Shown here: one piece after another, positions 1 to 64,000 of the stretch | How the letters are laid out: each line of letters begins with the position of its first letter | How positions within the stretch are numbered: the stretch's first letter is position 1 | Assembly (NCBI RefSeq): GCF_013408535.1 | Contig: NZ_JACBZA010000001.1 | Location: 3,866,850 to 3,930,849 of the forward strand | Direction of reading: 5' to 3' | Length of the DNA: 64,000 nucleotides | Origin: Actinopolymorpha cephalotaxi | GTDB taxonomy: Bacteria > Actinomycetota > Actinomycetes > Propionibacteriales > Actinopolymorphaceae | Translations under genes and position numbers: made by a program | The notes under the pieces: model-generated | The model's database searches: none | Seen by the model: the letters and a program-made list of their open reading frames with translations, nothing else | Told to the model about the DNA's origin: nothing

Positions 1-251
1 GCGTAGGTGGAGGAGAGCCAGTTGAGCGCCGGCCAGACGGCGTAGACGAGCACACCCACCACGGCCGCGGCGACGATGAACAGCTGGACGAACGGCTGGT
101 AGGCACCCCCGGGCACCAGCGAGACCAGCACCAGGGCCGCGCCGAGCGTGAGGAAGAACAACACGACCGGCCCGATCATGATCTTCCAGTGTGTGCGCAT
201 GCTGAGGTAGACCTGCTCGCCGTCGCCCAGCATCTTCGACGGGATGCCCAT
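1..251 (-). CDS. PH-domain-type membrane protein (C-terminus outside window)
   Basis: Partial gene: 83 codons are visible before the window edge. The ATG at 249-251 is preceded on the minus strand by GAGGAG at good spacing, which fixes the start. A short soluble lead (residues 1-22) containing GEQV and a THWK segment is followed by two hydrophobic stretches, about residues 24-48 and 53-75. This layout, with a cytoplasmic PH (bPH2/YdbS-like) domain expected after the helices, is what suggests the family; the PH domain itself would lie outside the window. The role is unknown. It is transcribed in the same direction as birA, 144 bp downstream of it. Confidence 0.6.
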   Translation of the reverse strand, partial: MGIPSKMLGDGEQVYLSMRTHWKIMIGPVVLFFLTLGAALVLVSLVPGGAYQPFVQLFIVAAAVVGVLVYAVWPALNWLSSTY

Positions 252-395
252 CACCGCTCCTCACTTCACCCGACCTGCCGGACGCACCGGAGCTTCCTCC
301 GGATTGCTCGGTCGGCCGGGCTCACGAACTCGGCCGAACCCATGAGGATCCGACCGAATGGGTCCTGACCTCCGATCATGCCCGACCGATACCGG

Positions 396-1238
396 TCAGC
401 GCACGTGCACCACGTCACCGGCGCCGAGCGCGTGGTCACCGTCGGTGGTCCGTACGACGAGCCGGCCTCCCTCGTCCACGTCCACCGCCCGTCCCTCGAG
501 CCAGCGGTCCGGTGCGAGCTGGACCCGTACGTCCCGGCCCACCGTCGCACAACGGGCGCGGTAGGCGGCCCGGAGCCCGCCGTGCAGATCGTCGGGCCTG
601 TCGGCGGCCACGTCGCCACCGGCCCGCCACGCCGCGTACAGCGCCTCCAGCGTCCGGACGACCGCGACCAGCAGGGTGCCGCGATCGGTGGTGGCCGCGC
701 CCGCCAGGCGCAGCGAGGTGGCGTGGCTGCCGGGAAGCTCGGCGGCGGTCGTGCTGACGTTCAGCCCGACACCGACCACCGCGGCCGGGCCGGTCGGGGT
801 CTCCACCCGCTCGAGCAGGATGCCGCACACCTTGCGGTCGTCCAGGAGTACGTCGTTGGGCCACTTCAGCCGTGGACGTACGCCGGCCGCCGACTCCAGC
901 GCCTCGACCACGGCGCACCCGGTGAGCAGCGGCAGCCACGGCCAGTGCTGGGCGGGCACCTCGACCGGGCGCAGCAGCAGCGAGAACATCAGCCCGGACC
1001 GGGGCGGAGAGGTCCATTCCCGGAGGAGCCGGCCGCGGCCCGCGCTCTGGTAGTCGGTGGCGACCAGCGTCCCCTCCGGCGCGCCGGCGACGGCGAGCGC
1101 CCGGACGTCGGCGTTGGTGGACCCGGTCTCGGCGACCACCCGCAGGTCGGTGACCAGCCGGCCGGGACTGACCAGCGTCGCCCGCAGACCGCCCGCCGCG
1201 AGGGGCGGCCGGTCCAGGTCGACGTACGGGGACGGCAT
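396..1238 (-). CDS. birA: Biotin--[acetyl-CoA carboxylase] ligase
   Basis: Joins biotin through biotinyl-AMP to the lysine of biotin carboxyl carrier domains in the cytoplasm; the likely target here is the carboxylase alpha subunit at 31.0-32.8 kb. The 280 residues lack the N-terminal winged helix of the E. coli enzyme, so this is the monofunctional class. Visible motifs are GSTNAD (about 39-44), the adenylate loop GRGRLLREW (67-75) and KWPNDV (125-130) with a following lysine at 136. The C-terminal SH3-like domain is present. No Shine-Dalgarno is seen; a TAGGCT box lies 6 nt upstream of the ATG, suggesting a leaderless transcript. Family assignment is secure. Confidence 0.95.
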   Translation of the reverse strand: MPSPYVDLDRPPLAAGGLRATLVSPGRLVTDLRVVAETGSTNADVRALAVAGAPEGTLVATDYQSAGRGRLLREWTSPPRSGLMFSLLLRPVEVPAQHWPWLPLLTGCAVVEALESAAGVRPRLKWPNDVLLDDRKVCGILLERVETPTGPAAVVGVGLNVSTTAAELPGSHATSLRLAGAATTDRGTLLVAVVRTLEALYAAWRAGGDVAADRPDDLHGGLRAAYRARCATVGRDVRVQLAPDRWLEGRAVDVDEGGRLVVRTTDGDHALGAGDVVHVR

Positions 1239-1244
1239 CCCGCC

Positions 1245-1250
1245 AGCCTA
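1245..1250 (-). promoter_or_regulatory. Probable -10 box of birA (TAGGCT)
   Basis: On the minus strand TAGGCT ends 6 nt before the birA ATG and no ribosome binding site is present, the arrangement expected for a leaderless actinobacterial mRNA. No convincing -35 element is seen. Confidence 0.4.
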
Positions 1251-1297
1251 GGCGGCTTGCCGGGACCGGAAGCGGGGTGCCCAGCTCGGGCCGCGGG

Positions 1298-2581
1298 TTA
1301 CTTGAGGAAGATCTCCACCACGGGGACGAGCTGGTCCGGCCGCTGCACCGGAAGCTCCAGCGTCACCGTTCCATCGGGCACGCCCTTCACGCCGATGTTG
1401 GAGTCGGTGTCCTCCCCGGCGTACTCCCGGAACTTCACCTCCGACGCGTCGTGCAGCAGCTGGGCGTACTTGATCCGGCCGGCGAGCCCGGGCAGGTGCG
1501 CGTGCCGGAACGGCCAGCCGAACAGGTGCAGGTAGAGCCGGTCGCCGCGCTGGGTGTAGCGGCCGTCCTGCGGCGGGGTGAACGCGGACGGTCCGGCGCC
1601 GTAGATCGACCGGCCGTGCCGGCGGGTCCAGCGGCCGATGTCCGTCAGCGTCGCCAGGGCCCGCTCGTCGAACTCGCCGCGCCCGGTGGGGCCGACGTTC
1701 AGCAGCAGGTTGCCGTCCTTGGAGACCGAGTCCACCAGCATCCGCACCAGCAGGTCCGGCGACTTCCAGTCCAGGTTGTCCCGGTCGTAACCCCAGCTGC
1801 CGTTGAGCGTCTGGCAGGCCTCCCACGGGACCTCGCGGCCGTCGATGGTGGGCGGGGTGGCCGGCTGGAACTGTTCCGGCGTGGTGAAGTCGCCGGGGTA
1901 GTCGAGCCGGTTGTTGATGAGGATGTCCGGCTGCAGGCCGCGGACCAGTTTGACCAGTGCCTCGGAGTCCCAGTCGTCGCGGCCCTTGCCGGGAAGGTCG
2001 TACGCCGACATGCCGGGGTAGGAGAAGTCGAACCACATCACGTCGATGTCGCCGTACCGGGTGAGGAGTTCCTCGACCTGGCCGTGCAGGTAGCGGCGGT
2101 ACTTCTCGATGTCGCGTTTACCCGCCTGCGAGGCGCGGAAGTCGGCGTCGTCGACCCGCGGGTGCAGCGTGTCCACGGGATACTCGGGGTGGTGCCAGTC
2201 GATCAGCGAGTGGTAGAAGCCGACCCCGAGGTCCTCGGCACGGAAGGCGTCCACGAACGGCCGCACCAGGTCGCGGGCGGCGGGGGTGTTGGTCGCCTTG
2301 TAGTCGGTGAGACCGGAGTCCCACAGGCAGAAACCCTCGTGGTGCTTGGTGGTGAGGACGGTGTACTTCATGCCGGCCTCGGCCGCGGCCTTCGCCCACA
2401 CCCGAGGGTCGTACAGGTCGGGGTCGAAGTGGTCGAAGTACGGCTGGTACTGCTCGTCGGTGAGCCGCTCGCGCTTCTTCACCCACTCGTGCCGGCCGGG
2501 CAGGGCGTACAGACCCCAGTGCACGAAGAGCCCGAACCTGCGGGCCCGGAGCTTGTCAACTGATGCTTGCGGTGCCGACAT
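1298..2581 (-). CDS. Alpha-L-fucosidase, glycoside hydrolase family 29
   Basis: Hydrolyses terminal alpha-L-fucosyl bonds with retention of configuration. The 427 residues form the GH29 barrel: HWG at 21-23, the substrate-pocket motif KHHEGF at 79-84, and MWFDF around 182-186, where Asp185 is the likely nucleophile. There is no signal peptide, so the enzyme is probably cytoplasmic and acts on imported oligosaccharides or glycosides. AGGAAGG precedes the ATG on the minus strand. It stands alone between birA and ppc with no transporter beside it. The SDR and FAH genes at 21.3-23.0 kb could act further down an L-fucose route, but that link is inference. Fucosidase is the best reading; other deoxyhexosidase activity cannot be excluded. 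Confidence 0.88.
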   Translation of the reverse strand: MSAPQASVDKLRARRFGLFVHWGLYALPGRHEWVKKRERLTDEQYQPYFDHFDPDLYDPRVWAKAAAEAGMKYTVLTTKHHEGFCLWDSGLTDYKATNTPAARDLVRPFVDAFRAEDLGVGFYHSLIDWHHPEYPVDTLHPRVDDADFRASQAGKRDIEKYRRYLHGQVEELLTRYGDIDVMWFDFSYPGMSAYDLPGKGRDDWDSEALVKLVRGLQPDILINNRLDYPGDFTTPEQFQPATPPTIDGREVPWEACQTLNGSWGYDRDNLDWKSPDLLVRMLVDSVSKDGNLLLNVGPTGRGEFDERALATLTDIGRWTRRHGRSIYGAGPSAFTPPQDGRYTQRGDRLYLHLFGWPFRHAHLPGLAGRIKYAQLLHDASEVKFREYAGEDTDSNIGVKGVPDGTVTLELPVQRPDQLVPVVEIFLK

Positions 2582-2708
2582 GGCGCGGCCTTCCTGCGAC
2601 GGACGACGGGTGGTCGATAGGTCTGATGTCTACCAACGCACCCGCCGGCCGAACAAGCACTAGCCCTGACCGAAACCTGGCACCCTCGCTGCGTGCCCGG
2701 GCCGTGAC

Positions 2709-5357
2709 TCAGCCGGTGTTCTGCAGGCCGGCCGCCACGCCGTTCACGGTGAGGAGCACGAGCCGCCGCAGCCGCTCGGTCTCGCCCTCGGACAGCTTCT
2801 GCGTACGCAGGGCCCGGAACGCCCGCAACTGCAAGTAGGACAAGGCGTCCACGTAGGGGTTGCGCAGCTCCACCGCGCGGCCGAGCACCCGGCGGTTCTC
2901 CAGCAGGCGGTCGTGGCCGGCGACCTTCAGCACCCACTCGGTCGTACGGGCGTGTTCGGCCAGCACCTGCTCGGCGAGGTCGGGCCGGTCGCCGAGCTCG
3001 AGGTAGCCGCGGGCGATCCGGGCGTCGGTCTTGGCCAGCGACATCTCGACGTTGTCCAGCGTCACCGCGAACAACGGCCACTGCGCGTACGCCTCCCGCA
3101 GCGCGTCCAGGTCACCGACCGCCTCCAGCCCGGCGCCCACGCCGTACCAGCCGGTGAGGTTGACCCGCGCCTGCGTCCAGGCGAACACCCACGGGATGGC
3201 CCGCAGGTCCTCCAGCGAGGACAGCGCGAGCCCGCGGCGCGCCGGCCGGGAGCCGATCGGCAACTGGCCGAGCTCCTCCACCGGCGTGACCCGGGCGAAC
3301 CACTCGGCGAACCCGTCGCTGCGGACCAGCCGGTGGTAGGTGGCGCGGGCCGCGTCGTCCATCGTCGCGGCCAGTCCGGCGAACTTCTCCGCGGCGTTGG
3401 CGGTGCGCTTCTCCATCGCGGGGGTGGAGGCGAGCAGCGTGGCCGCCGCGACCTGCTCGATGTGCCGGCGGGCGATGATCGGGTCGCCGTACCGGGCGAA
3501 GATGACCTCACCCTGTTCGGTGAGCTTGAACCGGCCGCTGACCGACCCCGGCGCCTGTGCGAGCACCGCGCGGTTGGCCGGGCCGCCGCCGCGGCCGAGC
3601 GCTCCGCCGCGGCCGTGGAACAGGGTGAGTTTGATCGAGTTGCGTTCGGCCCAGGCGGCGAGCGCGGCCTGCGCCTCGTACAACGCGAGCGTCGCCGACA
3701 GCGGGCCGGCGTCCTTGGCGGAGTCGGAGTAGCCGAGCATCACCTCGAAGCGGCGGTCGGTCTCGGCCAGCCGGTTGCGGATCGGCTCCAGCTCCAGCGC
3801 CCGGTCGAGGATGCCGATCGAGGCGCGCAGGTCGTCCTCGGTCTCGAAGAGGGGTACGACGTCGAGGGCGAGCGGCCGCCCGTCCAGCGCGTACCGCGCG
3901 AGCTCCGGCACCGCGGCGAGGTCGTCGACGGACTGGGTGAACGACACGACGTAGCGCCGGCACGCGTCCGCGCCGAACCGCTGCTGGATCTGCGCCATCA
4001 CCCGGAAGACCGCGAGCACCTCCTCGGTCTCCGGCGAAAGCTCGTCACCGGCGCGCAGCTCGGCGAGGGCGCGCGCGTGCACCTTGGAGTGCTGGCGTAC
4101 CTCCAGCTCGGCCAGGTGGAAGCCGAACGTCTCCACCTGCCAGATCAGGTGCTGCAGCTCGCCGTACGCCTGCCGCGGCGCACCGGCCGCGTCGAGGGAG
4201 GACTGGACGGTCCGCAGCTCCCGCAGCAGCACACCGGCGTCCGCGTAGGCGAAGTCGGCGTCGCGCTGCCGGGTCGCGGCGAGCTTGCGCGCGGCCAGCA
4301 GCAGCACCTGCCGGTGCGGCTCGCCCGGCGAGCGGGTGGCGACGTCCTCGGCCAGGTCGGGGAAGGTGGCGCGGGCGTCGGCGAGGATGCGGCGCACGCC
4401 GGCGGCCGGCGGGGTGGTCTCGGCGTCGGCGGTCAGCGCCCGGCCCAGCCGCTCGCAGACGCGTTCGAGCGCACGGAGCACGTGGTCGGCCTGGATGGCC
4501 ATCGCCTTCTGGGTGAACGCCGCGGTGACGAACGGGTTGCCGTCCCGGTCGCCGCCGATCCACGAACCCAGCCGGACGAACGCCGGCACCCGCGGCGGCT
4601 GGGTGCCCGCCCTGGCGCCCGCGATCTGGTCGTCGAGCTGGCGGTAGACCTGCGGCAGGACCTGGAACAGCGTGTCGTCGAACACCGTCATCGCCGTGCG
4701 CACCTCGTCCAGCGGGCCGGGCTTGGTCACCCGGATCTGGGATGTGCGCCAGAGGACGTCGATCTCCTCCAGCAGGCGGCGTTCGTTCTCGGCCAACTCG
4801 CCCGCGCCGAGCCGGGTGTCGTCGCGCTGGGCGAGCAGCGTGGAGATGCGGCGGATCGTCGAGGACACCGCACGCCGGCGGGCCTCGGTCGGGTGCGCGG
4901 TGAGGACCGGGCGGAACTCCAGCCCGGACAGCAGGCCCACCGCCTCCTCCTCGCCGTACTGCGCGGTCACCTCGGCGACCGCGGCGGCGACCGAGTCGCG
5001 GACCGGCGCCTCGCCGGTGTCGTACTCACGCAGCGCGCGAACCCGCTGGAACTCCTCGGCCAGGTTGGTGAGGTGGAAGTAGCAGGTGAACGCCCGGGCG
5101 ACGTTGTCCGCCCGTTCGATGTCCCAGGAGGACACGAGCTCCTCGCAGGCCGCCGCGGCCTGGTCGGCGCGCTCGTGGTCGTCGTCGTGGACGGCGATGG
5201 TCAGCTCGCGGAGCTTCTCCACGTCGTCGAGGAGGTCCTGCCCGCCGTACTCCTTGAGCACCGTGCCGAGCAGCTCCCCCAGCAGACGGACGTCGGCACG
5301 CAGCGGGGCCGGCATCTCGAAACGAGCATGGACACGGGAAGCCTGGGACGTGGGCAT
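2709..5357 (-). CDS. ppc: Phosphoenolpyruvate carboxylase
   Basis: Carboxylates phosphoenolpyruvate with bicarbonate to oxaloacetate, replenishing the TCA cycle. At 882 residues it has normal length. The catalytic His lies in TAHPTEAR (153-160). The sequence GYSDSAKDAG (about 541) and the glycine-rich loop GRGGALGRGGGP (about 580) are both present, and the C-terminus ends QNTG as the family does. I chose the ATG at 5355-5357 because a TACGCT box sits 7 nt upstream on the minus strand, fitting a leaderless start. A longer in-frame extension to 5468 has no family-like sequence. The gene diverges from the carboxylase beta gene at 5663. Confidence 0.96.
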   Translation of the reverse strand: MPTSQASRVHARFEMPAPLRADVRLLGELLGTVLKEYGGQDLLDDVEKLRELTIAVHDDDHERADQAAAACEELVSSWDIERADNVARAFTCYFHLTNLAEEFQRVRALREYDTGEAPVRDSVAAAVAEVTAQYGEEEAVGLLSGLEFRPVLTAHPTEARRRAVSSTIRRISTLLAQRDDTRLGAGELAENERRLLEEIDVLWRTSQIRVTKPGPLDEVRTAMTVFDDTLFQVLPQVYRQLDDQIAGARAGTQPPRVPAFVRLGSWIGGDRDGNPFVTAAFTQKAMAIQADHVLRALERVCERLGRALTADAETTPPAAGVRRILADARATFPDLAEDVATRSPGEPHRQVLLLAARKLAATRQRDADFAYADAGVLLRELRTVQSSLDAAGAPRQAYGELQHLIWQVETFGFHLAELEVRQHSKVHARALAELRAGDELSPETEEVLAVFRVMAQIQQRFGADACRRYVVSFTQSVDDLAAVPELARYALDGRPLALDVVPLFETEDDLRASIGILDRALELEPIRNRLAETDRRFEVMLGYSDSAKDAGPLSATLALYEAQAALAAWAERNSIKLTLFHGRGGALGRGGGPANRAVLAQAPGSVSGRFKLTEQGEVIFARYGDPIIARRHIEQVAAATLLASTPAMEKRTANAAEKFAGLAATMDDAARATYHRLVRSDGFAEWFARVTPVEELGQLPIGSRPARRGLALSSLEDLRAIPWVFAWTQARVNLTGWYGVGAGLEAVGDLDALREAYAQWPLFAVTLDNVEMSLAKTDARIARGYLELGDRPDLAEQVLAEHARTTEWVLKVAGHDRLLENRRVLGRAVELRNPYVDALSYLQLRAFRALRTQKLSEGETERLRRLVLLTVNGVAAGLQNTG

Positions 5358-5662
5358 ATTGGCAAGCGTAGTCGGCCCGCGTGTGAGCCTCTCGGCGCGC
5401 CGGTACGACCACGAAACGGCCACGGCGCGGCTCGGATTTCGGGCGGCTCGGAGGCTGTCGTTCCGCATCCGGGTGGTATCCGAGGGTAGGTGTCGGCCTG
5501 GCCGGACCTGCGCGGTCCTGTGCGGTCCTGCGTAGCCCTGCGCGACGTCGGCCGGTTGTGCGGGGCATTTCAGGGTTTGGCCACGAGCCGGAGCACCGCC
5601 CGGGCGACGACGGCGGAGTAGAGTCTCGGCCGCACCGAAAGAGCTGGGGTTGGGGAGGATCG
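5358..5662. other. Divergent intergenic region between ppc and carboxylase beta gene
   Basis: About 305 bp between two divergently transcribed genes. It holds the putative ppc -10 box at the left end and GGGGAGGAT, the ribosome binding site of the right-hand gene, at 5652-5660. Short TGCGGTCCTG-type repeats lie around 5509-5530. I see no further gene. Confidence 0.5.
5365..5370 (-). promoter_or_regulatory. Probable -10 box of ppc (TACGCT)
   Basis: TACGCT on the minus strand ends 7 nt before the chosen ppc ATG, with no Shine-Dalgarno between. It supports that start and a leaderless mRNA. Confidence 0.4.
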
Positions 5663-7342
5663 ATGGCAGCCGGGCAACCGGACAGCGCCCGCGAGCAGGG
5701 GGCCCGCGAGCAGGGCGCCGGGGACAGCGACCCGGCGGACGCCGACCGCGACGGCGCGATCGACATCCACTCGACCGCCGGCAAGCTCGCCGACCTCGAA
5801 CGCCGGCTCGACCAGGCCGTGCACGCGGGCTCGGCGCGGGCGATCGAACGCCAGCACGCGCGCGGCAAGCTCACCGCCCGCGAGCGAATCGAGCTGCTGC
5901 TCGACGAGGGGTCCTTCGTCGAGCTCGACGAGTTCGCCCGGCACCGGTCCACCAACTTCGGCCTCGACGGCAACCGCCCCTACGGCGACGGCGTGGTGAG
6001 CGGGTTCGGCACGATCGCCGGCCGCCAGGTGTGCGTGTTCAGCCAGGACTTCACCGTCTTCGGCGGCAGCCTCGGCGAGGTGTACGGCGAGAAGATCGTC
6101 AAGGTGATGGACCTCGCCCTCAAGACCGGCTGCCCGATCATCGGGATCAACGAGGGCAGCGGCGCCCGCATCCAGGAGGGCGTGGTCTCCCTCGGCCTGT
6201 ACGGCGAGATCTTCCGCCGCAACACCCTCGCGTCCGGGGTGATCCCGCAGATCTCGATGATCATGGGCACGTGCGCGGGCGGGCACGTCTACTCCCCCGC
6301 GCTCACCGACGTGACCGTGATGGTCGACCAGACCTCGCACATGTTCATCACCGGGCCCGGCGTGATCAAGACCGTCACCGGTGAGGACGTGTCGTTCGAG
6401 GACCTGGGCGGGGCCCTTGCCCACAACACCAAGAGCGGGAACGCGCACTACCTCGCCACCGACGAGAGCGACGCGGTCGACTGGGTCAAGGCGCTGTTGT
6501 CGTACCTCCCGCAGAACAACCTCGAGGAGCCGCCGGTCTACGACGAGGGGCCGGCCGCCGCGGTGCCCGAGGTGACCGAGGTGACCGACGTCGACCGCGA
6601 GCTGGACACGCTGATCCCCGACTCGGCCAACCAGCCCTACGACATGCACACCGTGATCGAGCACATCGTCGACGACGGTGAGTTCCTCGAGCTGCACCCG
6701 ATGTTCGCGCCCAACGTCGTCTGCGGCTTCGGCCGGGTCGACGGGCGCAGCGTCGGTGTCGTCGGCAACCAGCCGCTGCAGTTCGCGGGCTGCCTGGACA
6801 TCGACGCGTCGGAGAAGGCGGCGCGGTTCGTGCGCACCTGCGACTCGTTCAACATCCCGATCCTCACCTTCGTCGACGTACCCGGCTTCCTGCCGGGCAC
6901 CGACCAGGAGTGGAACGGCATCATCCGCCGGGGCGCGAAGCTGATCTACGCCTACGCCGAGGCGACCGTGCCGCTGGTCACCGTCATCACCCGCAAGGCC
7001 TACGGCGGCGCGTACGACGTGATGGGGTCCAAGCACCTCGGCGCGGACGTCAACCTCGCCTGGCCGACCGCGCAGATCGCGGTGATGGGCGCGCAGGGCG
7101 CGGTGGAGATTCTCTACCGCAGGGAGCTGGCCAAGGCCGAGGATCCGGACGCCCAGCGGGCGAAGTTCGTGCAGGAGTACGAGGACACCCTCGCCAACCC
7201 CTACGTCGCGGCCGAGCGCGGCTACGTCGACGCGGTGATCCGCCCACACGAGACCAGAGTGGAGATCATCCGGGCGCTGCGGCTGCTGCGGAACAAGCGG
7301 GAGACCATGCCGCCGCGCAAGCACGGCAACATCCCGCTGTGA
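5663..7342 (+). CDS. Acyl-CoA carboxylase beta subunit, propionyl-CoA type
   Basis: Carboxyltransferase subunit of a biotin-dependent acyl-CoA carboxylase; it moves carboxybiotin CO2 onto an acyl-CoA. The 559 residues contain two crotonase-fold halves, with [11 protein letters not shown] in the first and [13 protein letters not shown] in the second. Asp452 in AYDVMG aligns with the residue (Asp422 in Streptomyces PccB, Cys in mycobacterial AccD5) known to influence chain-length choice, so propionyl-CoA is the likely substrate; that is inference. GGGGAGGAT sits 3 nt before the chosen ATG. The epsilon subunit follows at once, while the biotinylated alpha subunit is 24 kb away. The product, methylmalonyl-CoA, could pass to the mutase at 57.7 kb. 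Confidence 0.93.
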
Positions 7343-7424
7343 TCCCGCTGTATCCCGGTGTAAAGGCGCCGTTGACATCTCGACGCATTGGCGGACCGAC
7401 GAGCAGGCGGAGGAGGACCACGCG

Positions 7425-7718
7425 ATGACCGGTGAATCGAGCGGTACGCCTGACCCTGGCGCGGCTTCGGTGGACTCCTCGGGTCTGCCCGAGCCCGTGC
7501 TGCGGGTGGTGAAGGGCAACCCCACGCCCGCGGAGTTCGCCGCCCTGGTGGCGGTGGTGACCGCCAAGCAGCGGGCCGCGGCCGCGGCGGCTGCCGACGA
7601 CAGGCAACGTGGACGGCGCGGCGCGAAGTCCGGGTGGGCGGCGTACTGGCGCAGGACGTCTCCGCAGCCGATGCGTCCCGGTCCCGGCGCCTGGCGGGCC
7701 AGCGCCCTCCCCCGTTAG
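7425..7718 (+). CDS. Acyl-CoA carboxylase epsilon subunit
   Basis: A small accessory subunit of actinobacterial acyl-CoA carboxylases that stabilises or stimulates the alpha-beta complex. The 97 residues carry the diagnostic VVKGNPTPAEFAALVAVV segment (about 28-45) and the terminal tryptophan/arginine-rich tail common in AccE/PccE proteins. A Gly/Ser/Pro-rich N-terminus is poorly conserved in the family. A strong GGAGGAGG lies upstream of the ATG. It follows the beta subunit gene by 82 bp and is surely co-transcribed. Confidence 0.88.
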   Translation: MTGESSGTPDPGAASVDSSGLPEPVLRVVKGNPTPAEFAALVAVVTAKQRAAAAAAADDRQRGRRGAKSGWAAYWRRTSPQPMRPGPGAWRASALPR

Positions 7719-7739
7719 CACTCACCTGAACGCGGACCG

Positions 7740-8268
7740 TCAGGGTGCGCTGGGGTTCCCGATACGAAGGACCTCGGCGATGGAGTCCTTCACGAGTTGG
7801 TCGTGTGGGATCGGTCGTGGCGCTGTCCAGGAGCCGTTGACATAGGTCCGGATGCCGCGGTCAGCCAGGACGTACAGCGCACGGAGAGTCCGCACGCTGT
7901 TGGAAAGCCAGACTTCGACCGTCGCCTGGTCCCGGTGTTCGATCCGGTCGGCGATCGAGCCGAGCGTCGAGCACGTCCTGCATGCTGTCGCGCCGGACGG
8001 CAGCGACCAGGATCAGCGGCGCGAACGTCCGTGCCTGTATCTCATCGTCGGCAAAACGGCTGGACATCCGCTCACCGATGTCGACGAGCATGTCGTCGAC
8101 GACGCCCCGCAGAATCCAGTTGGCCAGTACGACGTACGCCTGGTCGTCCCTCAACGTCGGATCCGGCGACCGCAGAGCTTCGATCAGTTCGCAGACCCGA
8201 TCGTCGACGTTCGCGTCCTCTGGAATCTCCAGCCCGGAGGCGATGACACTCTGCCAGTCCGTCGTCAT
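7740..8268 (-). pseudogene. Frameshifted small gene, DUF2785-like N-terminus
   Basis: Two reading frames look like one broken gene. From the ATG at 8266-8268 about 100 residues read as a plausible protein (start MTTDWQSVIASG, then SPDPTLRDDQAYVVLANWI), resembling the N-terminus of DUF2785 proteins. Around 7960-7975 coding potential jumps to another frame. It continues as LGSIADRIEHRDQ through NGSWTAPRPIPHDQ and stops at 7740-7742. The unshifted frame instead gives Arg/Pro-rich shadow sequence to 7861. A one-base insertion or two-base loss would explain it. A TATGGT box 6 nt upstream of the ATG suggests a leaderless start. This could be a real pseudogene or a sequencing error; the family match is tentative. 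Confidence 0.6.
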
Positions 8269-8274
8269 CGGTCG

Positions 8275-8280
8275 ACCATA
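8275..8280 (-). promoter_or_regulatory. Probable -10 box of the frameshifted gene (TATGGT)
   Basis: TATGGT on the minus strand ends 6 nt before the ATG at 8268; no ribosome binding site is seen, so a leaderless start is likely. Confidence 0.35.
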
Positions 8281-8345
8281 GCGACTCGGGTGGACATGCG
8301 AGTGGAACGCTGGCACAGGTCCGTGCCCCAGGATGCTCGACACCT

Positions 8346-8351
8346 TAGGCT
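8346..8351 (+). promoter_or_regulatory. Probable -10 box of the DUF885 gene (TAGGCT)
   Basis: TAGGCT ends 8 nt before the ATG at 8360 and supports that start over the in-frame ATG at 8333. Confidence 0.35.
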
Positions 8352-8359
8352 CAGGGCCC

Positions 8360-10057
8360 ATGGGGCGCACAGACGAGATTGCCGACAGGTACGTCGACGA
8401 CTACGCCGCCGCCGATCCGGTGAGCGCGACGTTCGCCGGCATCGCGGGGTACGACGACCAGCTCACCGACTACTCCCCCGAGGGCTTCGACCGGCGGGCC
8501 GAGCTGGCCCGTGCGGCGGTCCGCGAACTCGAGCGGACCGAGCCACTGGACGAGCGGGAGACGGTCGCCCGGGCGGCCATGCTCGAACGCCTCGGTCTCG
8601 AGCTCGAACGCCACGACGCCGGTGTCACCACCAGCGACCTCAACGTCGTGGCGAGCCCGCTGCAGGACGTCCGCGGCGCCTTCGACCTGATGCCCACCGA
8701 CAGTGAGGCGGCATGGGCGACGGTGGCGGCCCGGCTGGCGCGGGTTCCCGAAGCGCTCGACGGCTTCCGGCGCACGCTCGCCGAGGCCGCCGCCGACGGC
8801 CGGGTCTCGGCCCGTCGCCAGATCGACGCCTGTGCCGACCAGTGCCGGTCCTGGCTGCCGCCCGAGGACGACTTCTTCGGCACGCTGGTCGCGCAAGCCG
8901 AGGTTGACGGCGAGGGCGGCGTCGCCGCCGGGTCCACTGTCGGTGCGGGCCTACGGGCCGATCTCGCCCGGGGCGCGGAGGTGGCCAGGCAGGCGGTGGC
9001 CGACTTCGAACGCTTCCTGCGCGACGAGCTCGCGCCGAAGGGACACGCGACCGACGGGGTGGGCGAGTCGCAGTACGCCCTTGCCTCCCGGTACTTCCTG
9101 GGTGCCCGGGTCGATCTCGCGGAGACCTACGCGTGGGGCTGGGAGGAGCTGACCCGGATCGAGACGGACATGCGTGGTGTCGCCGACCGGATCGTTTCCG
9201 GCGGCACCGTCGCGGACGCCGTGACCGCGCTGGAGGCGGACCCCGCGCGCCGGATCGCGAACAAGGACGCCTTCCGCGAATGGATGCAGGAGCTCGCCGA
9301 CCACACCGTCTCCGAACTCGCCGGTGTGCACTTCGACATCCCGGAGGAGATCCGCCGGATCGAGTGCCGGATCGCGCCCACCAGCGACGGCAGCATCTAC
9401 TACACCGCGCCGAGTGAGGACCTCGCCCGCCCGGGCCGGATGTGGTGGTCGGTGCCCAAGGGCGTCACGACGTTCTCCACCTGGAAGGAGGTGACCACCG
9501 TCTTCCACGAGGGCGTACCCGGTCACCACCTGCAGGTCGCGCAGACCGTCGTACGCAAGGACCTCCTCAACCGCTGGCAGCGCCTGCTGTGCTGGGTCTC
9601 CGGGCACGGTGAGGGCTGGGCGTTGTACGCCGAACGCCTGATGGACGAGCTCGGCTACCTCGACGAACCCGGCGCGAAGCTCGGCATGCTGGACGCGCAG
9701 GCGTTCCGGGCCGCGCGGGTGGTGGTCGACCTCGGCCTGCACCTGGGCTACCCGATCCCGCCGAACGCGTCCGGCTGGCGGGTCGGCGAGCGGTGGACAC
9801 CCGACGTGGCGCTGGAGTTCATGCTGGCCCACACCCGGATCGACGAGGACTTCCTGCGCTTCGAGGTGAACCGCTACCTCGGCTGGCCGGGACAGGCACC
9901 GTCGTACAAGGTGGGTGAGCGGATCTGGCTCGCGGCTCGTGAGGACGCCAGGGCACGCAAGGGTTCGGCGTTCGACCTGAAGGAGTTCCACCGCGCGGCG
10001 CTCGACCTCGGCTCGCTCGGCCTCGACCCGCTGCGGGACTCTCTCGCCCGCCTCTGA
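8360..10057 (+). CDS. DUF885 family protein, putative metallopeptidase
   Basis: A 565-residue member of the DUF885 family, whose members are thought to be zinc-dependent carboxypeptidase-like hydrolases. The N-terminus (DEIADRYVDDYAAADPVSAT) is typical, and the putative metal site HEGVPGHHLQ lies near residue 390, with a conserved GHGEGWALYAE segment after it. There is no signal peptide, so it is cytoplasmic. The ATG at 8360 was chosen for its upstream TAGGCT box and because the family similarity begins there; an ATG at 8333 is possible. It diverges from the frameshifted gene, and a hairpin lies just past its stop codon. The physiological substrate is unknown. Confidence 0.85.
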   Translation: MGRTDEIADRYVDDYAAADPVSATFAGIAGYDDQLTDYSPEGFDRRAELARAAVRELERTEPLDERETVARAAMLERLGLELERHDAGVTTSDLNVVASPLQDVRGAFDLMPTDSEAAWATVAARLARVPEALDGFRRTLAEAAADGRVSARRQIDACADQCRSWLPPEDDFFGTLVAQAEVDGEGGVAAGSTVGAGLRADLARGAEVARQAVADFERFLRDELAPKGHATDGVGESQYALASRYFLGARVDLAETYAWGWEELTRIETDMRGVADRIVSGGTVADAVTALEADPARRIANKDAFREWMQELADHTVSELAGVHFDIPEEIRRIECRIAPTSDGSIYYTAPSEDLARPGRMWWSVPKGVTTFSTWKEVTTVFHEGVPGHHLQVAQTVVRKDLLNRWQRLLCWVSGHGEGWALYAERLMDELGYLDEPGAKLGMLDAQAFRAARVVVDLGLHLGYPIPPNASGWRVGERWTPDVALEFMLAHTRIDEDFLRFEVNRYLGWPGQAPSYKVGERIWLAAREDARARKGSAFDLKEFHRAALDLGSLGLDPLRDSLARL

Positions 10058-10064
10058 TTCCCGG

Positions 10065-10081
10065 CGGCGCGCATCGCGCCG
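10065..10081 (+). terminator. Hairpin downstream of the DUF885 gene
   Basis: A perfect 7-bp inverted repeat (CGGCGCG / CGCGCCG) with a 3-nt loop lies 7 nt after the stop codon. There is no T-run, as is usual in high-GC terminators. Confidence 0.5.
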
Positions 10082-10140
10082 TTCCGCAGCAACCTAAGCG
10101 GCCAGATCAAGCCGGAAGCCGGCTTGTCGGTGCTCGGGCC

Positions 10141-10146
10141 TAGTGT
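10141..10146 (+). promoter_or_regulatory. Probable -10 box of the DinB-like gene (TAGTGT)
   Basis: TAGTGT ends 7 nt before the ATG at 10154, consistent with a leaderless transcript. Confidence 0.35.
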
Positions 10147-10153
10147 GCGGAGC

Positions 10154-10873
10154 ATGACGCGGTATGACGACGAGGATCTGCGCGGTGCGGAGTTCCGTGA
10201 GTGCGATCTGACCGGGGCACGCCTGATCGGCGTCGTCATGCAGGATGCGGTGATCGACGGGCTCATCACCAACCTCGTGGTGAACGGTGTCGAGGTCACC
10301 GAGTACGTCGAGGCAGAGCTCGACCGGCGTCATCCGGTGCGGGTGCTGATCCGCTCCGAGGAACCTGCCGATCTGCGCGAGGCATCGCGTCAGCTCCGTG
10401 CCGGCTGGGCCGCCACGATCGAGCGAATCCGCCGTACGTCCGGCATCGAGCACCGCAGCGTGAACGACGAGTGGTCGGCGCTGCAGACGATGCGCCACCT
10501 GGTCTTCGTCCACGACTCGTGGTTCCGCCGCTGCTGCCTGGGGTCGACGGAACTGTTCACGCCGATGGGCATCGGGACGACCGTCGAGCCCTACCGTGGA
10601 TCGCACGGGCTTGATCTCTCGCTCGATCCGGCCCTCGACGAGATCGTGAGCGTGCGGGACGCACAGGCCGCCGAGCTGGAGGCCTGGCTCGACGAGGTCA
10701 CCGCCGAGCAGCTCGCAGCGCGAGCGCCGGTGCCCGACGACGATGTCTGGCCGCCGTACGCCAGGGGCCGTTCGGTCCGGCAGTGCCTGCGCACGGTGCT
10801 CAACGAGACCTTCGAGCACCACGGATTCTGCGTCCGCGACCTCGACCTGAGCGAGGCACAGGACGCCGAGTAG
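10154..10873 (+). CDS. Pentapeptide-containing DinB-superfamily protein
   Basis: Protein of 239 residues. The first 25 or so (LRGAEFRECDLTGARLIGV) match pentapeptide repeat spacing. A four-helix DinB-like domain follows, with candidate metal-binding histidines in MRHLVFVHDSWF and FEHHGF. DinB-fold proteins are often metal-dependent thiol-using enzymes or damage-inducible proteins of unknown activity. This arrangement (short pentapeptide lead plus DinB) recurs in actinobacteria, but no reaction can be assigned. The start is chosen at the ATG closest to a TAGTGT box. Confidence 0.75.
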   Translation: MTRYDDEDLRGAEFRECDLTGARLIGVVMQDAVIDGLITNLVVNGVEVTEYVEAELDRRHPVRVLIRSEEPADLREASRQLRAGWAATIERIRRTSGIEHRSVNDEWSALQTMRHLVFVHDSWFRRCCLGSTELFTPMGIGTTVEPYRGSHGLDLSLDPALDEIVSVRDAQAAELEAWLDEVTAEQLAARAPVPDDDVWPPYARGRSVRQCLRTVLNETFEHHGFCVRDLDLSEAQDAE

Positions 10874-10953
10874 GGCCGGCCACGGACTCGGCATCTTGCG
10901 GATGCGGGCATCGCTGACCGTCCAGGCTCGGGGCCGTGGGGCGAATGCGCCGG

Positions 10954-11400
10954 CTAACTGGCGCCGCTCCTCGCCGTCAGAGCCAGAACACCGAATTCCA
11001 GGACCACCGACAGCAAGGCGAACAACGGATACCAGCGGTATTTCCACTGCGCGGCGAACCAGCCCGTCCACGCGAAATAGCAGGCGAGGCCCCCTAACAG
11101 AGTCATCACCCCGAAACCCCAGTCCGCTGCTTCCAAACCGCGCTGCAGCCTGAACCAGATCCCGATTACGGCGATCAGCAACCCGAGAACCGTCGGGTAC
11201 ATCACGAAGAAACGTAGGTCGTCGAAGGAGCGATATCCGAGTCCTCGCCGGAACGCGGCTCGTCGGGGAGACCGATCCTCGCCGTTTTCCCGTTCGGCTC
11301 GTTCGAGCTCCTCGATGCTGCTGCGCATCCGGCCGTATCGATAGACCTTGCCCATCGTCAACAGGAAATTGTCAAGCATTACGTTGAGACGAATCGCCAC
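10954..11400 (-). CDS. Small membrane protein, AQWKYRWYP paralogue 1
   Basis: I do not recognise the family. The 148 residues show a charged cytoplasmic N-terminal third (SSIEELERAEREN, about 28-40) followed by three hydrophobic segments, about residues 64-83, 92-112 and 121-140. The motif AQWKYRWYPLF lies between the second and third. The same motif and topology recur in the two genes upstream, so these are tandem duplicates. The start at GTG 11398-11400 is uncertain; ATGs at 11379 and 11355 are alternatives. By eye it is less GC-rich than its surroundings, and the secretion-linked genes at 12.3-13.8 kb lie nearby. Confidence 0.65.
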   Translation of the reverse strand: MAIRLNVMLDNFLLTMGKVYRYGRMRSSIEELERAERENGEDRSPRRAAFRRGLGYRSFDDLRFFVMYPTVLGLLIAVIGIWFRLQRGLEAADWGFGVMTLLGGLACYFAWTGWFAAQWKYRWYPLFALLSVVLEFGVLALTARSGAS

Positions 11401-11646
11401 GTAAGGTTTCCGGCCGGACGATGTACAGGGTGCTGAACGTCAGGACCAGAGCCACGATGGTGAACAGCGGGTACCAGCGGTACTTCCACTGCGCGTTGTA
11501 CCAGCCCGTCCAGCCGAAGTAGACGCCTGTGGCAGCCAGGCACGCTCGAACCACTCACGCTCCTCGATGCTGGTGAGCATTCTGCGAGTGCGAAGCACCT
11601 TACTCAGCAGCGAATGTGCCTTGTCGAACACCCACCGCCTACGCAC
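11372..11646 (-). pseudogene. Decayed copy of the AQWKYRWYP membrane protein (paralogue 2)
   Basis: From 11646 the reading frame begins like the paralogues (RTRRMLTSIEE, compare RNGRMRKSIAD), then runs into shadow sequence. A second frame picks up the family again from about 11550 (VYFGWTGWYNAQWKYRWYP, then a hydrophobic tail) and ends at 11372. About 50 residues that carry the first membrane segment in the other copies are missing at the junction, and the frame is shifted, so the gene is broken by a deletion. Its 3' end overlaps the start of paralogue 1 by 29 bp. The 61-codon 3' fragment could still be translated, but that is unproven. Confidence 0.65.
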
Positions 11647-11649
11647 TTC

Positions 11650-12105
11650 TTACGCGGCGGAGTACATGAGCACGTAGGTGAGGACTATCGCCGCTACCGC
11701 GAACAGCGGATACCACCGGTACTTCCACTGTGCCTTGTACCAACCCTTCCAGCCGAAGTAGCAGGCCACCAGTGCCAGAGCGCTCACCGCGATCGACGAC
11801 CCCTTGTTGTCAACGCCGTTCCTCAGCCTTGCGTACACGGAAGCTAGTGAGACCAACGCGAGGGCCAGCGTGAGCGTCATGACGTGAAGCCGGAGGCTGT
11901 CCGCCGACTGGATGCCAAGTGCGCGCCGGGATGCTTTCCGGCGAGGAGACTTCACCGAGCCGCGTTCCTCCTCGGCACGTTCGACATCGGCGATGCTCTT
12001 GCGCATGCGTCCGTTCCGGAAAACCCTGTCCGAGAACGACAGAAACCTGTCGAGTACCTCACGAAGGCCTGTGAGGACACCCATCGTCTCCCTCGCTCTC
12101 CCCAT
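11650..12105 (-). CDS. Small membrane protein, AQWKYRWYP paralogue 3
   Basis: Unrecognised family, 151 residues, intact and parallel to paralogue 1: a charged N-terminal region (KSIADVERAEEERG), an SPRRKASRRALG linker (SPRRAAFRRGLG in paralogue 1), then three hydrophobic segments with AQWKYRWYPLF between the last two. The start could be the ATG at 12105 or the one at 12084. It is the first gene of the array and faces a 194-bp spacer that carries DnaA-box-like sites. Tandem paralogue arrays beside secretion genes are often immunity genes; that reading is inference only. Confidence 0.65.
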   Translation of the reverse strand: MGRARETMGVLTGLREVLDRFLSFSDRVFRNGRMRKSIADVERAEEERGSVKSPRRKASRRALGIQSADSLRLHVMTLTLALALVSLASVYARLRNGVDNKGSSIAVSALALVACYFGWKGWYKAQWKYRWYPLFAVAAIVLTYVLMYSAA

Positions 12106-12158
12106 TTAGTCGCTGGCTCCGGGGAAGCCTAGTCATCTCGCGACAACACACGTCCATG

Positions 12159-12217
12159 TCGTCCACAGACCTGGTCAGAACCTGTCCACAGCAAGTCGAT
12201 CGGCATCGTTGTCCACA
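12159..12217. promoter_or_regulatory. Cluster of three DnaA-box-like sites
   Basis: The spacer between divergent genes contains TCGTCCACA (12159-12167), CTGTCCACA (12182-12190) and TTGTCCACA (12209-12217), all in the same orientation. The last equals the high-GC actinobacterial DnaA box. No dnaA, dnaN or AT-rich unwinding region is nearby, so this is not proposed as oriC. Confidence 0.4.
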
Positions 12218-12299
12218 GAGCGAGGTTGCTGTCCGGATTGGAGGCGCCATGACTTCGTAGGCTTCCACGAACCAGAACCCATCGCCGAAAGAAGGTTCC

Positions 12300-12614
12300 A
12301 TGAGCTTCAGTGTTGCCCCGGACGACCTGGACGGCTTCGCTCACCTGCTCAGGCGAGCAGGTGAGGATGCCGAAGCACTTCACGCTCACCTTCGACGGTA
12401 CGGCGAGATCCCGCCCGCCTCGCAGGGTGCAGCCCTGATCTTCGGCGGAACCCACCAGGATCTGGTCAACGCGTTGACCAGTCACGCTCTCACCCTGACC
12501 CGTCTGCTCGACGCCGCGCGTACCCAGGTTCACTCAGCCGCGACAAGCTATCGGACGGTCGACGATGCGGCGGCTGCCCGGCTTGACGCTGCCCTACCCC
12601 CAGCGACTCGCTGA
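12300..12614 (+). CDS. EspC-like (type VII secretion-associated) small protein
   Basis: A 104-residue, largely helical protein resembling the EspC family of ESX secretion-associated proteins: short N-terminal strand FSVAPDDL, then alanine/leucine-rich helices and no signal peptide. Such proteins are usually secreted with WXG100-type partners. GAAGG lies upstream of the ATG, and the WXG-like gene begins 9 bp after its stop, so the two are translationally close. No ESX secretion ATPase (EccC) is in the window, so export would depend on one elsewhere. The family call rests on pattern only. Confidence 0.6.
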   Translation: MSFSVAPDDLDGFAHLLRRAGEDAEALHAHLRRYGEIPPASQGAALIFGGTHQDLVNALTSHALTLTRLLDAARTQVHSAATSYRTVDDAAAARLDAALPPATR

Positions 12615-12623
12615 GCCACACTC

Positions 12624-13421
12624 GTGAACTCCAATCCAGCTTCGAAGCCGCACAGCGGTACCTTCTCCGATGCCGTCGAGCCCACCTCAATGCTCGTCAC
12701 ACCGAACGGCATCAACGGATACTCCGAGACTCTCCTCGATTCTGTGGACCAGATCATGTCCCTGGTCAGTCCGTCGGCGTGGATCCTTGAGATCGTCTAC
12801 GGAACTCTTGCGGTCGATCCGTTCCAGGAAGTGGTCAAACGTCTAGGCGGAGACTGGAACTACTTCGCCGACTGTGCCGACCTCTGGCGCATCCTGGGTG
12901 ACACTCACCGGGCCATCGCCACGAACTTGCGACGTGGGAACGCTGTCCTGGACCAAACCTGGAACGGCCGCGCCGCCGACACCGCCTTCGCCTACTTCCA
13001 CGACCTGACAGGCCATCTCGACGCGATGGGCAACACCCTGCACCGGTGCGCGAAAGAGTACGAGCGGTTGACCCTGCTGGTCTGGTACGCCGTCAAGGGC
13101 CTGGGCGCCGGGCTGCAAGCGTTGATAGACCTCGCGCTCACCATGGCGATTGCCGCCGCTGCCGGCGGCGCCACGGCCGGCACCGGGTTCGGACCAGCAG
13201 TAGCGGCTGCGATCATCGCCCTGCAGGCCACCCGAATGATTCGAGTGTGGGACAAGATCGCGGACTACCTGACAGTGTTTGAAGCAGGAGTCTTCGGGGT
13301 TGGTGGTGTCGTCGCCGAACTGCGCTTTGTCGCAGAACACCTTCCGCAGCCACCGGCGAGTCCGGGGCTATCCACGGCTCCCCCGACTGGTGACTGGAAT
13401 ACACATGGCCATGGGTTCTGA
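12624..13421 (+). CDS. WXG-like protein with hydrophobic C-terminal half
   Basis: A 265-residue protein of uncertain function. The middle carries LDQTWNGRAADTAFAYFHDL (about residues 112-131), the WxG turn between two helices typical of ESX/WXG100 and LXG substrates. It is followed by a Gly/Ala-rich hydrophobic region (about 165-205) that may insert in membranes. Unlike polymorphic toxins it has no recognisable C-terminal toxin domain and ends in a Pro-rich tail. The GTG at 12624 lies 9 bp after the EspC-like gene; an ATG at residue 23 is an alternative start. It overlaps the next gene by 17 bp. A secreted effector or structural partner are both possible. Confidence 0.6.
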   Translation: MNSNPASKPHSGTFSDAVEPTSMLVTPNGINGYSETLLDSVDQIMSLVSPSAWILEIVYGTLAVDPFQEVVKRLGGDWNYFADCADLWRILGDTHRAIATNLRRGNAVLDQTWNGRAADTAFAYFHDLTGHLDAMGNTLHRCAKEYERLTLLVWYAVKGLGAGLQALIDLALTMAIAAAAGGATAGTGFGPAVAAAIIALQATRMIRVWDKIADYLTVFEAGVFGVGGVVAELRFVAEHLPQPPASPGLSTAPPTGDWNTHGHGF

Positions 13422-13776
13422 GGAGCACCCGGGCCCGCCGTCGGAGTCGTATTACGAGAAGGAGTTCGCAGAGCTTCGGCGGCTCGCCGACGATCCCGGC
13501 CGTGAGCGTCTCCTCCGTCGGTCACTCGACATCCTCGCCGGTGACCGGAGCCGTCCCGTGCTGCGCGACTTCGCCGAGGACGTACGCCACGGGCGGATGG
13601 GCCTGGCCGAGGCCGCTGCCTCCTCCGCCTACACGGAGGAGTTCACCACCCACGTGCGCGGCTTCCTCGACTGGTACACCCAGCTGTCCGACGACGAGCG
13701 AGGGGCACAGGCCGCCGCCGGAGAGGCCTGTCTGGCGTCGCTCACCGAGAACGACGACCTCGAGGAGGCCTCATGA
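13405..13776 (+). CDS. Small hypothetical protein, third gene of the WXG-like set
   Basis: Unrecognised acidic 123-residue protein, probably soluble and helical (YYEKEFAELRRLADDPGRER, then AEDVRHGRMGLAEAAASSAY). The ATG at 13405 gives a 17-bp overlap with the WXG-like gene; an ATG at 13411 is an alternative. The overlap suggests translational coupling and a joint role, for example as a chaperone or immunity partner, but nothing in the sequence proves it. By eye its GC content returns to that of the core genes. It ends 20 bp from the convergent galactonate dehydratase gene. Confidence 0.6.
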   Translation: MAMGSEEHPGPPSESYYEKEFAELRRLADDPGRERLLRRSLDILAGDRSRPVLRDFAEDVRHGRMGLAEAAASSAYTEEFTTHVRGFLDWYTQLSDDERGAQAAAGEACLASLTENDDLEEAS

Positions 13777-13796
13777 GGTCGTGGAACGCGGCCGGC

Positions 13797-14942
13797 TCAC
13801 CACTCGGCGAGCGAGCCGTCGTCGCGGCGGAAGGTCGGCGTACGCCACCGGTGACCCACCTCCGCGGCCCGCGCGACCTCCTTCTCGTCCACCTCGATGC
13901 CGAGCCCAGGCTTGGTCGGCCGGGTGACGTAGCCGTCGGCGAACCCGAACACCGACGTGTCCACGAGGTAGTCAAGCAGGTCCGAGCCCTCGTTGTAGTG
14001 GATGCCGAGGCTCTGCTCCTGGATCAGCGCGTTGGGGCTGGCGAAGTCGACCTGGAGCGAGGCCGCCAGGGCGATCGGCCCGAGCGGACAGTGCGGCGCA
14101 AGGGCCACGTCGTACACCTCTGCCTGCGCGGCGATCCTGCGTACCTCCGAAATCCCACCCGCGTGGGAGAGGTCCGGCTGCGCGATCGCGATGCCCGCGG
14201 ACAGCACGTCCTTGAAGTCCCAGCGGGAGTACAACCTCTCCCCGGTGGCGATCGGGATCGACGTGGACGAACAGATCTGGCCGATCTGGTCGGTCAGCTC
14301 CGGGACCAGCGGCTCCTCGACGAAGAACGGCAGATAGGGCTCGAGCAGCGGCAGGGTCCGCCGGGCCATGGCCATCGTGAACCGGCCGTGGAAGTCGATG
14401 GCGATGTCGAACTCCGGCCCGCACGCCTCCCGGATCGCCGCCACCCGGTCGACCAGGGCGAGACACTGCGCGGCGGTGTCCACCCGGCGCATCTCCCCGC
14501 CACCGTTCATCTTGATCGCGGTGAAGCCCTGGTTCTGCATGTTCTTCGCGGCGTCGGCCACCACGTCCGGGCGGTCACCGCCGATCCAGCCGTAGACCCG
14601 CATCCGGTCGCGCACGTGGCCGCCCAGAAGCTGGTAGACCGGCACGCCGTACACCTTGCCGGCGATGTCCCACAGGGCCTGGTCGATCCCGGCGACCGCG
14701 CTGGAAAGCACCGGGCCGCCGCGATAGAAGTTGCCCTTGCTGAGCACCTGCCAGTGCTCCTCGATGCGCAGCGGGTCCTGGCCGACGAGGTAGTCGGCCG
14801 CCTCGTCCACCGCCGCCGCGACGGTGTGCGCGCGGCCCTCGACGATCGGCTCGCCCCAGCCCGTCACACCCTCGTCGGTGTCGATTCGCAGGAAGCACCA
14901 CCGGGGCGCCACGAGATAGGTCGTCAGGCCGGTGATCTTCAC
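13797..14942 (-). CDS. dgoD: D-galactonate dehydratase
   Basis: Enolase-superfamily enzyme that dehydrates D-galactonate to 2-keto-3-deoxy-D-galactonate. The 381 residues follow the E. coli DgoD pattern closely: [36 protein letters not shown], the catalytic [13 protein letters not shown] segment, [10 protein letters not shown], and a SLAEW C-terminus. I chose the GTG at 14940-14942 because GGAAGGAGT sits 8 nt upstream on the minus strand and it aligns with the family start. It stands alone: no kinase or aldolase of the De Ley-Doudoroff route is adjacent, so those steps must be elsewhere. A closely related aldonate cannot be excluded as substrate. Confidence 0.92.
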
Positions 14943-15136
14943 CCGCGGACTCCTTCCACGCATTCGTCGACGCGACCGACGACGGCCCGCACAGGTACCG
15001 GCGTCGGCATCGCGCACATCGGCGACGACGCTACCGGAGACACCACCGCGGTAGGCCATGCCCGGCCCCCCGCGACCGGACCCGGCCCACCGGCGGGGTG
15101 CCCGGCCCACCCGATCCCGGGGGGCTAAGGTCGGCG

Positions 15137-15350
15137 GTGCGGTTGGTTCACCGGTCTGCTCGCTCGGTCCGGTGAGGCAAGAGGGAACCCGGTGCGAGTC
15201 CGGGACTGCCCCGCAGCGGTGAGTGGGAACGAACGCCGTGAGATCGCACTGGGCGGCATCATCAGCCACCTGGGAAGCGACGGCCAGTAGGAACCACCGG
15301 TAGGCGACGACCCTGCCGGTACGCCCACGAGTCCGAAGACCTGCCATCCG
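15137..15350 (+). promoter_or_regulatory. Cobalamin (adenosylcobalamin-class) riboswitch upstream of metE
   Basis: The leader shows the conserved cobalamin riboswitch parts in order: GGTGAGGCAAGAGGGAACCC, then GTGCGAGTCCGGGACTGCC and CCGCAGCGGTGAGTGGGAA. A GCCACCTGGGAAG segment follows, and finally the B12 box AGTCCGAAGACCTGCCA at about 15330-15346. It ends about 140 nt before the metE start, giving room for an expression platform. In this context B12 binding is expected to turn off metE, the B12-independent methionine synthase. Confidence 0.9.
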
Positions 15351-15487
15351 TGCGTGGGCCACCCGGCCCACGGTGGTCCGTGGCCTCGAGGGAAGGCGAT
15401 CGGACGACCGGCGTCATGGCGCCAGTCGTTCGACCTGTCCTCACCTCGTCCGCCCCGGGCCGTCCGAGTTCCCGAGGGAAGGACTCC

Positions 15488-17761
15488 ATGGAAACCGTGC
15501 GTACGACCGTCCTCGGCTACCCCCGGATCGGGGCACGCCGTGAGCTGAAGCGAGCCACCGAGGACTACTGGGCCGGCCGGATCGACGCCGCGGCGCTGGA
15601 CCAGGCCGCCGCCGCGCTGCGCCGCGACACGTGGGAGACCCTGCGCGTCGCCGGCGTCGATCTCGTCCCGTCGCACACGTTCTCGCTCTACGACCACGTC
15701 CTCGACCACGCCGAACTGTTCGGCGCCGTCCCCCGCCGGTTCGCCGGGCTGCAGGGCCTGGACCGGTACTTCGCGATGGCCCGCGGCGCCGAGGGCGTAC
15801 CGCCGCTGGAGATGACGAAGTGGTTCGACACCAACTACCACTACCTCGTCCCCGAACTCGGGCCGGACACCACGTTCCGCACCGCCGGGGCGCGGTCCCG
15901 GCCGGTGGCGGAGTACCACGAGGCGGCCGCGCTGGGTGTCACCACCCGGCCCGTCCTGCTCGGCCCGCTGAGCTTTCTCCTGCTGGCGAAGCCCGCGGCC
16001 GACGCGCCGAAGGACTTCCGCCCGCTGGACCTGCTCGAACCCCTGCTGGACGCCTACGTCGGACTGCTGGACGCGCTGGCCGACGCCGGCGTGGAATGGG
16101 TCCAGCTGGACGAGCCGGTGCTCGCCGCCGACCGCAACGCAGCCGAGCTGTCCGCACTGAGGACTGCGTACGAACGGCTGGGATCGACCGCACACCGGCC
16201 GAAGCTGCTGGTGGCGACGTACTTCGGCCCGATCGGCCCGGCCCTGCCCGTCCTGGCTCGCACCCGGGTGGACGGCCTCGCCCTCGACCTCGTGGCCGGT
16301 GCGGCCGACGCGGACCGGATCGCCGCGGCCGGGCTCGGTGACCGCACCCTGGTGGCCGGGCTGGTCGACGGCCGGAACATCTGGCGTACCGACCTGTCCC
16401 GCGCCATGTCGGTCGCGGCGTCCCTGCTCGGCTCCGTCGGTGACCTGGTGGTCGGCACCTCCTCTTCGTTGCTGCACGTTCCGCTCGACCTCACTCTGGA
16501 AGACGACCTCCCCGACAGGCTGCGGGACCGGCTCGCCTTCGCCCGGCAGAAGGTCGACGAGGTGGTCCTGCTCGGACGTGCCCTGCGCGAGGGACACCAC
16601 GGGGTCGAACGCGAACTCGCCGAGTCGTCGGCGGCAATCGCCACTGCCACGGACACGGTGGACGGCCGGGTCCGGGCCCGGCTCGCCAGCCTGGGTACGG
16701 GCACCGACCGGCGCGACTACGCCGAACGTGCCCGGCTGCAGGCCGAGACCGGCGGGCTGCCGCCGCTGCCGACCACGACGATCGGCTCCTTCCCGCAGAC
16801 CGCGCGGATCCGACGGGCGCGGGCCGACCTGCGCGCCGGCCGGATCGACCAGGCCACCTACGACACCCGGATGCGGGCCGAGATCGACGAGATCATCGCG
16901 CTGCAGGAGGACATCGGCCTGGACGTGCTCGTGCACGGCGAGCCCGAACGCAACGACATGGTGCAGTACTTCGCCGAGCGCCTGTCCGGATATGCCAGTA
17001 CCTCCCACGGCTGGGTGCAGTCCTACGGCACCCGCTACGTCCGCCCGCCGATCCTCCACGCCGACGTGTCCCGGCCGGAGCCGATGACGGTGGAGTGGAC
17101 GAAATACGCCCAGTCCCGGACGGACAAGCCTGTCAAGGGGATGTTGACAGGGCCGGTCACCATGCTGGCCTGGTCCTTCGTCCGCGACGACCAGCCACAG
17201 GCCGAGACCGCACGGCAGGTGGCGCTCGCCCTGCGCGACGAGATCCGCGACCTGGAGGCGGCCGGCATCCGCTACATCCAGGTCGACGAGCCCGCTCTCC
17301 GGGAACTGCTCCCGCTGCGGGCGGCGGACCAGCCGGCCTACGTCGACTGGGCGGTCGGCGCGTTCCGGCTGGCCACCTCCGGCGTCTGCGAACGCACGCA
17401 GATCCACTCGCACATGTGCTACTCCGAGTTCGGCGAGATCGTCGACACCATCGACGCCCTGGACGCCGACGTCACCAGCGTGGAGGCGGCACGGTCGCGG
17501 ATGGAACTCGTCACCGACCTGGCCAAGGCCGGCTACCGGCGCGGCATCGGCCCCGGGGTGTACGACATCCACAGCCCGCGGATACCCACCGTGGCCGAGA
17601 TCGAGGAGGCGCTCCGGCTGGCGCTGGAGGCGGTGCCGCCGGACCGGCTGTGGGTCAACCCCGACTGCGGCCTGAAGACCCGCACCTACGCCGAGGTCGA
17701 GCCGGCCCTCCGGCACCTGGTCGAGGCCACCCGCAGGGTCCGCGCCACGCTGCCCACCTGA
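15488..17761 (+). CDS. metE: Cobalamin-independent methionine synthase
   Basis: Transfers the methyl group of 5-methyltetrahydropteroyl-glutamate to homocysteine, making methionine without B12. The 757 residues are full length with the duplicated barrel. The N-terminus METVRTTVLGYPRIGARREL is typical, and the zinc ligands appear as His and Cys in IHSHMCYSEF and Cys in NPDCGLKTR near the C-terminus. GAGGGAAGGACT precedes the ATG at 15488; in-frame upstream sequence belongs to the riboswitch leader. Expression is expected to fall when cobalamin is available. A strong hairpin follows the stop codon. Confidence 0.97.
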   Translation: METVRTTVLGYPRIGARRELKRATEDYWAGRIDAAALDQAAAALRRDTWETLRVAGVDLVPSHTFSLYDHVLDHAELFGAVPRRFAGLQGLDRYFAMARGAEGVPPLEMTKWFDTNYHYLVPELGPDTTFRTAGARSRPVAEYHEAAALGVTTRPVLLGPLSFLLLAKPAADAPKDFRPLDLLEPLLDAYVGLLDALADAGVEWVQLDEPVLAADRNAAELSALRTAYERLGSTAHRPKLLVATYFGPIGPALPVLARTRVDGLALDLVAGAADADRIAAAGLGDRTLVAGLVDGRNIWRTDLSRAMSVAASLLGSVGDLVVGTSSSLLHVPLDLTLEDDLPDRLRDRLAFARQKVDEVVLLGRALREGHHGVERELAESSAAIATATDTVDGRVRARLASLGTGTDRRDYAERARLQAETGGLPPLPTTTIGSFPQTARIRRARADLRAGRIDQATYDTRMRAEIDEIIALQEDIGLDVLVHGEPERNDMVQYFAERLSGYASTSHGWVQSYGTRYVRPPILHADVSRPEPMTVEWTKYAQSRTDKPVKGMLTGPVTMLAWSFVRDDQPQAETARQVALALRDEIRDLEAAGIRYIQVDEPALRELLPLRAADQPAYVDWAVGAFRLATSGVCERTQIHSHMCYSEFGEIVDTIDALDADVTSVEAARSRMELVTDLAKAGYRRGIGPGVYDIHSPRIPTVAEIEEALRLALEAVPPDRLWVNPDCGLKTRTYAEVEPALRHLVEATRRVRATLPT

Positions 17762-17769
17762 AGCCGGTC

Positions 17770-17804
17770 GTGCCGGTGCCGCTCAGCACCAGCGGCGCCG
17801 GCAC
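17770..17804 (+). terminator. Hairpin terminator after metE
   Basis: 14-bp arms (GTGCCGGTGCCGCT and AGCGGCGCCGGCAC, one G-U pair) around a 7-nt loop, starting 9 nt after the metE stop. No T-run follows. Confidence 0.6.
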
Positions 17805-17828
17805 GGACCCGCACGGGACCGGTCAGCA

Positions 17829-17861
17829 AGGACCGGCACAGGGCCGGCACAGGACCGGCAC
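17829..17861. repeat. 11-bp tandem repeat, three copies
   Basis: Units AGGACCGGCAC, AGGGCCGGCAC and AGGACCGGCAC lie in the metE-araC spacer. They may only reflect slippage. Confidence 0.5.
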
Positions 17862-17905
17862 CGAACGGCAAGGACCGCGCCCCCACCGGGTGACGGCCGA
17901 CGGCC

Positions 17906-17911
17906 TACCCT
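17906..17911 (+). promoter_or_regulatory. Probable -10 box of the AraC-type gene (TACCCT)
   Basis: TACCCT ends 7 nt before the GTG at 17919, with no Shine-Dalgarno; leaderless transcript likely. Confidence 0.4.
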
Positions 17912-17918
17912 GCTGAGC

Positions 17919-18806
17919 GTGGCGCAGCACGCCTCGCAACCCATCCTGATCCTGCGGACCGGCCCGGAGATCGCCGAGTACCCGCCGAGGACGACGTTCG
18001 GTCCCCGGACCCTCGTCGACTTCGAGTTCGTCTGGCTGCTGCGCGGCAGCGCCCACTGGCAGTGCGGTGAGCACCGGATCGACCTGCACCCGGGCACCCT
18101 GCTCCTCGCCCGGCCCGGCATGCGCGACCACTTCCGCTGGGATCCCGAACACCCCTCCGCCCATGCGTACGCACACTTCGGCGTCGCCGACGCGGGCAGT
18201 CTGGGCGACCCCGAAGGCTGGCCGCTCACCAGGGCGCTGTCACCGGCGGACCCGATGGCGGCCCTGTGCGGGTACGCGCTGTGGCTCGCGGGCGGCGCGC
18301 CGAACCCCGACCTCGCCCGGACCGCGGAGGTCCTGGGCTGGCTGCTGGACCTGTTCGTGCGCGGGCCGGTGCCCGACGGCGTGGCAGCCGACGCCGGGCT
18401 GTCGCCCCATCTGCGCAGGCTGGCCGACTCGGTGGCCGCCGCCTGGCGCGACGACGGCACCCGCCCGCTCTCCCTCGGCGAGCTCGCCGCGGCCACCGGC
18501 GTCTCGCCCGGGCACCTGAGCCGGCTCTTCCGGGCGGAGTACTCCGTCGGCCCGGTCGCCGCGATGGAACTCGTCCGCCTCGCCCGGGCCGCCACTTTGC
18601 TCCAGCGCAGCAACCTCACCGTCGCGGCGGTCGCGAACGCGTGCGGCTTCAGCAGCCCGTTCCACTTCTCCAGACGCTTCCGCACGGTCTACGGCATACC
18701 TCCCCGGACCTACCGGACGGCCCACGCCACCGACGACCCGCACGAACCACTCGCCCGCGCCGGCCTGCTCCGGCTCGCCCGCCGGCTCCTCGCCGACCAC
18801 ACCTGA
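17919..18806 (+). CDS. AraC-family transcriptional regulator
   Basis: 295 residues. The N-terminal half is a cupin-like ligand-sensing domain (VWLLRGSAHW, then GEHRIDLHPGTLLL). The C-terminal half carries two helix-turn-helix motifs: LGELAAATGVSPGHLSRLFR and VAAVANACGFSSPFHFSRRF, the AraC signature. It probably senses a sugar or related small molecule. It is convergent with the ADP-ribosylglycohydrolase-like gene, so its target is not obvious. The GTG start is supported by a TACCCT box. The last 11 codons and the stop lie inside the first unit of a 39-bp tandem repeat that runs on downstream. Confidence 0.9.
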   Translation: MAQHASQPILILRTGPEIAEYPPRTTFGPRTLVDFEFVWLLRGSAHWQCGEHRIDLHPGTLLLARPGMRDHFRWDPEHPSAHAYAHFGVADAGSLGDPEGWPLTRALSPADPMAALCGYALWLAGGAPNPDLARTAEVLGWLLDLFVRGPVPDGVAADAGLSPHLRRLADSVAAAWRDDGTRPLSLGELAAATGVSPGHLSRLFRAEYSVGPVAAMELVRLARAATLLQRSNLTVAAVANACGFSSPFHFSRRFRTVYGIPPRTYRTAHATDDPHEPLARAGLLRLARRLLADHT

Positions 18807-18925
18807 CCCAGGCTCGCCCGCCGGCTCCTCGCCGACCACACCTGACCCAGGCTCGCCCGCCGGCTCCTCGCCGACCACACCTGACCCAGGCTCGCCCGCC
18901 GATTCCTCGCCGACCACACGGACCC
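18772..18925. repeat. 39-bp tandem repeat extending from the araC 3' end
   Basis: Copies at 18772-18810, 18811-18849 and 18850-18888 are identical, and a partial diverged copy runs from 18889 to about 18925. Each unit begins GGCTCGCCCGCCGGCTCC and contains the final codons and stop of the AraC-type gene. The length is a multiple of three, so only the first copy is translated. It looks like recent tandem duplication of a gene end. Confidence 0.9.
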
Positions 18926-18974
18926 GGCTCACCACCGGGTCACGGACCTCGCCTCGGCCCACCCACGATCCGGC

Positions 18975-20321
18975 TCAGCCGCCCACACCGGCGGGGTGCC
19001 GGACGGCGTAGGTGCGGGCCAGCGTGAACGTGCGCTCGGCGACGTCGCGGATGCTGCTCCGGTCGAACCCGTACAGCGCGCTGCGCAGCACGTCGCCGAA
19101 CGGCGAGGTCCAGTGCCGCGGGATCCCGCCCCGCCCGGCGAACGCCCCGGCGGCCGACCCCACCGTCGCGCCGTTGGAGTCGGTGTCCAGTCCGGCCTGG
19201 ACGGCCAGCCCGATCGCCGAGCCGTAGTCGTCGCCGGCGTAGAGCAGGGCGAGCGCGCAGACCGCCGCGTTGTTGATGGTGTGGATCCAGTGGTAGTGGC
19301 CGTACCGCTTCCGCAGCTCCGCGGCCGCGTCGTGCCAGTCGGTGTAGCTGTCGCGCGCCCCCACCGCCCACCGCAGGGCCTCGGCCAGCCGGGAACGCCG
19401 CGGGACGTGCCGGATCGACTCCTCGACCGCCTCCCGCAGGGAGCCTGCCGTGAACGCCGCGGCCACCAGGGCCGCCGCCCACATCTCTCCGTAGATGCCG
19501 TTGGCCACGTGCGACAGCGCGGCGTCCGTGAACGCGAGGACGGCCGCGTCGCGTGGCCGGCCGGCACAGACGTACCCGAACACGTCGCCGCGGATCTGCG
19601 CACCGATCCACTCGCGGTAGGGGTTGTCCACCACGGCCGTTCGGACCGGTTCGACGCCGCACACCAGGTTGCGGTAGGTGACGCGTTCGGCGGTGTAGGT
19701 GAGGTGGTACGGCAACCGCTGCAGCCACTCCTCCCCCACGTCGGCGGTGGTGAAGCCGAACCCCCTGCTCTCCAGCAGGTGCAGGCCGAGCAGCGTGTAG
19801 TCGAGGTCGTCGTCGCGCGGGGCGTAGCGGATCCGGCCCTTGGTGCTCTCCGCCCACGACGGGTGCAGCGCGTAGCCGTCCGGCATCGGCTGGAGCCGGC
19901 TCACGTAGTCGCGGACCGGATAGTTGCCGGTGAGCTCCAGGTAGGAACGCAGCCGCTCCGGCGTCCAGAACTCACCGTCCTCGACGGGCTTGCCCAGGCA
20001 GTTGCCCGCGCACCGGCCCAGCCAGGCGGCCTGGATCCGGTCCCGGAGATCGGCCGCGCCGATCGTCCGGACCGGCGTGCCGGTGGCGGACGGAAGTTCG
20101 GCGAGGATCTCGGGGAGGGTGGACGGCTCGACGTAGGGCCAGTCCGGCCTTTCGGGCGCGACCGCCAACTCCTCGAGCAGGGACCGGGCGCGGTCGGGCG
20201 CCACCTCCCGAGCCGGGCCGGTCAGTTGTGCGGTCACCGCCGACACGTCGTAGCCCGACTCGCTCCGCTGGGCGAGTTCGTGGTCGAGAACGGTCGGCAG
20301 GCTGGCGTACTCGATTGCCAC
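18975..20321 (-). CDS. ADP-ribosylglycohydrolase-fold protein
   Basis: 448 residues. The C-terminal 350 carry the ADP-ribosylglycohydrolase fold: AAWLGRCAGNCLGKP (compare the GCLLGxAxGDALG loop), an acidic ligand set PRDDDLDYTLLGL, and the di-metal motif LDTDSNGATVGSAAGA. Members cleave ADP-ribose from proteins or small molecules, but many actinobacterial ones of this length sit near sugar genes and have no known substrate. The N-terminal 90 residues are family-specific. The GTG at 20319-20321 has GGGAGGAGAG upstream. It is convergent with the AraC-type gene. A hydrolase acting on a ribosyl or glycosyl bond is the safest statement. Confidence 0.82.
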   Translation of the reverse strand: MAIEYASLPTVLDHELAQRSESGYDVSAVTAQLTGPAREVAPDRARSLLEELAVAPERPDWPYVEPSTLPEILAELPSATGTPVRTIGAADLRDRIQAAWLGRCAGNCLGKPVEDGEFWTPERLRSYLELTGNYPVRDYVSRLQPMPDGYALHPSWAESTKGRIRYAPRDDDLDYTLLGLHLLESRGFGFTTADVGEEWLQRLPYHLTYTAERVTYRNLVCGVEPVRTAVVDNPYREWIGAQIRGDVFGYVCAGRPRDAAVLAFTDAALSHVANGIYGEMWAAALVAAAFTAGSLREAVEESIRHVPRRSRLAEALRWAVGARDSYTDWHDAAAELRKRYGHYHWIHTINNAAVCALALLYAGDDYGSAIGLAVQAGLDTDSNGATVGSAAGAFAGRGGIPRHWTSPFGDVLRSALYGFDRSSIRDVAERTFTLARTYAVRHPAGVGG

Positions 20322-20595
20322 GGGCTCTCCTCCCAGGTCCTTTGCGGCTCACCTCGGCTCACTTCTGCTCACCTCGGCTCACACTGATGCCGGTGCGGGG
20401 CCGGTGCGGGCGCCGCCCGCCCGGCGGGCCGAAAGCTGCTCGAAGCGTGCGGTGATGGTCCGACGCGAAGCTCGGTTCGGTTTGCCGCCGGTCCGATAGC
20501 GGCCCATGATCGCCACGACCCGGGGCATTCACAACCGCGGGCAGTCACGACGGCGGGCCTCCACCTGCCGCGGCCGCCCGGGCCGGGCACCTTCG

Positions 20596-20601
20596 TAGAA
20601 T
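20596..20601 (+). promoter_or_regulatory. Probable -10 box of maf (TAGAAT)
   Basis: TAGAAT ends 6 nt before the maf ATG; no ribosome binding site intervenes. Confidence 0.4.
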
Positions 20602-20607
20602 GCGCCG

Positions 20608-21309
20608 ATGACCGCAAGTTCGTACGGCAAGATCCGGCTGGTTCTGGCCTCGGCTTCACCGGCCCGGCTCGCCACGCTGCGAGCCGCCGGGATAGAACCC
20701 GAGGTGATCGTGTCCGGCGTGGACGAGACGGTGGACACCGGCGCGACCGACACCGCCGGGCACGCACTCGTCCTCGCCCGCCGCAAGGCCGAGGCCGTCG
20801 CCGCCGACCTCGGCCGGGGTGAGGCCGGCACCGGTGGGACCGGCACCGGTGGGGCCGGCGGCCTGGTGGCCACGTCCACGCTGGTCCTGGGTTGTGACTC
20901 CGTACTCGAGTTCGACGGCGAGACGTTCGGCAAGCCAGAGACCGCCGCGCAGGCCCGGAGCCGCTGGCTGCGCATGCGCGGCCGGAGCGGCGTCCTGCAC
21001 ACCGGCCACTGTGTGATCTCCACCGAAAGCGGCCGGATCGCCCAGGGCACCGCCTCCACGACGGTGTGGTTCGCCGACGTCACCGACGAGGAGATCGAGG
21101 CGTACGTCGCGACCGGCGAGCCACTGGCGGTGGCCGGGGCGTTCACCGTGGACGGGCTCGGTGGCGCGTTCGTCGAACGGGTGGAGGGTGACCACCACAA
21201 CGTCGTGGGAGTCTCCCTGCCGTTGCTGCGCAGCCTGCTGCGCGACCTCGACGTCACCTGGCCCGAACTCTGGAACCGTTCACTGACGCGGCCGGCCCCC
21301 CTGGGGTGA
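20608..21309 (+). CDS. maf: Maf family nucleoside triphosphate pyrophosphatase
   Basis: House-cleaning enzyme that hydrolyses non-canonical or excess dNTP/UTP-type nucleotides to the monophosphate. The 233 residues hold the family motifs LASASPARLATL at the N-terminus, GCDSVLEFDG, GKPETAAQA and the C-terminal AVAGAFTVDGLGGAFV followed by GDHHNVVG. A Gly/Thr-rich insert (about residues 70-88) lengthens it compared with bacterial homologues of about 200 residues. There is no Shine-Dalgarno, and a TAGAAT box 6 nt upstream suggests a leaderless mRNA. It ends 12 bp from the convergent SDR gene. Confidence 0.92.
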   Translation: MTASSYGKIRLVLASASPARLATLRAAGIEPEVIVSGVDETVDTGATDTAGHALVLARRKAEAVAADLGRGEAGTGGTGTGGAGGLVATSTLVLGCDSVLEFDGETFGKPETAAQARSRWLRMRGRSGVLHTGHCVISTESGRIAQGTASTTVWFADVTDEEIEAYVATGEPLAVAGAFTVDGLGGAFVERVEGDHHNVVGVSLPLLRSLLRDLDVTWPELWNRSLTRPAPLG

Positions 21310-21321
21310 GGCCCGTCGAAC

Positions 21322-22074
21322 TCAGGACTTCGGGCGCAGCCGGAGGTTCTGCATGCCACCGTCGACACACACCTCGACGCCCGTGCTGGCACCGGCGCCC
21401 GGCGAGGCGAGATAGGTGATCGCCTGCGCCACCTCGTCGGCCGACACCAGCCGGCCCATCGGCTGCCGGGCCTCCAGCGCCCTGCGCTCGGCGTCGGGGT
21501 CGTCGGCCTTGTCCAGCAGCCGGCCCACCCACGGGGTGTCCGCCGTGCCGGGGTGGACGCAGTTGACCCGGATGCCGTCCTCGATGTGGTCGGCCGCCAT
21601 CGCGAACGTCAGCGCCCGCACCGCTCCCTTGGACGCGCTGTAGAGCGCGCGTTGCGGGATGCCCGCGGTGGCCGCGACCGAACAGGTGTTGACGATCGCC
21701 GCCGACGGAGACTGCCGCAGGTGCGGAAGCGCCGCCCGGCTGACCCGGGCGATGCCGACCACGTTGACGTCGAACACCCGGTGCCACTCGGCGTCGTCGT
21801 TGTCCGCGACGGTGCCCTGCGCGCCGATGCCGGCGTTGTTGACCAGCACGTCGAGCCTGCCGAACCTGTCCACGACCGAGGCGATCGCCTCGGTGACCGA
21901 CGCGTCGTCGGTGACGTCGCAGGCCACACCGACCAGCGGTGCGGGTACGTCGTCGGGCTTGAGGTCCAGGCAGGCGACCTGGGCGCCCAGCCGGGCGAGC
22001 CGGCCCGCCGCGGCCAGCCCGATGCCGGACGCGCCACCGGTGACCGCGGCGACCAATCCGTCGAACTCACCCAT
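21322..22074 (-). CDS. SDR-family NAD(P)-dependent oxidoreductase
   Basis: 250-residue classical short-chain dehydrogenase: TGGASGIG nucleotide loop, NNAG, and the catalytic Ser and YSASK. An acidic residue after the second strand (CLDLKPDD) points to NAD. The ATG at 22072-22074 has GAGGGGAGC upstream on the minus strand. The preceding FAH-family gene begins at 22982 and ends 47 bp before it, so the two form an operon. Known SDR/FAH pairs oxidise 2-keto-3-deoxy sugar acids and cleave the diketo product in non-phosphorylating L-fucose or L-rhamnose routes. That role is plausible here but unproven. Confidence 0.85.
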   Translation of the reverse strand: MGEFDGLVAAVTGGASGIGLAAAGRLARLGAQVACLDLKPDDVPAPLVGVACDVTDDASVTEAIASVVDRFGRLDVLVNNAGIGAQGTVADNDDAEWHRVFDVNVVGIARVSRAALPHLRQSPSAAIVNTCSVAATAGIPQRALYSASKGAVRALTFAMAADHIEDGIRVNCVHPGTADTPWVGRLLDKADDPDAERRALEARQPMGRLVSADEVAQAITYLASPGAGASTGVEVCVDGGMQNLRLRPKS

Positions 22075-22121
22075 CGAACCGCTCCCCTCGTTCGTCCTCA
22101 CGCGTCCCTCGTCGCCACTCG

Positions 22122-22982
22122 TCACGCGTCGACCAGCCGCTGCCGCTGCCGGCCCAGCCCGTCGATCTCCAGCTCCATCACGTCACCGGAGCCGAGGTAG
22201 GGGAAGCGCCCGGACAGCGCGACGCCCTGCGGGGTGCCGGTGTTGATCAGGTCGCCCGGGTCGAGCACGAGGTACTGCGACAGGTGCCAGACGAGGTAGG
22301 CCACGTCGAAGACCATGTCGGCGGTGGTGGAGTCCTGGCGGACCTCGCCGTTGACCGACGAGGCGAGCCGCAGCTTCTGCGGGTCGACGTCGTCCGCGGG
22401 CACCAGCCACGGCCCGAGCGGGTTGAACGTCTCCGCGCACTTGCCCTTGGACCACTGGCCGCCGGACTGCTCGATCTGGAAGGCCCGCTCGGACACGTCG
22501 TTGGACACGACGTAGCCGGCCACGTGCTCCAGCGCGACCTCCGGCGACTCGAGGTAGCGCGCGGTCTTGCCGATCACCACACCCAGCTCGACCTCCCAGT
22601 CGGTCCGGGTCGCACCGCGCGGCACCACCACGTCGTCGTACGGGCCGACGACGGTGTTGGGGTGCTTGAAGAACAGGATCGGCGTCTTCGGCGGCGGGTC
22701 ACCGGACTCGGCCGCGTGCGCGGCGTAGTTCTGGCCGATGCACAGGACCGCTCCCGGCCGGGCGATCGGCGGGCCGACCCGCAGCCCGCTGCCGTCTCCC
22801 GGGTCGTCGATCGGGGACAGCCGGTCGGAGGCCACCGCCTCGCGGGCGGTGGCGATGCCGTCACCGGCGAGGAACGCCCCGTCGATGTCGTTGGTCACCG
22901 GGGACAGGTCGAGGAGCCGGCCGTCGTCGGTACGGACCGCGGGCCGCTCTGCGCCGGGGGCGCCAAGTCGCAACAACTGCAC
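22122..22982 (-). CDS. Fumarylacetoacetate hydrolase family protein
   Basis: 286 residues of the FAH fold, which cleaves C-C bonds of diketo acids or hydrates related compounds using a divalent metal. Visible are CIGQNYAAHAAESG, FFKHPNTVVGPYD, the metal-binding acidic run DWEVELGVVIG, and LVLDPGDLINTGTPQGVALS. The N-terminus (VQLLRLGAPGAERPAV) is the type found in 2,4-diketo-3-deoxy-sugar-acid hydrolases. The GTG at 22980-22982 has AAGGAGG 7 nt upstream on the minus strand. It is upstream of and co-oriented with the SDR gene. An aromatic-pathway isomerase or decarboxylase is an alternative. Confidence 0.87.
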   Translation of the reverse strand: MQLLRLGAPGAERPAVRTDDGRLLDLSPVTNDIDGAFLAGDGIATAREAVASDRLSPIDDPGDGSGLRVGPPIARPGAVLCIGQNYAAHAAESGDPPPKTPILFFKHPNTVVGPYDDVVVPRGATRTDWEVELGVVIGKTARYLESPEVALEHVAGYVVSNDVSERAFQIEQSGGQWSKGKCAETFNPLGPWLVPADDVDPQKLRLASSVNGEVRQDSTTADMVFDVAYLVWHLSQYLVLDPGDLINTGTPQGVALSGRFPYLGSGDVMELEIDGLGRQRQRLVDA

Positions 22983-23150
22983 GTACGTGCCTCCTTGTCG
23001 CGGCGTCTCGGCAGACGTCGCACGTGGTGGCGGCACCGCTTCGGCGACTCACCGGTTGATCGCCGCCGGAAGCGGTGCCGTCACGAACATCGGGGACCGA
23101 CCGGCGGCCAGGACGCGCCGGCAGGCACGTCCCGGCGCCGGTGGGATGGG

Positions 23151-23963
23151 TCAGCTCCAGCTGGACAGGCCGCGCTCGATCAGCCACTCCGCACCCGTGC
23201 GGGAGACGTCGAAGGGGTCGCCGGGCGCCTCGTCGAGCTCGATGACGTGGTAGCCCACGTTGGTGCCGGCGGCGATCGCGGCGGGGTTGTCGACAGCCCC
23301 CTGGCCGACGGCCGTCTGCAGCTGGCCGCGCACACCCGGGCCGTCCTTGACATGCAGGGTGAAGACGCGGTCGACGTAGGAGGAGATGACCTGGGCGGGG
23401 TTCTGCCCGGCGGTGTGCGCCCAGTAGACGTCCACCTCCAGGAACACCCGCGGGTCGAGGTGGCCGACGAGGATGTCGTACGCCGGGGTGCCGTCCTCGA
23501 CGGGCTCCCACTCGAAGTCGTGGTTGTGGTAGCCGACCTTGACACCGCGCGCGGCGGCCCGCTCGGCGGCGGCGTTCAGGCCCTCGGCCAGCAGCTTCAC
23601 GCCGTCGGCCTTGGCCAGCACGTCGTTGCCCATGCCGCCACCCACACCCGCGACCGCGCCGGGCACCGGTGCGACCAGCCGGTCGGTGCCGAGGATCTCC
23701 AGCTCGTCGTAGACACCGTCGGCCTCATCGCCGGCGGAGACCGAGCCGTGGACGGCGACGACCTTCAGGCCGTTGGCGTCCAGCTGCGAGCGGAACTCCC
23801 GCGCGTCGGCCAGCCGCTCCTCCAGCGGGCGCTGGGGGTTTCCGATACCGAACGGCTCGACGGCCCGGAAGCCCTGCTCCGCGGCCCTGGCCAGGGCGGC
23901 ACCGCGATCGGCGGCCATCGCGTCGCGCACGGTGTACAACTGCAGGGCGAGGGGTGTCGCCAT
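23151..23963 (-). CDS. Xylose-isomerase-like TIM barrel sugar isomerase/epimerase
   Basis: 270-residue protein of the AP endonuclease 2/xylose isomerase-like barrel class. It begins PLALQLYTVRDAM, as many sugar phosphate isomerases/epimerases do, and has metal-site candidates in VGYHNHDFEWEP, VFLEVDVYWAHTAG and HVKDG. The substrate is unknown; relatives act on hexoses, inosose or hydroxypyruvate. It precedes the FAH-SDR pair in the same orientation with a 168-bp gap, which may place it in the same sugar-acid pathway. No clear ribosome binding site decides between this ATG and later codons. Confidence 0.85.
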   Translation of the reverse strand: MATPLALQLYTVRDAMAADRGAALARAAEQGFRAVEPFGIGNPQRPLEERLADAREFRSQLDANGLKVVAVHGSVSAGDEADGVYDELEILGTDRLVAPVPGAVAGVGGGMGNDVLAKADGVKLLAEGLNAAAERAAARGVKVGYHNHDFEWEPVEDGTPAYDILVGHLDPRVFLEVDVYWAHTAGQNPAQVISSYVDRVFTLHVKDGPGVRGQLQTAVGQGAVDNPAAIAAGTNVGYHVIELDEAPGDPFDVSRTGAEWLIERGLSSWS

Positions 23964-24187
23964 ATCTTCACGCTCCGTTGTGGATCGAACGGGTGGATCG
24001 AACGCCGGACTGGACGCCCGGGTCGGGACAGTCCGGCACCATCCTGCCGCAGCCGCCCCGGGGCTCGTCCAGCGTCCCAGTGCCTGAGACGTGGCGTCCG
24101 CCAGAGGCCGCCCAGGTCAGCGGCCCTGTCGCCGCTCACGTCCGCACCGAACCGATCCCGCCGGACGTCCGGGATCGGACAGCGTGG

Positions 24188-25768
24188 TCACATCGGCGGG
24201 ACGCCGCGCCGCTTGTCCGGCGTACGCCGGTCTTTCGTCTGCGCCGCGGCCAGCCGGGCGATGATCTCCGCGCGCAGGTCGGCGGGCTCGACGATGGCGT
24301 CGATCACGAGATCCGCGGCCAGCCGGAGGATGTCGATGTCGTGTTCGTACTCCGTCCGCAGCCGCTCGACGTAGGCGGCCCGCTCCCGCGGGTCCTCGAT
24401 CTGGGCGATGCGGTTGTAGTAGACCGCGTTGATCGCCGCCTCCGGGCCCATCACCGCGATCTTCGCCGTCGGCAGCGCGATGCACGCGTCCGGGGAGAAG
24501 CCCGGCCCGCACATGGCGTACAACCCTGCTCCGTAGGCCTTTCGTACGATCACCGACACCGTGGGGACGGTCGCGTCGGCCACCGCGGTGATCATCTTCG
24601 CGCCGGCCCGGATGATGCCCTGGCGTTCGACCTCGCTGCCGATCATGAAGCCGGGCACGTCGGCGAGATAGACCAGCGGAACGTTGAACGCGTCGCACAG
24701 CCAGATGAACCTGGCCGCCTTGTCCGCGCTGTCCACGAACAGCACGCCGCCGCGCACCGCGGGATTGTTGGCGACGATGCCGACGACCTGTCCCTCCAGG
24801 CGGCCGAACCCGACGATGAGCTCGGCGGCGTAGAGCGGCTTGACCTCGAAGAAGCTGTCGGCGTCCAGCAACGCGTCCAGCAACGCGTGCATGTCGTACC
24901 CCGCGCTGTCCTGCGCGGGCACCAGGTCGGCGGTGAACGGCCGGGCCGGCGGGCGGGCGTCGAACTCCGGCGGCCGGTCCCGCCAGGTGGCCGGCAGGTA
25001 GGAGAAGTACTCCCGGGCGAGCTCGATCGCCTCCTCGTCGTCGGCGGCGAGCAGGTCGCCGCACCCGGAGACGGTGGTGTGCATCCGCGCGCCACCCATC
25101 TCCTGCAGCGACACCTTCTCCCCCACGACCATCTCCGCCATCCGCGGCGATCCGAGGTACATCGAGGCGTTGGCCTCCACCATGATCACCAGGTCGCAGA
25201 ACGACGGGATGTACGCGCCTCCTGCCGCCGACGGCCCGAACAGGCAGCAGATCTGGGCGACCTTGCCCGACAGTGCGACCTGGTTGGCGAAGATCCGCCC
25301 CGCGCCCCGGCGGCCGGGGAACAGCTCCACCTGGTCGGTGATGCGCGCACCCGCGGAGTCGACCAGCCAGAAGATCGGCAGCTCGTCGCGCAGGGCGACC
25401 TCGGTGACCCGCACGATCTTCTCGACCGTGCGCGCGCCCCAGGATCCGGCCTTCACCGTGGGGTCGTTGGCGACCACCAGCACAGGCCGGCCGTCGACCA
25501 GCCCGCGCCCGGTCACCACGCCGTCGGCGGGCAGCGCGTCGGCCAGCGCGTTGGCGAGCTGGCCGTCCTCGACGAAGGTGCCCTCGTCGACGAGCAGAGC
25601 GATCCGCTCCCGGACGTAGAGCTTGTTCTGGTCGGCGAGCTTGGCCGCGCCCTTCTCGGTGGGCCGCAGGGTGGCTTCACGGGCGGCGGCCAACTCGCGC
25701 GCGCCGCTCGTGCGTACGGGCGCACCCGGCCGGACGGGCTCACCCGGTCCTAGGGGCTGATCACTCAC
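24188..25768 (-). CDS. Acyl-CoA carboxylase beta subunit (second copy)
   Basis: Carboxyltransferase subunit, 526 residues, with both crotonase halves: FGPSAAGGAYIPSFCD in the first, and YLADVPGFMIGSEVERQGIIRAG plus RKAYGAGLYAMCG in the second. The selectivity loop reads GLYAMCG, unlike the AYDVMG of the beta subunit at 5.7 kb, so the substrate differs. Methylcrotonyl-type or another branched or unsaturated acyl-CoA is possible but not shown. It follows the acyl-CoA dehydrogenase gene by 92 bp on the same strand, so the pair probably oxidises and then carboxylates the same substrate. The alpha subunit would come from the gene at 31.0 kb or elsewhere. Confidence 0.9.
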   Translation of the reverse strand: MSDQPLGPGEPVRPGAPVRTSGARELAAAREATLRPTEKGAAKLADQNKLYVRERIALLVDEGTFVEDGQLANALADALPADGVVTGRGLVDGRPVLVVANDPTVKAGSWGARTVEKIVRVTEVALRDELPIFWLVDSAGARITDQVELFPGRRGAGRIFANQVALSGKVAQICCLFGPSAAGGAYIPSFCDLVIMVEANASMYLGSPRMAEMVVGEKVSLQEMGGARMHTTVSGCGDLLAADDEEAIELAREYFSYLPATWRDRPPEFDARPPARPFTADLVPAQDSAGYDMHALLDALLDADSFFEVKPLYAAELIVGFGRLEGQVVGIVANNPAVRGGVLFVDSADKAARFIWLCDAFNVPLVYLADVPGFMIGSEVERQGIIRAGAKMITAVADATVPTVSVIVRKAYGAGLYAMCGPGFSPDACIALPTAKIAVMGPEAAINAVYYNRIAQIEDPRERAAYVERLRTEYEHDIDILRLAADLVIDAIVEPADLRAEIIARLAAAQTKDRRTPDKRRGVPPM

Positions 25769-25860
25769 GCCAACTCCCCGTTCTGCCGACTTCGCACAGC
25801 CATCCCCCGCAGGCTAGGCCATGCCCCGGGTGTCCTGCCGAACCTGCGCCCGGGCATGTT

Positions 25861-27027
25861 TCAGGCGACCGGAAGGCCGAGCGAGCGGGCGATCACCATG
25901 CGCTGGATCTCGCTGGTCCCCTCGCCGATCTCCAGGATCTTCGCGTCGCGGTAGAACCGGGCCACGGGGTACTCCTCCATGAAGCCGTAGCCGCCGAACA
26001 CCTGGGTGGCGGTGCGGGTCGCGGTCACCGCGGCCTCGGTGGCGAACAGCTTGGCCATCGCCGCCGCCTGCTTGAGCTCGGCGGCCGGTCGCCCGGCGTC
26101 CTTCATCGCCGCCGCCTTGTACGTCAGCAGCCGGCTGGCCTCCACCGCCACCCGCAGGTCGGCGAGCTGGAACGACAAGCCCTGGTTGACACCGATCGGG
26201 CGGCCGAACGCGATCCGCGTCCTGGCGTACTCCGTGGCCTCGTCAAGACAGCCTTGCGCGAGCCCGGTGGCCAGTGCGGCGATGGCGATCCGGCCCTCGT
26301 CCAGCGTCGCCAGGAACTGCCGAAATCCGGAGCCACGCTCGCCCAGCAGGTGGTCGGCCGGGACGCGGCAGTCGGCGAAGGAGAGCGGGTGGGTGTCGGA
26401 GGCGTGCCAGCCGAGCTTGCGGTAGGCGGGCTCGACGGTGAAGCCGGGCGTGCCGGACGGGACGATGATCGCGGAGATCTCCGGGCTGCCGTCGTCGGCC
26501 TGGCCGGTGCGGGCGGTCACCGTGACCAGCGACGTGAGGGGCGTCCCGGAGTTGGTGATGAACTGCTTGCCGCCGTCGATCACCCAGCTGTCACCGTCCA
26601 GGCGGGCCCGGGTGCGGGTGGCCCCGGCGTCCGAACCCGCCTCGGCCTCGGTCAGGCCGAAGCCGGCGAGCGCCTGGCCGGTGGCGAGGTCGGGCAGCCA
26701 GCGGGCCTTCTGCTCGTCGGTGCCCCACGCCAGGATCGGGCCGATGCCGAGCCCGACCGCCGCCTCCAGGGTGAGCCCCATCGACTGGTCGACCCGGCCG
26801 ATCTCCTCGATCGCCACGCACAGGCTGGTGAAGTCTGCGCCGCTTCCGCCGTACTCCTCCGGCACCACCAGGCCGAACAACCCGAGCTTCCCCATCGCGG
26901 CAACGGCCTCGACGGGGAAATGGTGCGCTTCGTCCCACCGGGCGGCGTGCGGGGCGATCTCGGCCCGGGCGAAGTCGCCGACCACCGCGCGGAAGGTCTC
27001 GTGCTCGGGAGAGAGCTCGAAGGTCAT
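25861..27027 (-). CDS. Acyl-CoA dehydrogenase
   Basis: FAD enzyme that introduces an alpha-beta double bond in acyl-CoA. The 388 residues are of standard length, with FGLTEAEAGSDAGATRT, KQFITNS, and the C-terminal LEIGEGTSEIQRMVIAR, whose Glu is in the catalytic position of short-chain enzymes. The ATG at 27025-27027 has GGGAG upstream on the minus strand and aligns with the family start; earlier in-frame codons lie in the neighbouring regulator. It is divergent from a MerR gene, with a palindromic operator between. With the carboxylase beta downstream, branched-chain acyl-CoA (isovaleryl-like) breakdown is a reasonable guess. Confidence 0.92.
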   Translation of the reverse strand: MTFELSPEHETFRAVVGDFARAEIAPHAARWDEAHHFPVEAVAAMGKLGLFGLVVPEEYGGSGADFTSLCVAIEEIGRVDQSMGLTLEAAVGLGIGPILAWGTDEQKARWLPDLATGQALAGFGLTEAEAGSDAGATRTRARLDGDSWVIDGGKQFITNSGTPLTSLVTVTARTGQADDGSPEISAIIVPSGTPGFTVEPAYRKLGWHASDTHPLSFADCRVPADHLLGERGSGFRQFLATLDEGRIAIAALATGLAQGCLDEATEYARTRIAFGRPIGVNQGLSFQLADLRVAVEASRLLTYKAAAMKDAGRPAAELKQAAAMAKLFATEAAVTATRTATQVFGGYGFMEEYPVARFYRDAKILEIGEGTSEIQRMVIARSLGLPVA

Positions 27028-27051
27028 GGTGGGCTCCCAGGAGCTCGCAGG

Positions 27052-27073
27052 TTTACGCTTACGTAAACGTAAG
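27052..27073. promoter_or_regulatory. Palindromic operator between acyl-CoA dehydrogenase and MerR genes
   Basis: CTTACGTAAACGTAAG at 27058-27073 is a perfect inverted repeat (7-bp arms, 2-nt spacer). It overlaps a second repeat, TTTACG-CTTA-CGTAAA, at 27052-27067. It is AT-rich against the local background and lies in the 81-bp gap of a divergent pair. It resembles the TTTACGT/ACGTAAA-type sites of LiuR-like MerR regulators of acyl-CoA catabolism, so MerR autoregulation is likely. Confidence 0.75.
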
Positions 27074-27108
27074 CCGATGCCGTCGATCCGCGCAAGGGGA
27101 CGAAGGAC

Positions 27109-27504
27109 ATGCCGGGAACAGACTCCGCGACCTGGACGATCACGCAGCTCGCCGAGGAGTACGACGTGACGCTGCGGACGATCCGCTTCTACGAGGACAA
27201 GGGTTTCCTTGCGCCGGAGCGGCGGGGCAGCCAGCGGATCTTCCATGCGCGGGACCGGGTGCGGCTGGGGCTGGTGCTGCGTGGCCGGCGGCTGGGGTTC
27301 TCGCTGCGGGAGATCGAGACGATCATCGGGATGTACGACGCGGAGCCGGGCGAGCTGGGCCAGTTGCGTTACCTGCTGGAGCAGATCGGCTCGCGTCGCC
27401 GGGAGCTTGAGCAGCGCCGTCGCGACATCGACACCACCCTCGCCGAACTCGCGGAGGTGGAGGGCCGCTGCCGGGAGGACCTGCAGCGGCTCGGCGCCGA
27501 GTGA
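27109..27504 (+). CDS. MerR-family regulator (LiuR-like) of the acyl-CoA genes
   Basis: 131 residues: winged helix-turn-helix at the N-terminus (ITQLAEEYDVTLRTIRFYED, then a wing with RRGSQRIFHARDRVRL) and a long C-terminal coiled-coil dimerisation helix (residues about 80-128). It lacks the cysteine set of metal-sensing MerR proteins. The position, divergent from an acyl-CoA dehydrogenase across a palindrome, matches MerR-type regulators of branched-chain acyl-CoA degradation. An acyl-CoA inducer is expected but not shown. No strong Shine-Dalgarno precedes the ATG at 27109. Its last codons lie in a duplicated 46-bp segment. Confidence 0.9.
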   Translation: MPGTDSATWTITQLAEEYDVTLRTIRFYEDKGFLAPERRGSQRIFHARDRVRLGLVLRGRRLGFSLREIETIIGMYDAEPGELGQLRYLLEQIGSRRRELEQRRRDIDTTLAELAEVEGRCREDLQRLGAE

Positions 27505-27620
27505 GCGAAGCGGTCGGCGAGGAACGAGCCGCCCGCGCAGCGAACGAGAAGCCGAACGCGACCAGCGGGGCCAGAGCGGCTCGGCGCCGAGTGAGCGAAG
27601 CGGTCGGCGAGGAACGAGCC
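27485..27620. repeat. 46-bp direct repeat containing the merR 3' end
   Basis: The segment at 27485-27530, which includes the merR stop codon, is repeated exactly at 27575-27620, 90 bp downstream. It starts AGCGGCTCGGCGCCGAGTGA. The second copy is non-coding, so it is duplicated gene-end sequence. Confidence 0.85.
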
Positions 27621-27626
27621 AGGTGG

Positions 27627-27644
27627 ATTCTTCCGCGGAAGAAT
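27627..27644. repeat. 18-bp palindrome, copy A
   Basis: ATTCTTCCGCGGAAGAAT, a perfect palindrome. The identical sequence occurs at 47017-47034, again after a gene end and next to hairpins with shared arms. Confidence 0.85.
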
Positions 27645-27671
27645 GCCGATGCGGTTCTGCCCCCGGCAAGT

Positions 27672-27711
27672 GTGAAGCTTCACGGTGGCCAGAACCACCG
27701 CCTGTTTTCAC
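27672..27711. repeat. Compound hairpin element A1
   Basis: The palindrome GTGAAGCTTCAC (27672-27683) overlaps by one base a hairpin CGGTGG-CCAGAA-CCACCG (27683-27700), and TTTTCAC follows. It shares the GTGAA/TTCAC and GGTGG/CCACC parts with the other elements described here. Confidence 0.6.
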
Positions 27712-27739
27712 GGTTGCCGAGATGCGGGCGCCGCGATCA

Positions 27740-27789
27740 GAAGCGTGAAGCCTCGCGGCGGCTCCGACCACCGCGACGTTTCACGCTTT
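27740..27789. repeat. Compound hairpin element A2
   Basis: Outer arms GAAGCGTGAA (27740-27749) and TTCACGCTT (27780-27788) enclose inner arms TCGCGG (27753-27758) and CCGCGA (27771-27776). The outer arms match those of element B1 at 47.1 kb. Confidence 0.65.
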
Positions 27790-27830
27790 GCCTGGGAGCC
27801 GCGGTCACCGGCGTTCCCGTAGCCGCACCT

Positions 27831-27884
27831 GCGAGCTGGGGAGACTTACGGGGCCCATGACACCCGTAAGTCTCCCCAGCTCGC
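27831..27884. repeat. Perfect 22-bp inverted repeat with 10-nt loop
   Basis: The left arm 27831-27852 starts GCGAGCTGGGGAGACTTA. The right arm 27863-27884 is its exact complement, and the loop 27853-27862 is GCCCATGACA. It lies 83 bp upstream of the copper ATPase start and about 330 bp past merR. It could be a terminator, a protein site or a mobile-repeat remnant. There is no T-run. Confidence 0.8.
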
Positions 27885-27950
27885 CAACAGCCGCACGAAG
27901 GGCGCCTCCGCGAAGAGGCCAAGGAAGCCGTGCGGCCGGGCGCTTGCGCA

Positions 27951-27969
27951 TATACCGTAGGGGGGTATG
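27951..27969. promoter_or_regulatory. CsoR-like operator over the copper ATPase promoter
   Basis: TATACCGTAGGGGGGTAT is an imperfect ATACC/GGGTAT dyad with a G-rich centre, the form bound by CsoR-type copper repressors. It overlaps a possible -10 (TACCGT, 27953-27958) and the ATG at 27967, so binding would block transcription. No csoR gene is in the window. Confidence 0.55.
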
Positions 27970-30132
27970 GTGTGCGACATGAAGAAGGTGGGATCGGTGG
28001 ATGGTGGCCGCGCCGCACATGCCACACCAGGCGGGCATGAAAGCCACATGGGGCACGGTGGGCACGGCGAACAGACCGGGCACGACAACCACGGCAAGCA
28101 CGACAACCACGCCGGGCACGACAAGCACGCGGGCCACGATCCGGAGATGTTCCGCCGGAAGTTCTGGCTGAGCCTGCTGCTGACCCTGCCGATCGTGGCG
28201 ACCAGCGAGATGGTCATGCGGTGGTTCGGCTACTCGCTGGACTTCCCCGGGATCGCCTGGGTCGGTCCCGTCCTGGGCACGGTCGTGTTCGTCTACGGCG
28301 GATGGCCGTTCCTGGCGGGCGCCGTCGCCGAGCTTCGCGACCGGGCGCCGGGGATGATGCTGCTGATCTCGCTCGCGGTCGTCGTCGCCTACGTCGCGTC
28401 CGCGGCCAGCAGCCTCGGGTGGTTCGACCTGGAGTTCTGGTGGGAGCTGGCAGCGCTGATCACCATTATGCTGCTGGGCCACTGGCAGGAGATGAAGGCG
28501 ATCGGCCAGGCGCAGGGAGCCCTTGCGGCGTTGGCGAAACTGCTGCCCGACGACGCCGAGCGGATCACACCGGACGGCACCGAGCGGGTGCCGGTCGACG
28601 CGCTGGCCGTCGGCGACGTCGTGCTCGTCCGGCCGGGCGCACGGGTGCCCGCGGACGGCCGCGTGGTCGAGGGCGCCGCCGAGGTCGACGAGTCGATGAT
28701 CACCGGGGAGTCCCGCCCGGTTCCGCGTACGGTCGGGGACCGCGTGGTCGCCGGCACCGTGGCGACCGACTCCGCCGTCCGGGTGGAGGTGCAGGCGGTC
28801 GGCGAGGACACCGCGCTGGCCGGGATCGCCCGCATGGTCGCCCAGGCGCAGACCTCCGGTGGCCGGGCGCAGGCGCTGGCCGACCGGTTCGCCGCGCTGT
28901 TGTTCTACGTCGCGGTCACTGCCGGCGTCGTCACGTTCGCGGTCTGGTGGCTGCTCGGCGACCTGGACAACTCGGTGGTGCGCACGGTCACCGTGCTGGT
29001 GATCGCCTGCCCGCACGCGCTCGGCCTGGCCATCCCGTTGGTGATCGCGTTGTCCACGGCGCTGGCCGCCCGCTCCGGCATCCTTGTCAAGGACAGGTTG
29101 GCACTGGAGCGGATGCGTACCGTCGACGCTGTTCTGTTCGACAAGACCGGCACGCTGACCAAGGGGCAGCACAAGGTCGTCGCGGTGGCCACGACCTCCG
29201 CCACCCTGGCCGGCGAGTCCCCGCTGACGGAGGACCGGCTGCTCGCGGTGGCCGCGGCGGTGGAGGCCGACAGCGAGCACCCGCTGGCGCGCGCGGTCGT
29301 CAATGCCGCGAAGGAACGCACCACCCCGGCGACGGCGAGCGACTTCCGTTCGCTGACCGGCCGTGGAGTGCAAGCCAGGGTTGACGGCAGGTCGTACGCC
29401 GTCGGCGGACCCGCGCTGCTGCGGGAGTTCGGTACGCCGGTTCCGGACGACCTGCGCGACACGGTCGCCGGCTGGGAGAGCCGGGGCGCCGCCGTTCTCC
29501 ACCTGGTGCGCTCCGACGAGGACGGAGACGCACGGGTGCTGGGCGCGCTGGCGCTGGAGGACGAGGTACGACCGGAGGCACGCGAGGCGATCGCGCACCT
29601 GCGCGAACTCGGCGTCACCACCATCGCCATGGTGACCGGCGACGCCCGTCCGGTCGCAGAGGCGGTCGCGGCGGATCTCGGTTTCGTTCCCGGCAAGGAC
29701 GAGGTGTTCGCCGAGGTGCTCCCCGCCGACAAGCAGCGCGCGGTCGCCCGTCTGCAGGAGCGCGGGCTGACGGTCGCCATGGTGGGCGACGGCGTCAACG
29801 ACGCACCGGCGCTCGCCGCGGCCGACGTCGGCATCGCGATCGGGGCCGGAACCGACGTGGCGATCGAGTCCGCGGGGGTGGTGCTGGCCGCCTCCGACCC
29901 GCGGGCGGTGGCCGGCGTGGTCCGGCTGTCCCGTGCGTCGTACCGCAAGATGGTGCAGAACCTCGGCTGGGCGGCCGGCTACAACGTCGTCGCGATCCCG
30001 CTGGCCGCGGGCGCGCTGGCCTGGGCGGGCGTCACCCTCAGCCCGGCGGTCGGCGCCGTACTGATGTCGGTGTCCACGATCGTGGTGGCGCTGAACGCCC
30101 AACTGCTCCGCCGCGTCCGGCTCACGCCATAG
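27967..30132 (+). CDS. copB: Copper-translocating P-type ATPase, CPH (CopB) type
   Basis: Inner-membrane pump that exports copper at the cost of ATP. The 721 residues begin with a His-rich tail (about 20 histidines in residues 15-57, [20 protein letters not shown]) instead of CxxC domains. The membrane helix-6 motif is CPH (near 347), which defines the P1B-3/CopB group rather than the CPC CopA group. TGES (about 246), DKTGTLTKG (about 391) and GDGVNDAP (about 608) complete the pump. Start codons at 27967 and 27979 are both possible; the former fits a leaderless start. Regulation by a CsoR-like repressor is inferred from the operator. Substrate Cu(I) or Cu(II) is inferred from the class. Confidence 0.92.
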
Positions 30133-30161
30133 GACGGAAGGCAGGGACGCCGGACCGCCGC

Positions 30162-30167
30162 TACGAT
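30162..30167 (+). promoter_or_regulatory. Probable -10 box of the methyltransferase gene (TACGAT)
   Basis: TACGAT ends 6 nt before the ATG at 30174; no Shine-Dalgarno is present. Confidence 0.35.
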
Positions 30168-30173
30168 CGTCCG

Positions 30174-30881
30174 ATGAACGAGACGCACATCTCGGAGTTC
30201 GAGACGATCGAGGCGGCGTTCGGCGCGGCCGCCGGGACGTACGACAGTGCCCGGCGCCGGCTGGTGCCCTGCTTCGACGACTTCTACGGCACGGCGCTGC
30301 GGTTCGCCACCCTCGGGCTGCCGAAGGCGCCGCGGATCCTCGACCTCGGCGCCGGAACGGGCCTGTTCTCCGCGCTGATCGCCGGAGTGCGGCCGCGCGC
30401 CCACCTGACCCTGATCGACAACGCCGCACCCATGCTGGCCGAAGCCACGAGCGCGCTGTCCGCGCGAGACGTCGCCCACCAGGTCCGCCACCAGGACCTC
30501 GCCGAGCCGCTCCCCCACGGCCCGTACGACGCGGTGATCTCCGCCCTGGCCATCCACCACCTCGACGACGAGGGCAAGCGCGACCTCTACCGCCGCGTCC
30601 TCGCCGTCCTCGCTCCCGGCGGCGTCTTCGTCAACGCCGAGCAGGTCGCCGGCCCCACTCCCCGGCTGGACGAGCTGTACGACAGCTGGTGGGAGGACGA
30701 CGCCCGCGCCCGGGGCTCCGGCGCCGCCGAACTCGCCGCCGCCCGGGCGCGGATGGCGTTCGACCGGCCGGCCACGGCGGCCGACCAGGTGGACTGGCTG
30801 CGCGAGGCCGGCTTCGCCGACGCGGCCTGCCCGTACGCCCACCTGCGGTTCGCGGTCCTGGTCGGCTGGTCACCCTCCTGA
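30174..30881 (+). CDS. Class I SAM-dependent methyltransferase
   Basis: 235 residues with the Rossmann-like methyltransferase fold: motif I ILDLGAGTGLFSALI (about 58-72), an acidic residue after the second strand (LTLIDNAAPM), and YDAVISALAIHHLDDEGK as motif IV/post-motif. The substrate is unknown; ubiquinone-type, small-molecule and tRNA-like relatives share this layout. It stands 41 bp after the copper ATPase on the same strand but has its own TACGAT box 6 nt from the ATG, so separate expression is possible. No link to copper is implied. Confidence 0.85.
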   Translation: MNETHISEFETIEAAFGAAAGTYDSARRRLVPCFDDFYGTALRFATLGLPKAPRILDLGAGTGLFSALIAGVRPRAHLTLIDNAAPMLAEATSALSARDVAHQVRHQDLAEPLPHGPYDAVISALAIHHLDDEGKRDLYRRVLAVLAPGGVFVNAEQVAGPTPRLDELYDSWWEDDARARGSGAAELAAARARMAFDRPATAADQVDWLREAGFADAACPYAHLRFAVLVGWSPS

Positions 30882-30920
30882 TCGCCCGGCCCTTCGCCGC
30901 CTGATCCACGGGAAACGCCC

Positions 30921-30926
30921 TAGACT
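30921..30926 (+). promoter_or_regulatory. Possible -10 box upstream of the carboxylase alpha gene (TAGACT)
   Basis: TAGACT lies 87 nt before the GTG of the carboxylase alpha gene and would give a leader of about 80 nt ending in GGAGGGAGG. Confidence 0.3.
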
Positions 30927-31013
30927 CCGGGAAGTCATGGGGTCGCGCGGGCAGGGGGCGACGGCGGCGAGCGCCGCGCGTCGGGCCGCGACCCGCGGAG
31001 GGAGGACCACAGG

Positions 31014-32777
31014 GTGTCGACCATCAGCAAGGTGCTCATCGCCAACCGTGGCGAGATCGCCGTCCGGATCGCGCGGGCGTGCCGGGACGCGGGCGTGGCC
31101 AGCGTCGCCGTGTACGCCGATCCCGACCGGGACGCGCTGCACGTCCGCGTCGCCGACGAGGCGTACGCCCTGGACGGCGCGACCCCGGCGGACAGCTACC
31201 TCGCGATCGACAAGCTGGTCGACGTCGCCCGGCGTGCCGGTGCCGACGCGGTGCACCCCGGCTACGGCTTCCTCGCCGAGAACGCCGGGTTCGCCGCCGC
31301 GGTCGCCGACGCCGGCCTCACCTGGATCGGTCCCCCGCCGGCCGCGATCGACGCCCTCGGCGACAAGGTCAAGGCCCGCCACATCGCGCAGAAGGTCGGC
31401 GCTCCGCTGGTCCCCGGCACCGCCGACCCGGTGGCCGACGCCGAGGAGGTGCTGGCGTTCGCCCGCGAGCACGGCCTGCCGGTGGCGATCAAGGCGGCGT
31501 ACGGCGGCGGTGGCCGGGGCCTGAAGGTGGCCCGCACCGAGGAGGAGATTCCGGAGCTGTTCGACTCGGCCGTGCGCGAGGCGGTCTCGGCGTTCGGGCG
31601 CGGCGAGTGCTTCGTGGAGCGCTACCTCGACCGGCCGCGGCACGTGGAGACGCAGTGCCTGGCCGACACCCACGGCAACGTCGTGGTGGTGTCCAGCCGT
31701 GACTGCTCGCTGCAGCGCCGCCACCAGAAGCTTGTCGAGGAGGCGCCCGCGCCGTTCCTGTCCCCCGGGCAGCTGGACACGCTCTACTCCGCCAGCAAGG
31801 CGATCCTGCGCGAGGCCGGCTACGTCGGCGCCGGCACCTGCGAGTTCCTGGTCGGCCAGGACGGCACGATCAGCTTCCTCGAGGTCAACACCCGGCTCCA
31901 GGTCGAGCACCCGGTCTCGGAGGAGGTCACCGGGCTGGACCTCGTACGCGAGCAGCTGCGGATCGCCGCGGGTGAGCCGCTGGGCTACGACGACCCGGTC
32001 GTACGCGGGCACTCGATCGAGTTCCGGATCAACGCCGAGGACGCCGGCCGCAACTTCCTGCCGGCACCCGGCACGCTGACCCGCTGGCACCCGCCGTCGG
32101 GTCCCGGCGTACGACTGGACGAGGGGTACGACCAGGGCGAGACGGTGCCCGGTGCGTTCGACTCGCTGATCGCCAAGCTGGTCGTCACCGGTCGCGACCG
32201 CGGGCACGCGCTGGCGCGGTCCCGCCGGGCGCTCGCGGAGTTCGTCGCCGACGGCATGCCCACCGTGCTGCCGTTCCACCGCGCGGTGCTCGAGTCGCCG
32301 GCGTTCACCGCGGCCGACGGCAAGTTCGCGGTGCACACCCGCTGGATCGAGACCGAGTTCGACAACGACATCGCCCCCTACGACGGCCCCACCGAGGCCG
32401 CCGAGGCGCCCGAGCGCGAGCGCATCACCGTCGAGGTGGACGGCAAGCGGCTCGAGGTCGTGCTCCCGGCCGGGCTCGGCGCCAACGGCGGGGCTCCCGC
32501 CGGCGGCACCCGCAAGCCACCGCGCCGGGGCGGCGGCACCCGCACCGGTGCCGGCGCCTCCGGTGACACCCTCACCTCTCCCATGCAGGGGACGCTGGTG
32601 AAGGTCGCGGTCGAGGAGGGCCAGGCGGTGCAGGCCGGTGAGCTGATCGTCGTACTCGAGGCGATGAAGATGGAACAACCGGTCAACGCGCACAAGGCGG
32701 GCACCGTGGCCGGGCTGTCCGCGCAGGTCGGCGCCACGGTGACGGCCGGCGCCGCGCTCTGCGAGATCAAGGATTGA
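31014..32777 (+). CDS. Acyl-CoA carboxylase alpha subunit (biotin carboxylase + BCCP)
   Basis: Carboxylates its own biotin with ATP and bicarbonate and presents it to beta subunits. The 587 residues contain the biotin carboxylase domain ([13 protein letters not shown] at the start, the ATP-grasp loop [10 protein letters not shown] near residue 165, [15 protein letters not shown] near 290). After a short Gly/Thr-rich linker comes a C-terminal biotinyl domain with LEAMKMEQP, the biotinylated lysine being near 552. Actinobacterial AccA3-type subunits are shared by several beta subunits; the two beta genes here and the epsilon subunit are likely partners. The GTG start is preceded by GGAGGGAGG. 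Confidence 0.95.
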
Positions 32778-32909
32778 CGCCACCCCTGACGGCAGCCCTG
32801 ACGCCACCGATCGCGGGCAGGGGCGATCGGGATCGAACGGACGGACCGGGAACGCACGCGCCCGCCCGGACGTCTCCTACGCTGAGGGCAACCTAAGAAA
32901 GGGCACCCC

Positions 32910-33737
32910 GTGGAGATCCTGATCATTCTCGTCGTCGTGATCGGAGTCGTCGCGTTCGTCTCCAACCGGCGCGCACAGACCCGGCGCCAGGAGGTCGAGT
33001 CGGCCGAGCTCGCCAAGGTGAAGTCCTTCGGCGAGGAGGACGTCACGAAGTTCGGCGAGGAGCTGCAGCGGCTGGACACCGACGTCGCCGGGCACGAGCT
33101 CGACGAGGCGACCCGGCAGGACTACGAACGCGCGCTGGACCAGTACGACGTCGCGAAGAAGGCCGTCGACACCGCCGCCCGGCCCGAGGACATCAAGCAG
33201 ATCACCACGATCCTGGAGGACGGCAAGTACGCCGTCGCCTGCGTGCGGGCCCGGATCAACGGCGAGCCGCTTCCGCAGCGGCGCCCGCCGTGCTTCTTCA
33301 ACCCCCAGCACGGCCCGTCCTTCGAGGACGTGGAGTGGGCACCGGCCGGAGGCGCCTACCGCACGGTGCCCGTGTGTGCCGCCGACGCCGAGCGGGTCAA
33401 GGCGGGTGCGGAGCCCGACATCCGCAAGGTCACCGTCGACGGCGAGCGGGTTCCCTACTGGCAGGGCGGCCCGACCTACGCACCGGCGATGCAGGGCTAC
33501 TTCGCCGGCTACGCCACCTCCGGCCTGCTGCCGGCGTTCCTCATGGGCTCGATGATGGGCGGCATGTGGGGTGGCTACGGCGACGGTGGCTACGGCGACG
33601 GTGGCTTCGGCGACGGCGACGGTGGTGACGGCGGAGATGGCGGTGACGGCGGCGACGGCGGCGGCGACTTCGGTGGTGGTGACGGAGGCGGCGACTTCGG
33701 CGGCGGAGACTTCGGCGGCGGAGACTTCGGTTTCTGA
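32910..33737 (+). CDS. Membrane-anchored protein with glycine-rich C-terminus
   Basis: I do not recognise a named family. Residues 2-19 form one membrane helix (EILIILVVVIGVVAFV). A charged, probably coiled region follows (about 25-100, with RRQEVESAELAKVKSFGEE), then a middle domain with conserved-looking Cys, Pro and Trp residues (PPCFFNPQHGPSFEDVEW). From about 205 the chain is almost wholly Gly/Asp/Phe repeats ending FGGGDFGF. Such tails occur in actinobacterial surface or membrane-associated proteins of unknown role. The GTG start at 32910 has GAAAGGG upstream. No operon partner is evident. Confidence 0.75.
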   Translation: MEILIILVVVIGVVAFVSNRRAQTRRQEVESAELAKVKSFGEEDVTKFGEELQRLDTDVAGHELDEATRQDYERALDQYDVAKKAVDTAARPEDIKQITTILEDGKYAVACVRARINGEPLPQRRPPCFFNPQHGPSFEDVEWAPAGGAYRTVPVCAADAERVKAGAEPDIRKVTVDGERVPYWQGGPTYAPAMQGYFAGYATSGLLPAFLMGSMMGGMWGGYGDGGYGDGGFGDGDGGDGGDGGDGGDGGGDFGGGDGGGDFGGGDFGGGDFGF

Positions 33738-33859
33738 GTTCGTGACATATCGGCGGCCCGATTGACGGGCTGTTCGACAATCCCCCTCCTCGCGTTACGC
33801 TCGGCGAGTGAGGGGGATGTGTTTTCTCCCCTCGAATTCCCTCGACGGGAGGTACGGAA

Positions 33860-34297
33860 ATGTCGTCCCAGCGGCTCCCTATTGAGGAGCACCCGGATAT
33901 AACCGAACTCCAGGGACGTTACGAAAGAATTGGCCAGAAGCCCGCCGTCCAGATGGGCGCCGGACTGATCGTGCTGGCCGGGTTGTTCGTCGCCTTGTCG
34001 CCGTGGATCGCGGGATTCGCCATGTCCACGCCGCTCGCGGTCAACAACCTGGTCATCGGGCTCACCGCGGTTGCCCTCGCACTCGGCTTCGCCGCGTCGT
34101 TCCGCTCGACCCACGGGCTGAGCTGGGTGGTGCCGCTGCTCGGCGTGTGGACGATTCTCGCACCCTGGGTGATGTACAACGCCGACCACAGCCTGCGGGT
34201 CGTCCTGTGCAACGTCATCGGCGGCGCCGCGTTGTTCTTGTTGGGAATGGCCGTACTCGGCTCGGGAATGATGCGCCGCAAGAACGAGCGCACCTGA
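33860..34297 (+). CDS. SPW-repeat membrane protein
   Basis: 145-residue protein with four hydrophobic segments (about residues 34-50, 55-75, 85-105 and 113-130) and two SPW-type turns, FVALSPWIAGF and TILAPWVMYN, the hallmark of the SPW repeat family. Its function is unknown. A charged 30-residue N-terminus (LPIEEHPDITELQGRYERIG) is expected in the cytoplasm. GGGAGGTACGG lies just before the ATG at 33860. It is convergent with the LpdA-type gene. The upstream spacer is locally AT-rich, which fits a promoter, but no clear -10/-35 pair stands out. Confidence 0.85.
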   Translation: MSSQRLPIEEHPDITELQGRYERIGQKPAVQMGAGLIVLAGLFVALSPWIAGFAMSTPLAVNNLVIGLTAVALALGFAASFRSTHGLSWVVPLLGVWTILAPWVMYNADHSLRVVLCNVIGGAALFLLGMAVLGSGMMRRKNERT

Positions 34298-34434
34298 CCG
34301 GCACGACCGCCACATTCGCAAGAACACCGACCGAGAAACCGATCAGGAACACCGATATCGAAGAAGGCGATCTCATCTCGTTCGCGGCCGCGGTGCCGGC
34401 GCACCGGCGAGGAGCCGGGGCGTGGTCCCCGCGG

Positions 34435-34457
34435 CCGCGTCAGCTGTCCTGACGCGG
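34435..34457. terminator. Hairpin between convergent SPW and LpdA-type genes
   Basis: CCGCGTCAG-CTGTC-CTGACGCGG, a perfect 9-bp stem with a 5-nt loop. It spans the stop codon of the LpdA-type gene and could end transcripts from both sides. Confidence 0.5.
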
Positions 34458-35864
34458 CGCCTGTTGCCCACGCACGTGCAGCCGGCGGGCCGCCTCGGCG
34501 ATCGAGCCGCTCAGTGACGGATACACGGTGAACGCGTGCGCCAGCTGGTCGACGGTCAGCCGGCAGGACACCGCCATCGACACCGGGTGGATGAGCTCGC
34601 TGGCGTGCGGCGCGACGACCACTCCGCCCACCACGATCCCGGTCCCCGGGCGGCACATCAGCTTGATGAACCCGTCGTGGATTCCCTGCATCTTCGCCCG
34701 CGGGTTGCGGGTCAGCGGCAGCTTGATCCCGACGGCCTGGACCCGCCCGCTGTCGAGGTCCTGCTGTGACCAGCCGACGGTGGCGATCTCCGGCGCGGTG
34801 AAGACGGTCGCCGCGACCTCCTCCAGGTCCAGCGGCGAGACCGCGTCCCCGAGCGCGTGCGCCATCGCGATCCGGCCCTGCATGGCCGCCACCGAGGCGA
34901 GCATGAGCACGCCGGTGCAGTCCCCCGCGGCGTAGACGCCCCGCGCGGTGGTCCGGGACACCTTGTCCACCTCGATGAAGCCGCGCTCGTCGGTGGCCAC
35001 CCCGGCCGTGTCCAGACCGAGGTCGGCGGTGTTCGGGATCGAGCCGACGGCGAGCAGACAGTGCGTACCCTCCACGACCCGGCCGTCGGTGAGCGTCACC
35101 ACAACCCCGTCGCCGCGCCGCTCCACCCGCTCCGCCCGGGAACGCGACAGCACGGTCATCCCGCGGCGGGTGAAGACGTCCTCGATGACGGTGGCCGCGT
35201 CGGCGTCCTCGGTGGGCAGCACCCGGTCGCGGCTGGACACGAGCACCACGTCGCTACCGAGGGCGTTGTAGGCGCCGGCGAACTCCGCGCCGGTGACGCC
35301 CGAGCCGACCACGATCAGCCGCTCGGGCAGCTCGTCCAGCTCGTACACCTGGTCCCAGGTCAGGATCCGCTCGCCGTCGGGTTCGGCGTCGGGCAGGATC
35401 CTCGGCCGGGCACCGGTGGACAGGAGTACGACGTCGGCGGCCAGCTCCTCCGTACCCCCGTCGGCCAGCGTGGCCACCACCCGGTCCGGGCCCGCCATCC
35501 GGCCAGATCCGCGCACCACCCGCACACCCTCGCGCTGCAGGCCGCGCCCGACGTCCTCGGACTGGTTGTGGGCCAGGGCCTTCACCCGGGCGTTGACCGT
35601 GGCGATGTCGGTGCTCACATCGCTCGCATCGCCCAGATCGGGCGCGGACCGGCCGATCCGGACACCGAGCTCACCGGACTCGCGGACCTGGTTGATCACC
35701 TCCGCGGTCGCCACCAGCGTCTTGCTGGGCACGCAGTCGGTGAGCACGGCCGAGCCACCCAGGCCGTCCCGGTCGACGACGCACACTTCGGCTCCGAGCT
35801 GGGCCGCGACCAGGGCGGCTTCGTAGCCACCCGGTCCGCCTCCGACGATCACGACACGAGTCAC
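34440..35864 (-). CDS. lpdA: NAD(P)H-quinone oxidoreductase, LpdA-type flavoprotein
   Basis: FAD-dependent pyridine-nucleotide-disulfide reductase fold, 474 residues: FAD loop IVGGGPGGYEAA (6-17), NAD(P) loop VVGSGVTGAEFAGAY, and YAAGDCTG. The usual redox disulfide is incomplete: GLGGSAVLTDCVPSK has Ala39 where CxxxxC enzymes have the first Cys, leaving only Cys44. That is the mark of mycobacterial LpdA (Rv3303c), which reduces quinones rather than lipoamide. It diverges from the gamma-glutamylcyclotransferase-like gene across 52 bp. Confidence 0.9.
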   Translation of the reverse strand: MTRVVIVGGGPGGYEAALVAAQLGAEVCVVDRDGLGGSAVLTDCVPSKTLVATAEVINQVRESGELGVRIGRSAPDLGDASDVSTDIATVNARVKALAHNQSEDVGRGLQREGVRVVRGSGRMAGPDRVVATLADGGTEELAADVVLLSTGARPRILPDAEPDGERILTWDQVYELDELPERLIVVGSGVTGAEFAGAYNALGSDVVLVSSRDRVLPTEDADAATVIEDVFTRRGMTVLSRSRAERVERRGDGVVVTLTDGRVVEGTHCLLAVGSIPNTADLGLDTAGVATDERGFIEVDKVSRTTARGVYAAGDCTGVLMLASVAAMQGRIAMAHALGDAVSPLDLEEVAATVFTAPEIATVGWSQQDLDSGRVQAVGIKLPLTRNPRAKMQGIHDGFIKLMCRPGTGIVVGGVVVAPHASELIHPVSMAVSCRLTVDQLAHAFTVYPSLSGSIAEAARRLHVRGQQAPRQDS

Positions 35865-35902
35865 GGGGCCCTATTCTCCCCCACGCCGTTTCGCGCGCCC
35901 GG

Positions 35903-35908
35903 TACCCT
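35903..35908 (+). promoter_or_regulatory. Probable -10 box of the GGCT-like gene (TACCCT)
   Basis: TACCCT ends 8 nt before the GTG at 35917 in a 52-bp divergent spacer; leaderless start likely. Confidence 0.4.
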
Positions 35909-35916
35909 CGGCATCC

Positions 35917-36369
35917 GTGACCCTGTACGCCGCCTACGCGGCCAATCTCAGCCCCCAGGAGATGGCCGTGCGATGCCCGCATTCTCCCCTTCGCGGCACC
36001 GGCTGGATGACCGGCTGGCGGCTGACGTTCGGCGGGGAGGACCACGGCTGGGAGGGCGCACTGCCCACGGTGGTGGAGGATCCGGTCTCGGAGGTCTTCG
36101 TGGCGTTGTACGACCTCGCGCCCGCCGACGAGGCCAGGCTGGACGAGTTCGAGGGCGCCACCCTCGGGCTCTACCGCAAGGTGCGGGTGTGGGTGCAGAC
36201 CCTGGACGGCGGTGCGTCCGCCACCAGCTACGTGCTGGACGCGTTCGAGGGCGGCCTGCCGTCGGCCCGCTACCTCGGCATCCTCGCCGACGCCGCCGAC
36301 CTCGCCGGGGCGCCGGCCGACTACACCGCCGCCCTTCGCCGCCGGCCCTGCCGCGGCATCGGCCAGTGA
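35917..36369 (+). CDS. Gamma-glutamylcyclotransferase-like protein
   Basis: 150 residues of the GGCT/AIG2-like fold: [13 protein letters not shown], as in the YGSNL substrate loop, and an acidic residue in [13 protein letters not shown] at the expected catalytic site. Family members cyclise gamma-glutamyl groups to 5-oxoproline; the substrate here is unknown. The position between an LpdA-type gene and purine nucleoside phosphorylase is one I recall from other actinobacterial genomes. The GTG start fits the TACCCT box. It ends 37 bp before the next start. Confidence 0.82.
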
Positions 36370-36392
36370 GCGCGACGGCCCGGGGCATGGCC

Positions 36393-36398
36393 TAGGGT
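36393..36398 (+). promoter_or_regulatory. Probable -10 box of the purine nucleoside phosphorylase gene (TAGGGT)
   Basis: TAGGGT ends 8 nt before the GTG at 36407; no Shine-Dalgarno is seen. Confidence 0.4.
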
Positions 36399-36406
36399 CG
36401 CCTCTC

Positions 36407-37240
36407 GTGAACGACGTACTCCCCGACCCGCACGCCGGCCCCTACGCCGCCGCCCGCGACGCCGCGGCCCGGCTGGCCGAGGTGACCGACGCTCCGCGCC
36501 ACGACGTGGCCGTCGTGCTGGGCTCGGGGTGGCGCCCCGCGGTCGACCTGATCGGCGAGACCGCGAGCGAGATCGCCTTCACCGACCTGCCCGGGTTCGC
36601 GCCGCCCACCGTGGAGGGCCACGGGGGGACGCTGCGCAGCGTGCGGATCGGTGACGGTGACCTGCGGGCCCTGGTGTTCCTCGGACGTACGCACCTGTAC
36701 GAGGGGCACGGCGTGGACGCGGTCGTCCACGGGGTGCGGACCGCGGCGGCCGCCGGGTGCCGGACCGTTGTCCTCACCAACGGCTGCGGCGGCCTGCGGC
36801 CGGAGTGGATCCCCGGCACGCCCGTCCTGATCGGCGACCACCTGAACCTCACCGGCAAGTCGCCGTTGACGGGCGCGAACTTCGTCGACCTCACCGATCT
36901 GTACTCCGCCCGGCTGCGGGCGCTGTGCCGGGAGGTCGAGCCCACGCTGGACGAGGGTGTGTACGCCCAGTTGCCCGGCCCGCACTACGAGACGCCGGCC
37001 GAGATCCGCTACCTGCGCACGATCGGCGCCGACCTCGTCGGGATGTCGACCACCCTGGAGGCGATCGCGGCCCGCGAGGCCGGCGCCGAGGTGCTCGGCC
37101 TGTCCCTCGTCACCAACCTGGCGGCGGGGATGACCGGTGCTCCGCTCGACCACGCCGAGGTGCTGGCGGCGGGACGGGCGGCGGCCACCCGGATGGGCGG
37201 CCTGCTCGCCTCCGTCCTCAGCCGGCTCCAGGCCGAGTAG
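36407..37240 (+). CDS. Purine-nucleoside phosphorylase
   Basis: Phosphorolyses purine (deoxy)nucleosides to free base and (deoxy)ribose-1-phosphate. The 277 residues fit the trimeric class: [12 protein letters not shown] phosphate loop, [21 protein letters not shown], and the base-binding [15 protein letters not shown] followed by [16 protein letters not shown]. The GTG at 36407 was chosen over a long in-frame extension because of the upstream TAGGGT box and family alignment. Products feed the mutase at 39.6 kb and DeoC. It belongs functionally with the salvage genes at 47.7-50.7 kb. A hairpin terminator follows. Confidence 0.94.
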
Positions 37241-37252
37241 CTTCCGAGCCGA

Positions 37253-37283
37253 CCGGGGGAGGCCGGCCGGAAGGCCGCCCCGG
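37253..37283. terminator. Bidirectional hairpin between the PNP and aldo/keto reductase genes
   Basis: CCGGGGGAGGCC and GGCCGCCCCGG pair with one bulge around an 8-nt loop, midway in the 48-bp gap of two convergent genes. Confidence 0.55.
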
Positions 37284-37288
37284 GGGGC

Positions 37289-38308
37289 TCAGGCCTTCCG
37301 GTCGCGCTGGTTGGCACCCGCCACGCCGTACGGGTAGTCGTCCACGATCGGCTCGCTGGCCTCGGTGAGCAGCGCGGTCTCCTCCTCCGACAGGTGCAGG
37401 CCGGCCGCGCCGAGGTTGTCGTCGAGCTGCTCGACCGTCCGGGCGCCGAGGATGACCGAAGTCACCGCCGGGCGGTCCGCCAGCCAGGCCAGCGCGACCT
37501 GTGCCATCGAGACGCCGCGGCCGTCGGCGACCTTGCGTACGGCGTCGATCACCCGCCAGGTGCGTTCCTCGGCGTTGCGCTTGGCGTACGCCTCCATGCC
37601 GCGGTCGGGGTCCTCGCCAAGCCGGGTGGCGCCGCTCGGGGTGGAGTCGCGCTGGTACTTGCCGGTGAGCCAGCCGCCGGCCAGCGGCGACCACGGCAGG
37701 ATCCCGATGCCCTCGTTGCGGCAGACGTCGGTCAGCTCCAGCTCGATGCTGCGCTGCAGGAGGTTGTACTGCGGCTGCAGCGTGACGATCGGCGCGAGGC
37801 CGTTGACCTGGGTGAGCAGGGACGCCTTCTGCAGCTGCCAGCCGAGGAAGTTGGACACCCCGACGTAGTGGATCTTGCCGGCGCGTACGGCGTCGTCGAA
37901 GAACCGCAGCGCCTCCTCGATCGGCGTCAGCGGGTCCCACGCGTGCGCCTGGTAGAGGTCGATCGTCTCCACTCCCAGCCTGCGCAGGCTCGCGTCCAGC
38001 GCACGGGTGAGGCTGAGCCTGGACAGCCCGAGCTCGTTGCCACTGCCGCCGCGGCTGAAGCGGCCCTTGGTGGCGAGCACGATCTGCTCCCTGGCACCGG
38101 GCCGGGCGGCCAGCCAGCGCCCGATGATCTCCTCCGAGACACCGCCGGAGTAGACGTTGGCGGTGTCGACGAGCGTGCCGCCGACCTCGACGAACCGGTC
38201 GAGCTGGGCGTGCGAGACGGACTCCTCGCTCTCGCTGCCGAACGTCATCGTGCCGAGGCACAGGGTGGAGACGAGCGTGCCGGTCTTGCCGAGCGTGCGG
38301 TATTCCAT
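37289..38308 (-). CDS. Aldo/keto reductase
   Basis: NADPH-dependent oxidoreductase barrel, 339 residues. The catalytic tetrad is visible: Asp in LVDTANVYSGG with its Tyr, Lys in VLATKGRFSRGG, and His in YQAHAWDP. A C-terminal IVDDYPYGVAGANQ matches the YajO/pyridoxal-reductase-like AKR group. The substrate is unknown. AGGAGGTC lies upstream of the ATG on the minus strand. It diverges from the LysR gene at 38.5 kb, which may control it. Confidence 0.9.
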   Translation of the reverse strand: MEYRTLGKTGTLVSTLCLGTMTFGSESEESVSHAQLDRFVEVGGTLVDTANVYSGGVSEEIIGRWLAARPGAREQIVLATKGRFSRGGSGNELGLSRLSLTRALDASLRRLGVETIDLYQAHAWDPLTPIEEALRFFDDAVRAGKIHYVGVSNFLGWQLQKASLLTQVNGLAPIVTLQPQYNLLQRSIELELTDVCRNEGIGILPWSPLAGGWLTGKYQRDSTPSGATRLGEDPDRGMEAYAKRNAEERTWRVIDAVRKVADGRGVSMAQVALAWLADRPAVTSVILGARTVEQLDDNLGAAGLHLSEEETALLTEASEPIVDDYPYGVAGANQRDRKA

Positions 38309-38508
38309 GGTGGGACCTCCTCAGATCGCTGCACCACCCACCATGCCGAGCAGCGATTAAGCTGTCCAACAGCAGAAACCGATCTCGTCGATCAGTCGTG
38401 ACGATGAGTCGCCGCTGAGTCGCCGACGGGGTAGCCGCCGGGACCGCCGACGAGGGTTCTGCGCCCACGTACCGTGAACGTCCCCCTCGACCCCCCGGGC
38501 AGGTGTGT

Positions 38509-39498
38509 ATGGAGATCCGTCAGCTGGAGTACTTCGTGACGGTCGCCGAGGAGCGCCACTTCACCCGCGCCGCCCAGCGCCTGCACGTCGCGCAGTCCGG
38601 TCTGTCGGCCTCCATCCGTACGCTCGAACGCGAGCTGGGTGCCGAGCTGTTCATCCGCAGCACCCGCAACGTCGACCTCACCGACGCCGGGCGGGCCCTG
38701 CTGGTCGAGGCCCGGCACACCCTCAACGACCTGGCCGCCGCGCGGGAGGCGGTGGCCGCCGTCCAGGGACTGCTGAGCGGCCGGCTCGTCGTCGGGACGC
38801 TGCAGTGCCTCGGCGCGCTGAGCGTTCCCGACCTGCTGGCACGTTTCCACCAGGAGCATCCCGGCGTGGAGATCCGGCTGCGCCAGGGCGGCAGCCACGA
38901 GTTGCTGGCGCAGGTACGCGCCGGTGACATGGACGTCGCGATCGTGTCCGTGCCGCCCGCGGGCGAGTCGGCCGGCGTGGTGCTCACTCCCCTGTCCAGC
39001 GAACCGATGGTGCTCGCCTGCGGACCCGGTCACCGCCTCGCCGCGCGGGAGCAGGCCTCCCTCGCCGATCTCAAGGACGAGTCGTTCGTCGACTTCCACT
39101 CCGGCTGGATCACCCGCGACGTCACCGACCATGCCCTGACCGGCGCCCGGATCGAGCGCCGGGTGGCGCTGGAGGTCAACGACGTCCACTCGCTGCTGGA
39201 CTTCGTGGGCGCCGGCCTCGGTATCGCCCTGGTCCCGCACAGCTTCACCGGCAAGCAGACCCGGGCCCGGTTCGTCCCGCTGCAGGCGCCGGTGCCGATC
39301 TGGCAGACCGCGGTCGCGGTGGCCGCCGGCCGCCGGTGCAGCGCCGCCGCGCAGGCGCTGCTGCGCGACCCGAGCCTGCGCTGGCCGGCCCAGGGCGGGA
39401 CCGGAGCGCGTTCCGGCGGGCCCGGGCAGCTCGGCGGGCCCGGCCGTCCCGGGCAGCTCGGCGAATCCGGTGCCGACGTGGCGGCCCGCACGGCGTAA
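38509..39498 (+). CDS. LysR-family transcriptional regulator
   Basis: 329 residues: winged helix-turn-helix at 1-60 (EIRQLEYFVTVAEERHFTRA, then LSASIRTLERELG), followed by the two-lobed effector-binding domain (from about residue 90). The last 35 or so residues are a Gly/Pro-rich tail unusual for the family. The first in-frame codon is at 38503, but ATG 38509 begins the conserved MEIRQLEYF. It diverges from the aldo/keto reductase gene across 200 bp, a classic LysR-target layout, so that gene is the likely target. The inducer is unknown. Confidence 0.92.
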   Translation: MEIRQLEYFVTVAEERHFTRAAQRLHVAQSGLSASIRTLERELGAELFIRSTRNVDLTDAGRALLVEARHTLNDLAAAREAVAAVQGLLSGRLVVGTLQCLGALSVPDLLARFHQEHPGVEIRLRQGGSHELLAQVRAGDMDVAIVSVPPAGESAGVVLTPLSSEPMVLACGPGHRLAAREQASLADLKDESFVDFHSGWITRDVTDHALTGARIERRVALEVNDVHSLLDFVGAGLGIALVPHSFTGKQTRARFVPLQAPVPIWQTAVAVAAGRRCSAAAQALLRDPSLRWPAQGGTGARSGGPGQLGGPGRPGQLGESGADVAARTA

Positions 39499-39573
39499 CC
39501 ACCGGCGAACCCATCGGATAGCTTGGGCGCTCCGGCGGCCCACCCCTTGCGTCGCCGGGCGCGAGGAGGATGT

Positions 39574-41274
39574 GTGCCCACCACCGAAACCCGTCCCGAC
39601 CTGCTCGAACAGGCCCGTGCCTGGCTGGCGGAGGATCCCGACCCGCAGACCCGCGCCGAGCTGTCGGAGCTGATCGCGGCCGCCGACGCCGGGGACGGGG
39701 CCAGGGACGGAGCCGGTGACGGGGACGACGGGAGCCGGTTCTCGGCGCTCGCCGAGCTGGCCGACCGGTTCGCCGGGCCGCTGACGTTCGGCACCGCCGG
39801 GCTGCGTGGTGCGCTGGGCGCCGGGCCCAACCGGATGAACCGCGCGGTGGTGATCCGGGCCGCCGCCGGGCTCGCGGCGTACCTCCGAACCGAGGGCGCG
39901 ACCGACGGCGCGGTGGTGATCGGGTACGACGCCCGCCGTAATTCCGACATCTTCGCCGCCGACACCGCGGCCGTCCTCGCCGGTGCCGGGTTGCGTCCCC
40001 TGGTCCTGCCCGAGCCCCTGCCCACCCCGGTGCTGGCGTTCGCGATCAGGCAGCTGGGCTGCGTGGCCGGGGTGATGGTCACCGCGTCCCACAACCCGCC
40101 GCAGGACAACGGCTACAAGGTCTACCTCGGTGACGGCTCGCAGATCGTCCCGCCCGCCGACATCGAGATCGCCGCCGCCATCGCGTCGGTCGGCCCGTTG
40201 GCCGACGTCCCGCGCGAGCAGAACTGGGAGACGCTCGGCCCGGAGATTCTCGAGGCCTACCTCGACCGGGCGGCCGGCCTGCTGGGCCCGGGCCCGCGCG
40301 ACGTCTCGATCGCGTACACGCCGCTGCACGGCGTCGGCGGCGCGGTGGTGCGCGCGGCCCTGGACCGGGCCGGCTTCGCCGAGCCGGAGGTCGTCGCCGC
40401 GCAGGCCGAGCCGGACCCGGCGTTCCCGACCGTGGCGTTCCCCAACCCCGAGGAGCCGGGCGCGATGGACCTCGCGTTCGAACTGGCCGGGCGGACCGGC
40501 GCCGACGTGGTGCTCGCCAACGACCCCGACGCCGACCGGTGCGCGGTCGGCGTACCCACCGCGGACGGCGTCCGCATGCTCACCGGCGACGAGGTGGGCG
40601 CCCTGCTCGCCGTCCACCTGCTCGACTCCGGTGCCCGGGGCACGCTGGCGACCACGATCGTCTCCTCGTCGCTGCTGGGGGTGGTCGCCGCCCGCCGGGG
40701 CGAGCCGTACGCGGAGACGCTCACAGGTTTCAAGTGGATCGGCCGGGTGCCCGGGCTCGCGTTCGGCTACGAGGAGGCGCTCGGCTACTGCGTCGACCCG
40801 GCGGCGGTGGCCGACAAGGACGGCATCACCGCGCTGCTGCGCGTCGCCGAACTCGTCGCCGCGCAGAAGCAGGCCGGGCGTACTCTCCTGGACCTGCTGG
40901 ACGACATCGCCCGTGAGTACGGCCTGCACGTCACCGCCCAGCACTCGGTCCGGGTGAGCGACCTGAGCCAGATCGACGCGACGCTGCACCGGCTGCACAC
41001 CCACCCACCGGAGGTGCTCGGCGGCCGCCCCGTCGAGCGGGTGGACGACCTGTCCGAGCCCGGGGCCGACAGCCTGCCCGGGACACCCGGCGTGAGGTAC
41101 GTCCTGGCCGGCGGCGCGCGGGTGGTGATCCGGCCGAGCGGGACCGAGCCGAAGCTGAAGTGCTACCTCGAGGTCGTCGTCGCCGAGCCGGGCGCCGACC
41201 TGGCGCGTGCCCGGGCCGACGCCGACGCCGGGATGCGGGCGCTGCTCGCCGACCTCGCCACCCTGGTCGCCTGA
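39574..41274 (+). CDS. Phosphoglucomutase/phosphopentomutase (phosphohexomutase family)
   Basis: Alpha-D-phosphohexomutase superfamily, 566 residues: FGTAGLRGALGAGPNRMN, the phosphoserine loop TASHNPPQDNGYKVY, the metal loop NDPDADRCAVG, and the phosphate-binding RPSGTEPKLKCY near the end. It interconverts hexose-1- and 6-phosphates, or ribose-1- and 5-phosphates. Its place among nucleoside phosphorylases and deoC favours a phosphopentomutase role; that is inference. GAGGAGG precedes the GTG start at 39574. A run of Gly/Asp codons (about residues 41-55) is a lineage-specific insert. Confidence 0.92.
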   Translation: MPTTETRPDLLEQARAWLAEDPDPQTRAELSELIAAADAGDGARDGAGDGDDGSRFSALAELADRFAGPLTFGTAGLRGALGAGPNRMNRAVVIRAAAGLAAYLRTEGATDGAVVIGYDARRNSDIFAADTAAVLAGAGLRPLVLPEPLPTPVLAFAIRQLGCVAGVMVTASHNPPQDNGYKVYLGDGSQIVPPADIEIAAAIASVGPLADVPREQNWETLGPEILEAYLDRAAGLLGPGPRDVSIAYTPLHGVGGAVVRAALDRAGFAEPEVVAAQAEPDPAFPTVAFPNPEEPGAMDLAFELAGRTGADVVLANDPDADRCAVGVPTADGVRMLTGDEVGALLAVHLLDSGARGTLATTIVSSSLLGVVAARRGEPYAETLTGFKWIGRVPGLAFGYEEALGYCVDPAAVADKDGITALLRVAELVAAQKQAGRTLLDLLDDIAREYGLHVTAQHSVRVSDLSQIDATLHRLHTHPPEVLGGRPVERVDDLSEPGADSLPGTPGVRYVLAGGARVVIRPSGTEPKLKCYLEVVVAEPGADLARARADADAGMRALLADLATLVA

Positions 41275-41335
41275 CGCCACCTGGCGGCTGACGCGGCCCG
41301 GTGAACTGGCGCGGCCCGCAGAAGCGGTGGGCGGG

Positions 41336-41986
41336 TCAGCTCGCCAGCTTGGCGACCACGGCGAGGACGACGCCCGCGCCGACCACCGCGAACTCCGGCC
41401 ACCGCCACTGGCGTACGACCTCGGTCGAGCCCCGGGACGCATCGGCGTACTTGTTCGCCAGCATCTCCAGCCGGCGGACGGCGTAGTTGGCCGGCGACAG
41501 TCCGGACAGGTTCGCGGCGTCCGGCTGGCCGGGGGTCTCACCGCCCGTCGGGCGTCCGGACATCGCGGCCTCCACCGCGTTGCGCCTGGACTTGCGCATC
41601 GCCCGCCGGTCCGCCCCGGTCACCCCGACCGCCGACGAGCGATAGGTGCGGTCACCGACCGGGAGGGTGAGCACCGGCGCGACCTGGACCGACTCGACCA
41701 GGTGCCAGGGGATCCGGATGTCGCTGAGGATGTTGCGCAGCACCAGTTCGCGCTCGAACGCGACCACCGCCGGCCGGCACAGGCTGAGCCAGACCAGCGC
41801 GCAGACCGCGACCACGATGCCGGCGGTGCTCAGCCCGGACAGCGTGCGCCACTCCACCACGATGTCGACCAGGATCAGCACGCCGATCGCCAGCGTGACG
41901 TAGCCGAGCACCCTCCCCCCGATCGGGGCGAAGCGTTCGATCACTGTGCGCGACCCATCGGTTTCCCTGCGCGTCAACCCGGCCAC
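41336..41986 (-). CDS. PH-domain membrane protein
   Basis: 216 residues. Two membrane helices (about 24-43 and 50-68) are followed by a bacterial PH-like domain (AFERELVLRNILSDIRIPWHLVESVQ), as in PF10756-type proteins. A Lys/Arg-rich linker and a last hydrophobic stretch (about 197-214) follow. Its role is unknown. The GTG at 41984-41986 was chosen for GGAGG 7 nt upstream on the minus strand. It is convergent with the mutase gene and divergent from deoC. A PH-domain gene near deoC is an arrangement I recall from other actinobacteria, so a link to that operon is possible. Confidence 0.8.
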   Translation of the reverse strand: MAGLTRRETDGSRTVIERFAPIGGRVLGYVTLAIGVLILVDIVVEWRTLSGLSTAGIVVAVCALVWLSLCRPAVVAFERELVLRNILSDIRIPWHLVESVQVAPVLTLPVGDRTYRSSAVGVTGADRRAMRKSRRNAVEAAMSGRPTGGETPGQPDAANLSGLSPANYAVRRLEMLANKYADASRGSTEVVRQWRWPEFAVVGAGVVLAVVAKLAS

Positions 41987-42100
41987 CGGTGATCCTCCAG
42001 ACGTCGTGAACCTGTGATTCTGCCTGCTCCGGCCCGACGGCGGTAGCAGCCTCCCGCGTACGCCCTCAGTCGCGTCCGGCGTACGCCGGAGGGCACGCCC

Positions 42101-42106
42101 TACACT
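42101..42106 (+). promoter_or_regulatory. Probable -10 box of deoC (TACACT)
   Basis: TACACT ends 6 nt before the GTG at 42113; a leaderless start for the deoC operon. Confidence 0.45.
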
Positions 42107-42112
42107 GGCCCG

Positions 42113-43123
42113 GTGACGACCACGGCAGCCTCCGCGAAGCCCCCGGCCACGACCAACGGGTCGGGCTCGGCGGGTGCCGCGATCCCGCCCGGCCAGGTCG
42201 CCGAGATCACCGCCTCCGACGCCAGCCTGCGCCGGTTCCTCGCCGGCCTGCCCGGCGTCGACCAGGTGGGCGCGGAGGCCCGCGCGGCCACCCTGGCCAC
42301 CCGGTCGATCAAGACCACCGCGAAGGCCTGGGCCCTCGACCTCGCCGTCACCATGATCGACCTCACCACCCTGGAAGGCCAGGACACCCCGGGCAAGGTG
42401 CGCGCCCTGTGCGCCAAGGCCCGCCGGCCCGACCCGGCCGACCCGGAGTGCCCGGCGGTGGCCGCGATCTGCGTCTACCCCGACATGGTGCCGGTCGCCA
42501 AGGACGCGTTGACGGGCGGTTCGGTCAAGGTGGCGAGCGTGGCCACGGCGTTCCCGTCCGGGCGTTCCAGCCTCGAGGTCAAGCTGCGCGACACCGCCGA
42601 CGCGGTGGCCGCCGGCGCCGACGAGGTGGACATGGTGATCGACCGCGGCGCGTTCCTCTCCGGCCGGTACGCCGAGGTGTTCGAGGAGATCGTCGCCGTC
42701 AGACAGGCCTGCGGATCCGCCCACCTCAAGGTGATCCTGGAGACCGGCGAGCTCGCGACGTACGACAACGTCCGGCGGGCGTCCTGGCTGGCCATGCTCG
42801 CCGGCGGCGACTTCATCAAGACCAGCACCGGAAAGGTCAGCCCGGCCGCCACCCTGCCGGTGACGCTGGTGATGCTGGAGGCGGTCCGCGACTTCCGGGC
42901 CGCGACCGGCCGTAAGGTCGGGGTGAAGCCGGCCGGCGGCATCCGCACCAGCAAGGACGCGATCCGCTACCTCGTGCTCGTCAACGAGACCGCCGGTGAG
43001 GACTGGCTCGACCCCGACTGGTTCCGGCTGGGCGCCTCCAGCCTGCTCAACGACCTGCTCATGCAGCGGTCGAAGCTGCGTACCGGCCACTACGCCGGAC
43101 CCGACTACTTCACGCTGGACTAG
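42113..43123 (+). CDS. deoC: Deoxyribose-phosphate aldolase
   Basis: Splits 2-deoxyribose-5-phosphate into glyceraldehyde-3-phosphate and acetaldehyde. The Schiff-base lysine is in GGDFIKTSTGK, the second active lysine in VGVKPAGGIR, and EVDMVIDRGAF is typical of the class I barrel. At 336 residues it is longer than the E. coli protein (about 260); the extra length is a Thr/Ala/Gly-rich N-terminus and a C-terminal extension. The GTG start follows a TACACT box by 6 nt. It heads an operon with two aldehyde dehydrogenase genes that could remove acetaldehyde. Confidence 0.95.
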   Translation: MTTTAASAKPPATTNGSGSAGAAIPPGQVAEITASDASLRRFLAGLPGVDQVGAEARAATLATRSIKTTAKAWALDLAVTMIDLTTLEGQDTPGKVRALCAKARRPDPADPECPAVAAICVYPDMVPVAKDALTGGSVKVASVATAFPSGRSSLEVKLRDTADAVAAGADEVDMVIDRGAFLSGRYAEVFEEIVAVRQACGSAHLKVILETGELATYDNVRRASWLAMLAGGDFIKTSTGKVSPAATLPVTLVMLEAVRDFRAATGRKVGVKPAGGIRTSKDAIRYLVLVNETAGEDWLDPDWFRLGASSLLNDLLMQRSKLRTGHYAGPDYFTLD

Positions 43124-43142
43124 CAGGAAGCAGGGAGAGCCG

Positions 43143-44594
43143 TTGTCCGCAGGCAAGTTCGAGTACGCCCCGGCGCCGGAGTCGCGGTCCGTCGTCGACC
43201 TCAGGTCGTCGTACGGCCTGTTCGTCGGCGGCGAGTTCGTGCCCACCGTCGACGGGCGGATGTTCAAGACTGTCAGCCCGGCGACGGAGGAGGTGCTGGC
43301 CGAGGTCACCGAGGCAGGGGTGGAGGACGTCGACCGCGCGGTCCGCGCCGCCCGTACCGCCTACGACTCGGTGTGGGGCCCGATGTCCGGCCGGGATCGC
43401 GGGAAGTTTTTGTTCCGGATCGCCCGGCTGATCCAGGAACGCGCCCGCGAGCTCGCCGTGCTGGAGTCGCTGGACAACGGCAAGCCCATCCGGGAGTCGC
43501 GCGACGTCGACATCCCGCAGGTGGCCGCGCACTTCTTCTACTACGCCGGCTGGGCCGACAAGCTGGAGCACGCCGGTTTCGGCGCCGATCCCCGGCCGGT
43601 CGGCGTCGCCGGTCAGATCATCCCGTGGAACTTCCCGCTGCTGATGCTGGCGTGGAAGATCGCCCCCGCGCTGGCCTGCGGCAACACCGTCGTCCTCAAG
43701 CCGGCCGAGACGACGCCGCTGACCGCGCTGCAGTTCGCCGAGATCTGCCAGCAGGCCGACCTGCCGCCGGGTGTGGTCAACATCGTCACCGGCGCGGGCG
43801 CGACCGGGCAGGCGATCGTGGAGCACGACGGCGTGGACAAGGTGGCGTTCACCGGCTCCACCGAGGTGGGCAAGGCGATCGCCCGCTCGGTCGCCGGCAC
43901 CCCCAAGAAGGTCACCCTCGAGCTCGGCGGCAAGGCCGCCAACGTGGTGTTCGACGACGCGCCGCTCGACCAGGCCGTCGAGGGCATCGTCAACGGCATC
44001 TTCTTCAACCAGGGCCACGTCTGCTGCGCGGGCTCGCGGCTGCTGGTGCAGGAGAACGTCTACGACGAGGTGCTCGACCGGCTCAAGCGCCGGATGGCCA
44101 CCCTGCGGGTCGGCGACCCGCTGGACAAGAACACCGACGTCGGCGCGATCAACTCCGCCGAGCAGCTGCGCCGGATCGCCACCCTCAGCGAGGTGGGCGA
44201 GGCCGAGGGCGCCGAACGCTGGTCGGCGCCGTGCGAGCTGCCCGACCGGGGCTTCTGGTTCGCGCCCACGATCTTCACCGGCGTCACCCAGGCCCACCGC
44301 ATCGCCCGGGAGGAGATCTTCGGGCCGGTGCTGTCGATCCTCACCTTCCGCACCCCCGCCGAGGCGGTCGAGAAGGCCAACAACACCCCGTACGGCCTGT
44401 CCGCCGGGGTGTGGACGGAGAAGGGCTCGCGCATCCTGTGGATGGCCGACCGGCTGCGCGCCGGGGTGGTGTGGGCCAACACCTTCAACAAGTTCGACCC
44501 GACCTCGCCGTTCGGCGGCTACAAGGAGTCCGGCCACGGCCGCGAGGGCGGCCGGCACGGCCTGGCCGCCTACCTGAAGGGGGCGGCGGCATGA
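43143..44594 (+). CDS. Aldehyde dehydrogenase, NAD(P)-dependent
   Basis: Full-length (483 residues) aldehyde dehydrogenase. IIPWNFPLLMLAWKIAPALA binds the cofactor, KVAFTGSTEVGKAIA forms the Rossmann turn, LELGGKAANVV holds the general-base Glu, and NQGHVCCAGSR the catalytic Cys. No ATG or GTG is suitably placed; TTG at 43143 with GGGAG 6 nt upstream gives the expected N-terminus 19 bp after deoC. Acetaldehyde from DeoC is the likely substrate. It overlaps the next gene by 4 bp (ATGA), so the two products are probably made together. Confidence 0.93.
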   Translation: MSAGKFEYAPAPESRSVVDLRSSYGLFVGGEFVPTVDGRMFKTVSPATEEVLAEVTEAGVEDVDRAVRAARTAYDSVWGPMSGRDRGKFLFRIARLIQERARELAVLESLDNGKPIRESRDVDIPQVAAHFFYYAGWADKLEHAGFGADPRPVGVAGQIIPWNFPLLMLAWKIAPALACGNTVVLKPAETTPLTALQFAEICQQADLPPGVVNIVTGAGATGQAIVEHDGVDKVAFTGSTEVGKAIARSVAGTPKKVTLELGGKAANVVFDDAPLDQAVEGIVNGIFFNQGHVCCAGSRLLVQENVYDEVLDRLKRRMATLRVGDPLDKNTDVGAINSAEQLRRIATLSEVGEAEGAERWSAPCELPDRGFWFAPTIFTGVTQAHRIAREEIFGPVLSILTFRTPAEAVEKANNTPYGLSAGVWTEKGSRILWMADRLRAGVVWANTFNKFDPTSPFGGYKESGHGREGGRHGLAAYLKGAAA

Positions 44595-45475
44595 GCAGCA
44601 CGCGACCGACCGAACGCCTCGCCGTTCGCAAGACCTACAAGCTGTACGTCGGCGGGGCCTTCCCGCGCAGCGAGTCCGGGCGGAGCTACGTCGTGCACGA
44701 CGCCAAGGGACAGTTCCTCGCCAACGCCGCGCTCGCGTCCCGCAAGGACGCCCGCGACGCGGTGGTCGCCGCGCGGAAGGCGTTCGGCGGCTGGTCGGCG
44801 CGCACGGCGTACAACCGCGGCCAGATCCTTTACCGCGTGGCGGAGGTGATGGAGGGCCGCCGGGCACAGTTCGTGGACGAGGTGGCCGCCGGCGAGGGAC
44901 TGCGCCGGGCCGAGGCCGAGGCCGCCGTGGACGAGAGCATCGACCGCTGGGTGTGGTACGCCGGGTGGGCGGACAAGGTGGGCCAGGTGCTCGGCTCCAC
45001 CAACCCGGTCGCCGGCCCCTACTTCGACTTTTCCATGCCCGAGCCGACCGGCGTCGTCGCCGTGCTCGCTCCCCAGCAGTCCAGCCTGCTCGGACTGGTG
45101 AGCGTCCTCGCTCCGGTCATCACCACCGGCAACACCTGCGTGGTCCTCGCCAGCGCCGACCGCCCGCTGCCGGCGGTCACCCTGACCGAGGTGCTGGCCA
45201 CCAGCGACCTGCCCGGCGGCGTGGTCAACCTCCTCACCGGCAAGGTGCCCGAGGTGGCGCCGTGGCTGGCCGCGCACTCGGACGTCAACGCCCTCGATCT
45301 CACCGGCACCGAGGATCGCGAGCTCGCCACCGAACTCGAACGCGCCGCCGCCGACAACCTCAAGCGCCTGGTCCGCGTAACCGACCACACCCAGGACTGG
45401 ACCGCCGCGCCCGGCATCGACCGGATGACGGCGTTCCTGGAGACCAAGACCGTCTGGCACCCGATGGGGATCTGA
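44591..45475 (+). CDS. Aldehyde dehydrogenase-like protein, short and without catalytic Cys
   Basis: 294 residues that align with only the first half of an aldehyde dehydrogenase: KLYVGGAFPRSESGR, a cofactor-domain segment MPEPTGVVAVLAPQQSSLL, and VLASADRPLPAV. The Cys/Glu catalytic part is missing, so it is unlikely to oxidise aldehydes itself. Its 4-bp overlap with the full-length gene recalls the ALDH16 family, in which a catalytic and a degenerate domain are fused in one chain. It is probably a structural partner of the upstream enzyme; that role is inferred, not shown. It is intact, with no frameshift. Confidence 0.85.
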   Translation: MSSTRPTERLAVRKTYKLYVGGAFPRSESGRSYVVHDAKGQFLANAALASRKDARDAVVAARKAFGGWSARTAYNRGQILYRVAEVMEGRRAQFVDEVAAGEGLRRAEAEAAVDESIDRWVWYAGWADKVGQVLGSTNPVAGPYFDFSMPEPTGVVAVLAPQQSSLLGLVSVLAPVITTGNTCVVLASADRPLPAVTLTEVLATSDLPGGVVNLLTGKVPEVAPWLAAHSDVNALDLTGTEDRELATELERAAADNLKRLVRVTDHTQDWTAAPGIDRMTAFLETKTVWHPMGI

Positions 45476-45478
45476 GGA

Positions 45479-46726
45479 ATGACCACAGAATTCGTTGCCG
45501 ACCCGCTCGTGCCCCTCGAACTCACGCTCGGCATCGGCAAGCGCTACACGCTCTACCAGCCCGGCTGGTACACCGCCGACGACGGCTCCGCGGGGTTCCT
45601 CGGCGCCAACAAGCAGCTCTACGGCTTCACCAGCCTGGACGACCTGGTGGAGTTCGTCGACTCCGGCGCGGCCAACGACCTGACGCCGAGCAGCCACTTC
45701 AAGGGGCTGCGGATCTGGACCACCGAGGAATACAGCCGGCGGCTGTGCGTCTACGACCTGACCCGGCTGCCGGAGATCGCCGACGGCGAGCTCAGCGCCG
45801 ACGAGCAGGCCGGGCTGGGATCGACGCTGGCGCTGATGCTCGACCTGCTCGACTACATGGACGTCGAGACCGAGGCCTCCCAGGCGCTGCACGACGACGA
45901 GGACATCTCCAAGCTGGCCTCCGGTGACGAGGTCCTCTCGGTGTTCCGGGCCGCGCACCACCGCCACCACGTCGTCGAGCTGCTGGACGCGAACTGGTCG
46001 GAGTGCGTCTCGGAGGTGTCCCGCCGGGTGACCACACCGAAGCTTCCCGAGGGTCCGGCCGGTCGTGGGGCGGCGGGGACCGGCGGGCCGGGCGCGACGC
46101 TGGCCGGCGCACGCGGTGCGGTGAACGGCACGGCCCCCTCCGACGGGCCGGTTCCGCTGGAGGACGCCGCACCGGCGCTGACGCTGTGGTTCGGGCTCGC
46201 CGACGAGGGCTTCTACGCGCTGCGCGGCACCGCGCTGACCGGCGGCCACCCCGACTACCTCGGTACGCCCTCACCCGACGGCGCCCGGCTGGCGGTGTGG
46301 ACCGACGTCGACCGGATGCAGGCGGACGTCGCGCAGGGGTCGGCCGGTGAGGTGAGCGGCCTCGACCTCGTCACTGTCGCGGCCCGCGACGACGTGAGCT
46401 TCACCCCGCACGACGACAACATCTTCGACCTGGTCGAGCTCGCCGACTCGGTGAGCCCGCAGATGGACGCCGACGCCGCCGACCGGCTGGTCAGCGCGTG
46501 GTCGGAGGTGCTGCGGCTGGCCGCGTGGGGCGGCTGGGGCGACGTCACCGAACTCCTCGGGCCGACCTCCCCCGCCGGCGCGTTCATGGTGTCCTGCGCG
46601 CTCGACCTGGCCCAGGACCGGTCCGGCGCCGCGCAGGCGTTGGCCACCGTCGACACCGAGCCGGCCGCGGCCGGCTGGCGGGCTGTCGTACCCGTCCTGA
46701 CCGCGCGTCTGGACCAGCGGTCCTGA
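45479..46726 (+). CDS. Protein of unknown function in the deoC operon
   Basis: I do not recognise this 415-residue protein. It starts 3 bp after the preceding stop, so it is part of the deoC operon. The N-terminal part (1-185, with ELTLGIGKRYTLYQPGWYTADDG) looks globular and acidic. A Gly/Ala/Pro-rich linker (about 190-220) separates it from a second acidic domain (about 225-410, with LWFGLADEGFYALRG and AAWGGWGDVTELLG). There are no membrane segments, signal peptide or cofactor motifs. Conserved coupling to aldehyde dehydrogenases would suggest an assembly or regulatory role. A hairpin terminator follows. Confidence 0.75.
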   Translation: MTTEFVADPLVPLELTLGIGKRYTLYQPGWYTADDGSAGFLGANKQLYGFTSLDDLVEFVDSGAANDLTPSSHFKGLRIWTTEEYSRRLCVYDLTRLPEIADGELSADEQAGLGSTLALMLDLLDYMDVETEASQALHDDEDISKLASGDEVLSVFRAAHHRHHVVELLDANWSECVSEVSRRVTTPKLPEGPAGRGAAGTGGPGATLAGARGAVNGTAPSDGPVPLEDAAPALTLWFGLADEGFYALRGTALTGGHPDYLGTPSPDGARLAVWTDVDRMQADVAQGSAGEVSGLDLVTVAARDDVSFTPHDDNIFDLVELADSVSPQMDADAADRLVSAWSEVLRLAAWGGWGDVTELLGPTSPAGAFMVSCALDLAQDRSGAAQALATVDTEPAAAGWRAVVPVLTARLDQRS

Positions 46727-46749
46727 CGCCGCCCACCTGATGGAAGTGG

Positions 46750-46780
46750 AGCCCGTACCGACGTGCGATCGGTGCGGGCT
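46750..46780 (+). terminator. Terminator after the deoC operon
   Basis: AGCCCGTACCGA and TCGGTGCGGGCT pair with one mismatch around a 7-nt loop, 24 nt after the stop of the 415-residue protein gene. Confidence 0.5.
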
Positions 46781-46831
46781 TCGCGCACAATGGCCGGGCA
46801 CGCGAACCGATCACCACCGGGAGGACGGCTC

Positions 46832-47017
46832 ATGGGAGCACCGGAACGCCCACGTCAGGGTCGGATGATCGCCGGGGTCTGCGCGGCCCTGGCGCAGCGC
46901 TTCGGACTGTCCCGCGGAGTCGTGCGGGTGCTGTTCGTGCTGTCCTGCGCCCTTCCGGGGCCGCAGATCCTCGCCTACGTCGCGCTGTGGATCCTGCTCC
47001 CCAATGCCGACGCCTGA
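46832..47017 (+). CDS. PspC-domain small membrane protein
   Basis: 61 residues, essentially one PspC domain: MIAGVCAALAQRFGLSRGVVR, then a hydrophobic segment VLFVLSCALPGPQILAYVALWILLP. PspC proteins sense or respond to envelope stress; a stand-alone single-domain form like this is common in actinobacteria. GGGAGGA precedes the ATG at 46832. Its stop codon overlaps by one base the 18-bp palindrome that is also found at 27.6 kb. Confidence 0.88.
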   Translation: MGAPERPRQGRMIAGVCAALAQRFGLSRGVVRVLFVLSCALPGPQILAYVALWILLPNADA

Positions 47018-47034
47018 TTCTTCCGCGGAAGAAT
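47017..47034. repeat. 18-bp palindrome, copy B
   Basis: ATTCTTCCGCGGAAGAAT, identical to 27627-27644, here with one further matching base pair on each side. It abuts the PspC stop codon. Confidence 0.85.
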
Positions 47035-47107
47035 CGGCCCCGCCCCATCTGAGCACCACTTCGCCGACAGACCGGGGTGCTCACCTGTCGGGCGGGCGGC
47101 GAGCAGT

Positions 47108-47157
47108 GAAGCGTGAAAGGTCCAGGTGGTCATGACCACCACGGAGCTTCACGCTTC
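47108..47157. repeat. Compound hairpin element B1
   Basis: Outer arms GAAGCGTGAA (47108-47117) and TTCACGCTTC (47148-47157) are perfectly complementary. The inner part is the perfect palindrome GGTGGTCATGACCACC (47125-47140). The outer arms match element A2 at 27.7 kb. Confidence 0.75.
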
Positions 47158-47181
47158 CCCATCGGAACAGCTTGTCCTGGT

Positions 47182-47232
47182 GAAGTGTGGAGACGGACGG
47201 TGGTTCTGCCCACCGTTGGGCTTCACGCTTCT
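47182..47232. repeat. Compound hairpin element B2
   Basis: The inner hairpin is ACGGTGG-TTCTGC-CCACCGT (47197-47216). The outer arms GAAGTGTGGAG and CTTCACGCTTC pair fully in RNA if two G-U pairs are allowed. Same design as B1 and A2. Confidence 0.65.
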
Positions 47233-47258
47233 GCCACAGAGTCCGCGAGCCGGGTGAC

Positions 47259-47654
47259 TCACCACTGGAGGCCGCGGCGGGCGAGTTCGACCTCCAGCTC
47301 GAGCCGCCTGGTGCTGCCCAGCGGCGCGGTCGCGGCTCCGGTCTCCACCCCGAGTGCGCCGCAGGCGAGCAGCAGCGTCTCGTCGTAGGCGAGTTCGGTG
47401 ACGTGCAGGTGGAACGCCCGCGCGGAGACCCGGCGGTCGGCGTGCAGCCGGACGCTCTCCCCCGCCAGCCGGCGCAGGTCGGCGGCGAGGCGTTCGATCG
47501 GCGGCCCGGCCGGCAGCTGGCCCGAGTCCACCGTGTCCCACCAGCGCTCCAGCGGGTCCCGGCGGCCGTCCGCGCCCTTCCACCAGCGTTCGAGGGCCTC
47601 CCGCCAGCGGCGCAGCACGGGGCCCAGCGCTGACTGCCCTCGCTCGTCGGCCAC
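47259..47654 (-). CDS. Hypothetical protein
   Basis: Unrecognised 131-residue protein, Arg/Trp-rich at the N-terminus (RRWREALERWWKGADGRRD), then LAADLRRLAGESVRLHADRR and a mixed alpha/beta C-terminus. There is no signal peptide or membrane segment. The GTG at 47652-47654 has GAGGAGGT 7 nt upstream on the minus strand, which fixes the start. It is downstream of, and co-oriented with, the adenosine deaminase gene (90-bp gap). It may be the last gene of that run, but its role is unknown. Confidence 0.65.
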   Translation of the reverse strand: MADERGQSALGPVLRRWREALERWWKGADGRRDPLERWWDTVDSGQLPAGPPIERLAADLRRLAGESVRLHADRRVSARAFHLHVTELAYDETLLLACGALGVETGAATAPLGSTRRLELEVELARRGLQW

Positions 47655-47744
47655 GGCACGACCTCCTCGCAGGCCCGGCCCGTGCCTTGGGTGTGCCCCC
47701 ACAGGATGCTCCAACCTTCCCGGGACGCACAGGTGGAGGCGAGG

Positions 47745-48857
47745 TCAGAAGGTCCCCTGGTGCATCTGGGCAAAGGCCCGCTCCGCGCCGAGCGCGGCGT
47801 ACCCAGGCTTGATCACGTTGTTGATCAGGGCCAGTCGCTGGTCGAACGGCAGGAACGCGCTCTTCATGGCGTTGAGGGTGAACCACTGCAAATCCGCCAG
47901 CTCGTACCCGAACGCGTCGGCGAGTCCGGCGAACTCCCGCGACAGTGACGTACCGCTCATCAGCCGGTTGTCGGTGTTGATCGTGACGCGGAACCGCAAC
48001 CGGGTCAGCAGCCCGGCCGGGTGCTCGGCCAGCGACGGCGCCGCACCGGTCTGCACGTTCGACGAGGGGCACATCTCCAGCGGGATGCGCTTGTCCCGGA
48101 CGTACGCCGCGAGCCGGCCCAGCCGGACGTCGCCGTCCGCGGTGTGGGTGATGTCGTCGACGATGCGTACGCCGTGCCCCAGCCGGTCCGCACCGCACCA
48201 CTGGATCGCCTGCCAGATCGACGGCAGCCCGAAACCCTCGCCGGCGTGGATGGTGAAGTGCGCGTTCTCCCGCTGGAGGTACTCGAACGCGTCCAGGTGC
48301 CGGGTGGGCGGGTAGCCGGCCTCGGCGCCAGCGATGTCGAAGCCGACGACGCCCTGGTCGCGGTAGCGGACCGCGAGTTCGGCGATCTCCATCGACCGGG
48401 CGGCGTGCCGCATCGCGGTGACGATCTGGCGTACGACGATGTGCCGGCCCGCCTGCGCCGCCCGCCGCTCCCCCTCGGCGAAGCCCGCCCCGACCGCGCG
48501 CACCACGGCGTCCAGGTCGAGGTCACCGGACAGGTGCAGCTCCGGCGCGTAGCGCACCTCGGCGTACACGATGCCGTCGGCGGCGAGGTCCTCCACGCAC
48601 TCGGTGGCCACCCTGGTCAGCGACTCGGCGGTCTGCATCACGGCGACGGTGTGGGCGAAGGTCTCCAGGTAGCGCTCCAGCGAACCCGAGTCGGCCGACT
48701 CGCGGAACCACTCGCCGAGCCGCTCGGGCGCGGCCGGAAGCTGGTGGCCGATCTCCCGGGCGAGCTCGGCCACCGTCGCCGGACGCAGCCCTCCGTCCAG
48801 ATGGTCGTGCAGCAGCACCTTCGGTGCGCGGACGATCTCCTCGGGAGTGATCTTCAT
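47745..48857 (-). CDS. add: Adenosine deaminase
   Basis: Zn-dependent amidohydrolase-fold enzyme converting (deoxy)adenosine to (deoxy)inosine. The 370 residues carry the metal motif [10 protein letters not shown] (16-25), HAGEGFG with a catalytic-site His/Glu pair, [10 protein letters not shown], and [13 protein letters not shown] for the second metal and catalytic Asp. Inosine formed here is a substrate for the phosphorylase at 36.4 kb. GAGGAGA lies upstream on the minus strand. It follows thymidine phosphorylase (94-bp gap) and forms a run with it and the cytidine deaminase. Confidence 0.95.
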
Positions 48858-48890
48858 CGTCGGATGGTCTCCTCGGGCGGCTCGGGTTGG

Positions 48891-48948
48891 TCGGTGCGAC
48901 TCGGTGCGACTCGGGGCGACTCGGGTTGCTCGGCGCGACTCGGGTGGC
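48891..48948. repeat. 10-bp tandem repeat in the deoA-add spacer
   Basis: Variants of TCGGTGCGAC (TCGGGGCGAC, TCGGCGCGAC and shorter ones) repeat about five times. No known site is recognised. Confidence 0.55.
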
Positions 48949-48951
48949 CGT

Positions 48952-50241
48952 TCAGTCGATCCGGCCGAGGATCAGCTGGTGGCCGGTGCGGGCACCCCTC
49001 GGCGCGATCTCCACCGCACCCTCCAGGGCCTCCTGCGCCCGGGCGAACTTCGCCGGGTCGTCGGCGTGCAGGGTGAGCAGCGGCTGCCCGGCGCGGACCA
49101 GCGCACCCGGCTTGGCGTGCAGCACGACCCCGGCACCGGCCGAGACCGGGTCCTCCTTGCGGGACCGCCCGGCGCCGAGCCGCCACGCGGCCAGCCCGAC
49201 CTGGTAGGCGTCCAGTCGTACGAGCACACCGTCCGCGGGCGCGGGTACGTCGAGGGTGTGCGCGGCCCACGGCAGGGCCGCGTCCGGGTCGCCGCCCTGC
49301 GCACGGATCATCGAACGCCACACGTCCATCGCCGTACCGTCCTTGAGGACGTCGCTCGGGTCGGGACCACCGGCCGCGCCGGCGGCGGTGAGCATCTCCC
49401 GGGCCAGCGCCACGGTGAGCTCCACCACGTCGCGCGGCCCGCCGCCGGCCAGCACCTCCACCGACTCGCGTACCTCCAGCGCGTTCCCGGCGGTCAGCCC
49501 GAGCGGGGTGGTCATGTCGGTGAGCAGCGCGACGGTCCGCACCCCGGCGGACCGGCCGAGCTCGACCATCGTGGCGGCCAGCTCGCGGGCGTCCTCGGCG
49601 TTTTTCATGAACGCGCCGGTGCCGACCTTCACGTCCAGGACGAGCGCGCCGGTGCCCTCGGCGATCTTCTTGCTCATGATCGAGCTGGCGATCAGCGGGA
49701 TCGACTCGACGGTGCCGGTGACGTCGCGCAGGGCGTACAGCTTGCGGTCCGCGGGGGCCAGCGTGTCGGTGGGCGCACAGATCACCGCGCCGACGTCGCG
49801 CAGCTGGGCCACGATCTCGTCGTAGGACAACGACGCCCGCCAGCCCGGGATCGACTCCAGCTTGTCCAGGGTGCCGCCGGTGTGGCCGAGCCCGCGCCCG
49901 GACAGCTGGGGTACGGCGACCCCGCAGGCGGCGACCACGGCGGCCAGCGGCAGGGTGATCTTGTCGCCGACGCCGCCGGTGGAGTGCTTGTCGGCGGTCG
50001 GGCGGCCGACGCCGGCGAAGTCCAGCCGCTCGCCGGAGGAGATCATCGCCTGGGTCCAGCGGGCGATCTCGGCCGGCTCCATGCCACGCAGCAGGATCGC
50101 CATCAGCAACGCCGACATCTGCTCGTCGGCGACCACGCCGCGGGTGTAGGCGTCCACCACCCAGTCGATCTGCGCGTCCGCGAGCCGGTGGCCGTCCCGC
50201 TTGGCGCGGATGACGTCGACGGCGTCGAAGTGTTCGGTCAC
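48952..50241 (-). CDS. deoA: Thymidine (pyrimidine-nucleoside) phosphorylase
   Basis: Phosphorolyses thymidine, deoxyuridine or uridine to base and pentose-1-phosphate. The 429 residues fit the family: [11 protein letters not shown] at the start, the phosphate-binding [10 protein letters not shown], the signature [16 protein letters not shown], and [13 protein letters not shown]. Its GTG start overlaps the cytidine deaminase stop by 4 bp (GTGA), showing translational coupling. Deoxyribose-1-phosphate made here would go through a pentomutase to DeoC. Confidence 0.95.
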
Positions 50242-50741
50242 GGGCGGCTCTCGCTTTCGGCGGTTCCGCTCTCGGTTCCGCTCTGGTACTCGGTCAGGTG
50301 GTCCGGCCCGAACGCGTCGGGCAGGACCTCGGTCATCGGCAGCACACCGCGCGGGGTGTCCACCAGCAAGCGCGGGCCGCCGTGCTCCCACAGCAGCTGG
50401 CGGCACCGGCCACAGGGCATCAGCAGGGCACCCTGCCCGTCGCAGCAGGTGAAGGCGACCAGCCGGCCGCCGCCGGAGGCGTGCAGGGCGGACACCAGGC
50501 CGCACTCCGCGCACAACGTCATGCCGTACGACGCGTTCTCGACGTTGCAGCCGGCCACCACCCGGCCGTCGTCGACGAGCGCCGCGGCGCCGACCGGATA
50601 GTGGGAGTAGGGCACGTACGCCCCGGCCCTCACCTCCCGGGCCGCCGCCCGCAGCTCGGCCCAGTCCACCTGGTCGCCGCTCACGCCACCGCTCACGTCA
50701 CCGTCCACGTTCGTACCCACGTCCTCGTGTCCCCCACTCAT
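50238..50741 (-). CDS. cdd: Cytidine deaminase
   Basis: Deaminates (deoxy)cytidine to (deoxy)uridine, the substrate of the overlapping phosphorylase gene. Zinc ligands and the catalytic Glu are in CNVENASYGMTLCAECG and MPCGRCRQLL. The 167 residues include a 25-residue Gly/Asp-rich N-terminus before the conserved domain and a Ser/Glu-rich tail. The ATG at 50739-50741 was taken; other starts inside the variable N-terminus are possible. It is downstream of the two permease genes in the same run. Confidence 0.94.
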   Translation of the reverse strand: MSGGHEDVGTNVDGDVSGGVSGDQVDWAELRAAAREVRAGAYVPYSHYPVGAAALVDDGRVVAGCNVENASYGMTLCAECGLVSALHASGGGRLVAFTCCDGQGALLMPCGRCRQLLWEHGGPRLLVDTPRGVLPMTEVLPDAFGPDHLTEYQSGTESGTAESESRP

Positions 50742-50806
50742 GCCCGGCGCCGGGCCTCCGGCACACCCGTCCGGCACACCCCGGCCCGGGACTGCTCCCG
50801 CCGGGC

Positions 50807-52087
50807 CTAGCCCTTCTCGTAGGGTTCGCCGTCCGCCTTCGGGGGCCGCACCCGGCCGACCGCACCGGCCACCGCGACCACCGTCGCGAGGTAGGGCGCC
50901 ATCACCAGCAGTTCCCCCGGGATGGGTGTCTGCAGGATCTGCAGCTGACCCTGCAGCTGCTGGGTGAAGCCGAAGAACAACGCCGCCACCGTCGCGCCGA
51001 GGGGGTTCCAGCGGCCCATGATCAGCGCCGCCAGGGCGATGAACCCCTGGCCCGCGGTGAGGTCCTTGTCGAAGCTGCCGGTGAAGCCGATGGTGAAGAA
51101 CGCACCACCGAGGCCGGCCACGATCCCGCCGGCCAGCACCGCCTGGTAGCGGACGCGGAGCACGTTGATGCCCACCGTGTCGGCGGCGCGCGGGTGCTCA
51201 CCCACCGACCGGACCCGCAGTCCCCAGCGGGTCTTGAACAACACCACGGTGACGACCGCCACCGCGACGTACATCGCGTACACCAGCAGGGTCTGGGCGA
51301 AGAACGTCTGACCGATCACCGGGATCGCCGACAGCACGGGGATCGGGACGTTCGGCAGCACGCCGGGGTTGTTGTAGCGCTGGGAGTCCGACTTCACGAA
51401 CTGGTCGAACAGGAAGCCGGTGATGCCGGAGGCGAACACCACCAGCACCACGCCCAGCACCACCTGGTTGACGCGGTAGCGGATGGCGAACACCGCGAGC
51501 ATCGCCGCGATCAGCACCCCGGCGAGGATCGCCGCGAACGCGCCGGCCCAGAAGCTGCCGGTGGCCGAGGTCACCACCGCGGCGGCGAACGCCCCGGAGA
51601 GGAACTGCCCCTCGATCGCGACGTTGATGACGCCCGCGCGCTCGCACAGCACGCCGGCGAGCGCGCCGAGGATCAGCGGGGTGGCGAGGTTGAGCGTCCC
51701 CTGCAGCTGGTTGGTGAGCGGGAACGTCTTGCCCGCCGCCGCCCAGCACAGGAACGTCACCACCAGGGCGAGCGCGAAGCCCACCCACAACAGCCTGGCC
51801 CAGCGGCCGCGCACCCCGCGGAACAGCTGGGTCAGTGCCAGCACCAGCGCGTACGCCGCCAGCGCGAGTGCCACCGGCAGCGCGGGCAGGGAGATGTCGG
51901 GCAGCTGCGCGGCCGCGAACTGGTCGGACAGGCCGAACTTCGCGGTCTTCGGCGCGGTGAACACCGCGAGGAGTACGCCGAGCGCGGCGAGCACCAGCGC
52001 GAGGATGCCGGTCCGGATCCGCCGGCGGCGTTCCTCCGGGGACTCGATCGCGGCGTTCGCCTGCGGCCGGGTGAGGGTCGTGGTCAT
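50807..52087 (-). CDS. Nucleoside ABC transporter permease 2
   Basis: Integral membrane permease, 426 residues with about ten hydrophobic segments, of the BPD_transp_2 family (YufQ-like). Characteristic segments are AGVINVAIEGQFLSGAFAA, GINVLRVRYQAVLAGGI and ALIMGRWNPLGA. The first 60 residues are a cytoplasmic lead plus an extra hydrophobic stretch. It pairs with the permease gene just upstream (19-bp gap) and the ATPase and BMP lipoprotein genes beyond. The downstream salvage enzymes point to nucleoside uptake. Confidence 0.92.
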   Translation of the reverse strand: MTTTLTRPQANAAIESPEERRRRIRTGILALVLAALGVLLAVFTAPKTAKFGLSDQFAAAQLPDISLPALPVALALAAYALVLALTQLFRGVRGRWARLLWVGFALALVVTFLCWAAAGKTFPLTNQLQGTLNLATPLILGALAGVLCERAGVINVAIEGQFLSGAFAAAVVTSATGSFWAGAFAAILAGVLIAAMLAVFAIRYRVNQVVLGVVLVVFASGITGFLFDQFVKSDSQRYNNPGVLPNVPIPVLSAIPVIGQTFFAQTLLVYAMYVAVAVVTVVLFKTRWGLRVRSVGEHPRAADTVGINVLRVRYQAVLAGGIVAGLGGAFFTIGFTGSFDKDLTAGQGFIALAALIMGRWNPLGATVAALFFGFTQQLQGQLQILQTPIPGELLVMAPYLATVVAVAGAVGRVRPPKADGEPYEKG

Positions 52088-52106
52088 CGGGTCGGCTCCT
52101 CGTCCC

Positions 52107-53246
52107 TCACGCGTTCCAGCCCTTGGCGAGCACGGCTCCCGCGCCCTCGCCCCGGATCCGGAACACCGCGCGGACCAGTGCCGGCGCGGCGATGAACAAC
52201 ACGATCGTTGCCTGCAGCACGGTGGTCAGCGTGAGCGGTGTCTGGGTCTGCAGCTGCATCTGCAGGCCACCGGCGTTCAGCGCGCCGAACACCAGCCCGG
52301 CGACGACCGTGCCGACCGGCGACGCCCGGCCCAGCAGTGCGACGGTGATCGAGTCGAAACCGACGGTGCCGGCGATCCCGTCCGTCAGCGGTGCGTTGGT
52401 GCCGAGCACCTGCTGGACGCCGGCCAGGCCGGCCAGCGCGCCGGCACCGAGCATCGCCAGCGTGTACGCCGTACCGACGCTCATGCCGGCGGTCCGGGCG
52501 GCGTCAGCGTTGGCGCCCACCGCCCGCAGCTGGAAGCCCGTGGTCGACCGGGTGAGCAGCCACCACACCGCGCCGGCGGCCAGCAGCGCGACCAGGAAGC
52601 CCAGGTGCAGCCGGGTGCCCGGAATCGCCGGGAACTGCGCGGAGCCGTCCACCACCGGGCTGATCGGGTCGTTGCGGCCCGGGCGCTGGAAGGCGTTCGT
52701 GGTGAGCAGCCACTGCAGGAGGTAGAGGGCGACGTAGTTGAGCATGATCGTGAGGATCACCTCGTGCGCCCCGGTGCGGGCCTTCAGCACACCGACGATG
52801 CCGCCCCACAGCGCGCCGCCGAGCACGCCGGCGACGAGCGCGACGAGCACGTGCAGGCCGGGCGGGAGGTGCAGGGTGAAGCCGACCCAGGCGGCGCAGA
52901 GCGCGCCGATGATCAGCTGGCCCTGGGCGCCGATGTTGAACAGCCCGGCCCGGAACGCCAGCGAGACGCCGAGGCCGCCGCAGATCAACGGGGTCGCCTG
53001 CACCAGCGTCTCGGCGAGTTGCTTCCAGCCGCCGAACGCGCCGGAGAACAACGCGCCGTAGGCGTCCGCCACCGCCGACCACGACGCCGACAGCGCGTCG
53101 GGCGGGTAGGAGAAGAAGTACGTCCAGGTGGACAGGACCTCGGCGTTGCTGACGATGATCAGCACCGCGCCGACCGCCAGGGCGAGCACGACCGCGGCGG
53201 CGCTCACCACGAGCTCGCGCGCCCAGGCCGGACGGGTGGCGCTCAC
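52107..53246 (-). CDS. Nucleoside ABC transporter permease 1
   Basis: 379-residue permease of the YufP type: FRAGLFNIGAQGQLIIGAL, the cytoplasmic loop RAVGANADAARTAGMSVG that contacts the ATPase, and a FDSITVALLGRASPVG segment. The GTG at 53244-53246 overlaps the ATPase stop by 4 bp (GTGA), which fixes the start. It forms a heterodimer with the downstream permease. Actinobacterial and streptococcal relatives import purine and pyrimidine nucleosides. Confidence 0.93.
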   Translation of the reverse strand: MSATRPAWARELVVSAAAVVLALAVGAVLIIVSNAEVLSTWTYFFSYPPDALSASWSAVADAYGALFSGAFGGWKQLAETLVQATPLICGGLGVSLAFRAGLFNIGAQGQLIIGALCAAWVGFTLHLPPGLHVLVALVAGVLGGALWGGIVGVLKARTGAHEVILTIMLNYVALYLLQWLLTTNAFQRPGRNDPISPVVDGSAQFPAIPGTRLHLGFLVALLAAGAVWWLLTRSTTGFQLRAVGANADAARTAGMSVGTAYTLAMLGAGALAGLAGVQQVLGTNAPLTDGIAGTVGFDSITVALLGRASPVGTVVAGLVFGALNAGGLQMQLQTQTPLTLTTVLQATIVLFIAAPALVRAVFRIRGEGAGAVLAKGWNA

Positions 53247-54805
53247 GAGGCGTCCTCCAGCGTTCCGAGTGCGGTCGGGTTGGCCTGCGCCAGCTGTGCG
53301 GCCTCCTCGACCGGGACGCCGGCCATCATGCAGCCCAGCTGGTCCCACGGCGTGTCGGGGCCGACGATGCCGACCAGCCTGCCGCGGTACATCACCGCGA
53401 TCCGGTCCGCGAGCGCCACGATCTCCTCCAACTCCGTGGACACGATCACCACCGCCGTGCCCTGGTCGCGTTCGGCCACGATGCGGCGGTGGACGAACTC
53501 GATCGACCCCACGTCCAGGCCGCGGGTGGGCTGCGCGGCGATCAGCAGCTCCAGCGGGCGGGACAGCTCCCGGGCCAGGACGACCTTCTGCTGGTTGCCG
53601 CCGGACAGGGCGCTCACCGGCGTGTCCACCGACTGGGTGCGGACGTCGAACTCCTCGACCCGGTGGTCGGCGTTGTCGCGTACGGCGGCCTGGGACAGCG
53701 CGCCCCTGCGCGCGAACGGCGCGCCGCGGAAGAGGTCCAGGATGAGGTTCTCCGCCACCGAGAACGAGCCGACGAACCCGTCGTGGGAGCGGTCCTCGGG
53801 GATGTAACCGATCCCGGCGGCGAGGTGCCGGCGCGGTGACGTGCCGACCAGCTCCCGGCCGCCCAGGCGGACCGAGCCGGCGGCCACGTCGACCAGCCCG
53901 ACCAGTGCCTGGACGAGCTCGGTCTGGCCGTTGCCCTGGACGCCGGCGATGCCGAGGATCTCCCCGCCGCGCACGTCGAACGACACGTCGTCGACGGCGA
54001 CCAGGCCCTGGCCGTCCACGACGCTCAGGTCCTGCACCGTCAGCTTGGGCTCGGCGGGAGCGGCCGGCACCTTGTCAACCTGGAGTTGCACCGGGCGTCC
54101 GACCATCAGCTCGGCGAGCTCGGCCTCGGAGGCGTCCGGGTCGACCGTGCCGACCACGGCGCCGCGGCGGATCACCGTGATGGTGTCGGCGATCGCCCGC
54201 ACCTCCTTGAGCTTGTGGGTGATGAAGACGACCGTGGTGCCGTTCTCCCGCAGGGCACGCATCACCTCGATCAGCTCGTCGATCTCCTGCGGGGTGAGCA
54301 CCGCGGTGGGTTCGTCGAGGATCAGCACCCTGGCCTCGTTGGCCAGCGCCTTGAGGATCTCCACCCGCTGCTGGACTCCGACCGGCAGGTCCTCCACCCG
54401 GGCGTCGGGGTCCACCGCCAGGCCGTACCGCTCGGACAGGTCGCGCACCAGGGAGCGGGCCGCCCGCTGGTCGAGCAGGCCCAAACCCCGGGTGCGTTCG
54501 CGGCCCAGGACGACGTTCTCGGCGACGGTGAAGACGGGCACCAGCATGAAGTGCTGGTGGACCATCCCGATGCCGGCCGCGATCGCCTCACCCGGTGAGC
54601 CGAACGCCACCGGGGCGTCGTCCACGAGCACCTGGCCCTCGTCGGGACGCAGCAACCCGAAGAGCATGTTCATCAACGTGCTCTTCCCGGCGCCGTTCTC
54701 GCCGAGCAGACAGTGGATCCGCCCGGACTCGAACGTCAGGTCGATGTGGTCGTTGGCGACGAGGGACCCGAACCGTTTGGTGAGCCCGCGGAGTTCGAGC
54801 TTCAT
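53243..54805 (-). CDS. Nucleoside ABC transporter ATP-binding protein (double cassette)
   Basis: 520 residues with two ABC domains in one chain. The first is canonical: Walker A GENGAGKST, signature LPVGVQQRVEIL, Walker B LILDEPTAVL. The second is degenerate at Walker A (GVQGNGQTE) and Walker B (LLIAAQPTRGLD), with LSGGNQQKV as signature; this asymmetry is normal for sugar and nucleoside importers of the RbsA/YufO kind. The ATG at 54803-54805 has CTGGAG upstream on the minus strand. A very stable hairpin separates it from the lipoprotein gene. Confidence 0.95.
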   Translation of the reverse strand: MKLELRGLTKRFGSLVANDHIDLTFESGRIHCLLGENGAGKSTLMNMLFGLLRPDEGQVLVDDAPVAFGSPGEAIAAGIGMVHQHFMLVPVFTVAENVVLGRERTRGLGLLDQRAARSLVRDLSERYGLAVDPDARVEDLPVGVQQRVEILKALANEARVLILDEPTAVLTPQEIDELIEVMRALRENGTTVVFITHKLKEVRAIADTITVIRRGAVVGTVDPDASEAELAELMVGRPVQLQVDKVPAAPAEPKLTVQDLSVVDGQGLVAVDDVSFDVRGGEILGIAGVQGNGQTELVQALVGLVDVAAGSVRLGGRELVGTSPRRHLAAGIGYIPEDRSHDGFVGSFSVAENLILDLFRGAPFARRGALSQAAVRDNADHRVEEFDVRTQSVDTPVSALSGGNQQKVVLARELSRPLELLIAAQPTRGLDVGSIEFVHRRIVAERDQGTAVVIVSTELEEIVALADRIAVMYRGRLVGIVGPDTPWDQLGCMMAGVPVEEAAQLAQANPTALGTLEDAS

Positions 54806-54841
54806 GCACTGCTCCAGCCTGAAGATGCGCATCCGTGCGGC

Positions 54842-54872
54842 GGGAGGGCCGGTGCGGTGCACCGGCCCTCCC
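54842..54872. repeat. Perfect 14-bp hairpin between the BMP and ATPase genes
   Basis: GGGAGGGCCGGTGC-GGT-GCACCGGCCCTCCC, in the 94-bp gap after the BMP lipoprotein gene. It could act as a partial terminator or mRNA-end stabiliser, giving more binding protein than transporter. Confidence 0.75.
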
Positions 54873-54899
54873 CCACGGCTGACAGGAGTCGCGCCGCGG

Positions 54900-56030
54900 T
54901 CACTTCGACTGCGGCTGCGCCTTCGACTTGATCGTGATCTTGCCGTCGATGATGTCCTGCTTCAGCTGCGTGACCTCGTCCTTGAGCTCGGACGGGATCT
55001 TGCTGTCCCACTGGTGGTACGGCGACAGGCCGGTGCCGTCGTTCTTCAGCGTCCCGACGTAGGCGGTGCTGTCGAACTTGTCGTCGGCGGCGGTCGTCAC
55101 GACATCCTTCACCGCGACGTCCATGCCCTTGTAGACACTGGTGAGCAGCACGTCGCAGTACTCCGCGGCGCTCTTGCAGCCGTCGGTGTCCACCCAGATC
55201 GCGTTCACCTTGCCACCGGAGGCCTTCGCGGCCTGCAGGCCACCCAGACCGGCGGGGCCGGCGACCGGGAAGATGATGTCGGCACCCTGGCTGATCAGGT
55301 TGCTGGCGGTGTTCTTGCCCTGCGCCTTGTTCTCGAAGTCGTTGGTGAACAGGCCCTTCTGGGACTGCTCGCTCCAGCCGAGAACCTGGACGTTCTTCTT
55401 CTTGACCTTGTTGTAGTACTGCACGCCCTCCCAGTAACCGTCCATGAAGATCGTGACGGTCGGGATGGGCAGGCCGCCGAACGTGCCGACCTTGCCGGTC
55501 TTCGTCATGCCGGCGGCGAGGTAGCCCGCGAGGAAGCTGGACTGGGCGGTGTCGAAGAGCAGCGACTTGACGTTCTTCGGCACCTCCTTCAGGCCGGTCT
55601 TCTTCAGGTCGGTGGCGGCGATGTCGTAGTCGACGATGCCCCACTTGATGTTCGGGTTGGCCGCGGCCGACTTCGCCGTCTGGTCACCGAGCTTGAAGCC
55701 CACGGTCACGATCGCGTTGCACTTCGCGTCGACCATGCCGCCGACGTTCTTGGAGTAGTCGCTGTCGGACTTCGACTCGGCGGTCGAGGTCTTGATGTTC
55801 AGTTCCTTCGCGGCGTCCGTGAAGCCCTGGTAGGACGTCTGGTTGAACGACTTGTCGTCGAAACCGCCGGAGTCGGAAACCATGCAGGCGCGGAAGTCCT
55901 TCGCCGCCGTGTTGGACTTCGAGCCGTTCCCGCCCGAACCCGAGTTGCTCTCGGTCGGCTTGCTTCCACAGCCGGTGACCACCAGGGCCACCGCGCCAAG
56001 GACCGCGAGGCCCTTCAGGTACTTCGTCAC
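54900..56030 (-). CDS. BMP-family nucleoside-binding lipoprotein
   Basis: Substrate-binding protein of the ABC importer, 376 residues. The signal peptide ends in a lipobox, LVVTGC (Cys at 21), followed by a Gly/Ser/Asn linker, so the mature protein is a membrane-anchored lipoprotein. The BMP/Med fold is shown by ACMVSDSGGFDDKSFNQTSY at the start of the mature domain, and VTVGFKLGD and IIFPVAGPAGLG later. The GTG at 56028-56030 has TGAGGAGG upstream on the minus strand, and a promoter lies at 56118-56145. It is the first gene of the transporter-salvage run. Confidence 0.95.
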   Translation of the reverse strand: MTKYLKGLAVLGAVALVVTGCGSKPTESNSGSGGNGSKSNTAAKDFRACMVSDSGGFDDKSFNQTSYQGFTDAAKELNIKTSTAESKSDSDYSKNVGGMVDAKCNAIVTVGFKLGDQTAKSAAANPNIKWGIVDYDIAATDLKKTGLKEVPKNVKSLLFDTAQSSFLAGYLAAGMTKTGKVGTFGGLPIPTVTIFMDGYWEGVQYYNKVKKKNVQVLGWSEQSQKGLFTNDFENKAQGKNTASNLISQGADIIFPVAGPAGLGGLQAAKASGGKVNAIWVDTDGCKSAAEYCDVLLTSVYKGMDVAVKDVVTTAADDKFDSTAYVGTLKNDGTGLSPYHQWDSKIPSELKDEVTQLKQDIIDGKITIKSKAQPQSK

Positions 56031-56117
56031 TACGCCTCCTCAGCGTGCCCGATCGGGTGGGGTACCCGCGCACGCGAACGGGCGTCGACGAAGGACGCCG
56101 CGCGATGCGCATGGGTG

Positions 56118-56145
56118 ACTATAAGGCGCGCCGACAGAAGGTGAA
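56118..56145 (-). promoter_or_regulatory. Promoter of the nucleoside transporter operon
   Basis: On the minus strand TTCACC (56140-56145) and TATAGT (56118-56123) are separated by 16 bp, a good housekeeping-sigma pattern, about 88 nt before the BMP start codon. The rest of the 352-bp spacer (56031-56382) shows no convincing gene. Confidence 0.55.
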
Positions 56146-56382
56146 GAACCGCGGCTTCGGATCCCGACCATGTGATCCTCCCGTGACCTTGGCCGAAGGC
56201 CGCAGCATCTTCCGCCCCATGGGCGATACGGGCGAATCCGTCTCGTCCGGCACAGCTCGTCCGGGTCGGCGCGTTTGCCGGAGTTCATTCGCCGGTTATG
56301 AGGCTGTTACACCGGTCGTGAACCGCCAACCGGGCCGCGGGTTCTGTGAGTTGAGGCGTCGATCGCCGGCTCGGTCGCCGGC

Positions 56383-57627
56383 TCAGTCGTCGTCGTTGGC
56401 CAGCAGCGCTGCGCCGACGAGAGTGCGTACGCCGACCGAGATGGCGTGCTCGTCGATGTCGAACGTTCCCTGGTGGATGTCGAACGGCCGGGTGCTGCCG
56501 GTCGGCCGAACTCCCAGGCGGGCAAGGGCTCCCCGGGTCCTGGTGAGGTACCACGCGAAGTCCTCACCGCCCAGGCTCTGCTCGGTCGTGCCCACGGCGT
56601 CGCGGCCCATCGTCGCCTCCACCGCCCGCTGGAGAAGGCCGATCGCGAACGGGTCGTTGACCACAGGTGGTACGCCGCGGTGCACCTCGGCCTGCACGCT
56701 CACGCCGTAGGGCGCCACGATCTGGTGCGCGAGCACCGGAACGAGTTCGGCGGCGGACTCCCAGACGCTGACGTCCAGGCAGCGCAGGGTGCCCTCGGCC
56801 TCGCCCTCCATGGGGATCGCGTTCGCCGCGGCGCCGGCCTGGATGCGTCCCCAGACCAGGGTCAGCCCACCGCGCGGGTCGACCCGCCGGCTCAGCGCCA
56901 GCGGAAGCTGGCTCACCAACGTGGACAGGGCGTGTACGAGATCGGCGGACAGGTGGGGCCGGGCGGTGTGCCCGCCGGGGCCGGTCAGGCGTACGTGCAC
57001 CCGGTCGGCGGCGGAGGTGATCGGCCCGGCCCGCAGGCCGACGGTGCCCACCTCCAGCCGCGGGTCGCAGTGCACGGCGAAGATCTGCTCCACCCCGGCC
57101 AGGGCGCCGTCGGTGGCGAGCACGTCCAGCGCGCCGCCGGGGATGATCTCCTCCGCGGGCTGGAAGACCAGGCGCACGCGGTTGCCGAGCAGCCCGGCCG
57201 TGGCGAGTTCGCCGAGCACCAGCCCGGCGCCGAGAACGATCGCGGTGTGTGCGTCGTGGCCGCAGGCGTGGCACACGCCCGGACGGCTGGAACGATAGGG
57301 AACGGTCTTCTCGTCCACCACCCGCAACGCGTCCAGGTCGGCGCGCAAGGCGGCCTTGACCGGCCCGAGGCCGGGGCCGCCGACGTCGCACAGCAGCCCG
57401 GTGCCCACGGGCAGGCGGACAGGAGCGAAGCCGGCCGTTTCCAGGCGGTCGCTGACCACCCGGGTGGTCCGGAACTCTTCCCGGCCGGGTTCGGGATGGG
57501 TGTGAAGATCACGTCGGAAGGCGATCAGCTCGTCGGTGTAGGTCTTGGCGAGCCGGTCCACCTCGGCAACGACAGCTGAGTCGAGGGGCACCTTGCGATT
57601 GTCCACCCCGCCCGATTTGTCCCGCAC
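56383..57627 (-). CDS. M20-family amidohydrolase (hippurate hydrolase-like)
   Basis: Metal-dependent peptidase/amidohydrolase of the M20D group, 414 residues from the chosen GTG. Visible: FRRDLHTHPEPGREEF, the metal-binding HACGHDAHTA, QPAEEIIPGGA, SGRI-like VWGRIQAGAAANAIP, and GGEDFAWYL near the end. Such enzymes hydrolyse N-acyl amino acids or indole-acetyl conjugates; the substrate here is unknown. The start is unsure: GTGs at 57666, 57627 and 57606 are all in frame. I preferred 57627 because AGGG lies about 6 nt upstream. It precedes the transporter operon on the same strand but is separated from it by 352 bp. Confidence 0.9.
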   Translation of the reverse strand: MRDKSGGVDNRKVPLDSAVVAEVDRLAKTYTDELIAFRRDLHTHPEPGREEFRTTRVVSDRLETAGFAPVRLPVGTGLLCDVGGPGLGPVKAALRADLDALRVVDEKTVPYRSSRPGVCHACGHDAHTAIVLGAGLVLGELATAGLLGNRVRLVFQPAEEIIPGGALDVLATDGALAGVEQIFAVHCDPRLEVGTVGLRAGPITSAADRVHVRLTGPGGHTARPHLSADLVHALSTLVSQLPLALSRRVDPRGGLTLVWGRIQAGAAANAIPMEGEAEGTLRCLDVSVWESAAELVPVLAHQIVAPYGVSVQAEVHRGVPPVVNDPFAIGLLQRAVEATMGRDAVGTTEQSLGGEDFAWYLTRTRGALARLGVRPTGSTRPFDIHQGTFDIDEHAISVGVRTLVGAALLANDDD

Positions 57628-57702
57628 GCCCACCCTGCTTTCACCGTAGGGTTCCCGGCTCCTCACCCTCAGTCTCGCCCCGCCGCCGCCCGGGCGGGCA
57701 GC

Positions 57703-57729
57703 GAAAACCCAACTGGCGACGGGGGTTTC
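57703..57729 (-). terminator. Possible terminator after the mutase gene
   Basis: On the minus strand GAAACCCC and GGGTTTTC pair imperfectly around a 10-12 nt loop, just past the mutase stop codon. Weak but T-rich on the 3' side. Confidence 0.35.
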
Positions 57730-57735
57730 GCGGCC

Positions 57736-59355
57736 TCAGATCGCGTCGGCCGGGGTGTAGACGCCCCACACCTCCCGCAGCGCGTCACACACCTCGCCGA
57801 CGGTCGCCCGGGCGGCCAGCGCCCGCTTCATCGGGTAGAGCACGTTGTCCGGCCCCTCGGCCGCCGACCGAAGCTCCGCAAGGCGGGCTTGCACCTCGGC
57901 GGCGTCGCGGTTCGCGCGCAGGGCGGCCAGCCGGTCGCGCTGGCCCTCCTCGATGGCGGGATCGACCCGCAGCGGCTCGTAGCGCTCGTCGTCGGGAACG
58001 ACGAACTTGTTGACGCCCACCACGACGCGTTCGCCGCCGTCGATGTCGCGGGTGATCTGGTACGCCGCCTGCTCGATCTCGGCTTTCTGGTAACCCTTCT
58101 CGATCGCGGCCACCGCGCCACCGAGGTCCTCGACCGTCTCCATCAGCGACCGCGCGGCCTGCTCCACCTCGTCGGTCATCGCCTCAACGGCGTAGGAGCC
58201 GGCGAACGGGTCGACGGTCGCGGTCACGTCGGTCTCGTACGCCAGCACCTGCTGGGTGCGCAACGCGAGTCGGGCGGCCTTCTCACTGGGCAGCGCGATC
58301 GCCTCGTCGTAGGCGTTGGTGTGCAGCGACTGCGTACCCCCCAGCACCGCCGCGAGGCCCTGCACGGCGACCCTGACCAGGTTGACCTCCGGCTGCTGCG
58401 CGGTCAGCTGCACTCCCGCGGTCTGGGTGTGGAACCGCAGCATCTGCGACTTCGGGTTGCGCGCGCCGAACCGGTCGCGCATCACCTGCGCCCAGATCCT
58501 GCGGGCGGCGCGGAACTTCGCCACCTCCTCCAGCAGGGTGGTGCGGGCGACGAAGAAGAACGACAGCCGCGGCGCGAACTCGTCCACGTCCAGGCCCGCG
58601 TCGATCGCGGCCTGGACGTACTCGATCCCGTCCGCCAGCGTGAACGCGATCTCCTGCGCGGGCGTGGCACCCGCCTCGGCCATGTGGTAGCCGGAGATGG
58701 AGATCGTGTTGAACCGCGCAAGCTCGGCTTGACAGTAGGCGAAGATGTCCGACACCAACCGCAGCGAGGCCTTGGGCGGATAGATGTAGGTGCCGCGGGC
58801 GATGTACTCCTTCAGCACGTCGTTCTGGATGGTCCCGCTCAGCCGTCCGGGGTCGACTCCGTGTTCCTCGCCGACGAGTTGGTAGAGCAGCAGGAGCACC
58901 GCGGCCGGCGCGTTGATCGTCATCGACGTGGACACCTGGTCCAGCGGGATGCCGTCGAAGAGCAGCCGCATGTCCTCGATGGAGTCGATCGCCACCCCGA
59001 CCTTGCCGACCTCGCCGTGCGCGATCGGCGCGTCGGAGTCGTACCCCATCTGGGTGGGCAGGTCGAAGGCCACCGACAGGCCGGCGGTGCCCGCCTCGAT
59101 CAGCTGGTGGTAACGGCGGTTGGACTCCGCCGCGGTGCCGAAGCCGGCGTACTGCCGCATCGTCCACGGGCGGCCGGTGTACATCGTCGGGTAGACACCC
59201 CGGGTGTACGGATAGGAGCCCGGCTCGCCCAACCGGCTCGCGGGCGTCCACCCGGCGAGGTCGTCGGGTCCGTAGACGGGCTTGATCGGCAGGCCGGACT
59301 CCCCCACCCGCGCCGGGCGCGAGGGGGAAGCTTTCGACGCAGCGGGATCTGTCAT
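57736..59355 (-). CDS. Methylmalonyl-CoA mutase-type large subunit (no B12 domain)
   Basis: Radical B12 enzyme subunit, 539 residues, containing the substrate-binding barrel only; the cobalamin-binding domain (DxHxxG) is absent and must be a separate small subunit elsewhere. The barrel motifs are [18 protein letters not shown] and [20 protein letters not shown]. Tyr in RQYAGF and Arg in IARGTY are the residues that distinguish methylmalonyl-CoA from isobutyryl-CoA mutases (Phe/Gln there), so methylmalonyl/succinyl-CoA is the likely pair; that is inference. GGAGGCGAG precedes the ATG. The start overlaps the stop of an upstream regulator gene by 4 bp. Confidence 0.9.
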
Positions 59356-60431
59356 GGGTTCTCGCCTCCGCGACGAGGATATCCACGAGCGGGGTCCTCC
59401 CATGCCGACGCGTCGCGGTGGAGCACCTCGACGTGCTCGCGCAGGTCGGTGGGCAGCCAGGCCATGGCGTCGGCGGCGTAGTAGAACCCCTGCCGGCCTT
59501 CCGCCGGGCGCGCACGGGTGAGGACGGCCAGGGCACGTGCCTCGCTCGCGTGCAGCCAGACCTCGGTCCCGTCGGTGGTGGCGTAGTCGGCACCCGCCTG
59601 GGCGTAGCGGATCGCGTCCTGCGGGCGGCCGATCCAGTACGACACCACCGACTGCAGCCCACGTGCCCAGGCCCGCAGGCCGTTGTGGTCGGCGAGGTCG
59701 GCGCACACGAACGCGGCGTACGCGTGCGCCATCGCGTTCGGCGCGTCCACCCGGTCGTGGGCGAGCTTGGCCAGCATCCCGGACACCAGGGCGGCGGCGA
59801 AGTGCAGCCGGCGTACGTGCGCGGGATGCTGCGGACCCTCCAGCAGGGTGAACAGCAGGTCCTGGGTGGTGGCGAGAGTGCCCAGGAGCCGCGGCAGCGG
59901 CCGCTGTTGGTAGGCGTAGGTGAGCTGGCGCACCTCGGCGTAGACCTGCCCCAGGCTCTCCTCGCCGAGGGAGGTGCGGGCGACCAGCAGCCCGAACCCG
60001 CGCGCCCGCCGGGCGGACCGCTCCAGGATGTCCAGGTCGCCGGGGTCCTGCGCGAAGGCGTCGGCGCGGCCGGGCCCGGCGCCGAGCCCTGTCGCCGGTT
60101 CGGCCGTCCCGGTCGCCGTCCCGGTCGTCGGCCAGGCTGCCGCGGTGGGCCCGGTCCCGAGCGCCGGGCCGGTCGTGGCGTACGGCGCGACCAGCTCCGC
60201 GGCGGACCGGCCGAACATCGCCTGCAGCACCCGCCGGGTGACCGGCGTCATGCCGGTGCGCTGACCGGACGCGAGCCGGCGCAGGTGACGCGCGGACATG
60301 CTCGCCCCGCGTTCACCGGTCTGCCGGGCCAGCGTCTCGAACGCCCCGGCCACCTCGTCGTAGGTCTGGTCCCGCTGGCGGATCAGGTGTTCCAGCATGG
60401 TGCGAGGGGCGGTGTCTCGTCTCCCCGTCAT
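59352..60431 (-). CDS. Helix-turn-helix regulator coupled to the mutase gene
   Basis: 359 residues. The N-terminal 75 resemble the HTH region of Streptomyces-type XRE regulators ([20 protein letters not shown], then [19 protein letters not shown]). A Thr/Pro/Gly-rich linker follows (about 90-115), then a helical, TPR-like C-terminal domain ([26 protein letters not shown]). The ligand is unknown. The ATG at 60429-60431 has AGGAGGAG upstream on the minus strand. The ATGA overlap with the mutase start implies one mRNA and coupled translation, so it may sense a propionate-pathway metabolite; that is speculation. Confidence 0.82.
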
Positions 60432-60546
60432 CCACTCCTCCTGGTGGGCAGGCACCCTCGGTCGGAACGCTCGCCCCCGAACGCTTCCCGAAGTTGTACC
60501 GGCAGGCACCGACCTACGGCCACGCCGAGCGCGCGGATCCCGAACG

Positions 60547-60613
60547 AGGTCCGGCACAGGTCCACCAGGTGCCATCCGGGTCCGGCACAGGTCCGCCACA
60601 GGTCCGGCGTAGG
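60547..60613. repeat. Direct repeats in the promoter region of the HTH-mutase operon
   Basis: GTCCGGCACAGGTCC occurs at about 60549-60563 and 60579-60593, followed by a third GGTCC half. The 257-bp spacer is otherwise featureless. The repeats could be an operator for the HTH protein. Confidence 0.45.
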
Positions 60614-60688
60614 ACCTCGCCTGGTCACGCCCTCCCACCGAATGCTTGAGCAGCGCCCCACCCGCGATCACAAGGAGGCAAGCAGCCC

Positions 60689-60997
60689 ATGACAACAGAG
60701 GCCCCGCCGTCGGACGACCGGCAACGCGAGGAGCTGATCGAGTCCGCGCGGATCGCCCTCAGGTCCGCCGGCTACCGCGCTCATCCCCGCGTCGGCATGG
60801 CCGGCAGGCAGTACGGCATCGAGATTCCCTACCCCTCGCTGCCGGAGATCTCGGTCGTCCTGCGCTGTGACCGCTGGGACGGCCGGTGGGTCTTCCGCCG
60901 GACCGGATGCCGTCCGGTCGCCGACGCCGACGACCTGGAGAACCTCATCGCCTGGGTGAAGGAGCTCGTCGAACCGCCGTTCGGCATCCAGCAGTGA
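60689..60997 (+). CDS. Small conserved-looking protein of unknown function
   Basis: 102 residues, not recognised. An acidic N-terminus is followed by a compact alpha/beta domain (ELIESARIALRSAGYRAHPR, GIEIPYPSLPEISVVLRCDRWDGRW, and a C-terminal helix). There are no membrane segments. AAGGAGGCAAG lies 8 nt before the ATG. It diverges from the HTH-mutase operon across 257 bp and is followed after 81 bp by a SCO4848-family gene. No function can be offered. Confidence 0.7.
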   Translation: MTTEAPPSDDRQREELIESARIALRSAGYRAHPRVGMAGRQYGIEIPYPSLPEISVVLRCDRWDGRWVFRRTGCRPVADADDLENLIAWVKELVEPPFGIQQ

Positions 60998-61066
60998 GCC
61001 CGGCACCTGTGAGCCCGGCGGCAGCGTGTCCGGCAGGCGCGGGCCTGCCCGTCCAGGTTGGCTGGT

Positions 61067-61072
61067 CATACT
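61067..61072 (+). promoter_or_regulatory. Probable -10 box of the SCO4848-family gene (CATACT)
   Basis: CATACT ends 6 nt before the GTG at 61079; no Shine-Dalgarno is seen. Confidence 0.35.
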
Positions 61073-61078
61073 GGGCTG

Positions 61079-61348
61079 GTGCGTATCACCAGGAAGATCT
61101 CCGCCCTGCTGCTCGGCGTGGCGGGCTGGAACGTCGTCACCTACGCCACGTTCATCCGCAACCTGGCCAAGACCGAGGGGCGCCCGACGGGCTACTACGT
61201 CGCCCACACGGTGCTGATCGTCGTCAACCTCGCGATAGCGGTCGTCCTGGGCCGGATCGGCTGGCAGGCTCTCAAAGCGGAGAAGGCGGAGCGGGCCGGC
61301 GAGGCGGGGCCCGGTCAGGGCCGCGACGAGGTGTCCGCCGGCCGCTGA
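61079..61348 (+). CDS. SCO4848-family small membrane protein
   Basis: 89 residues with two membrane helices (about 8-24 and 43-62) linked by FIRNLAKTEGRPTGYYVAHT, matching the conserved FxKNLxKD...F/YxxH pattern of the actinobacterial SCO4848 family. Its function is unknown. It lies near a D-Ala-D-Ala carboxypeptidase gene, as in Streptomyces coelicolor, where SCO4847 encodes such an enzyme; here the dehydratase gene lies between them. The start is GTG with a CATACT box 6 nt upstream. Confidence 0.8.
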   Translation: MRITRKISALLLGVAGWNVVTYATFIRNLAKTEGRPTGYYVAHTVLIVVNLAIAVVLGRIGWQALKAEKAERAGEAGPGQGRDEVSAGR

Positions 61349-61354
61349 GCCCCG

Positions 61355-61410
61355 ACCGGTCGAACTCCAACCGGTCGAACTCCAACCGGCCGAGCTCCGA
61401 CCGGTTGATT
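61355..61410. repeat. 15-bp tandem repeat, about 3.7 copies
   Basis: ACCGGTCGAACTCCA at 61355-61369 and 61370-61384, then ACCGGCCGAGCTCCG, then a partial ACCGGTTGATT. It fills the gap between convergent genes and may act as a weak terminator, but no clear hairpin is seen. Confidence 0.7.
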
Positions 61411-62469
61411 TCAGGTCGGCACGTCGGTGGTGTTGCCGCCGGACACCACCACGACCACGGTCTGCCCGGCCGCCGGCGTGAAGACGCCGGACGTCAGGGC
61501 CGCCAGCGCCGTCGCCCCACCGGGCTCGGCGAGGACCCTGCAGCGTTCCCAGAGGAAGGCCCGGGCGGCGGCGATCGCCTCGTCGGACACCAGCAGCGGC
61601 GAGGTGTGGGTGCGCGCGGCGACGGCATACCCGTGCCGGCCGACCATCCCGGCTCCCATGCTGTCCGCGGCCACGCCGCCGACCTCGACCGGCACCGGTC
61701 CCCCGGCCGCCACCGCAGCCGACAGCGACGGGCAGCGCTCCGGCTCCACCGGCACCACCACCGCCCGGCCGGCCAGCGCCAGCGCGGTTCCGGCGTACAA
61801 CCCTCCGCCGCCGCAGGACACCAGCACGGTGGACACGTCCGGCACCTGCTCGGCGGCCTCCAGGCCGAGCGTGCCCTGACCCGCCGCCACCTCCGGTGCG
61901 TCGTACGCGTGCACCCGCACCACCGAACGCCCGGCCGACCACCGCTCGGCGGCGGCGAACGCCTCGGGGTAGTAGCCGTCGACGACGACCACCTCCGCGC
62001 CGTACGACCTGACACGTTCGGCCTTCACCGGCGGCGACGTGGCCGGGACGAAGATCCGCGCGGGTGCACCCACCCGGGCGGCCGCCCAGGCGACCGCGGC
62101 GCCGTGGTTCCCGCCGGAGGCCGCCACCACACCGTCGTCGGCGTGCGGACGGACGAGGAGGGTGTTGAGTGCGCCACGGGCCTTGAACGAACCGGTGTGC
62201 TGAAGCAACTCCAGCTTGACAAGGACCCGGGCGCGCACGCCGAGCTGGGCGCCGCCGATCTCCAGCACGGGAGTACGCCGGACCTGTCCGCGCAACCGCT
62301 CCGCGGCGGCGGTGAGTTCGCGTTCGCCCGGCAGCCGGAAGGCGTCGGCTCCGCGCCCGTCGTCCGCCACGCCGTTCACCGTGTCGTCGTCCACGTCGTC
62401 GTCCACGTCGTCGTCCGTGCCGTTCACCGTGTCGTCGTTCGGGTTCGCTCGCTCCGCTGACATCCCCAC
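61411..62469 (-). CDS. Threonine/serine dehydratase-like PLP enzyme
   Basis: Fold-type II PLP enzyme, 352 residues. The Schiff-base lysine is in HTGSFKARGA, the cofactor loop is SGGNHGAAVAWAA, and the phosphate-binding SCGGGGLYAG and C-terminal VSGGNTTD complete the pattern. It deaminates L-threonine or L-serine to the 2-oxo acid, or could be a racemase or dehydratase of a related hydroxy-amino acid. The first 40 residues are an Asp-rich tail (DDDVDDDVDDD), unusual for the family and encoded by a GTC-type trinucleotide repeat. GGGAAGGGAG lies 8-9 nt before the GTG on the minus strand. No ACT regulatory domain is present. Confidence 0.87.
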   Translation of the reverse strand: MGMSAERANPNDDTVNGTDDDVDDDVDDDTVNGVADDGRGADAFRLPGERELTAAAERLRGQVRRTPVLEIGGAQLGVRARVLVKLELLQHTGSFKARGALNTLLVRPHADDGVVAASGGNHGAAVAWAAARVGAPARIFVPATSPPVKAERVRSYGAEVVVVDGYYPEAFAAAERWSAGRSVVRVHAYDAPEVAAGQGTLGLEAAEQVPDVSTVLVSCGGGGLYAGTALALAGRAVVVPVEPERCPSLSAAVAAGGPVPVEVGGVAADSMGAGMVGRHGYAVAARTHTSPLLVSDEAIAAARAFLWERCRVLAEPGGATALAALTSGVFTPAAGQTVVVVVSGGNTTDVPT

Positions 62470-62501
62470 CGGTGAACGCTCCCTTCCCCAGCGTCAGGTA
62501 C

Positions 62502-62507
62502 TACCCT
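62502..62507 (+). promoter_or_regulatory. Probable -10 box of the carboxypeptidase gene (TACCCT)
   Basis: TACCCT ends 9 nt before the ATG at 62517; it supports that start over the GTG at 62472, which lies against the divergent dehydratase start. Confidence 0.4.
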
Positions 62508-62516
62508 GTCCGAACC

Positions 62517-63902
62517 ATGCCCCCAGCCGATCATCCCAGCCCCCGTGAACGGGCCGGCCTGACCGTGGGACCAGTGCGCCCAGAGCGCCGGGTGCGTGCC
62601 ATCGGCCGGGCCGGTTCGGCCGCCCGGATCGCCCGCCTGGTCTGCGTCCTCGTTCTCGGTGTGGCGACCACCCTCGGCCTGACCGTCGTCCCCGCTGGTG
62701 CGGCCGGCAACGCGCCCGGCAGCGCGCCCGGGGCCAAGCCGACGCCCACGGAGCCACCGCCCGTGCCGGGCCCCACCGCGACGCCCGTTCCCACCACCAA
62801 CCCGTTCACCGGGCCGGTCGGCGGCGCAGCACTCGGGCACCGTGGCGTGGTGGTGGACCGCAACACCACGCCCGCGCCACCGAAGGTCGACGTCGCGTCC
62901 TACGTCGTGGCCGACCTCGACACCGGTCAGGTCCTCGCGTCCAAGAACGCCCATCTCCGCCTTCCCCCGGCGAGCACCCTCAAGACCCTCACCGCGGTCA
63001 CTCTGCTGCCCCGGCTGGACAAGCGCGCCCGCTACACCGCGGTGCCCGCCGACACCCGGGTCGAGGGCAGCCGGGTCGGGATCGAGAACGGCCGCGCGTA
63101 CACCATCGACCAGTTGTTCTACGGCATGTTCCTGCCGTCCGGCAACGACGCCGCCAGTGCGCTGGGCAACGCCGCCGGGGGCACCCGCACAGCTGTCGAG
63201 ATGATGAACACCGAGGCCCGCCGGCTCGGTGCGTTCGACACCCACGCGGTCAACACCAGCGGGCTGGACGCACCCGGCCAGGTGTCGTCCGCGTACGACC
63301 TGGCGCTGGTCGCGCGCGCGGGCATGGCCCGCGCCGACTTCCGCCGCTACGTCACGACCCTGCGCTACAACTTCCCGGGCAAGGGCAGGAAGAGCTTCCA
63401 GATCCAGAACCTCAACAAGCTCCTCGGCCACTATCCCGGCGCGATCGGGGTGAAGAACGGCTACACCACCCAGGCGCACAGCACGCTGGTCGGCGCGGCG
63501 GAGCAGGACGGCCGCCGGCTGGTGGTGGTGATCATGCGCTCCAAGGCGCCGTACTGGACCCGCGCTGCCACCCTGCTGGACTGGGGCTTCACCGCCGGCG
63601 CCAAGGCGAAGCCCGTCGGCAACCTGGTCAGCAGCGACGACGTGGCCCGGGCCGCGGCCGCCCGAGCACCCGGTGCGGCGACCCCGAAGCCCGGTGCCAC
63701 CCGGCCGGCCGGCCCGGCGGCCAGTCCCAGCACGAGGCCCACCCTCGCCCCCGGCGCGGGCGGGCCGGACGACCCGGGCGTGACCATCGCCACGGCGGAG
63801 TCCGCGTGGCCGCGGCTGCCGGTCTGGCTGTGGCTGATGCTGCTGGTGTTCCTCGGGCTCGCGGGCCTGCGCGTCTTCAGCTACGTACGCTCCCGGCGCT
63901 GA
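62517..63902 (+). CDS. D-alanyl-D-alanine carboxypeptidase (penicillin-binding protein 5-like)
   Basis: Trims the terminal D-Ala of peptidoglycan stem peptides outside the membrane. The 461 residues have a basic N-terminus and an export helix (about 36-60), then a Pro/Thr-rich stretch. The S11 catalytic domain has SxxK in PPASTLKTLTA, SGN in LPSGNDAAS, and KNGYTTQAHS in place of KTG. A Pro/Ala/Thr-rich linker and a C-terminal membrane helix (about 433-455) with a basic tail anchor it. KNG is not a defect by itself; similar variants occur in actinobacterial enzymes. The ATG at 62517 follows a TACCCT box. Confidence 0.93.
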   Translation: MPPADHPSPRERAGLTVGPVRPERRVRAIGRAGSAARIARLVCVLVLGVATTLGLTVVPAGAAGNAPGSAPGAKPTPTEPPPVPGPTATPVPTTNPFTGPVGGAALGHRGVVVDRNTTPAPPKVDVASYVVADLDTGQVLASKNAHLRLPPASTLKTLTAVTLLPRLDKRARYTAVPADTRVEGSRVGIENGRAYTIDQLFYGMFLPSGNDAASALGNAAGGTRTAVEMMNTEARRLGAFDTHAVNTSGLDAPGQVSSAYDLALVARAGMARADFRRYVTTLRYNFPGKGRKSFQIQNLNKLLGHYPGAIGVKNGYTTQAHSTLVGAAEQDGRRLVVVIMRSKAPYWTRAATLLDWGFTAGAKAKPVGNLVSSDDVARAAAARAPGAATPKPGATRPAGPAASPSTRPTLAPGAGGPDDPGVTIATAESAWPRLPVWLWLMLLVFLGLAGLRVFSYVRSRR

Positions 63903-64000
63903 GGTTCGGCCTCGCGGCGCCGCCGCCGGCTGGCCAGCCAGCCGACCGTGAGGCCGCCCGCGAACGCACCGAACGCCGCCGACAGCCCGCGGCGGATTCG
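63881..64000 (-). CDS. C-terminal end of a membrane protein (runs off window)
   Basis: Only the last 39 codons are visible: a hydrophobic Gly/Ala-rich helix (LSAAFGAFAGGLTVGWLA) followed by an Arg/Glu-rich cytoplasmic tail and a TAG at 63881-63883. The reading frame overlaps the carboxypeptidase gene by 22 bp at the 3' ends. A multi-pass protein such as a YihY/BrkB-type protein, a common neighbour of this enzyme, is possible, but the fragment is too short to tell. Confidence 0.45.
   Translation of the reverse strand, partial: RIRRGLSAAFGAFAGGLTVGWLASRRRRREAEPQRRERT

What the first reader, a model, noticed from the sequence alone, without database searches (positions are those of the whole stretch)
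10954..12105. Tandem array of a small three-helix membrane protein with AQWKYRWYP signature, middle copy decayed
Three adjacent genes share an N-terminal charged region, an SPRR-type linker (lost in the middle copy), three hydrophobic segments and an almost invariant AQWKYRWYPLF motif between the last two. The centre copy has lost about 50 residues and is frameshifted. I know no named family with this motif. Serial duplication and decay beside secretion-linked genes is typical of immunity gene arrays or of selfish or defence loci. The observation is direct; the role is inference.
Basis: partly seen in the sequence, partly recalled or inferred. Interest (0 to 1): 0.7.

Follow-up and report, generated by a model that had tools for sequence, protein, structure and literature searches.

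The report
Layered membrane genes beside secretion pair
A soil actinobacterium carries three old, unequal versions of one small membrane-protein gene beside a swapped-in pair of genes for probable secreted proteins; the pattern looks like leftovers from repeated gene replacement, as seen in bacterial weapon-and-immunity loci, but no activity has been shown.

Summary
The array is real: two intact 148-151 aa genes and a middle copy broken by one deletion of about 59 codons with a frame change. No Pfam or NCBIfam model reaches its cutoff for it. It was found only in Actinopolymorpha (4 of the 6 held genomes of the genus), always divergent from an EspC-like/WXG-like pair. A natural fusion of such a pair is modelled with the PE-PPE fold of mycobacterial EspB, so these are probable type VII secretion substrates. 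The copies are not recent duplicates: distal copy A is the orthologue of the single gene in three sister species (68-76% identity), while A, B and C are only 45-48% identical. Proximal copy C and the EspC/WXG pair share one anomaly: 2.2-3.3 times the expected divergence from the sisters, synonymous sites included, while nearly all flanking genes, copy A and the downstream gene are near 1. Best reading: a divergent [C+EspC+WXG] block replaced the resident pair, A was left behind, and B is an older decayed remnant, as in displaced-effector arrays with orphan immunity genes. A role as membrane partner or self-protection protein is inference. Against immunity: no toxin domain, and one related genome has the pair without the membrane gene.

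The parts
10954..11400 (-). Copy A: intact three-helix membrane protein, 148 aa; orthologue of the single gene in G001, G002 and G004; read here as a retained orphan
   Evidence: 68-76% identity to the sister genes, dN/dS 0.18-0.28; divergence ratio 1.17 [1.03-1.35]
11372..11646 (-). Copy B: broken copy, about 59 codons deleted with a frame change
   Evidence: N- and C-terminal fragments in different frames; 39/87 identical residues to A, 39/81 to C
11650..12105 (-). Copy C: intact three-helix membrane protein, 151 aa, divergent from and next to the EspC-like gene; part of the divergent block
   Evidence: 44-47% identity to A and the sister genes; divergence ratio 2.19 [1.81-2.63]
12300..12614 (+). 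EspC-like gene (PE-like half of the pair), 104 aa, ends with a YxxxD motif (YRTVD)
   Evidence: Pfam EspC profile E 0.16 here and 1.4e-4 in G004, both under the curated cutoff; divergence ratio 3.32 [2.65-4.16]
12624..13421 (+). WXG-like gene (PPE-like half of the pair), 265 aa, WNG motif and a Gly/Ala-rich hydrophobic helical part; no toxin domain found
   Evidence: WXG100_2 E 4.5e-4, under the cutoff; divergence ratio 2.66 [2.34-3.08]; fold of a fused relative
13411..13776 (+). Third gene of the cassette, about 121 aa, unnamed helical protein; native allele here
   Evidence: No Pfam or NCBIfam family; follows the WXG gene in 16 of the 17 loci with the strongest WXG matches; divergence ratio 1.07

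Best explanation
The array is a record of cassette replacement at a type VII secretion substrate locus. A cassette here is a small three-helix membrane protein gene divergent from an EspC-like/WXG-like pair that probably folds like mycobacterial EspB (PE-PPE). In this genome a divergent cassette (copy C + EspC + WXG) took the place of the resident EspC/WXG pair; the resident membrane gene (copy A) was kept as an orphan, and copy B is a remnant of another lineage. Most likely the membrane protein acts at the cytoplasmic membrane on, or against, the substrate pair encoded beside it, as an allele-matched partner or self-protection protein. Shown: the block structure, the orthology of A, the break in B, the fold match of a fused relative. 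Inferred: horizontal replacement rather than sorting of old duplicates, secretion of the pair, and the role of the membrane protein.
For: Divergence from sisters relative to sister-sister divergence: nine flanking genes 0.86-1.14, carboxylase epsilon gene 1.40, copy A 1.17, third gene 1.07, but copy C 2.19, EspC 3.32, WXG 2.66. Fourfold sites agree: 0.73, 0.76, 0.60 against 0.42, 0.28, 0.33 among sisters. Identity drops to 46-77% across EspC/WXG and recovers at about 13,420-13,500. No lineage acceleration: WXG pN to outgroup G003 is 0.311 for this genome and 0.297-0.308 for the sisters. A groups with the sisters against B and C, support 95/96; A+C as a clade is rejected, p 0.011. The order pair-C-B-A is that of the displacement model in V. 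cholerae (PMC5361080, section 13 read). The model of fused relative L086 matches seven EspB entries at Z 13.1-13.9, next row 8.2. YxxxD/E in 12 of 14 readable EspC segments and WxG in 15 of 15 WXG segments (my reading). EccB in 8 of 8 genomes of the family.
Against: No toxin domain is seen on the WXG-like protein and EspB-like proteins are not known to me as antibacterial toxins. G003 has the pair without the membrane gene. Sorting of ancient tandem cassettes would give the same pattern. The donor of the block was not found. Copy C's bootstrap interval overlaps that of the epsilon-subunit gene. Only four genomes carry the family, and shared position may reflect one inherited arrangement. The recurrence of small membrane genes beside related cassettes (7 of 15 loci, p 0.013) is exploratory.
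Confidence: 0.5

Rival explanations
1. The membrane protein is a non-protective accessory of the substrate pair, for example a membrane docking or secretion factor. Extra copies persist by chance or for dosage after the cassette was exchanged.
For: Constant divergent position beside the pair in 4 of 4 genomes that have it; single copy in three sisters; EspB-like fold of the pair without toxin domain; small membrane genes beside 7 of 15 related cassettes.
Against: Copy A is kept under constraint although its own substrate pair is gone, which an accessory need not be.
Confidence: 0.3
2. An unrelated lineage-specific membrane gene that merely sits at an insertion-prone site; its link with the secretion pair is coincidence.
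For: The shared position in four genomes may reflect one inherited arrangement; a DinB-like gene (10124-10873) not found at the sisters' loci sits at the same site; the family is confined to one genus.
Against: C and the EspC/WXG pair share the same divergence anomaly while nearly all genes around them do not.
Confidence: 0.12
3. A selfish or anti-phage defence locus.
For: Copy turnover and low third-position GC in the array.
Against: No PADLOC match for six proteins, no PHROG match at E 0.001 for the membrane proteins, no relative on plasmids, phages or viral contigs.
Confidence: 0.03

Closest known systems
EspB and PE/PPE substrates of mycobacterial ESX systems
   Same: Predicted fold of a fused EspC-WXG relative (Z 13.1-13.9, 221-239 residues aligned); WxG and YxxxD/E motifs
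   Different: Identity 7-14% in the fold alignment; two separate genes in Actinopolymorpha; no experiment; this concerns the neighbours, not the membrane protein itself
V. cholerae T6SS orphan immunity gene arrays (displacement model, PMC5361080)
   Same: Current pair, then its own partner gene, then older partner genes further away; the distal gene is closer to other genomes' genes than to its neighbours
   Different: Other secretion system; no toxin domain; no immunity shown; only three layers in one genome
S. aureus TsaI membrane immunity genes against the T7SS toxin TspA (PMC9484751 abstract)
   Same: Type VII link; strings of non-identical genes for a protein that neutralises a membrane-depolarising toxin
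   Different: Firmicute T7SSb; no link between this family and TsaI was found, and no Pfam family at its cutoff; a direct comparison with TsaI was not run

Membership tests
Displaced-effector orphan immunity array | Array genes closer to genes of other genomes than to each other | tested here: met
   A against sisters 68-76%, A against C 45%, A against B 39/87; A+C clade rejected, p 0.011. Only A could be tested; no close relative of B or C was found
Displaced-effector orphan immunity array | New effector and proximal partner gene exchanged together while the distal gene and flanks are native | tested here: met
   Divergence ratios C 2.19, EspC 3.32, WXG 2.66, A 1.17, third gene 1.07, nine flanks 0.86-1.14, epsilon-subunit gene 1.40
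Displaced-effector orphan immunity array | The effector is toxic and the partner protects | not testable with these tools
   No toxin domain found by Pfam; needs co-expression
EspB / PE-PPE type VII substrates (the neighbouring pair) | PE-PPE helical fold | tested here: met
   Fused relative L086, not the window proteins themselves: Z 13.1-13.9 to seven EspB entries, next row 8.2; Foldseek alone gave nothing at E 0.001
EspB / PE-PPE type VII substrates (the neighbouring pair) | WxG and YxxxD/E motifs | tested here: met
   15 of 15 and 12 of 14 segments read; the window has WNG and YRTVD
EspB / PE-PPE type VII substrates (the neighbouring pair) | Secretion by a type VII system | not testable with these tools
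   EccB is present in 8 of 8 genomes; export itself needs an experiment
Pfam T7SS_ESX_EspC (PF10824) | Score at or above the curated cutoff of 23.5 bits | tested here: not met
   12.9 bits in the window, 22.6 in G004
Known anti-phage defence genes | Match to a PADLOC-DB model | tested here: not met
   0 families at E up to 1 for 6 proteins

The most novel reading that the evidence does not exclude
An actinobacterial type VII system with EspB/PE-PPE-fold substrates that act on membranes and are paired with allele-specific three-helix membrane immunity proteins; successive replacement of the substrate pair leaves a stratified array of orphan immunity genes, and unrelated small membrane proteins do the same job in related cassettes of other genera.
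Probability: 0.25. Interest if true: 0.78.

Novelty: new variant of a known kind. Interest (0 to 1): 0.5.

Why it matters
If right, EspB-like and PE/PPE-like substrates outside mycobacteria would have linked, allele-matched membrane partners, which would point to interbacterial antagonism as a use of these substrates. It gives a concrete, testable pairing (copy C with its EspC/WXG pair, copy A with the sisters' pair) and a natural record of replacement at one locus.

Tried and rejected
Named family: Pfam, NCBIfam, PADLOC and PHROGs gave nothing at threshold for the membrane protein; solved-structure sequences gave only weak transmembrane matches, best E 0.031. Homologues elsewhere: none on plasmids, phages or viral contigs. 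Matches at E 7e-4 (G302), 1.3e-3 (G657) and 3e-3 (a second place in G001) were read and judged chance; the last two lie in frames that I recognise as LtrA-like and ChrA-like from memory, not from a search.

Structure of the membrane protein: pLDDT 54 from five sequences, unusable, so no fold search was run with it. Homology of the small membrane genes beside related cassettes: a profile of this family finds none among the ORFs of the 39 loci, and a profile comparison with the L088 gene gives nothing. The clade A+B+C was not rejected (p 0.12), but it says little because A may sit basal to the sisters.

The script fixed its size limits (70-260 aa, two or more helices) after I had looked at the loci; with those limits L087 (378 aa, four helices) counts as a miss. 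Foldseek alone found no EspB match at E 0.001; families absent from the VIA list are not excluded. Neighbour genes were called by a simple ORF and GC3 script, not a trained gene finder. Part of the output was cut.

Full report
What is there. On the minus strand lie copy A (10954-11400, 148 aa), the broken copy B (11372-11646) and copy C (11650-12105, 151 aa). A and C have a basic N-terminal region with an SPRR linker, hydrophobic peaks starting near residues 64, 98 and 125 (A) or 73, 101 and 133 (C), and the shared AQWKYRWYPLF loop. The many arginines before the first helix and the basic loop between helices two and three suggest N-inside, C-outside (positive-inside rule, inference). B has lost about 59 codons and its two halves are in different frames.

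Where it occurs. The window is part of a 6.86 Mb single-contig genome. The only named relative is Actinopolymorpha rutila DSM 18448, from a scan of the 84,980-species collection by two conserved peptide patterns (that scan may leave out genomes near the window). Profile or protein searches found true relatives only in G000, G001, G002 and G004: 4 of 8 genomes of the family, 4 of the 6 of its genus; 4 of 391 in the order plus one chance match; 1 of 394 in the class, the window's own, plus one chance match. The genus label for all six genomes follows from kinship with A. rutila and is an inference. In G001, G002 and G004 there is one intact copy, divergent from the EspC-like gene and next to a DUF885 gene. 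G003 has EspC, WXG and a third-gene match but no membrane gene, with 179 bp between EspC and DUF885; G005 has neither at that site, and its genome gave no match to either.

The cassette. EspC-like and WXG-like genes carry YxxxD/E and WxG. Relatives of the WXG-like protein occur in 44 of 391 order genomes, five of this genus included. I fetched neighbourhoods for 32 places of that list and compared them with seven loci of the family, 39 in all. In several the two parts are naturally fused (for example L037, L085, L086, L087, L091, L096). A third gene of about 105-140 aa follows; a profile finds it in 20 of 38 WXG-bearing loci (11 of these 20 were its seeds) and in 16 of the 17 loci with the strongest WXG matches, L091 being the exception. 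A fused relative (L086) was modelled at pLDDT 73.5, pTM 0.68. Its best structural matches are seven EspB entries, Z 13.1-13.9, then 8.2. The tool warns that helical bundles can reach about 13 by shared arrangement alone; the gap to the next rows, the length covered and the motifs speak for a real relation, while Foldseek found none at E 0.001. EspB binds membranes with phosphatidic acid and phosphatidylserine (abstract of PMC10140165). In L086 the cassette is near an FtsK/SpoIIIE-family gene.

Not duplication but layers. A is 68-76% identical to the sister genes; A, B and C are 45-48% identical to each other. A tree of six rows splits A plus sisters from B plus C with support 95/96 and rejects A+C as a clade (p 0.011); A+B+C held together was not rejected (p 0.12). 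This is the argument that Kirchberger and colleagues used against duplication in V. cholerae (PMC5361080, section 13 read).

One divergent block. Taking sister-sister distance as the yardstick, nine flanking genes give ratios 0.86-1.14 and the small carboxylase epsilon gene 1.40 [1.05-1.95]; copy A 1.17; third gene 1.07; copy C 2.19 [1.81-2.63]; EspC 3.32 [2.65-4.16]; WXG 2.66 [2.34-3.08]. Only copy C's interval overlaps that of the epsilon gene. Fourfold sites show the same. The sliding comparison falls to 46-77% identity across EspC and WXG and recovers at about 13,420-13,500. The excess is in synonymous sites too, and for WXG the nonsynonymous distances to G003 are nearly equal for both allele types (0.311 against 0.297-0.308), so faster evolution in this lineage does not explain it. 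The cassette genes have lower third-position GC than the flanks (0.69-0.79 against 0.91-0.95 in this genome, third gene 0.84), which may raise their synonymous divergence in every genome; the sister-sister yardstick removes that effect. Only one WXG relative was found in this genome, so the resident pair seems to be gone.

Reading. The order pair-C-B-A, with the native orthologue most distal and the gene that shares the pair's divergence most proximal, is the order expected if a new cassette displaced the resident pair and left its membrane gene behind. Sorting of ancient tandem cassettes is not excluded. Copy A keeps a dN/dS of 0.18-0.28 to the sisters, so it has not been free to decay for long. 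Small multi-helix membrane genes adjoin the cassette in 7 of 15 related loci outside the genus (7 of 30 neighbours against 8 of 121 background genes, p 0.013; limits chosen after inspection), and they are not recognisably related to this family. I take this as a hint that such cassettes tend to carry a membrane partner, not as proof.

Function. The immunity analogy rests on anatomy and evolution. Against it: the WXG-like protein has no toxin domain, EspB-like proteins are not established as antibacterial toxins in anything I read here, and G003 does without the membrane gene. A secretion accessory explains the linkage as well but explains the retention of A less well. Known type VII immunity arrays (TsaI, EsaG; abstract of PMC9484751) are in firmicutes. 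A search for papers naming Actinopolymorpha together with type VII secretion found none; I did not search for every possible description of such arrays.

Noticed in passing
window 10124-10873 (+): DinB_2-like gene with an N-terminal pentapeptide-like stretch, between DUF885 and the array; no counterpart at the loci of G001, G002 and G004.
   Followed up: partly
window 13411-13776 and relatives, e.g. L089 5275-5667, L096 6700-7089: Unnamed small helical protein that follows the EspC/WXG pair widely in the order; a candidate dedicated chaperone or adaptor.
   Followed up: partly
L037 8882-10474 (G007): In another genus of the family the EspC and WXG parts are fused in one 419 aa protein followed by the third gene, at a different genomic place.
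   Followed up: partly
L100-L111, L114, L115: In one genus of the order the WXG-like genes end in a shared TPTIGQ-type tail and are mostly followed by a different conserved gene of about 133 aa (RPLLTxEExxALEEQA) and a secreted-looking protein of about 470 aa; L101 and L112 do not fit this.
   Followed up: no
L089 4886-5209 and 7283-7606: Two small three-helix membrane genes, one on either side of the EspC/WXG/third-gene cassette.
   Followed up: no

What the first reader, a model, noticed from the sequence alone, without database searches (positions are those of the whole stretch)
12300..13776. Three-gene EspC-like / WXG-like / small acidic protein cassette without its own secretion machine
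The first two genes are 9 bp apart and the second and third overlap by 17 bp. The first looks like an EspC substrate. The second has a WxG turn (QTWNGRAADT) and a hydrophobic Gly/Ala region but no toxin tail, and the third is unknown. No EccC/EccB genes are in view. Together with the divergent membrane paralogues it could be an orphan type VII effector-immunity module. This is the best candidate here for an undescribed system.
Basis: inference. Interest (0 to 1): 0.7.

Follow-up and report, generated by a model that had tools for sequence, protein, structure and literature searches.

The report
Widespread toxin-less type VII secretion cassette
Three small overlapping genes in a soil actinobacterium (genus Actinopolymorpha) look like a conserved kit for exporting a protein pair through the cell's type VII (ESX) secretion machine, and the third gene belongs to an undescribed family that probably acts as the pair's dedicated helper.

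Summary
The three genes are real and lie where stated. All three, in order, recur in four of five other Actinopolymorpha genomes (gene 3 frame-broken in one); the fifth has an empty site. The cassette also occurs in related families and in genomes elsewhere in the phylum. In many relatives genes 1 and 2 are one polypeptide. Gene 1 is EspC/PE-like and carries the YxxxD export motif. Gene 2 is a WXG/PPE-like hairpin (WxG invariant in 17 aligned sequences) with a hydrophobic segment and a short tail, without toxin domain. Gene 3 is a small acidic helical protein of a family absent from Pfam, NCBIfam and PADLOC. It also sits in GH-E nuclease toxin loci that have their own Imm33, so it is probably not the immunity protein. 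The cassette is not orphaned: the genome's ESX machine lies 2 Mb away, and all 30 genomes with gene 2 relatives have EccC (121 of 197 overall). Best reading: a type VII substrate pair plus a dedicated targeting or chaperone factor. Membrane activity, with neighbouring small membrane proteins as immunity, is possible but unproved. The evidence is comparative only; no secretion was tested.

The parts
12300..12614 (+). gene 1: EspC/PE-like helical partner, 104 aa, with export motif Y84-R-T-V-D88
   Evidence: The profile of the five Actinopolymorpha gene 1 proteins finds the N-terminal domains of fused relatives (L113 E 1e-13, L013 E 4e-9) and the separate gene 1 of L115 (E 4e-13); L115 gene 1 passes the Pfam EspC cut-off. 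P0001 itself is below the cut-off (12.9 vs 23.5 bits).
12624..13421 (+). gene 2: WXG100/PPE-like hairpin (WxG at 113-115), hydrophobic segment 162-180, proline-containing tail ending DWNTHGHGF; no toxin domain
   Evidence: PF25547 E 4.5e-4 (below cut-off); family profile matches solved EsxA structures at E 1e-5; low-confidence model.
13405..13776 (+). gene 3: acidic (net charge -13) all-helical protein of an undescribed family; candidate chaperone or targeting factor
   Evidence: Overlaps gene 2 by 17 bp.
11650..12105 (-). divergent small membrane protein (AQWKYRWYP family), 151 aa; possible but unproved partner or immunity
   Evidence: Family found only in G000, G001, G002 and G004 of 197 genomes.
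11372..11554 (-). 60-aa ORF that keeps only the C-terminal part of the membrane family; apparent remnant
10954..11400 (-). second full membrane paralogue, 148 aa; the copy closest to the single copies in the other Actinopolymorpha (69-80% identity)

Best explanation
The cassette encodes a type VII (ESX) substrate pair and its dedicated cytosolic helper. Gene 1 and gene 2 form a helical heterodimer: gene 1 supplies the C-terminal YxxxD/E export arm and gene 2 the WxG turn, the two halves of the bipartite signal known from PE-PPE and LXG-Lap pairs. Gene 3 binds gene 2, or the pair, before export, either shielding the hydrophobic segment or tip or guiding the pair to EccC; it would do the job that EspG, EspK or Lap proteins do elsewhere. 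The pair leaves through the ESX machine encoded 2 Mb away. Since gene 2 has no catalytic tail but keeps a hydrophobic helix and a short C-terminal tail, it probably acts at the cell surface or on membranes. Shown by sequence: homology, co-conservation, gene 1-gene 2 fusions, motifs, ESX presence. Inferred: complex formation, secretion, gene 3 function, final activity.
For: Fusions: relatives encode genes 1 and 2 as one protein (L006, L007, L010-L013, L015, L113), and the profile of gene 2 relatives, which does not contain P0001, finds the separate window gene 1 at E 2e-9. Motifs: W113 and G115 invariant in 17 sequences; YxxxD/E, or F in place of Y, at the end of the gene 1 domain in nearly all relatives. 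Gene 2 family profile hits EsxA structures, and 13 of 17 members match Pfam WXG100 at E <= 0.1. Gene 3: a profile of four Actinopolymorpha copies, iterated, recovers ORFs next to gene 2 relatives; found adjacent across the order and in other families of the phylum. Machine: EccC, EccB and others in G000; 30/30 genomes with gene 2 relatives have EccC against 121/197 overall, p 9e-8 uncorrected for kinship; the four genomes outside the order also have it. Gene 3 persists in a toxin operon type that has its own Imm33. No EspG reaches the Pfam cut-off in 197 genomes. The bipartite WXG plus Y/FxxxD/E signal and small helical targeting factors are established for LXG and PE-PPE systems (PMC9600955; PMC11217815).
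Against: P0001 and P0002 score below the Pfam gathering cut-offs on their own. The AF2 model of gene 2 is poor (pLDDT 47.6, three sequences), and BAR-domain proteins score as high as PPE in the fold comparison. No complex was modelled. The EccC association has little power inside Nocardioides-type genomes, nearly all of which have EccC. Gene 3 shows no detected similarity to any known chaperone, and in L113 it precedes gene 2 instead of following it. One related fusion (L103) lacks the aromatic residue of the export motif. The cassette is far from the ESX locus in the window genome.
Confidence: 0.7

Rival explanations
1. Antibacterial membrane-active effector with membrane immunity. The hydrophobic region of gene 2 inserts in the membrane of competitors, as EsxX or TspA do; the small polytopic membrane proteins next to the cassette (AQWKYRWYP family here, other families elsewhere) protect the producer; gene 3 is chaperone or cytosolic immunity. 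This is compatible with the export part of the best explanation and differs in the final activity.
For: TM-like segment 162-180 in gene 2 and such segments in nearly all relatives that carry a clear gene 3; GATAGTGFG zipper at 182-190; small membrane ORFs within 900 bp of cassettes 14/59 against 3/116 for distant genes, Fisher p 2e-5; EsxX and TspA precedent with membrane immunity proteins and, for EsxX, soluble immunity (PMC12744356); tandem membrane copies in the window.
Against: Glycine zippers are not enriched in the family (7/29 against 5.6 in shuffles). The membrane test was post hoc, on crude gene calls and partly related loci. The AQWKYRWYP family is missing where the cassette is present in A. 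pittospori. No toxicity data.
Confidence: 0.25
2. Effector-immunity pair in which gene 3 is the immunity protein for gene 2.
For: Small acidic protein directly downstream, overlapping gene 2; also found in the immunity-gene position of toxin operons.
Against: The same family accompanies unlike toxins that have their own immunity genes (GH-E with Imm33; a WXG100_2 protein with another tail and a cysteine-rich ORF) and toxin-less gene 2; it precedes gene 2 in L113.
Confidence: 0.12
3. Degraded toxin locus: gene 2 is a polymorphic type VII toxin that lost its C-terminal domain.
For: WXG100_2 toxins with GH-E or other tails and gene 3 neighbours exist in the same order.
Against: Toxin-less versions are intact and conserved across families, several ending in a similar short tail (YDHPG-like) rather than ragged ends; gene 2 is 52-60% identical between species as an open frame.
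Confidence: 0.06
4. A cellular helical protein unrelated to secretion whose WxG and YxxxD are coincidental.
For: Sub-threshold Pfam scores; helical fold matches to BAR domains.
Against: Invariant WxG in 17 sequences, family profile hits to EsxA, fusion with EspC-like domain, presence in ESX-linked loci, 30/30 EccC co-occurrence.
Confidence: 0.03

Closest known systems
PE-PPE-EspG substrates of mycobacterial ESX systems
   Same: Short partner with YxxxD/E plus longer hairpin protein with WxG, adjacent genes, a third dedicated protein; gene 2 model aligns to PPE41 (Z 10.9, rmsd 3.0 over 157 residues, low-confidence model).
   Different: No PE or PPE N-terminal motif in these proteins; no EspG over the cut-off in the order; gene 3 is about 120 aa, acidic and helical.
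EspB (single chain) with EspK, and the EspA-EspC-EspD proteins of ESX-1
   Same: Fused gene 1-gene 2 relatives resemble EspB, a single chain carrying both WXG motif and signal sequence (PMC11217815); gene 1 resembles EspC.
   Different: Gene 3 has no detected relation to EspK or EspD (no Pfam match); EspA/EspD membership was not tested directly.
LXG effectors with Lap1/Lap2 targeting factors (T7SSb, Bacillota)
   Same: Three-part pre-secretion logic: small helical partners encoded beside a WXG-like protein, with F/YxxxD motif on a partner (PMC9600955).
   Different: Different phylum and machine (T7SSa-type EccC/EccB); no LXG domain hit; gene 2 lacks a toxin tail; gene 3 is not a Lap homologue by the searches done.
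WXG100_2 polymorphic toxins of Actinomycetota (CpnT-like N-terminal module)
   Same: Same WXG100_2-like module and hydrophobic region; gene 3 family shared with some of these loci.
   Different: No C-terminal toxin domain in the window protein.

Membership tests
WXG100 / WXG100_2 superfamily (gene 2) | helical hairpin with WxG at the turn | tested here: met
   W113/G115 invariant in 17 sequences; model helices 78-112 and 116-183 flank it (low confidence)
WXG100 / WXG100_2 superfamily (gene 2) | Pfam gathering score reached by the protein itself | tested here: not met
   P0002 20.7 bits vs 27 (PF25547), 14.8 vs 27.3 (PF06013); the relative L113 reaches 36.0 vs 27.3. Hence called a relative, not a filed member
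EspC family PF10824 (gene 1) | Pfam gathering score reached by the protein itself | tested here: not met
   P0001 12.9 vs 23.5 bits; homologous L115 gene 1 reaches 31.4
T7SSa secreted partner (gene 1) | YxxxD/E export motif after the second helix | tested here: met
   YRTVD in the window, YRSTD or YRRTE in orthologues; Y or F variant in nearly all relatives
T7SSa secreted substrate | ESX machine in the same genome | tested here: met
   EccC, EccB, mycosin-like, EccE-like, WXG100 pair at 5.90-5.91 Mb
T7SSa secreted substrate | ESX-dependent secretion | not testable with these tools
   needs culture-filtrate assay with eccC mutant
PE-PPE-EspG | N-terminal Pro-Glu / Pro-Pro-Glu motifs | tested here: not met
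   absent from the N-termini of P0001 and P0002
PE-PPE-EspG | EspG chaperone in the genome | tested here: not met
   PF14011: no match in G000, 0 of 197 over cut-off; the search had no positive control genome
Polymorphic toxin-immunity system | C-terminal toxin domain | tested here: not met
   no toxin family hit in P0002; protein ends soon after the hydrophobic region
Polymorphic toxin-immunity system | dedicated immunity protein | tested here: inconclusive
   gene 3 unlikely; membrane neighbours enriched but post hoc
LXG-Lap | LXG domain and Lap families DUF3130/DUF3958 | tested here: inconclusive
   no LXG, DUF3130 or DUF3958 hit in the Pfam scans; weak fold data
EspA-EspC-EspD | homology of gene 3 to EspD | tested here: inconclusive
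   no Pfam match pointing to EspD for any of 11 gene 3 proteins; no direct comparison made

The most novel reading that the evidence does not exclude
Gene 3 founds an undescribed family of dedicated type VII targeting or chaperone proteins of Actinomycetota, shared by toxin-less and toxin-bearing WXG100_2 substrates, and the toxin-less pair is a membrane-active effector whose immunity is provided by adjacent small membrane proteins.
Probability: 0.22. Interest if true: 0.68.

Novelty: new variant of a known kind. Interest (0 to 1): 0.52.

Why it matters
How non-mycobacterial actinobacteria recognise and use ESX substrates is little known. A gene family that travels with WXG-type substrates, with or without a toxin domain, is a direct candidate for the missing EspG-like or Lap-like factor where EspG is not detected. 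The three-gene cassette is small enough to reconstitute, and natural gene 1-gene 2 fusions give ready single-chain versions for structural work.

Tried and rejected
A genome-contig scan with P0002 alone found no relatives; a diverse alignment had no stretch conserved enough to scan; a genus alignment found A. rutila and A. pittospori only. No plasmid record matched gene 2 or gene 3. Gene 3 against solved structures: weak hits mostly to designed proteins, treated as chance. Foldseek and VIA-align with the gene 3 model gave no match with E below 0.7 or Z above 5; this does not show a new fold. A glycine-zipper test of the gene 2 family was negative. Two gene 3 profile hits were rejected as false: G015 (GspF/T2SSF-like ORF by eye, L099) and G388 (long helical ORF, L117). 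PADLOC and PHROGs gave nothing useful (one weak tape-measure match, as helical proteins often give). Loci from the genome search were not sent to structure prediction because its stated rule does not list them; hence the shallow alignments. The Nocardioides-type subgroup with fused gene 2 (L011 type) has a downstream acidic ORF, but its relation to gene 3 is borderline, so it was not counted as gene 3.

Full report
OBSERVATION. The three ORFs, their spacing (9 bp; 17-bp overlap) and the WxG turn are as described. The window is G000:C1:3866850-3930849 of a 6.86 Mb genome. Local G+C is about 65% against 69-74% in nearly all of the rest of the window.

CONSERVATION IN THE GENUS. Genes 1-2-3 occur in this order in G001-G004, between a DUF885-type gene and a mandelate racemase-like gene (names from sequence, not tested). 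In G005 these two flanks are about 380 bp apart instead of 3.7 kb: an empty site. The insert differs in content: three membrane ORFs plus the cassette in the window, one membrane ORF plus the cassette in G001, G002 and G004, cassette without membrane ORF in A. pittospori. In A. pittospori gene 3 is split over two frames, so it is either broken or mis-sequenced.

WHAT GENES 1 AND 2 ARE. On their own they score below Pfam cut-offs. As a family the signal is clear. W113 and G115 are invariant in 17 relatives. The profile of these hits EsxA structures at E 1e-5, and 13 of 17 members match WXG100 at E up to 0.1. A relative in another family, L113, passes the WXG100 cut-off (36.0 vs 27.3), and the separate gene 1 of L115 passes the EspC cut-off (31.4 vs 23.5). 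In L006, L007, L010-L013, L015 and L113 the gene 1 domain is fused to the N-terminus of gene 2. The two profiles find each other's partners: the gene 2 family profile hits the window's separate gene 1 at E 2e-9, and the gene 1 profile hits the N-terminus of L113 at 1e-13 and of L013 at 4e-9. Such fusions argue that the separate proteins bind each other. The gene 1 domain ends in YxxxD/E (window YRTVD; orthologues YRSTD, YRRTE; L013 YRTTD; L113 YRETD; L115 YRTTD), with F in L010 and the L011 type, and one exception in L103. The AF2 model of gene 2 is weak (pLDDT 47.6). It aligns to PPE41 with Z 10.9 and rmsd 3.0 over 157 residues, but BAR domains score alike, so the fold comparison only agrees with the sequence and does not prove it.

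GENE 3. It is acidic (net -13) and modelled as six helices (pLDDT 71.5, two sequences), with no match in Pfam, NCBIfam, PADLOC, PHROGs or PDB that stands out. A profile started from four Actinopolymorpha copies and iterated over all ORFs of the fetched loci picks up ORFs next to gene 2 relatives. Genome searches: 23 of 197 order relatives (one false, G015) and four credible genomes outside the order among 376. Its neighbours are of three kinds. (i) Gene 2, separate or fused, in G000-G004, G007, G043, G055, G068, G076, G115, G172 (twice), G174 and G189, and outside the order in L113, L114 and L115; in L113 gene 3 comes before gene 2. (ii) Type VII toxin loci in Nocardioides-type genomes: WXG100, then a WXG100_2 protein with a toxin tail, then immunity-like genes, then gene 3. 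L111 has WXG100_2 (47.7 bits) and GH-E nuclease (73.5 bits); in the parallel locus L104 the 116-aa ORF is Imm33 (72.4 bits) and the 190-aa ORF is ankyrin-like. (iii) Close to the ESX core: about 4 kb from EccC in G074 and 6 and 20 kb from EccC in G324. A gene that persists with different toxins, beside their own immunity genes, and with toxin-less gene 2 is better explained as a secretion partner than as immunity.

THE MACHINE. G000 holds EccC (EccCa 973 bits, EccCb 870 bits), EccB (281 vs cut-off 154), a mycosin-like protease (265 vs 278.75), an EccE-like protein (102.6 vs 108) and a WXG100 pair in one block; EccD was not identified in my ORF picks. All 30 genomes with a gene 2 match have EccC over the cut-off against 121 of 197 (p 9e-8), and all 22 credible gene 3 genomes do (p 1e-5). 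These p-values ignore kinship, and within Nocardioides-type genomes nearly all have EccC. The four genomes outside the order also have it. No EspG reaches the cut-off in the 197 genomes; a few sub-threshold matches lie near EccC in Nocardioides-type genomes, and the control set held no positive genome.

HOW IT PROBABLY WORKS. In PE-PPE pairs the PE partner carries the C-terminal signal, the pair forms a helical bundle, and EspG chaperones shield a hydrophobic tip and help set the target system; in LXG systems small helical Lap proteins bind the LXG domain and one carries FxxxD (PMC11217815; PMC9600955). The cassette has the same layout with an unrelated third protein. I infer a gene 1-gene 2 dimer, gene 3 bound in the cytosol, and export by the ESX machine 2 Mb away. 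What the pair does outside is open. The TM-like segment at 162-180, the enrichment of small membrane proteins around such cassettes (14/59 vs 3/116, p 2e-5; post hoc) and the EsxX/TspA precedent (PMC12744356) allow a membrane-active effector. The lack of a conserved glycine zipper and the absence of the local membrane family in A. pittospori argue for caution.

VERDICT. Observation confirmed; interpretation partly supported: not orphan, gene 3 probably not immunity, but a real and, as far as I could search, undescribed third component. New variant of a known kind. All functional claims are inferences from comparison. The literature search was limited to the open-access library, so an existing description in a subscription journal cannot be excluded.

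Noticed in passing
window 10954-12105: Three tandem copies (one a 60-aa remnant) of a 2-3 TM protein family with an AQWKYRWYP motif, found in 197 genomes only in four Actinopolymorpha; no convincing family match in any library.
   Followed up: partly
window 13350-13418; C-termini of gene 2 relatives in L006, L008, L019, L113, L115: Several toxin-less gene 2 proteins share a short C-terminal tail (YDHPG-like; DWNTHGHGF in the window) after a proline-containing stretch; function unknown, argues against random loss of a toxin domain.
   Followed up: partly
L052 about 9371-9806; L077: In A. pittospori gene 3 is split between two reading frames: broken gene or sequencing error.
   Followed up: partly
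L011, L012, L016-L018, L021-L024: Nocardioides-type subgroup: fused gene 1-gene 2 protein, a 132-aa acidic ORF, then a secreted protein that looks like the DUF1906/Rv2525c family (recognised by eye, not tested).
   Followed up: no
L132 and L133 (G324, 9.7 Mb genome): Cassette and a second gene 3 copy lie within about 20 kb of EccC together with several more WXG-like ORFs: a possible effector island.
   Followed up: partly
L111, L104, L093: WXG100_2 protein with GH-E nuclease tail, ankyrin-like ORF, Imm33 and gene 3: type VII antibacterial toxin locus of Nocardioides-type genomes.
   Followed up: partly
G018, G040, G052, G136, G151, G189, G191: Sub-threshold EspG-like matches, several about 10-15 kb from EccC: possible distant EspG in Nocardioides-type ESX loci.
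   Followed up: no
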